NCBI GenBank assembly: GCA_022566355.1
Contig: JADFJB010000101.1
Coordinates: 1 to 17,344, forward strand
Source: a candidate division KSB1 bacterium
Lineage (GTDB): Bacteria; Zhuqueibacterota; JdFR-76; DREG01
Direction of reading: 5' to 3'
Length of the DNA: 17,344 nucleotides
The notes under the pieces were generated by a model that searched no databases, was not told the DNA's origin, and saw only the letters and a list, made by a program, of their open reading frames with translations. How positions within the stretch are numbered: position 1 is the stretch's first letter; every line of letters begins with the position of its first letter. Shown piece by piece: positions 1 to 17,344 of the stretch. The translations under genes were made by a program, and so were the position numbers.

Positions 1-1
1 T

Positions 2-811
2 TGTACAAGTAATCCGTTTGGATCGGACAATAATATTTCAAATAATACAGTCATCGGTAATGTTGAATTAAATGATGGCTTAAGTCCAAAGAATGTTTTT
101 GCCTGGTTCAAAGTATTTGATATCAGCACCCGAACGGACGAAGAAGGTCATTTTGAGCTAACATTACCTCCTTCCGGCAGCCAGGCAGCCGGTGGATTGA
201 ATGGAATATACAGTTTGTATTTTTATATGGCCAATTATCAATTAGATTCAGTACAAATAGTCATTACAAACGGAAATATTCAGGCTTCATCAACAGGGGT
301 AAAAAATAATGGGGAGTTAGTGCAAACCGTTCAACTAGCTAAACTCCTCGATATTAAGATTTCATTTAGTTCTAGCTCCCTTGTTGAAAATCAAGTAGAC
401 CCAATAATAATAAATTTTACAGTTGAAGCGAAAATTGATGAGGTAGATGTCACGGCGGATTTTAGTCAGTCTTCAGGTAAGGGTGACCCTCAATTCATAG
501 TGGGATTCGCCAGAAAGATAAACTCCGATGAGGAATTTTGTATGGGGATATTTCGCGAAAATAGATCGCATGGTGCAATTGATTTTCAGATTAGCAATAA
601 CCCGATTGAATTGTTGCCTTTGGAGATATTTTACAAACCTGATACATTTACTATCGGTGAATATGAAGTCATTCCCTCATTAGTAATTAAACAAAACTTG
701 CCCATCGGTTTATTGGATAGCCTTGGTAATAAGGTTGGAGAAACCTGCAAGAATATTTTTAATGTTCCTTTGCGCATTAAAAACAACCGATTTCAAGTAG
801 TTAGTGGTTAA
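2..811 (+). CDS. Lipoprotein with carboxypeptidase-regulatory-like domain, copy 1 (5' end outside window)
   Basis: The reading frame is open from base 2, which is the codon of the lipobox cysteine when compared with the downstream copy, so only the signal peptide lies outside the window. After a short Ser/Asn-rich linker comes a beta-sandwich pattern ending in TDEEGHFELTLPP, typical of carboxypeptidase-regulatory-like (CarboxypepD_reg) domains. The remaining 170 or so residues are a domain I do not recognise, with conserved GDPxFxVGFxRKI, FRENR, YEVIPSLVI and NNRFQV stretches shared with copy 2. The first 107 codons are almost identical to copy 2; the rest is only about half identical in protein. 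The likely location is the outer membrane or cell surface; the molecular function is unknown. The next gene starts 35 bases downstream on the same strand. A methionine-start call at 197 would remove the conserved domain and is wrong. Confidence 0.8.
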   Translation, partial: CTSNPFGSDNNISNNTVIGNVELNDGLSPKNVFAWFKVFDISTRTDEEGHFELTLPPSGSQAAGGLNGIYSLYFYMANYQLDSVQIVITNGNIQASSTGVKNNGELVQTVQLAKLLDIKISFSSSSLVENQVDPIIINFTVEAKIDEVDVTADFSQSSGKGDPQFIVGFARKINSDEEFCMGIFRENRSHGAIDFQISNNPIELLPLEIFYKPDTFTIGEYEVIPSLVIKQNLPIGLLDSLGNKVGETCKNIFNVPLRIKNNRFQVVSG

Positions 812-846
812 AGGATAGTTTAATTATACATGTAGACTTTATTGAC

Positions 847-1737
847 ATGAATAGAAAACATCCAATTCTTGCTCTTTATTTTGTCATTGTAATTTTTTTT
901 GTGAGTTGTACAAGTAATCCGTTTGGATCGGACAATAATATTTCAAATAATACAGTCATCGGTAATGTTGAATTAAATGATGGCTTAAGTCCAAAGAATG
1001 TTTTTGCCTGGTTCAAAGTATTTGATATCAGCGCCCGAACGGACGAAGAAGGTCATTTTGAGCTAACATTACCTCCTTCCGGCAGCCAGGCAGCCGGTGG
1101 ATTGAATGGAATATACAGTTTGTATTTTTATATGGCCAATTATCAATTAGATTCAGTGCAAATAGTCATTACAAACGGAAATATTCAGGCTTCATCGACA
1201 GGGGTGAAAAATAATGGGGAGTTAGTTGAGAAAGTACAACTGGCTAAAATTTTAAGTATCAAGGCAACCTCAAATTCGGATTCTTTTATTGATACTAATG
1301 TCGATACAATCAGGTTTACATTCACCGTCCAAGCGATGGAAGACGTAGTAGATGTAAGTGGTGAATTCAGTAGTCCTTTATTTAAGGGTGATCCAGAATT
1401 TATGGTGGGTTTTGTTAGAAAAATCGACTCTCAAGAAGATTTTTGTTTTGGAGTATTCCGTGAGAATAGAACAAACAGGACGATTAATTTTAGAATTGAA
1501 TTGACTGCAACTGAATTATTACCACTTGAGATTACAAATAAACCCGGTACATATACCCCCGGACAGTATGAAGTGATTCCATCTTTGGTTATTCATCAGG
1601 ATTTACCTGCGGGTTTGTTGGAACGCCTAAATCGTAATATTACAGGTAGTTGTGAAAAATTTTATAATGTTCCCCTTACAGTTGAAAACAATAGATTCCA
1701 GGTATTGAAATTAGATAATATGGTGAATAACAACTGA
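847..1737 (+). CDS. Lipoprotein with carboxypeptidase-regulatory-like domain, copy 2
   Basis: This is the intact tandem paralogue of the preceding gene, 296 residues. The N-terminus (MNRK, a hydrophobic run, then FFVSC with Cys21) is a type II signal peptide, so the protein should be lipidated and anchored in a membrane. Residues about 37-80 form the carboxypeptidase-regulatory-like domain (SARTDEEGHFELTLPP). The C-terminal domain, about residues 125-296, is shared with copy 1 and is unknown to me; it has two cysteines (in EDFCFG and GSCEKF) that could pair. No Shine-Dalgarno is visible before the ATG, so initiation may depend on coupling to copy 1, which ends 35 bases upstream. A decayed third member begins directly after the stop codon. 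Function is not assigned; a surface binding or structural role is a guess. Confidence 0.85.
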   Translation: MNRKHPILALYFVIVIFFVSCTSNPFGSDNNISNNTVIGNVELNDGLSPKNVFAWFKVFDISARTDEEGHFELTLPPSGSQAAGGLNGIYSLYFYMANYQLDSVQIVITNGNIQASSTGVKNNGELVEKVQLAKILSIKATSNSDSFIDTNVDTIRFTFTVQAMEDVVDVSGEFSSPLFKGDPEFMVGFVRKIDSQEDFCFGVFRENRTNRTINFRIELTATELLPLEITNKPGTYTPGQYEVIPSLVIHQDLPAGLLERLNRNITGSCEKFYNVPLTVENNRFQVLKLDNMVNNN

Positions 1738-1900
1738 ACTACATCTTTCAGTTCGCAGTCTTTTGGTTCAAGCCAAGTGGATACGATCAGAGTCGAATTA
1801 CCGTCAGGCTTAAGAACAGCCCAAATGACAATATTGAAGGTGCCTGTAATAAGTTTTAAATGTACCTGTTCATGTTGAAAACAACAAGATAGTGTGTTAA
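1738..1900 (+). pseudogene. Decayed C-terminal fragment of a third lipoprotein paralogue
   Basis: Translated with two one-base frame corrections, this stretch reads like the end of copies 1 and 2. In the copy 2 frame it gives ELPSGL (compare DLPAGL). After a one-base shift near 1825 it gives DNIEGACNKF (compare NITGSCEKF). After a further one-base loss near 1857 it gives NVPVHVENN (compare NVPLTVENN), ending at TAA 1898-1900. Sequence upstream of 1795 (SFSSQSFGSSQVDTIR) is only loosely alignable. No signal peptide or regulatory-like domain remains. I infer a tandem duplicate that lost its 5' part and then acquired frameshifts. Confidence 0.7.
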
Positions 1901-2104
1901 ATGGAATGGGTAAGTAGTATTTTTGGTTAAATTTATGGTATCGATAAAAACGTTTTCCGCCTCCACAAAAATAACAAAGCCAGGTGGCGTTATCAATCCT
2001 TGCTATTTCATAAACAAATGATTGCATTGCAATTGAAAATATGCTTAATTATTTGTCTATATTTTAACATTTAAGTAAGAGGATTCAATATTAGGTAACC
2101 CATA
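1901..2104. other. Intergenic region upstream of korA
   Basis: No gene is supported here. It presumably carries the korA promoter. The best pair I can find is TTGAAA (2033-2038) and TATATT (2058-2063), but the 19-base spacer is long and I give it little weight. AGG at about 2093-2096 is the only Shine-Dalgarno-like sequence before the korA ATG. The minus-strand open frame across this region is treated as spurious. Confidence 0.4.
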
Positions 2105-3934
2105 ATGAAAGATGTAAAAACCCTTGAACATGTAACGATTCGGTTTGCCGGTGATTCAGGCGATGGTATGCAACTTACCGGAAATCAATTCACCCAGACA
2201 ACCGCATTCTCCCAAAATGATTTAAGCACATTTCCCGATTATCCGGCGGAAATCCGGGCGCCTGCTGGAACATTGCACGGTGTTTCCGGATTCCAAATTC
2301 ATTTTAGCAGCGAGCTGATTTATACACCCGGTGACAATATTGATGTCCTGATTGCAATGAATCCGGCGGCTTTAAAAGTTAATCTTAATTTATTGATTCA
2401 CAATGCAACGATTATAGTCAATGAAGATAGTTTTACATCAAAGAATTTGAAATTAGCTGGATTTGAGAAAAACCCGTTAGACGACGGAACATTAAGCGCA
2501 TACCAGGTAATCCGGGTTGAGTTAAACCGTCTAACTCTGAAGGCATTGGAAAACATTGAGTTATCTCATAAAGAAAAGGACAGATGCAAAAATTTCTATG
2601 CACTGGGAATGGTATATTGGCTCTACCAGCGTGACCTGGATCCGACTTTATATTGGATCAAAACAAAGTTTGCCAAAAGCCCGGTTTTAATTGAGGCAAA
2701 CACAACGGCGCTTATCGGTGGCAGAAACTTTGCCGATTCAACCCAAATTTTCAATACTTCATACAAAATTGCGAAAGCCAAGATAGAGCCAGGTGTTTAT
2801 AGAAACATGACTGGCAATGAAGCTTTGGTATTAGGCATGGTTACCGCCGGGCAAAAATCCGGCCTGAATATTTTCCTTGCCAGCTATCCTATAACGCCGG
2901 CGACCGAAGTTTTGCAATTTACTTCCCTTCATAAAAATTTTGGCATTCGAACCCTGCAGGCAGAAGATGAAATTTCGGCCATCGGCATTGCGTTGGGAGC
3001 ATCCTTTGCCGGAGATATTGGGATGACAGTGACCAGCGGCCCGGGATTGGCATTGAAAAATGAATTTCTTGGCTTGGCTGTGATGACAGAATTACCGTTG
3101 GTGATTTTTGATATACAAAGAGCCGGTCCGAGTACCGGTATGCCAACCAAAACAGAACAGGCAGATTTGTGGATTGCAATGCATGGCAGAAGTTCGGAAG
3201 CGCCTTTGCCCATTATTGCAGCGAATGGCCCGGTGGATTGTTTTAACGTAGCCTACGAAGCAATAAAGATTGCCGTACAATTCATGACGCCGGTTTTGGT
3301 CTTATCTGATTTATACATTGCGAATGGCGCCGAACCCTGGAAAATCCCAAATCCTGATAAACTTCCGGAAATCAAAATTAATTTAGCAGATAAAGATGAT
3401 CCTTACTTACCCTACGAAAGAGACGAAAAAAGCCTGGCCCGGAAATGGGCTTTACCGGGAACGCCAAATTTGGAACATCGCATAGGTGGGCTGGAAAAGG
3501 AAGACGTTACCGGAAATATTTCTTATGATGCGGAAAATCATGATAAAATGGTTCGGTTGCGGGCTGAAAAAATTCAACGTGTTGGAGATTTTGTTCAGGA
3601 GCCTACTCTGCATGGAGATGAGTCCGGTGATGTTTTGGTGGTAAGCTGGGGCAGTACTTATGGTGCAGTGTTAACAACGGTCGATTTTCTAAGAGCAAAA
3701 GGGGAAAAAGTTTCCTTTTATCACTTACGATGGATCAATCCATTGCCTAAATCCCTGGGAAAACACATTAAGAAATTTAAGAAAATATTGGTGCCGGAAG
3801 TAAATTTGGGACAACTTATTCACATTATTCGTGGGAAATATCTGGTCGATGCAGTTGGATTCAACAAAGTTAAAGGACTTCCCCTGAGAATTGATGAATT
3901 AAAAGCAGCAATTTTAAAATTAATTGAGGAATAA
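2105..3934 (+). CDS. korA: 2-oxoacid:ferredoxin oxidoreductase subunit alpha (2-oxoglutarate type, gamma-alpha fusion)
   Basis: This subunit works with KorB to decarboxylate a 2-oxoacid, probably 2-oxoglutarate, to the acyl-CoA, reducing ferredoxin; the reaction is reversible in reductive TCA organisms. The 609-residue protein starts with the gamma domain (FAGDSGDGMQLTG at 14-26, extending to about residue 200), followed by the alpha domain I pyrimidine-binding region with the family signature YPITP at 261-265, and then the C-terminal domain II (SWGSTYGAV, HLRWINPLP). The gamma-alpha fusion and length fit KorA-type two-subunit enzymes rather than four-subunit pyruvate or 2-ketoisovalerate oxidoreductases. 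It is followed by korB four bases after the stop, a clear operon. Substrate choice (2-oxoglutarate rather than pyruvate or a broad range) rests on overall resemblance only. No ferredoxin gene is adjacent. Confidence 0.95.
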   Translation: MKDVKTLEHVTIRFAGDSGDGMQLTGNQFTQTTAFSQNDLSTFPDYPAEIRAPAGTLHGVSGFQIHFSSELIYTPGDNIDVLIAMNPAALKVNLNLLIHNATIIVNEDSFTSKNLKLAGFEKNPLDDGTLSAYQVIRVELNRLTLKALENIELSHKEKDRCKNFYALGMVYWLYQRDLDPTLYWIKTKFAKSPVLIEANTTALIGGRNFADSTQIFNTSYKIAKAKIEPGVYRNMTGNEALVLGMVTAGQKSGLNIFLASYPITPATEVLQFTSLHKNFGIRTLQAEDEISAIGIALGASFAGDIGMTVTSGPGLALKNEFLGLAVMTELPLVIFDIQRAGPSTGMPTKTEQADLWIAMHGRSSEAPLPIIAANGPVDCFNVAYEAIKIAVQFMTPVLVLSDLYIANGAEPWKIPNPDKLPEIKINLADKDDPYLPYERDEKSLARKWALPGTPNLEHRIGGLEKEDVTGNISYDAENHDKMVRLRAEKIQRVGDFVQEPTLHGDESGDVLVVSWGSTYGAVLTTVDFLRAKGEKVSFYHLRWINPLPKSLGKHIKKFKKILVPEVNLGQLIHIIRGKYLVDAVGFNKVKGLPLRIDELKAAILKLIEE

Positions 3935-3938
3935 AAAC

Positions 3939-4973
3939 ATGGCTGAGCAAACTACCGTTCAAATCGATACGACTATTACGAAACAAAATATTACCTCGGA
4001 CCAGGAAGTTCGCTGGTGTGTAGGCTGTGGCGATTATTCCATACTGGCGCAAATGAAAAAAACATTGATTGATCTTGGTCTTCCGCGAGAAAAGACAGTG
4101 TTTGTTTCCGGAATTGGTTGTTCCAGCCGTTTCCCTTATTATCTGGATACATATGGATTTCACACCATTCATGGGCGGGCTCCTGCCGTGGCTACCGGGG
4201 TTAAACTGGCAAATCCGGATCTTTCCGTTTGGGTTATAACAGGTGATGGCGATGGGCTGAGTATAGGCGGAAATCATCTATTACATCTCTTTCGCAGGAA
4301 TTTAGATATCAATGTTATCTTATTTAATAACCAGATCTATGGGCTTACCAAAGGCCAATATTCACCAACCTCTCCAGTGGGTAAAGTAACCAAGTCTTCC
4401 CCTTACGGCAGCCTGGATGGCCCCATCAACCCGATTTCTTTTGCCCTGGGATGCAGCGCAACTTTCGTCGCAAGAGCCATGGACCGCGATCCGAAACATT
4501 TGGTTGAGATGTTAAAACGAGCTCACGCCCATAAAGGATGCTCATTTGTGGAAGTATACCAAAATTGCAATATCTACAATGATGGCATTTATTTTAATCT
4601 TACCGATCCGGCTACAAAATCTGATAATGTAGTGTATTTGGAACACAATGAACCATTAATTTATGGGAAAGAAAAAAACACCGGCGTAAAATTAAATGGG
4701 TTTAAATTCGAAAAAGCTGAATTGAAAACAGAGGCAGATCATGAAAAGCTTTTTAAGCATGATGAAAAAAACCCAGATCCCGGCTATGCATTTATGCTTT
4801 CCGGGTTGACGGAAAACCCGGAGTTACCCACTCCATTAGGAGTTTTTCGGGAGTTAGAACAAGATTCCTTCGACAAAATGTTCCATCAACAAATAGAGGA
4901 TGTTAAGAAGGACAAAGGCAAAGGAGACATAAAGAAACTTCTATTAACCGGAGAAACCTGGACGATTAATTAA
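3939..4973 (+). CDS. korB: 2-oxoacid:ferredoxin oxidoreductase subunit beta (TPP and 4Fe-4S subunit)
   Basis: This is the catalytic partner of KorA and carries thiamine diphosphate and one 4Fe-4S cluster. I chose the ATG at 3939 because GAGGA (3926-3930) lies eight bases upstream; a TTG at 3924 overlapping the korA end would put the ribosome site inside the gene. The protein has 344 residues. Cluster ligands are visible at Cys27 and Cys30 (WCVGC), Cys61 (GIGCS) and Cys210 (QNCNIYND), with spacing closely like that of the archaeal two-subunit enzymes. The TPP/Mg site is GDGD at 102-105 with NNQIYGLTKGQ at 130-140. The C-terminal 100 residues are Lys/Glu-rich and close on a GETWTIN tail. Electrons leave through an external ferredoxin that is not encoded here. 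Confidence 0.95.
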   Translation: MAEQTTVQIDTTITKQNITSDQEVRWCVGCGDYSILAQMKKTLIDLGLPREKTVFVSGIGCSSRFPYYLDTYGFHTIHGRAPAVATGVKLANPDLSVWVITGDGDGLSIGGNHLLHLFRRNLDINVILFNNQIYGLTKGQYSPTSPVGKVTKSSPYGSLDGPINPISFALGCSATFVARAMDRDPKHLVEMLKRAHAHKGCSFVEVYQNCNIYNDGIYFNLTDPATKSDNVVYLEHNEPLIYGKEKNTGVKLNGFKFEKAELKTEADHEKLFKHDEKNPDPGYAFMLSGLTENPELPTPLGVFRELEQDSFDKMFHQQIEDVKKDKGKGDIKKLLLTGETWTIN

Positions 4974-5156
4974 TTTCATGAATGAATTTTAGCTACGGCA
5001 CTTGAATAGAATACAGAGTTTCTTATTTCTTTATAAAATCCCAGCGATCTTAATGCTGAAAATTAATTTTCCCTTATCCCTCAACTTCGAAATATGTCAA
5101 CGAAATTAAAGCAGCTTACCAAGGGGCAACTTCTTTTCTTTCCGTAAACAAAACTC

Positions 5157-5162
5157 AGGAGA
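5157..5162 (+). promoter_or_regulatory. Ribosome binding site of the creatininase-family gene
   Basis: AGGAGA stands six bases before the ATG at 5169, a strong Shine-Dalgarno. The 195-base gap after korB shows no convincing promoter: a TATAAA at 5032-5037 lacks a -35 partner at normal spacing. Confidence 0.7.
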
Positions 5163-5168
5163 AATCTC

Positions 5169-5987
5169 ATGAAAATTGTAAAATGCTTAACATTTCTTAT
5201 GTTAGTTTGTAGCGCCGGCTATGCCCAAAATAATCCAACCACACGTGAAATGAATCTTATTAACTGGATGGAATTTAAAGAATTTGTTCCGGAAAAAATT
5301 GAGACGGTATTATTACCGGTTGGAACATTAGAGCCGCATGGTGTGATCCCAAATGGCTCGGATAACTTAGCCCCGGAGGCAATGGCTCGCGATTTAGCCA
5401 AGAGATTGAATGCCATGATCGCACCTACCTTAAATTATGGCATTACCGGTTCGTTGAAAGCATATGCCGGAGCTTTTGCCATCAGCGAAGAAGCCTATCG
5501 TTTATTTGTTGCAGATATTCTAAAAGGGTTGGCTAAAAACGGCTTCAAAAATATTATTATTTTGAACGGTCATGGTGGACCGCAAACCGCAGTTTTACGA
5601 GATTTAATTAGCACCGTTTCAGAGAAATACCGTGTTCGAATGCTATTAACGAATTGGTGGTCATTGGCATCAGATGAAACGTTTGAGGTTTTTGGTGAAA
5701 ATGGCGGCCATGCCGGTATTAACGAAACCGCGTACATTCAGCATATCGTCCCGGATCACATCCACTCTGAACGCTACTCAAAAGAAATGACCACTCCCTA
5801 TCCTACAGCAAATAGCTGGACTGCCTATCCATTTCCGTCATCGATCGGGCTATACGAAGCCGGGCAAGGATTCCCAACATTTGATCCCCAAAAAGCGGAC
5901 GAATATTTTCGTAAAGTAAATGATAAGGTATTCTCTTTAGTTTCAGATGTAATCAAAAAATGGGATTTAGCTGGACTGTACCGCTGA
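5169..5987 (+). CDS. Secreted creatininase-family amidohydrolase
   Basis: The family comprises metal-dependent hydrolases of cyclic amides and related substrates (creatininase, mycofactocin MftE, ArfB-like enzymes). The protein has 272 residues. Residues 1-19 form a cleavable signal peptide ending in a YAQ-like site, so this member is exported, unlike classical cytoplasmic creatininase. The metal-site motifs are present: GTLEPHG (Glu55, His57), SDN (Asp65), NGHGG (His135) and GGHAGINET (His181, Glu186). The length equals the usual family length plus the signal peptide. It probably has its own transcript, being 195 bases after korB. The stop codon TGA lies inside the CTGATT repeat cluster that begins here. 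The substrate cannot be read from the sequence. Confidence 0.88.
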   Translation: MKIVKCLTFLMLVCSAGYAQNNPTTREMNLINWMEFKEFVPEKIETVLLPVGTLEPHGVIPNGSDNLAPEAMARDLAKRLNAMIAPTLNYGITGSLKAYAGAFAISEEAYRLFVADILKGLAKNGFKNIIILNGHGGPQTAVLRDLISTVSEKYRVRMLLTNWWSLASDETFEVFGENGGHAGINETAYIQHIVPDHIHSERYSKEMTTPYPTANSWTAYPFPSSIGLYEAGQGFPTFDPQKADEYFRKVNDKVFSLVSDVIKKWDLAGLYR

Positions 5988-6015
5988 TTGACCACTGATT
6001 ACACTGATTTTACAG
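5982..6015 (+). repeat. CTGATT-type direct repeat, copy a
   Basis: This 34-base unit begins CGCTGATTGAC and matches 6575-6608 at 27 of 34 positions by my count. Its bases 5989-6009 also match the reverse complement of 6641-6661 at 20 of 21 positions. It contains the stop codon of the creatininase-family gene. Confidence 0.75.
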
Positions 6016-6061
6016 ATTTTAAAATCGATGTTTCAAAAGAGTAATAAGCAGACCAAAGTGG

Positions 6062-6094
6062 CTGATTACACTGATTAATGGATTTCGCTGATTT
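6062..6094 (+). repeat. Left arm of long inverted repeat around the GxxExxY gene
   Basis: These 33 bases, containing CTGATTAATGGATTTCGC, are the reverse complement of 6623-6655 with one mismatch. The arms enclose the GxxExxY gene. The surrounding 6016-6190 holds more degenerate CTGATT / AATCAG units in both orientations and no gene. Confidence 0.85.
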
Positions 6095-6247
6095 ACTATC
6101 ACGGAAATCGGTAAATTCAGGTGAATCCATTGATTTTACTGAATTATTAGTGAATCAGCCTAATCAATGGTAGTGATCAATGATCAATAAATAGATAAAA
6201 AAAAATACAAATATTCTGAACTCACGGGTAAAATCATAGGGGCTGCT

Positions 6248-6580
6248 ATGAGGGTTCACTCCAGATTAGGTAATGGATTCCAGGAAGTGATTTATCAACG
6301 AGCCCTGGCAATTGAAATGCAAAAGCAGAAATTGTCATTTCAACAGGAATTAAAAATATCCATTTATTACGATGATCAACAAATTGGATCTCGTCGAGTT
6401 GATTTTCTAGTAGATGAAAAAGTATTGGTTGAACTAAAAGCACTTGTGAAAATGGAGTCTGTTCATATGGCACAGGCTATAAATTATCTCGAAGCCTTCA
6501 ACTTGGAGATCGGACTACTTATTAATTTCGGCAGTAAAAGCTTAGAGTTCAAGAGACTAATAAATAACCCGGAACGCTGA
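6248..6580 (+). CDS. GxxExxY protein (PD-(D/E)XK nuclease-like)
   Basis: This is a small protein of the GxxExxY family; its biological role is not established. The name-giving motif is at residues 10-16 (GFQEVIY, numbered from the ATG at 6248). Nuclease-fold hallmarks follow as VDFLVD (Asp52) and VELK (Glu62, Lys64), and the C-terminal LLINFG strand is typical. The conserved family N-terminus (SELTGKIIGAA) continues upstream in frame to 6191, directly after a TAA, but contains no ATG, GTG or TTG; it begins with ATA at 6191. So either translation starts at the internal ATG 6248 (AGGGG at 6238-6242 could serve as ribosome site), shortening the protein by 19 residues, or an unusual start is used, or the start was lost. 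The gene sits inside the repeat cluster and its own TGA is part of a repeat. Confidence 0.8.
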   Translation: MRVHSRLGNGFQEVIYQRALAIEMQKQKLSFQQELKISIYYDDQQIGSRRVDFLVDEKVLVELKALVKMESVHMAQAINYLEAFNLEIGLLINFGSKSLEFKRLINNPER

Positions 6581-6608
6581 TTGACTGCCGATTACTATGA
6601 ATTCACAG
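6575..6608 (+). repeat. CTGATT-type direct repeat, copy b
   Basis: This is the direct counterpart of 5982-6015, starting with the same CGCTGATTGAC and including the TGA stop of the GxxExxY gene. Confidence 0.7.
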
Positions 6609-6622
6609 GTTTTCCAAATAAT

Positions 6623-6655
6623 AAATCAGCGAAATCCATTAATCAGTGAAATCAG
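6623..6655 (-). repeat. Right arm of long inverted repeat around the GxxExxY gene
   Basis: This is the reverse complement of 6062-6094 at 32 of 33 positions. It continues into 6661, where the MFS gene stop codon lies within the repeat. Paired arms could form a hairpin in transcripts from either direction, but there is no T-run of a classical terminator. Confidence 0.85.
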
Positions 6656-6658
6656 TGG

Positions 6659-7885
6659 TCAGCCTCTCCCACCAGCTAGCTTAATTGCCGCAGGAGAATT
6701 CTTCAATTTCCACATTGCATAGCTGCCGATAATCGGCCCAATTACCAAAATTGTAAAAGCCCAATTCCAGCCTATTTTATCAACAACGACTGGAATTAGC
6801 CTGATTGAAACAATAGTAAGCATAAATCCGATACTGGTTTGCAGTGTTAATGCCGTTCCGATAAATTTTTTGTCACAGAGTTCACTAACTGCACCACTGA
6901 ACTGAGCGGAATCGGCTACAATTGCAAATCCCCAAATCAACGCAATCAAGATTACAATTGTTGGATTCCCGCCAAAAAAGAATCCAATTGTACCTGCGCA
7001 CAAGCCGCTAATAATCATACTGAGAATGGTTGTTCGTGATCTACCCCAGCGATCCGCTAAATAACCGGCAGCGAAACTTCCCAATCCACCTACTGCTATG
7101 GTAGCAAAAGCAGCCATTGTAGCTGACTTTTCAACCCCCAGAAATCCTATCCAACTGGCTGAAGGGGCTAATCGAAAGGATTCCAGTAGAAAAAATGCAA
7201 TCCAGGTCCACATAGCATACAATTCCCACATATGACCAAAATATCCCATATTGGCTTGCATTATGGAGCGGTCCTTAAAGATATCTAAAATATAGCGCCA
7301 TCGAAAAGGAGGGACTGGTTCTGCATATGGACCCAATTGAGTAAATTTCAGTACCAGGCCTGCCGCAAGGACTGTTGAGAGTGACGACAAAATGAGTACG
7401 GGCTTCCACTCTGATAGTTGAAAGACAGTTCGTATGAAATGTGGAGAGGCTGAACCAATAGCCAAACATCCGACGAGTATCCCTAACCCAAGTCCTCTAT
7501 CGGATTTCATCCATGTGGTTAAAATCTTCATCGCGACAGGATAGACTGCCGCCAAAGCCGCTCCTGTGAGGAATCTCAATGCAATCACAATTGCAAAATA
7601 ATCCCCGGAAATCGTTACAAGCCAATTCACCAATGCACCAAAAAGGCAGCCAATTCCATAAATCACACGTGGTTTGATAAGGTCGGCAAGATTGAACAAT
7701 GCTATTAACAAAGCGCCAACTGCAAATCCTATTTGTACGGACATGGTCAACCATGCAGCTTCGCCATCGGTTAAATGCCATTCATCAACCACAATTGGTG
7801 CAATGGCTGTTGCCGAGAACCACAAGCTCATTGCCATCAGACATGAAAATGAAAGCAGGATTACATTAGGCCATTTTTTGTTCAA
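6659..7885 (-). CDS. Major facilitator superfamily transporter
   Basis: This is a polytopic inner-membrane permease with about 12 hydrophobic segments. The loop motif GYLADRWGRSR in the second half is the repeat of the MFS motif A loop. The N-terminus (MSLWFSATAIAPIV) and AAWLTMSVQIGFAVGAL resemble the nitrate/nitrite and cyanate (NimT/CynX-like) branch, but the substrate is not predictable. I chose a TTG start at 7885 (408 residues) because AAAGGA lies about nine bases upstream and the protein then begins NKKWPNVILLS, directly before the first membrane helix. The upstream ATG at 7975 would add 30 residues that do not look like a transporter N-terminus. The TGA stop lies in the AATCAG repeat. 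The gene follows the DUF3179 gene on the same strand after 273 bases. Confidence 0.85.
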   Translation of the reverse strand: MNKKWPNVILLSFSCLMAMSLWFSATAIAPIVVDEWHLTDGEAAWLTMSVQIGFAVGALLIALFNLADLIKPRVIYGIGCLFGALVNWLVTISGDYFAIVIALRFLTGAALAAVYPVAMKILTTWMKSDRGLGLGILVGCLAIGSASPHFIRTVFQLSEWKPVLILSSLSTVLAAGLVLKFTQLGPYAEPVPPFRWRYILDIFKDRSIMQANMGYFGHMWELYAMWTWIAFFLLESFRLAPSASWIGFLGVEKSATMAAFATIAVGGLGSFAAGYLADRWGRSRTTILSMIISGLCAGTIGFFFGGNPTIVILIALIWGFAIVADSAQFSGAVSELCDKKFIGTALTLQTSIGFMLTIVSIRLIPVVVDKIGWNWAFTILVIGPIIGSYAMWKLKNSPAAIKLAGGRG

Positions 7886-8041
7886 ATTTTTATTTCCTTT
7901 ACTAACAAAGGCAAAATTAGTCACAGAGCATCGGAGATCACTAGTGGGATTATATGTACATAAATCAATAGCCAATCAAATTGATGTGAGTTATGATATT
8001 TTTGGAAAGTTTATTCTATTCAGTTAATATCCTCAAGCTTG

Positions 8042-8093
8042 GCAGTGAAGTTGAACTTCACCGCTTTAATAATAATATCGAGGAGTTCAACTT
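8042..8093. repeat. Nested hairpin sequences between the DUF3179 and MFS genes
   Basis: GTGAAGTTGAACTTCAC at 8045-8061 is a near-perfect palindrome about one central base. In addition AAGTTGAACT (8048-8057) is the exact reverse complement of AGTTCAACTT (8084-8093). No T-run follows on the minus strand, so an intrinsic terminator is not supported. The rest of 7886-8158 shows no gene. Confidence 0.5.
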
Positions 8094-8158
8094 TTCCATG
8101 AGGAAGTTCTGAGCATTTAGCTACACCCTGCAAAGCAAGATCAAAATGACAAAAAAAT

Positions 8159-9160
8159 CTATTCAGCTAAAATTTTCGTTCCCGGGTTGTTCAGACTCCA
8201 ATTGTACCAAAACGTATCGAAACCATTCAACTTGGAAGGGCAGTTATCACCCTCACCATTGAATAAACCGGTTTCAGAATCGAATTGACATTTTGATTCA
8301 CTATGAATCCAGCTGCTATTTTGCTTTTGAAAATCCCCGGTATTTGAGATATATGCAACGGTGGAGTGAAGAAGATCGACATCTTTGGGACGATAAAAAA
8401 AGACATATAAATCATTTCTTAACTCGAAACTCCTGCCATCCTCCATCAGAAAATAAGGAACGGCATAAGCATCTCCCTCCAAATGAAAGGAATAAATAGG
8501 CTGTTTTGTATGCAATCGGGTGTCTTTTGCTTTTAGTCCCCGGAATCCTTCAGAAGATTCAAAATAGTTTGCATAGTGGTTTCCATCCACATCTTCTTTA
8601 CCCCCTACCGAAAGGACCAGGGTATCAGGATGTTTTCTTAGCCAATCTTTCCATCTCATTTTTTTTCCGACTGGCATTTCATTAATCTTTGTTCCTGCTA
8701 ACTCACCGGCAATCACTTCATCACTCATGATAAACCAATAGCTATCGGTTTCCTTGTCTTGCATAACCAAAGAACCATTGATCAAACCACCGGATGCTTC
8801 AAGTGTATAAGTTTTACCATTGTAATCACGACCGTACACGACGGCAGTATTTGCCAGCGGTCACCATACAGCTGCAAAATTAGTTTCACCTATCTTGTCA
8901 TTTACCACTTCATGGCTGTTTAACAGGGATAAGCTGTAAGCCCTTGTTTGCCCGTCAATTTCGACGCCAAAAATCCATGAATCTTCATTTACTTTGGCTT
9001 TATTAGCAGGAACAAATTTCGGTTTTACGATTGCGGCTATCCGGCCGCGGGGGATGATCTGCTGGAATTGTTTAAAAATATCTTTAGTCTGAGTCATAGC
9101 GGTATTCACCAGTCCAAAAATAACCCATAAAAGAATTATGCCAAATTTCTTAACTGTCAT
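8159..9160 (-). CDS. DUF3179-domain protein with one in-frame UGA (selenoprotein candidate or nonsense allele)
   Basis: Two adjacent open frames on the minus strand (9160-8861 and 8839-8159) are in the same phase and separated by a single TGA (8863-8861, codon 100). Read through, they make one 333-residue DUF3179 protein. It has a signal peptide (residues 1-23), the KPKFVPA, GVEIDGQTRAYSL and HEVVND motifs, then W-UGA-PLANTAVVYGRDYNGK, then NGSLVMQDKETDSYWF, VIAGELAGTK and HPDTLVLS. In this family the residue before PL is normally cysteine (YCPLCxT type), so UGA replaces Cys; the second cysteine position is Ala here. Both halves are otherwise intact. A stem-loop follows the UGA. GGAAGG seven bases before the ATG is a good ribosome site. 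The protein should be exported; its activity is unknown. The alternative is a recent TGY-to-TGA nonsense mutation or a sequencing error. Confidence 0.75.
8827..8849 (-). promoter_or_regulatory. Possible SECIS-like stem-loop downstream of the in-frame UGA
   Basis: Starting 11 bases after the UGA, the mRNA can fold U·G, A-U, C-G, a U/C mismatch, G·U, C-G, C-G, G-C, U-A around a CGUGU loop. Bacterial SECIS elements sit at about this distance inside the coding region. The loop has G residues but not the GG of the E. coli type, and an alternative fold pairs GACCG next to the UGA with CGGUC. The evidence is suggestive only. Confidence 0.35.
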
Positions 9161-9277
9161 TTACTTGCCTTCCAAAATATGCTTGTTTGCCATTAATTTC
9201 AACTCTATAACCGAATTAAATCTATGATAATTCCTGTAGAATAGAAGAATTAAGGATAGAGAAGCAATATTAAATGC

Positions 9278-10621
9278 TTAGGCTTCAATGCCAAGTATAT
9301 CCTCCAAACGTTCATACTTGTGTTCCTGAACCCATTTTTCATAATCACCATGGTACTCTACTTTTTTCTGTAAGTCAACAACTCGAGATTGGATGGATTT
9401 AATCTGCTCTTCTGTTAACAGGTTTCTATTCTGATTATTTAAAGCACCTCCATCGCCATTGACCAGACTAGTATAATCTTCATGGGTCCATTTTAAGAAA
9501 TCGTTCATCACGTGATTCACAACAATTCTGCCGTGAACTTCAGATTCCTTGATATTGCCGCGCCCGGTCACTGCATTGCCAAGGGCGAATACATTTTCAT
9601 ATCCTTCCATCTTACCGGTATTTTCATTATCAATTATAAACAATTCTCCTTTCATGGGGATTTTATTGGTGGATTCCGGAATACTGCCAATTGAAGAAAT
9701 TACCAGGGGGCTTCTTACTTCAAATGTACTACCAGGGATTAGCTTAACCTTGCCATCGATAATTTCAGACTTTTGAAAAACCAATCCGACCAACCTGTCC
9801 CCATCCACGATTTTATCCACCGGTACACTGCAAGGTTGAAATCGAAAACAATATTTTCTTTGGGCATTTTGTAAAATTTTTTGTCTAACCATCTGAGTTT
9901 TTTGCAATTGTTCCGGAGTAGCATTTTCCGGCGGCGATGCCAGGGGCATATCGATATCGCGGCGGCGGTAATAGAGGGTACAACCTTTGAGCTCTAAATC
10001 TTCAAATTGCAAGCCAAGACCATCAAGAATCTTAGGAATCCCTTTTTTATCGAGGGAGAAAAGATCGGATTCCAATCCCCGTTTTTCCAAGACTCTCAGG
10101 GTGGATTCCAGCATCAGGATTTTCACAACATCAATAGATGCCAATCCTCCTCCGATAACCACGGCATCATCATGAATTTCATAGAGTTCCCGATCATAGT
10201 CCGACTCATGATAATGATTGAACCAATCGACAAAAGGATTTTGATAATAGAAACCTTTACCAATATAATCATCTATTCCCGGTACTGTCATTGGCCGGTC
10301 TTTCCAGGCTCCTGTTGCCAGCAGCACTGCGCTAAATCCCCAATTATTCACAATCTCGTCAAAATCGATTGTTTCTCCCAATTTCATATTCGGGACATAA
10401 CTTACATACTGCTGGTTAATTTTGTCATCGATCTTTTTTTCTTCTTTATTGCGAAGTTTTACATGCCACTTGGGTAACCCATCTTCGATTTTTCCATATG
10501 GCAGTGGATTTTTCTCAATAACCACCGAATAAATGCCACGTTGTGCCAATTGATGCGCTGCCTCTGAACCTGCACACGCACCGCCAAAAATCGCCACAAA
10601 ATAACCAGGGTGTAACTCCAT
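9278..10621 (-). CDS. FAD-dependent NAD(P)-binding oxidoreductase (glutamate synthase beta / adrenodoxin reductase-like)
   Basis: This is a 447-residue two-dinucleotide-binding flavoprotein. The FAD site is GGACAGSEAA at 13-22, with Ala in place of the third motif Gly, followed by VVIEKN. ATGAWKDRP at 102-110 is the typical second FAD contact, GGGLAS at 157-162 is the NAD(P) site, and GNAVTGRGN is the late FAD motif. KWHVKLRNKE and DMPLASPPENAT resemble ferredoxin-NADP reductase / GltD-like enzymes. There is no N-terminal Fe-S domain, so it would need a partner. The C-terminal 60 residues are a charged helical extension. GGAG seven bases before the ATG supports the start. The gene is 172 bases after brnA, so it probably has its own promoter. 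A link to KorAB through ferredoxin is possible but not shown. Confidence 0.85.
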   Translation of the reverse strand: MELHPGYFVAIFGGACAGSEAAHQLAQRGIYSVVIEKNPLPYGKIEDGLPKWHVKLRNKEEKKIDDKINQQYVSYVPNMKLGETIDFDEIVNNWGFSAVLLATGAWKDRPMTVPGIDDYIGKGFYYQNPFVDWFNHYHESDYDRELYEIHDDAVVIGGGLASIDVVKILMLESTLRVLEKRGLESDLFSLDKKGIPKILDGLGLQFEDLELKGCTLYYRRRDIDMPLASPPENATPEQLQKTQMVRQKILQNAQRKYCFRFQPCSVPVDKIVDGDRLVGLVFQKSEIIDGKVKLIPGSTFEVRSPLVISSIGSIPESTNKIPMKGELFIIDNENTGKMEGYENVFALGNAVTGRGNIKESEVHGRIVVNHVMNDFLKWTHEDYTSLVNGDGGALNNQNRNLLTEEQIKSIQSRVVDLQKKVEYHGDYEKWVQEHKYERLEDILGIEA

Positions 10622-10793
10622 TGATTTACTCCAAATTGAAATGAATGCTTTTAAATGTTTTATCAGAAAAACAACTTTGATTTTGAGTCAAGTTTTTTTG
10701 CGATGAAATAAAATTACTTTGATTTAGGATTTCGATATTAGCATTTCAAGTTTATTTAGCTTGTTTTTCTTGTCGGTTTGAGGCGAAGCTTCA

Positions 10794-11129
10794 CTAGCTT
10801 TTAACCTGTAATTCATCACGTATAATTTGTCTTAATAAAGTTTCTAAATCACGATTTTGAATATTGTCTTTCAATGCCTCATTGATTAATGTCTGGTAGC
10901 CCCTTCCGCCTGCAAGAGTCTTAAAATAGGCCACAATTTTAGCATCAAGGAAAATATTCACTCGAACTTTTCCTTTGGGTAACTCTTTTCCACCAAATCG
11001 AATTTTAGCTTTACGAATTTGATCTTCTGTTATCTCAGGGATATCAGATAAATCAATATGTTCTTCTTGCATTTTCTCAGTTGTTACATATTTAGGCAAT
11101 GAATCCTTTATAAAAGATTTTCTGCTCAT
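10794..11129 (-). CDS. brnA: BrnA-family antitoxin
   Basis: This is the antitoxin and DNA-binding repressor of the BrnTA type II toxin-antitoxin system. The 111-residue protein has a long N-terminal part (DIPEITEDQIRKAK) that in the family wraps the toxin, then the ribbon-helix-helix region VRVNIFLDAKIVAYFK followed by GRGYQTLINEALKDNI. It overlaps the 3' end of brnT by 38 bases, giving the toxin-first order characteristic of this family. GAGGA lies 12 bases before the ATG, a rather long spacing, and translational coupling to brnT is likely. With bound toxin, the antitoxin is expected to repress the promoter upstream of brnT. Confidence 0.92.
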   Translation of the reverse strand: MSRKSFIKDSLPKYVTTEKMQEEHIDLSDIPEITEDQIRKAKIRFGGKELPKGKVRVNIFLDAKIVAYFKTLAGGRGYQTLINEALKDNIQNRDLETLLRQIIRDELQVKS

Positions 11130-11367
11130 TCTTAGTTGCTTTCCTCATAGATATAATGCGAATCTTATCTTTAATTTCTGTATGCGCAACAACAACTACT
11201 TTACCATACAACATACCAATTGTTATAAATCTTTGTTCTTCATAAAGAGATTTATGGTCTTCAAATGTGTAGGTTATACCACTAAATACAGTTTTTGCGT
11301 CAGTGAAATCTAACTGGTGTTTTAAAAGATTCCTTTTTCGTTTAGCTTCATCCCAGAGAAATTTCAT
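11092..11367 (-). CDS. brnT: BrnT-family ribonuclease toxin
   Basis: BrnT proteins are RelE-like-fold ribonucleases that arrest growth when not bound by BrnA. The 91-residue protein shows the family pattern: FLWDEAKRKRNLLKHQLDF at the N-terminus, DAKTVFSG, then EEQRFITIGMLYGKVVVVAHTE and the C-terminal IRIISMRKATKNEQKIF. Length and motif order are full, so it looks functional. Its ATG is only about nine bases from the expected transcription start of a strong promoter and lacks a Shine-Dalgarno, so it may be translated from a nearly leaderless mRNA. It is separated from the acyl-CoA ligase upstream by 78 bases. Confidence 0.93.
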   Translation of the reverse strand: MKFLWDEAKRKRNLLKHQLDFTDAKTVFSGITYTFEDHKSLYEEQRFITIGMLYGKVVVVAHTEIKDKIRIISMRKATKNEQKIFYKGFIA

Positions 11368-11373
11368 AAATAT

Positions 11374-11411
11374 TTATGCATAATTATACACATAATTAAT
11401 AGTATAGTCAA
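11374..11411 (-). promoter_or_regulatory. brnTA promoter with overlapping palindromic operator candidates
   Basis: On the minus strand TTGACT (11411-11406) and TATAAT (11388-11383) are separated by exactly 17 bases, nearly ideal sigma70 elements. Two palindromes overlap or follow the -10: ATTAT-ACAC-ATAAT at 11383-11396 and TTATGCATAA at 11374-11383. These are plausible binding sites for the BrnA/BrnTA ribbon-helix-helix repressor, by analogy with autoregulation known in the family. Confidence 0.7.
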
Positions 11412-11445
11412 TTAAAAATAATTGAACAAATTCTCATTAAGATTA

Positions 11446-13125
11446 TCAAGCCTGGTTTTCTTTCGCTAGCTCTCTCCTCAAAACTTTACCCACTGTAGTT
11501 TTCGGTAATGTGTCTCTGAATTCAACGTATTTCGGAATTTTGTATTTTGCTAACGAATCCTTGCAATGGTTAAGAATATCTTCCTTCGTCACACTCTGGT
11601 TTTCCCTGATTACAATCCAGGCTTTCACCGATTCTCCCTGATATTCATCCGGAATACCCGCTACACCAACCTCAACGACGGCTGGATGGGAAGCGATGGC
11701 TTCTTCAACCTCCCGAGGCCACACCTGGAAACCACTCGGTTTGATCAAATCCTTCTTGCGATCGACGATAAAAAGGTAGCCATCTTCATCTAAATAACCC
11801 ATATCACCGGTATATAACCAACCGTCTATGATTGTTTCTGCAGTCTCTTCTGGCTGATTCCAATATCCTTGCATAAGCTGTTTTGCTTTAATTAAGATCT
11901 CTCCGACTTCTCCAGTAGGTTTGTTGCTCTTGCCAGTTTCGACATCAACAATTCGTAAATCAACATCAGGCAGGGGTAATCCTACCGACCCTTCTTTATA
12001 CTTGCCATTCACGGGTACAAAAACACCGGCCATCATGGATTCAGTAAGGGCATAACCTTCAACCATTGACCCTCCGGTAACAGCATCGAACCGTTTCTTT
12101 GTTTCTGCCATCAACGGTGCCGCCCCGGAGATACAAACCTTGATTGACGTAAAATCAACTTTTCTTGACTGCACATCTTTATGGCCTAAAAGTGCATTGA
12201 AAATAGTGGGCACACCTGGTAAAAGTCCGGGTTTATACTTCTTAACCGTCTTAACCAAATCATCAATCTCCCGGGGATTTGGTATCAGAATAAGCGGATG
12301 CCTGCCCAAAATGCATTTCCCCATAATCGCAACATTTCCTGCTACATGGAATAGCGGAAATGTTCCCACATGCGGATCTTGCCATTCAACAAGTACCTCA
12401 CCAAACCATGCATTCAATTGACACGCTGCGATAAAAATTCCACGATGAGTTCCAATTGCGCCCTTCGGAGTGCCAGTCGTTCCTCCTGTAAACAATAACA
12501 GGGCAGGATCATCTGGTTCTATGATAACATCTGGCCGGCCAGTATTTTGATGCTTTTGCAAAAGATCTTTAAACCAGATGTCGTCATCGCTAAGAGTGAT
12601 TCGATGGCCTTCTTTCTTTTCTTTCGCAAGGGTGAATAATACTCGGAGAAGCGGGGGGAGAAATTCTTTGATATTCGTTGCAATTATTTTTTTGAGTCCA
12701 CAATTAGCCTGGATCGATTTTAAGTTTTTATAGAAAGGTGTTAAAACCACTACAATTTCCGCCCCACATTCCTTAATCAATTCTTCCAATTCGTCCACTG
12801 TATAGAGTGGGTTCATCATCGCGGCAATGGCACCGGCTTTCCAGGCGCCGAATTGGGCAATCATGGTTTGTGGACAATTCGGCAAAAGGATTGCGACTCG
12901 ATCTCCTTTTTTCACGCCCAGCGAGATTAATCCCTGGGCAAAATCGTTGCTTAACTGGTCGAATTCTAAGTAGGATATTTTATTTCCTTTGAATATAAAA
13001 GCAGTATGGTCCGGTCGTTCTTTGGCCGTCTCCTTGACCATATCCACTAAGGTTTTATCCGGATAGGGTTCTAAACTATGCGGAACGCCTTCATCGTAAC
13101 TCTTTAGCCAGGGTTTATCAGACAT
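11446..13125 (-). CDS. fadD: Long-chain fatty acid-CoA ligase (AMP-forming)
   Basis: This enzyme activates a fatty acid to acyl-CoA via an acyl-adenylate, for beta-oxidation or lipid synthesis. At 559 residues it is full length for the ANL superfamily. The motifs are the P-loop FTGGTTGTPKG (212-222), FHVAGN (259-264), YALTES (358-363), YTGD (438-441), the hinge DRKKD followed by LIKPSGFQVWPREVE (455-474), and the catalytic Lys547 in TTVGKV. The linker motif PSGFQVWP fits long- and medium-chain FadD-type ligases. The gene starts three bases after the stop of the M28 peptidase, whose last codons carry its ribosome site (GGAAGGA, seven bases before ATG), so the two are translationally linked. 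Exact chain length is not predictable. Confidence 0.93.
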   Translation of the reverse strand: MSDKPWLKSYDEGVPHSLEPYPDKTLVDMVKETAKERPDHTAFIFKGNKISYLEFDQLSNDFAQGLISLGVKKGDRVAILLPNCPQTMIAQFGAWKAGAIAAMMNPLYTVDELEELIKECGAEIVVVLTPFYKNLKSIQANCGLKKIIATNIKEFLPPLLRVLFTLAKEKKEGHRITLSDDDIWFKDLLQKHQNTGRPDVIIEPDDPALLLFTGGTTGTPKGAIGTHRGIFIAACQLNAWFGEVLVEWQDPHVGTFPLFHVAGNVAIMGKCILGRHPLILIPNPREIDDLVKTVKKYKPGLLPGVPTIFNALLGHKDVQSRKVDFTSIKVCISGAAPLMAETKKRFDAVTGGSMVEGYALTESMMAGVFVPVNGKYKEGSVGLPLPDVDLRIVDVETGKSNKPTGEVGEILIKAKQLMQGYWNQPEETAETIIDGWLYTGDMGYLDEDGYLFIVDRKKDLIKPSGFQVWPREVEEAIASHPAVVEVGVAGIPDEYQGESVKAWIVIRENQSVTKEDILNHCKDSLAKYKIPKYVEFRDTLPKTTVGKVLRRELAKENQA

Positions 13126-13128
13126 ATA

Positions 13129-15138
13129 TCATTCCTTCCATTTTAGTGCGCCGACTTTGACTAAGTCCTCGATGTATCGAGCGATTATTTTAGTTTGAAA
13201 AGGATTAAATTCGGCGCTCATGGCATTACGGATTTCCGTGACAGTCCGTTTACCATCGATGAAATTAACCAATTCAAACCTGTGGGTGCCATTCAGGTTA
13301 AACTCACCGGATCTATACCAGGCAGATTGATTTGCTGAAAGTTCACTCTCGGGTAAACCAAAATCAAGCGGCCCCCTGGTTAATCGAATGGGCACTCTTT
13401 TATCTTCATTCTCTTGCACCGATCCATTGGTGCTGATAGATGATGAAATGCTTTTTAATAAGATCTTATGCTGTTGTTTGAATTGCTCGATCATTGCGTT
13501 AACGACTTGTTTTATTTTTGTTGACTGGTTGAAGTGAAGTATAGAAGAGGTCGATTCTATTTCCCAATTTAAAACATGGTTTAAAGCATTCTTTGCTTCA
13601 AGCAAACTTTGATCATGGACTTTCCTTGCCATTGCTCCCATTCTTCCCGCGCCATTAGAACCCGACAGGTAGGCAAGATCGACGCCTTGATCCGCTTCAA
13701 GGTTGGCTAGATACCACATGGTTCCCGTAGCGATCAATTCACACCGTTCCAGCTCGACCGGATCGATTTTATCCGGGGTATCCTCGGAAGTATGGTGGGT
13801 ATAATCCGGCGAGTGGCTAAACATTACACCAGGAATTTTACGTTCGATGAACATCATGTGATCGCTGCCTCCGCTATAGGAAGTCACCCTGTAATTAAAT
13901 TTTGCAAGGCTTCCCCGCGGAGTCCGGATATTCATCCGATCTACCATTTCCGCCATATTAGCTACCACGTCATTGACAGCAGAAGGAATCGAGGCTGGCG
14001 TTCTGGTTAATATCAAACTGGAATGAAGCAATTCAAGATTTTCCCCAACCATGTCCATATTTATATTCGCTAAAAATTTACCACCGAGTGCAGGGCCGGT
14101 CATCTCAGGATGGGCGTCGATATAAGCCATGGTTCCGTACCATTCCGGGATCCAGATAAAGCGGAACGATCTCTTTGGTCGCGGCAATCGGCCGGAATCG
14201 ATCAATTCATGCAAGGTTCTTGCGATATCCAGCAATGCCGCCGAACCGCTTGCATTGTCATTCGCCGATTCTTTTGGATGATCCAGGTGAGCTGAAAAGA
14301 CCAACTCTTCATCAGGTAACTCAGAGCCGCGAATGGTTGCAACTGGAACATCCATAAAGTATGATTCTAGTCCGATGCCTTTTACTTGCCCCCGAACCAC
14401 CACCTTTTTACCGGAAAGCAATAGATTCTTTAATTTCTCTCCCTGCCTATTGGTAAGATTAAATCCAAATGTTACCCGATCCAACTCCTCAGTTTTCGGC
14501 CACATGCCGGTATAAGCCAGCATGTCCGGATATTCTTTGGCTCTTTCGTCATCTAAATAGCAAACCACTGCTTTTGCGCCATATTTTAAAACGGCCAACC
14601 TGTGAACAGATCCACCATATCCGGTCGCCAGTACGATTTTACCATCCACATCTTTGCCATCGTAATCTGCATCACTGGTGCCGCGACCGACCCAGGCCAG
14701 TTCAGCCGTTACATCGCCGGAATTTGAATAGGTAATTACACTCATGGCAATTTCCGGATAACCAACGATCCGTTCATCGTAGGGTTCGATCATTCGCAAT
14801 TCACCCCATTCTATATCCCAGCCAGAAGGAGACTGCCAGGTTTGGTATTTGACTTTACCGTCGGATTTGAAGGATTCGATATAGGCATCCTTTTCGCTGA
14901 AGCCAAATCCTCTTAGCTGCTGCAAGACATAATTTGCCGCATCCCGATAACCGCGGGAACCCTGGATACGATGATGCCTGGTTATCTGAATGACGTGGTC
15001 TTTGGCCAATTCGCCACTTAAAGATTCGTGCAGTAAATCACGAATTTCTGAAGATAGTAGCTGGTTGTTTTGTTGGCCGAAGCCAATATTCACGAGAAGA
15101 AGAGTTAAGACGATTGTATATTGAATTAAATTTTTCAT
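13129..15138 (-). CDS. Secreted M28-family metallopeptidase with PA-type insert
   Basis: This is an exported zinc aminopeptidase/carboxypeptidase-like protein of 669 residues. A signal peptide spans about residues 1-21 (ending GFGQ). Residues about 125-275 look like a PA-type inserted domain (DVDGKIVLATG, GAKAVVCY). The M28 metal ligands are visible: His284 (SAHLDH), Asp294 (NDNASG), Glu332 (IPEW), Asp362 (NMDMVGEN) and His448/449 (YTHHTSEDT). The usual Glu-Glu pair reads Pro-Glu here, as I recall also for DUF4910-like aminopeptidase branches, so the general base may differ. The last 70 residues resemble a small winged-helix or dimerisation segment (GKRTVTEIRNAMSAEF). AAAGGA seven bases before the ATG supports the start. 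It is co-transcribed with the acyl-CoA ligase. Confidence 0.88.
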   Translation of the reverse strand: MKNLIQYTIVLTLLLVNIGFGQQNNQLLSSEIRDLLHESLSGELAKDHVIQITRHHRIQGSRGYRDAANYVLQQLRGFGFSEKDAYIESFKSDGKVKYQTWQSPSGWDIEWGELRMIEPYDERIVGYPEIAMSVITYSNSGDVTAELAWVGRGTSDADYDGKDVDGKIVLATGYGGSVHRLAVLKYGAKAVVCYLDDERAKEYPDMLAYTGMWPKTEELDRVTFGFNLTNRQGEKLKNLLLSGKKVVVRGQVKGIGLESYFMDVPVATIRGSELPDEELVFSAHLDHPKESANDNASGSAALLDIARTLHELIDSGRLPRPKRSFRFIWIPEWYGTMAYIDAHPEMTGPALGGKFLANINMDMVGENLELLHSSLILTRTPASIPSAVNDVVANMAEMVDRMNIRTPRGSLAKFNYRVTSYSGGSDHMMFIERKIPGVMFSHSPDYTHHTSEDTPDKIDPVELERCELIATGTMWYLANLEADQGVDLAYLSGSNGAGRMGAMARKVHDQSLLEAKNALNHVLNWEIESTSSILHFNQSTKIKQVVNAMIEQFKQQHKILLKSISSSISTNGSVQENEDKRVPIRLTRGPLDFGLPESELSANQSAWYRSGEFNLNGTHRFELVNFIDGKRTVTEIRNAMSAEFNPFQTKIIARYIEDLVKVGALKWKE

Positions 15139-15200
15139 ATCATAATCCTTTAATTATTTAATAATAGTTTGGAAATGAAATAGTCTGCGTTGATGTTTTA

Positions 15201-15230
15201 ACTATATAAAATACATTAATTCAATCACAA
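15201..15230 (-). promoter_or_regulatory. Candidate promoter of the M28 peptidase-fadD operon
   Basis: On the minus strand TTGTGA (15230-15225) and TATAGT (15206-15201) are spaced by 18 bases, about 60 bases before the peptidase start. The -10 is good and the -35 moderate. Confidence 0.35.
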
Positions 15231-15247
15231 TTATGAACTCATCAATT

Positions 15248-15282
15248 CCCCTCCTTTAAAAGGAGAGGTCAGGGGAGGTTTA
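15248..15282. repeat. Dispersed CCCCTCC-type repeat, copy 1
   Basis: CTCCTTTAAAAGGAG (15251-15265) is a palindrome about one base, followed by AGGTCAGGGGAGGTTT. A related unit occurs at the right edge of the window. Such polypyrimidine/polypurine hairpins are commonly dispersed between genes. In 15139-15482 this repeat, the promoter candidate and the terminator are the only features I see. Confidence 0.6.
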
Positions 15283-15340
15283 TAATTCATTTCGCTTATT
15301 CTTTATGCTTTAAACATAATCCATTCTGTTCTTGATAAAG

Positions 15341-15372
15341 TAAAAAGATCCCCAATAAAAGCATTCGGGGAT
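15341..15372 (-). terminator. Intrinsic terminator of the kynU-DUF1232 operon
   Basis: On the minus strand ATCCCC, a bulged G, and AAT pair with ATTGGGGAT around the loop GCTTTT, giving a nine-base-pair stem, directly followed by CTTTTTA. Placement about 110 bases after the DUF1232 stop is right for this operon. It could alternatively be a dispersed repeat serving as a terminator. Confidence 0.65.
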
Positions 15373-15482
15373 GACATTTTGGTAATTCTCGGATTGCCTC
15401 CAAAGGAGATGATTTTCTTTAATATTATGTGAAAAAATAAGGTACCTCAACGACATCGTATTTATGATTTTACAAGCTAATA

Positions 15483-15878
15483 TTAGCACAATCCTTGCAC
15501 CTTCTCCCAACCCAAAAACCGTTCAATTTCACTTTTAAGCGAAGCGATTACATAGGTAATCACCGCTACATCATCCAGGAAGCCGGAGAATGGAATTATA
15601 TCCGGAATTAAATCAAATGGATTGAGAAAATAAAGCAAGGATGCAGTGGCTGCTACAATAGCTTTATTAGGAATCTGGCGATAAGTTCCAGCACTCCAGG
15701 CTTTTATCAAACGAACCAGAACATTTAGATCTTCCACCAGATCATTCACTTTATCCAAACTGTGAATTGCCTTTTGTCTAACCTGCTCTAATAGATCTTT
15801 CGTTTTTTCTTTATCACGCAAAATACCAGCAGCTGTTTTTATCGCAGAAATAAATATTTTTATTTTATATTTTTGCAT
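15483..15878 (-). CDS. DUF1232 (YkvA-like) membrane protein
   Basis: This 131-residue protein has a helical, charged N-terminal half (a likely coiled coil, KTKDLLEQVRQKAIHSLDKVN) and a C-terminal DUF1232 domain. The domain signature is clear: YRQIPNKAIVAA, a hydrophobic segment, then LLYFLNPFDLIPDIIPFSGFLDD and AVITYVI. The family is widespread and small, of unknown function, and associated with the membrane. The gene starts 12 bases after the kynureninase stop and is surely co-transcribed, but this gives no clear functional link. No strong Shine-Dalgarno is seen, so coupling is likely. Confidence 0.9.
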   Translation of the reverse strand: MQKYKIKIFISAIKTAAGILRDKEKTKDLLEQVRQKAIHSLDKVNDLVEDLNVLVRLIKAWSAGTYRQIPNKAIVAATASLLYFLNPFDLIPDIIPFSGFLDDVAVITYVIASLKSEIERFLGWEKVQGLC

Positions 15879-15890
15879 ATTCAGAGATTT

Positions 15891-17159
15891 CTAAGTTACA
15901 GCGAAAGATTTCATAGAGTAATTCTGATAAAGCGAATCGACCATCACTTCTTTCATCCTCATAACTGCCTCAAACAATTCAAGGTAAGATGTATACAACG
16001 GCGAAACACCCAGGCGAATATTATCGGGTTTGCGAAAATCAACGATGACATTTTTCGCTTCAATAAGGGCACGACAAATTCGGGACGCTTGTTCGTGACT
16101 TAATGAAATATGAGATCCAAGATGATTAGGTTCTGTCGGCGATTTCAGAAAAAATCCAAGCGGCTGCAAAATTTCTTTAAATAAGTAGATTAAGTATTGA
16201 ACTTGTTTGATTGATTTATCTCGTATCCGCTCTATACCGGCTTGGTTGATCAGATCAATCGCCGGCTCGATGGCTGCGAGGGAGAGAATTGAGGGAGTAC
16301 CGGTCAAAAATCGACGAATCGTTTCGGCTGGTTTAAATTCCAAATCAAACTTAAAAGGCTGTTCATGACCAAACCAGCCGGAGATTGGATTTTCCAAATT
16401 CTGTTGAAGTTCTTTTCTAATATATAGAAAAGCCGGAGATCCAGGACCCCCGTTCAAATATTTGTAAGTCGAACCGACGGCAAGGTCAACCTCCCAGTCA
16501 TTGAGATGGATTGGCACAGCACCAACAGTATGGCTAAAATCCCAAAGCGTCAAAGCTCCGTTTTGTTTTGCAATTTGGGTTAAAGATTTAACGTCATAGA
16601 TATAGGCGCTTTTAAACACCGCGTGGCAAAGCGTTACTAATGCCGTATCAGAATCCATTGCATTTTGAAGCTTCTCTACAGGTCCGTGGATTTCGTCTTC
16701 GGAGGAAATAATTTGCAATTCATGATGATCTCCCATTGACTGAATCGCGCTTCTCAAAATATAAACGTCCGAAGGGAAATTCAGATTATCAGTCAGGATC
16801 TTTTTCCGTCCCGATTGGTTTTTGAGCGCTGCTATCACAAGTTTAAATAAATTGATTGATGTCGAGTCGGCGATCAGGACTTCATCTTCATTAGCGCCAA
16901 GCAATTTTGCCAGTTTACTACCGATGCGGCTGGGCGATTCGTACCATCCTTCGTTCCAGCCTCGGATGAGTCTTTGACCCCACTCATGATTAATAACATC
17001 CTGGACATACTTTTGGGATGCCTTTGGTAATCGCCCGAGGGAATTTCCATCCAGATAAATTAAATCCGGTTCATCGATGACAAACCGTTGTCGAAATTCG
17101 GCTAATGGATCTTCTCTATCGAGGCCAATTGCATATTCTTTGTTTAGTGAAAAATCCAA
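15891..17159 (-). CDS. kynU: Kynureninase (PLP-dependent)
   Basis: This enzyme cleaves L-kynurenine to anthranilate and alanine (or 3-hydroxykynurenine to 3-hydroxyanthranilate) in tryptophan degradation or the NAD route from tryptophan. The 422-residue length is typical. It shows YLDGNSLGRLP (35-45), the phosphate-binding ADSTSINLFKL region (97-107), LWDFSHTVGAVP with the PLP-nitrogen aspartate Asp207, and YKYLNGGPGSPAF with the Schiff-base Lys233. The substrate-side motifs GWFGHEQPF and FLTGTPSILSLAA are conserved. The start is TTG (17159-17157), supported by AGGA seven bases upstream, since the next in-frame ATG is far inside the protein. No other tryptophan-pathway gene is in the window. 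A downstream DUF1232 gene shares the transcript. Confidence 0.95.
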   Translation of the reverse strand: MDFSLNKEYAIGLDREDPLAEFRQRFVIDEPDLIYLDGNSLGRLPKASQKYVQDVINHEWGQRLIRGWNEGWYESPSRIGSKLAKLLGANEDEVLIADSTSINLFKLVIAALKNQSGRKKILTDNLNFPSDVYILRSAIQSMGDHHELQIISSEDEIHGPVEKLQNAMDSDTALVTLCHAVFKSAYIYDVKSLTQIAKQNGALTLWDFSHTVGAVPIHLNDWEVDLAVGSTYKYLNGGPGSPAFLYIRKELQQNLENPISGWFGHEQPFKFDLEFKPAETIRRFLTGTPSILSLAAIEPAIDLINQAGIERIRDKSIKQVQYLIYLFKEILQPLGFFLKSPTEPNHLGSHISLSHEQASRICRALIEAKNVIVDFRKPDNIRLGVSPLYTSYLELFEAVMRMKEVMVDSLYQNYSMKSFAVT

Positions 17160-17279
17160 ATAAAAATCCTGTTCAGCTTCAGTTCATCAATGAACTTGTT
17201 AGCTTAGTGGTCTGTTCCATAAATTCGGTGACGTATTTTTAAACGGAGCTATAAGCTGTAGTAATTTGTTTATCTCAAT

Positions 17280-17344
17280 TACCCCTCCTAACCTCCCCTT
17301 ATCAAGGGGAGGAATTTCCCCTCCTTGTTTAAGGAGGGGGTAGG
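17280..17344. repeat. Dispersed CCCCTCC-type repeat, copy 2 (runs off window)
   Basis: This holds two successive hairpins: CTCCCCTTATCAAGGGGAG and CCCCTCCTTGTTTAAGGAGGGG, the latter followed by GTAGG at the window end. The second is related to 15248-15282 in the same orientation. Between it and the kynU start (17160-17279) I see only a weak promoter-like pair, TTGAGA (17278-17273) and TATAGC (17253-17248), with a 19-base spacer. Confidence 0.65.

Follow-up and report, generated by a model that had tools for sequence, protein, structure and literature searches.

Selenocysteine as the probable reading of an in-frame UGA in a DUF3179 gene of a candidate division KSB1 bacterium

A DUF3179 gene in the draft genome of a candidate division KSB1 bacterium carries a single in-frame UGA, which is best read as selenocysteine (Sec), residue 100 of the protein, with a probability of about 0.93. 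The gene lies in a contig of 17,344 nucleotides (JADFJB010000101.1, assembly GCA_022566355.1), analysed at its full length and called the window below. A sequence-only reading of the window had proposed Sec at codon 100, and that proposal is now strongly supported by five lines of evidence: the conservation of the UGA among relatives, purifying selection on both sides of it, a covarying stem resembling a bacterial SECIS element, a UGA in the genome's own SelD gene, and the presence of DUF3179 in published selenoprotein lists.

Results

One UGA interrupts an otherwise intact DUF3179 gene

Read on the minus strand from 9160 to 8159, the gene consists of an ATG start, 99 codons in all before a TGA, a further 233 codons and a TAG stop (Table 1). 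The TGA is the sole internal stop in the read-through translation of 333 residues, which matched the Pfam family DUF3179 (PF11376) with 164.6 bits against a cut-off of 27. Since the match runs across the TGA, from protein residues 40 to 326 and profile positions 3 to 290 of 292, the gene contains no frameshift. The initial description of a 333-codon DUF3179 frame interrupted only by one TGA, without a frameshift and with FAAVW before and PLANTAVVYG after the stop, thus agrees with both the frame and the profile match. So does its prediction that gene callers would split the gene and drop the key residue: ordinary ORF calling produced proteins of 99 aa (8861-9160) and 226 aa (8159-8839), and the residue between them was lost. 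Several main genes of the window terminate in TGA, which is therefore a normal stop there, and a genetic code in which UGA is a sense codon throughout was ruled out. From its N-terminal hydrophobic stretch, the DUF3179 protein is probably exported.

Table 1. Features of the DUF3179 locus and its upstream neighbour (window coordinates).
Feature	Position	Strand	Basis
DUF3179 gene, ATG to TAG, proposed selenoprotein of 333 residues with UGA read as Sec100	8159..9160	-	ORF reading and Pfam
N-terminal hydrophobic stretch, residues 1-23, likely export signal or anchor	9092..9160	-	Sequence; low-confidence AlphaFold helix 3-21
Beta domain holding proposed Sec100, residues 60-190, with invariant H83, E84, N87, S123 and D135	8591..8983	-	Alignment and models
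In-frame UGA, proposed Sec100, motif AVW-U-PLANT	8861..8863	-	TGA in 21/22 close relatives and in the genome's 3 other copies
Proposed bacterial SECIS stem-loop, UGA+11 to +33	8827..8849	-	Codon constraint, covariation and loop G
Conserved core of proposed SECIS; apical loop CGUGU at 8836-8840	8829..8847	-	Comparative alignment
Pyr_redox_2 NAD(P)/FAD oxidoreductase, directly upstream of DUF3179 gene	9278..10621	-	Neighbourhood comparison

The UGA is conserved among relatives and paralogues

Of the 23 loci given by a scan for relatives, with one genome per species, 22 extend over the alignment column of codon 100 (the Sec column). TGA occupied exactly this column, within the motif AVWUPLAN[TA], in 21 of the 22, and the TGA-bearing relatives came from at least five phyla, including Calditrichota, KSB1, Pseudomonadota, Acidobacteriota and Latescibacterota. 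The sole exception, a gene from Planctomycetota (L089), has serine there, encoded by TCT (L089:3244-3246). This gene also has PSS in place of PLA and a broken stem, and it is an apparent case of Sec lost without reversion to Cys.

The genome that contains the window has three other DUF3179 genes on separate contigs (L002, L003 and L004 on G000 contigs C85, C49 and C51). They are shorter (227-277 aa), belong to another branch, and each has one TGA, in the motif VAYUPLVDL, so that all four copies in this genome carry TGA at the Sec column. The same stem-loop as in the window gene was seen in these three paralogues.

Across 59 genomes, comprising this one and mostly relatives from its phylum, DUF3179 copies had either an internal TGA or a plain Cys without a stop (CPLC, CPLT or CTLC). 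One genome with neither selA nor selB over the cut-off (G028) had ten DUF3179 matches, none of them with an internal TGA. The Cys copies formed one group in the DUF3179 tree, with the Sec copies outside it in two parts and one Ser copy; two label changes suffice to explain this distribution, compared to 11 for shuffled labels, on an unrooted tree that leaves the direction of change undecided. It had been claimed at the outset that the residue before PL is a conserved Cys in this family, and an alignment with homologues had been proposed as a check. That alignment placed Cys at the column in a more distant DUF3179 clade and TGA in all but one of the close relatives, which is the pattern of a bacterial selenoprotein, a conserved in-frame UGA where homologues have Cys. 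TGC or TGT in close relatives, which would have spoken against Sec, was not seen, the one departure being the TCT of L089.

Purifying selection acts on both sides of the UGA

Nonsynonymous change was far below synonymous change, and similarly so before and after the UGA. Between the window gene and L070, pN was 0.33 before the UGA and 0.27 after it, with pS of about 0.8 on both sides; for the close pair L080 and L081, dN/dS values were 0.04/0.71 before and 0.13/0.71 after. The decay of the downstream sequence that would have counted against selenocysteine was absent, with no excess of change after the UGA by pN/pS. As judged by these comparisons, the TGA of the window is neither an error nor a product of decay.

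A stem-loop downstream of the UGA is supported by comparison

A stem-loop starting 11 bases downstream of the TGA had been pointed out from the window alone, and the element is present at UGA+11 to +33 (8849-8827). It has the loop CGUGU, a 5-bp core stem and a spacing of 20 nt, and its loop size, loop G and spacing all fit the published bacterial SECIS model, which specifies these features with a spacing of 16-37 nt and a minimum free energy at or below -7.5 kcal/mol (PMC13188914). The predicted energy was -7.2 kcal/mol for the 36 nt after the UGA, narrowly short of that limit, and -10.1 kcal/mol for 63 nt. The window's own stem includes one U-C mismatch and one G-U pair. Folding of the single sequence was rejected as proof of a SECIS element: 38% of synonymous recodings were equally stable, and the 43-nt fold gave z = -0.20 with another structure preferred. 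Rfam gave no matches on the window. Because the single-sequence fold is not significant, the case for the element rests on comparison.

Three comparative results were obtained. First, codon uniformity for conserved residues in 23 aligned genes peaked at U+5 to U+10; segments around this position ranked top in the gene, and the signal at U+1 to U+11 was matched by none of 20,000 permutations. Second, in 29 aligned sequences a 7-pair stem at UGA+13 to +31 was paired in 87.7% of cells, compared to 18-51% when slid by 1-3 columns, though one inner pair was unpaired in 14 of the 29. Third, the stem covaried: 13 cells were changed on both sides as opposed to 3.0 in shuffled data, and the covariation score was 0.251 against 0.139 in shuffles (reached in 0/500). 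The clearest column pair, 21-31, is C-G in 22 sequences, U-A in 7 and broken in none. As this pair joins a third codon position to the first position of a Gly/Asp-versus-Ser codon, a coding change is accompanied by a silent one. Loop position 2 is G in all Sec sequences, and in L089, with its Ser codon in place of UGA, the two loop-closing pairs are broken.

SelD is present and the remaining machinery was not found in the draft

A search of the genome for selA, selB, selD and tRNA-Sec, the first check suggested for the claim, succeeded for one of the four. SelD is encoded on the minus strand of another contig (G000:C12:35945-36865, L134; 374.8 bits), and this gene itself has an in-frame UGA at the active site (LAKTCGUAAKISP) with a stem-loop of -15.7 kcal/mol. 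The 213-contig draft, 98.5% complete, gave no match to selA and, for selB, only other GTPases below the cut-off; no tRNA-Sec exceeded the Rfam cut-off among the 150 of 355 candidates scored. A pattern scan allowing 3 mismatches also found no tRNA-Sec in this genome, and the same scan works, having found tRNA-Sec in G001, G005, G015 and G032. A lack of the machinery had been named as grounds for giving up selenocysteine; formally this is what was found for selA, selB and tRNA-Sec, while SelD is present.

The absence of these three genes is very likely an assembly gap, the main rival being a true recent loss. Were the genes lost recently, UGA would now be a stop and the DUF3179 gene a dying remnant producing a 99-residue fragment. 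The completeness of the assembly favours this reading, as does the finding that selA exceeded the cut-off in 44 of the 59 genomes searched. Against this stand the four DUF3179 copies and SelD, all of which keep their frames intact past the UGA, and the even pace of change on its two sides. Comparison of gene order also favours a gap. In both genomes of the same family (G001 and G002) selA adjoins selB, and a membrane-protein gene lies upstream of selA, adjacent to it in G001 and with two genes between in G002. No counterpart of the membrane-protein gene was found in the window's genome, which points to a missing block, as one lost segment of the assembly would give, rather than to the absence of sel genes alone. 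Other drafts that plainly use Sec show holes of this kind: in G032 and G033 selB and tRNA-Sec were found and selA was not, and in G002 and G013 selA was found and tRNA-Sec was not. Likewise, no tRNA-His, tRNA-Ile(GAT) or tRNA-Glu(TTC) was found in the window's genome (150 of 299 candidates scored), and a bacterium is expected to need all three. Taken together, we consider recent loss improbable.

We regard it as more improbable still that the organism lacks SelA, SelB and the usual tRNA-Sec and has an unrecognised system, guided by the stem-loop, that decodes the UGA of SelD and of the four DUF3179 genes. The missing machinery would also accommodate a UGA that is read, in a cell with no Sec system, as Cys, Trp or Ser through leaky readthrough or a suppressor tRNA. 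A suppressor tRNA was rejected, since the tRNAs found include none with a UCA anticodon, and readthrough in general sits poorly with the TGA stops of several main genes of the window, with a SelD that has a UGA of its own, and with constraint on a stem-loop that is required by SelB but not for simple suppression; we give this explanation very little weight. An error in sequencing or assembly would take one base change, from TGC or TGT to TGA; it is practically dismissed by three paralogues on other contigs and 21 of 22 independent relatives, all with TGA at this column.

A possible Rieske-like fold in the Sec domain model

The AlphaFold model (mean pLDDT 92.6) places Sec100 where a strand of a beta-rich domain ends, and residues 60-190 modelled alone reached a pLDDT of 94.4. 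A search of the PDB by sequence found no relative of the window protein, and a search by fold with the whole protein returned nothing significant. With the Sec domain alone, the best VIA-align match in the PDB was 2de5_D (Z 8.2, rmsd 2.5, 91 residues aligned), and all 50 entries listed were of the Rieske fold; the top four Foldseek matches were also Rieske-fold, at non-significant E values of about 0.2 to 1. The likeness to Rieske-fold proteins such as Rieske ferredoxins and NirD is thus one of modelled fold. They differ in sequence: profile comparison with ten Rieske ferredoxins gave no match (hhalign probability 0.2), and neither of the [2Fe-2S] ligand motifs, CxH and CxxH, occurs in the DUF3179 alignment. 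We take as a lead, and not as family membership, that DUF3179 may have a Rieske-like domain without an iron-sulfur cluster.

A resemblance first noted by eye, in which UPLA would correspond to CPxH and Sec100 to a cluster cysteine of Rieske proteins, was dropped for two reasons. VIA-align matches model residues 11-111 to ferredoxin residues 4-98, so that Sec, at model residue 41, falls well ahead of the second cluster motif, and there is no sequence match at the profile level. Elsewhere in the model, a strand-strand-helix-strand-strand pattern appears twice, at residues 62-100 and 221-257 (window 8390-8977, minus strand), which suggests an internal duplication with Sec in the first copy only.

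Neighbouring genes

The Pyr_redox_2 gene that directly precedes the DUF3179 gene does so also in L072 and L079 (Calditrichota), making 3 of 23 loci only. The two proteins may be functionally linked, a suggestion made the more cautiously because the oxidoreductase shows no export signal by eye. Elsewhere in the window, two neighbouring plus-strand ORFs (197-811 and 847-1737) share the near-identical stretch LNGIYSLYFYMANYQLDSVQIVITNGNIQASSTGVKNNGELV and are apparently a tandem duplicate. Positions 6248-6580 (plus strand) encode a 110-aa protein of the PDDEXK_3 nuclease superfamily.

Discussion

For the window protein we infer Sec insertion, export and a redox role. During translation, the stem-loop 11-33 bases after UGA-100 would recruit SelB and Sec-tRNA-Sec, and the UGA would be decoded as selenocysteine to give a protein of 333 residues. 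The genes for SelA, SelB and tRNA-Sec would most likely lie in the part of the genome missing from the draft assembly.

Sec100 would replace the redox Cys of CPLC and CPLT proteins and, given Cys at this column in the distant clade, is probably a reactive selenol. The invariant residues upstream of it, H83, E84 and N87, may shape the site. The sequence-only reading had observed that the usual second Cys is Ala here, and Ala does occupy position +3 of the window protein, where other DUF3179 proteins have Cys or Thr and the three paralogues Val. Two later Cys (KCQFD...NCPSK) are absent from several Sec relatives in the alignment, which leaves the window's branch with no visible conserved resolving Cys. 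With Ala at +3, the selenol would have to be regenerated by a partner protein or a small thiol, unless it acts as a single selenol or in a role that does not involve a disulfide.

Two reviews include DUF3179 in their lists of prokaryotic selenoproteins, with the motif UxxC/T (PMC9312934, PMC13188914), and the window gene adds to this already listed family. Its protein resembles the listed members (PF11376) in its full-length family match, in Sec at the same P-L motif and in its bacterial host; it differs in that UxxC/T excludes both UPLA and the UPLV of the paralogues, which fall outside the listed motif. The Cys proteins (CPLC/CPLT; for example L020-L027 and haloarchaeal plasmid copies) share the family and the motif position. 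They have Cys in place of Sec, form a separate tree group at 23-29% identity to the window protein and have no in-frame UGA. The SelD gene of this genome (L134) likewise has a UGA closely followed by a stem-loop, and encodes an unrelated protein, an enzyme of the selenium pathway. No NCBIfam model matches the window protein, and we found no function for DUF3179 in those parts of the searched literature that name the family.

The DUF3179 branch with AVWUPLANT, found in at least five phyla, consists on this evidence of selenoproteins, which standard annotation would split at the UGA and lose. Its missing partner Cys or Thr broadens the published UxxC/T motif. As nearly every sampled member of the branch uses Sec and none uses Cys, it is well suited to the question of what selenium contributes to a protein of unknown function.
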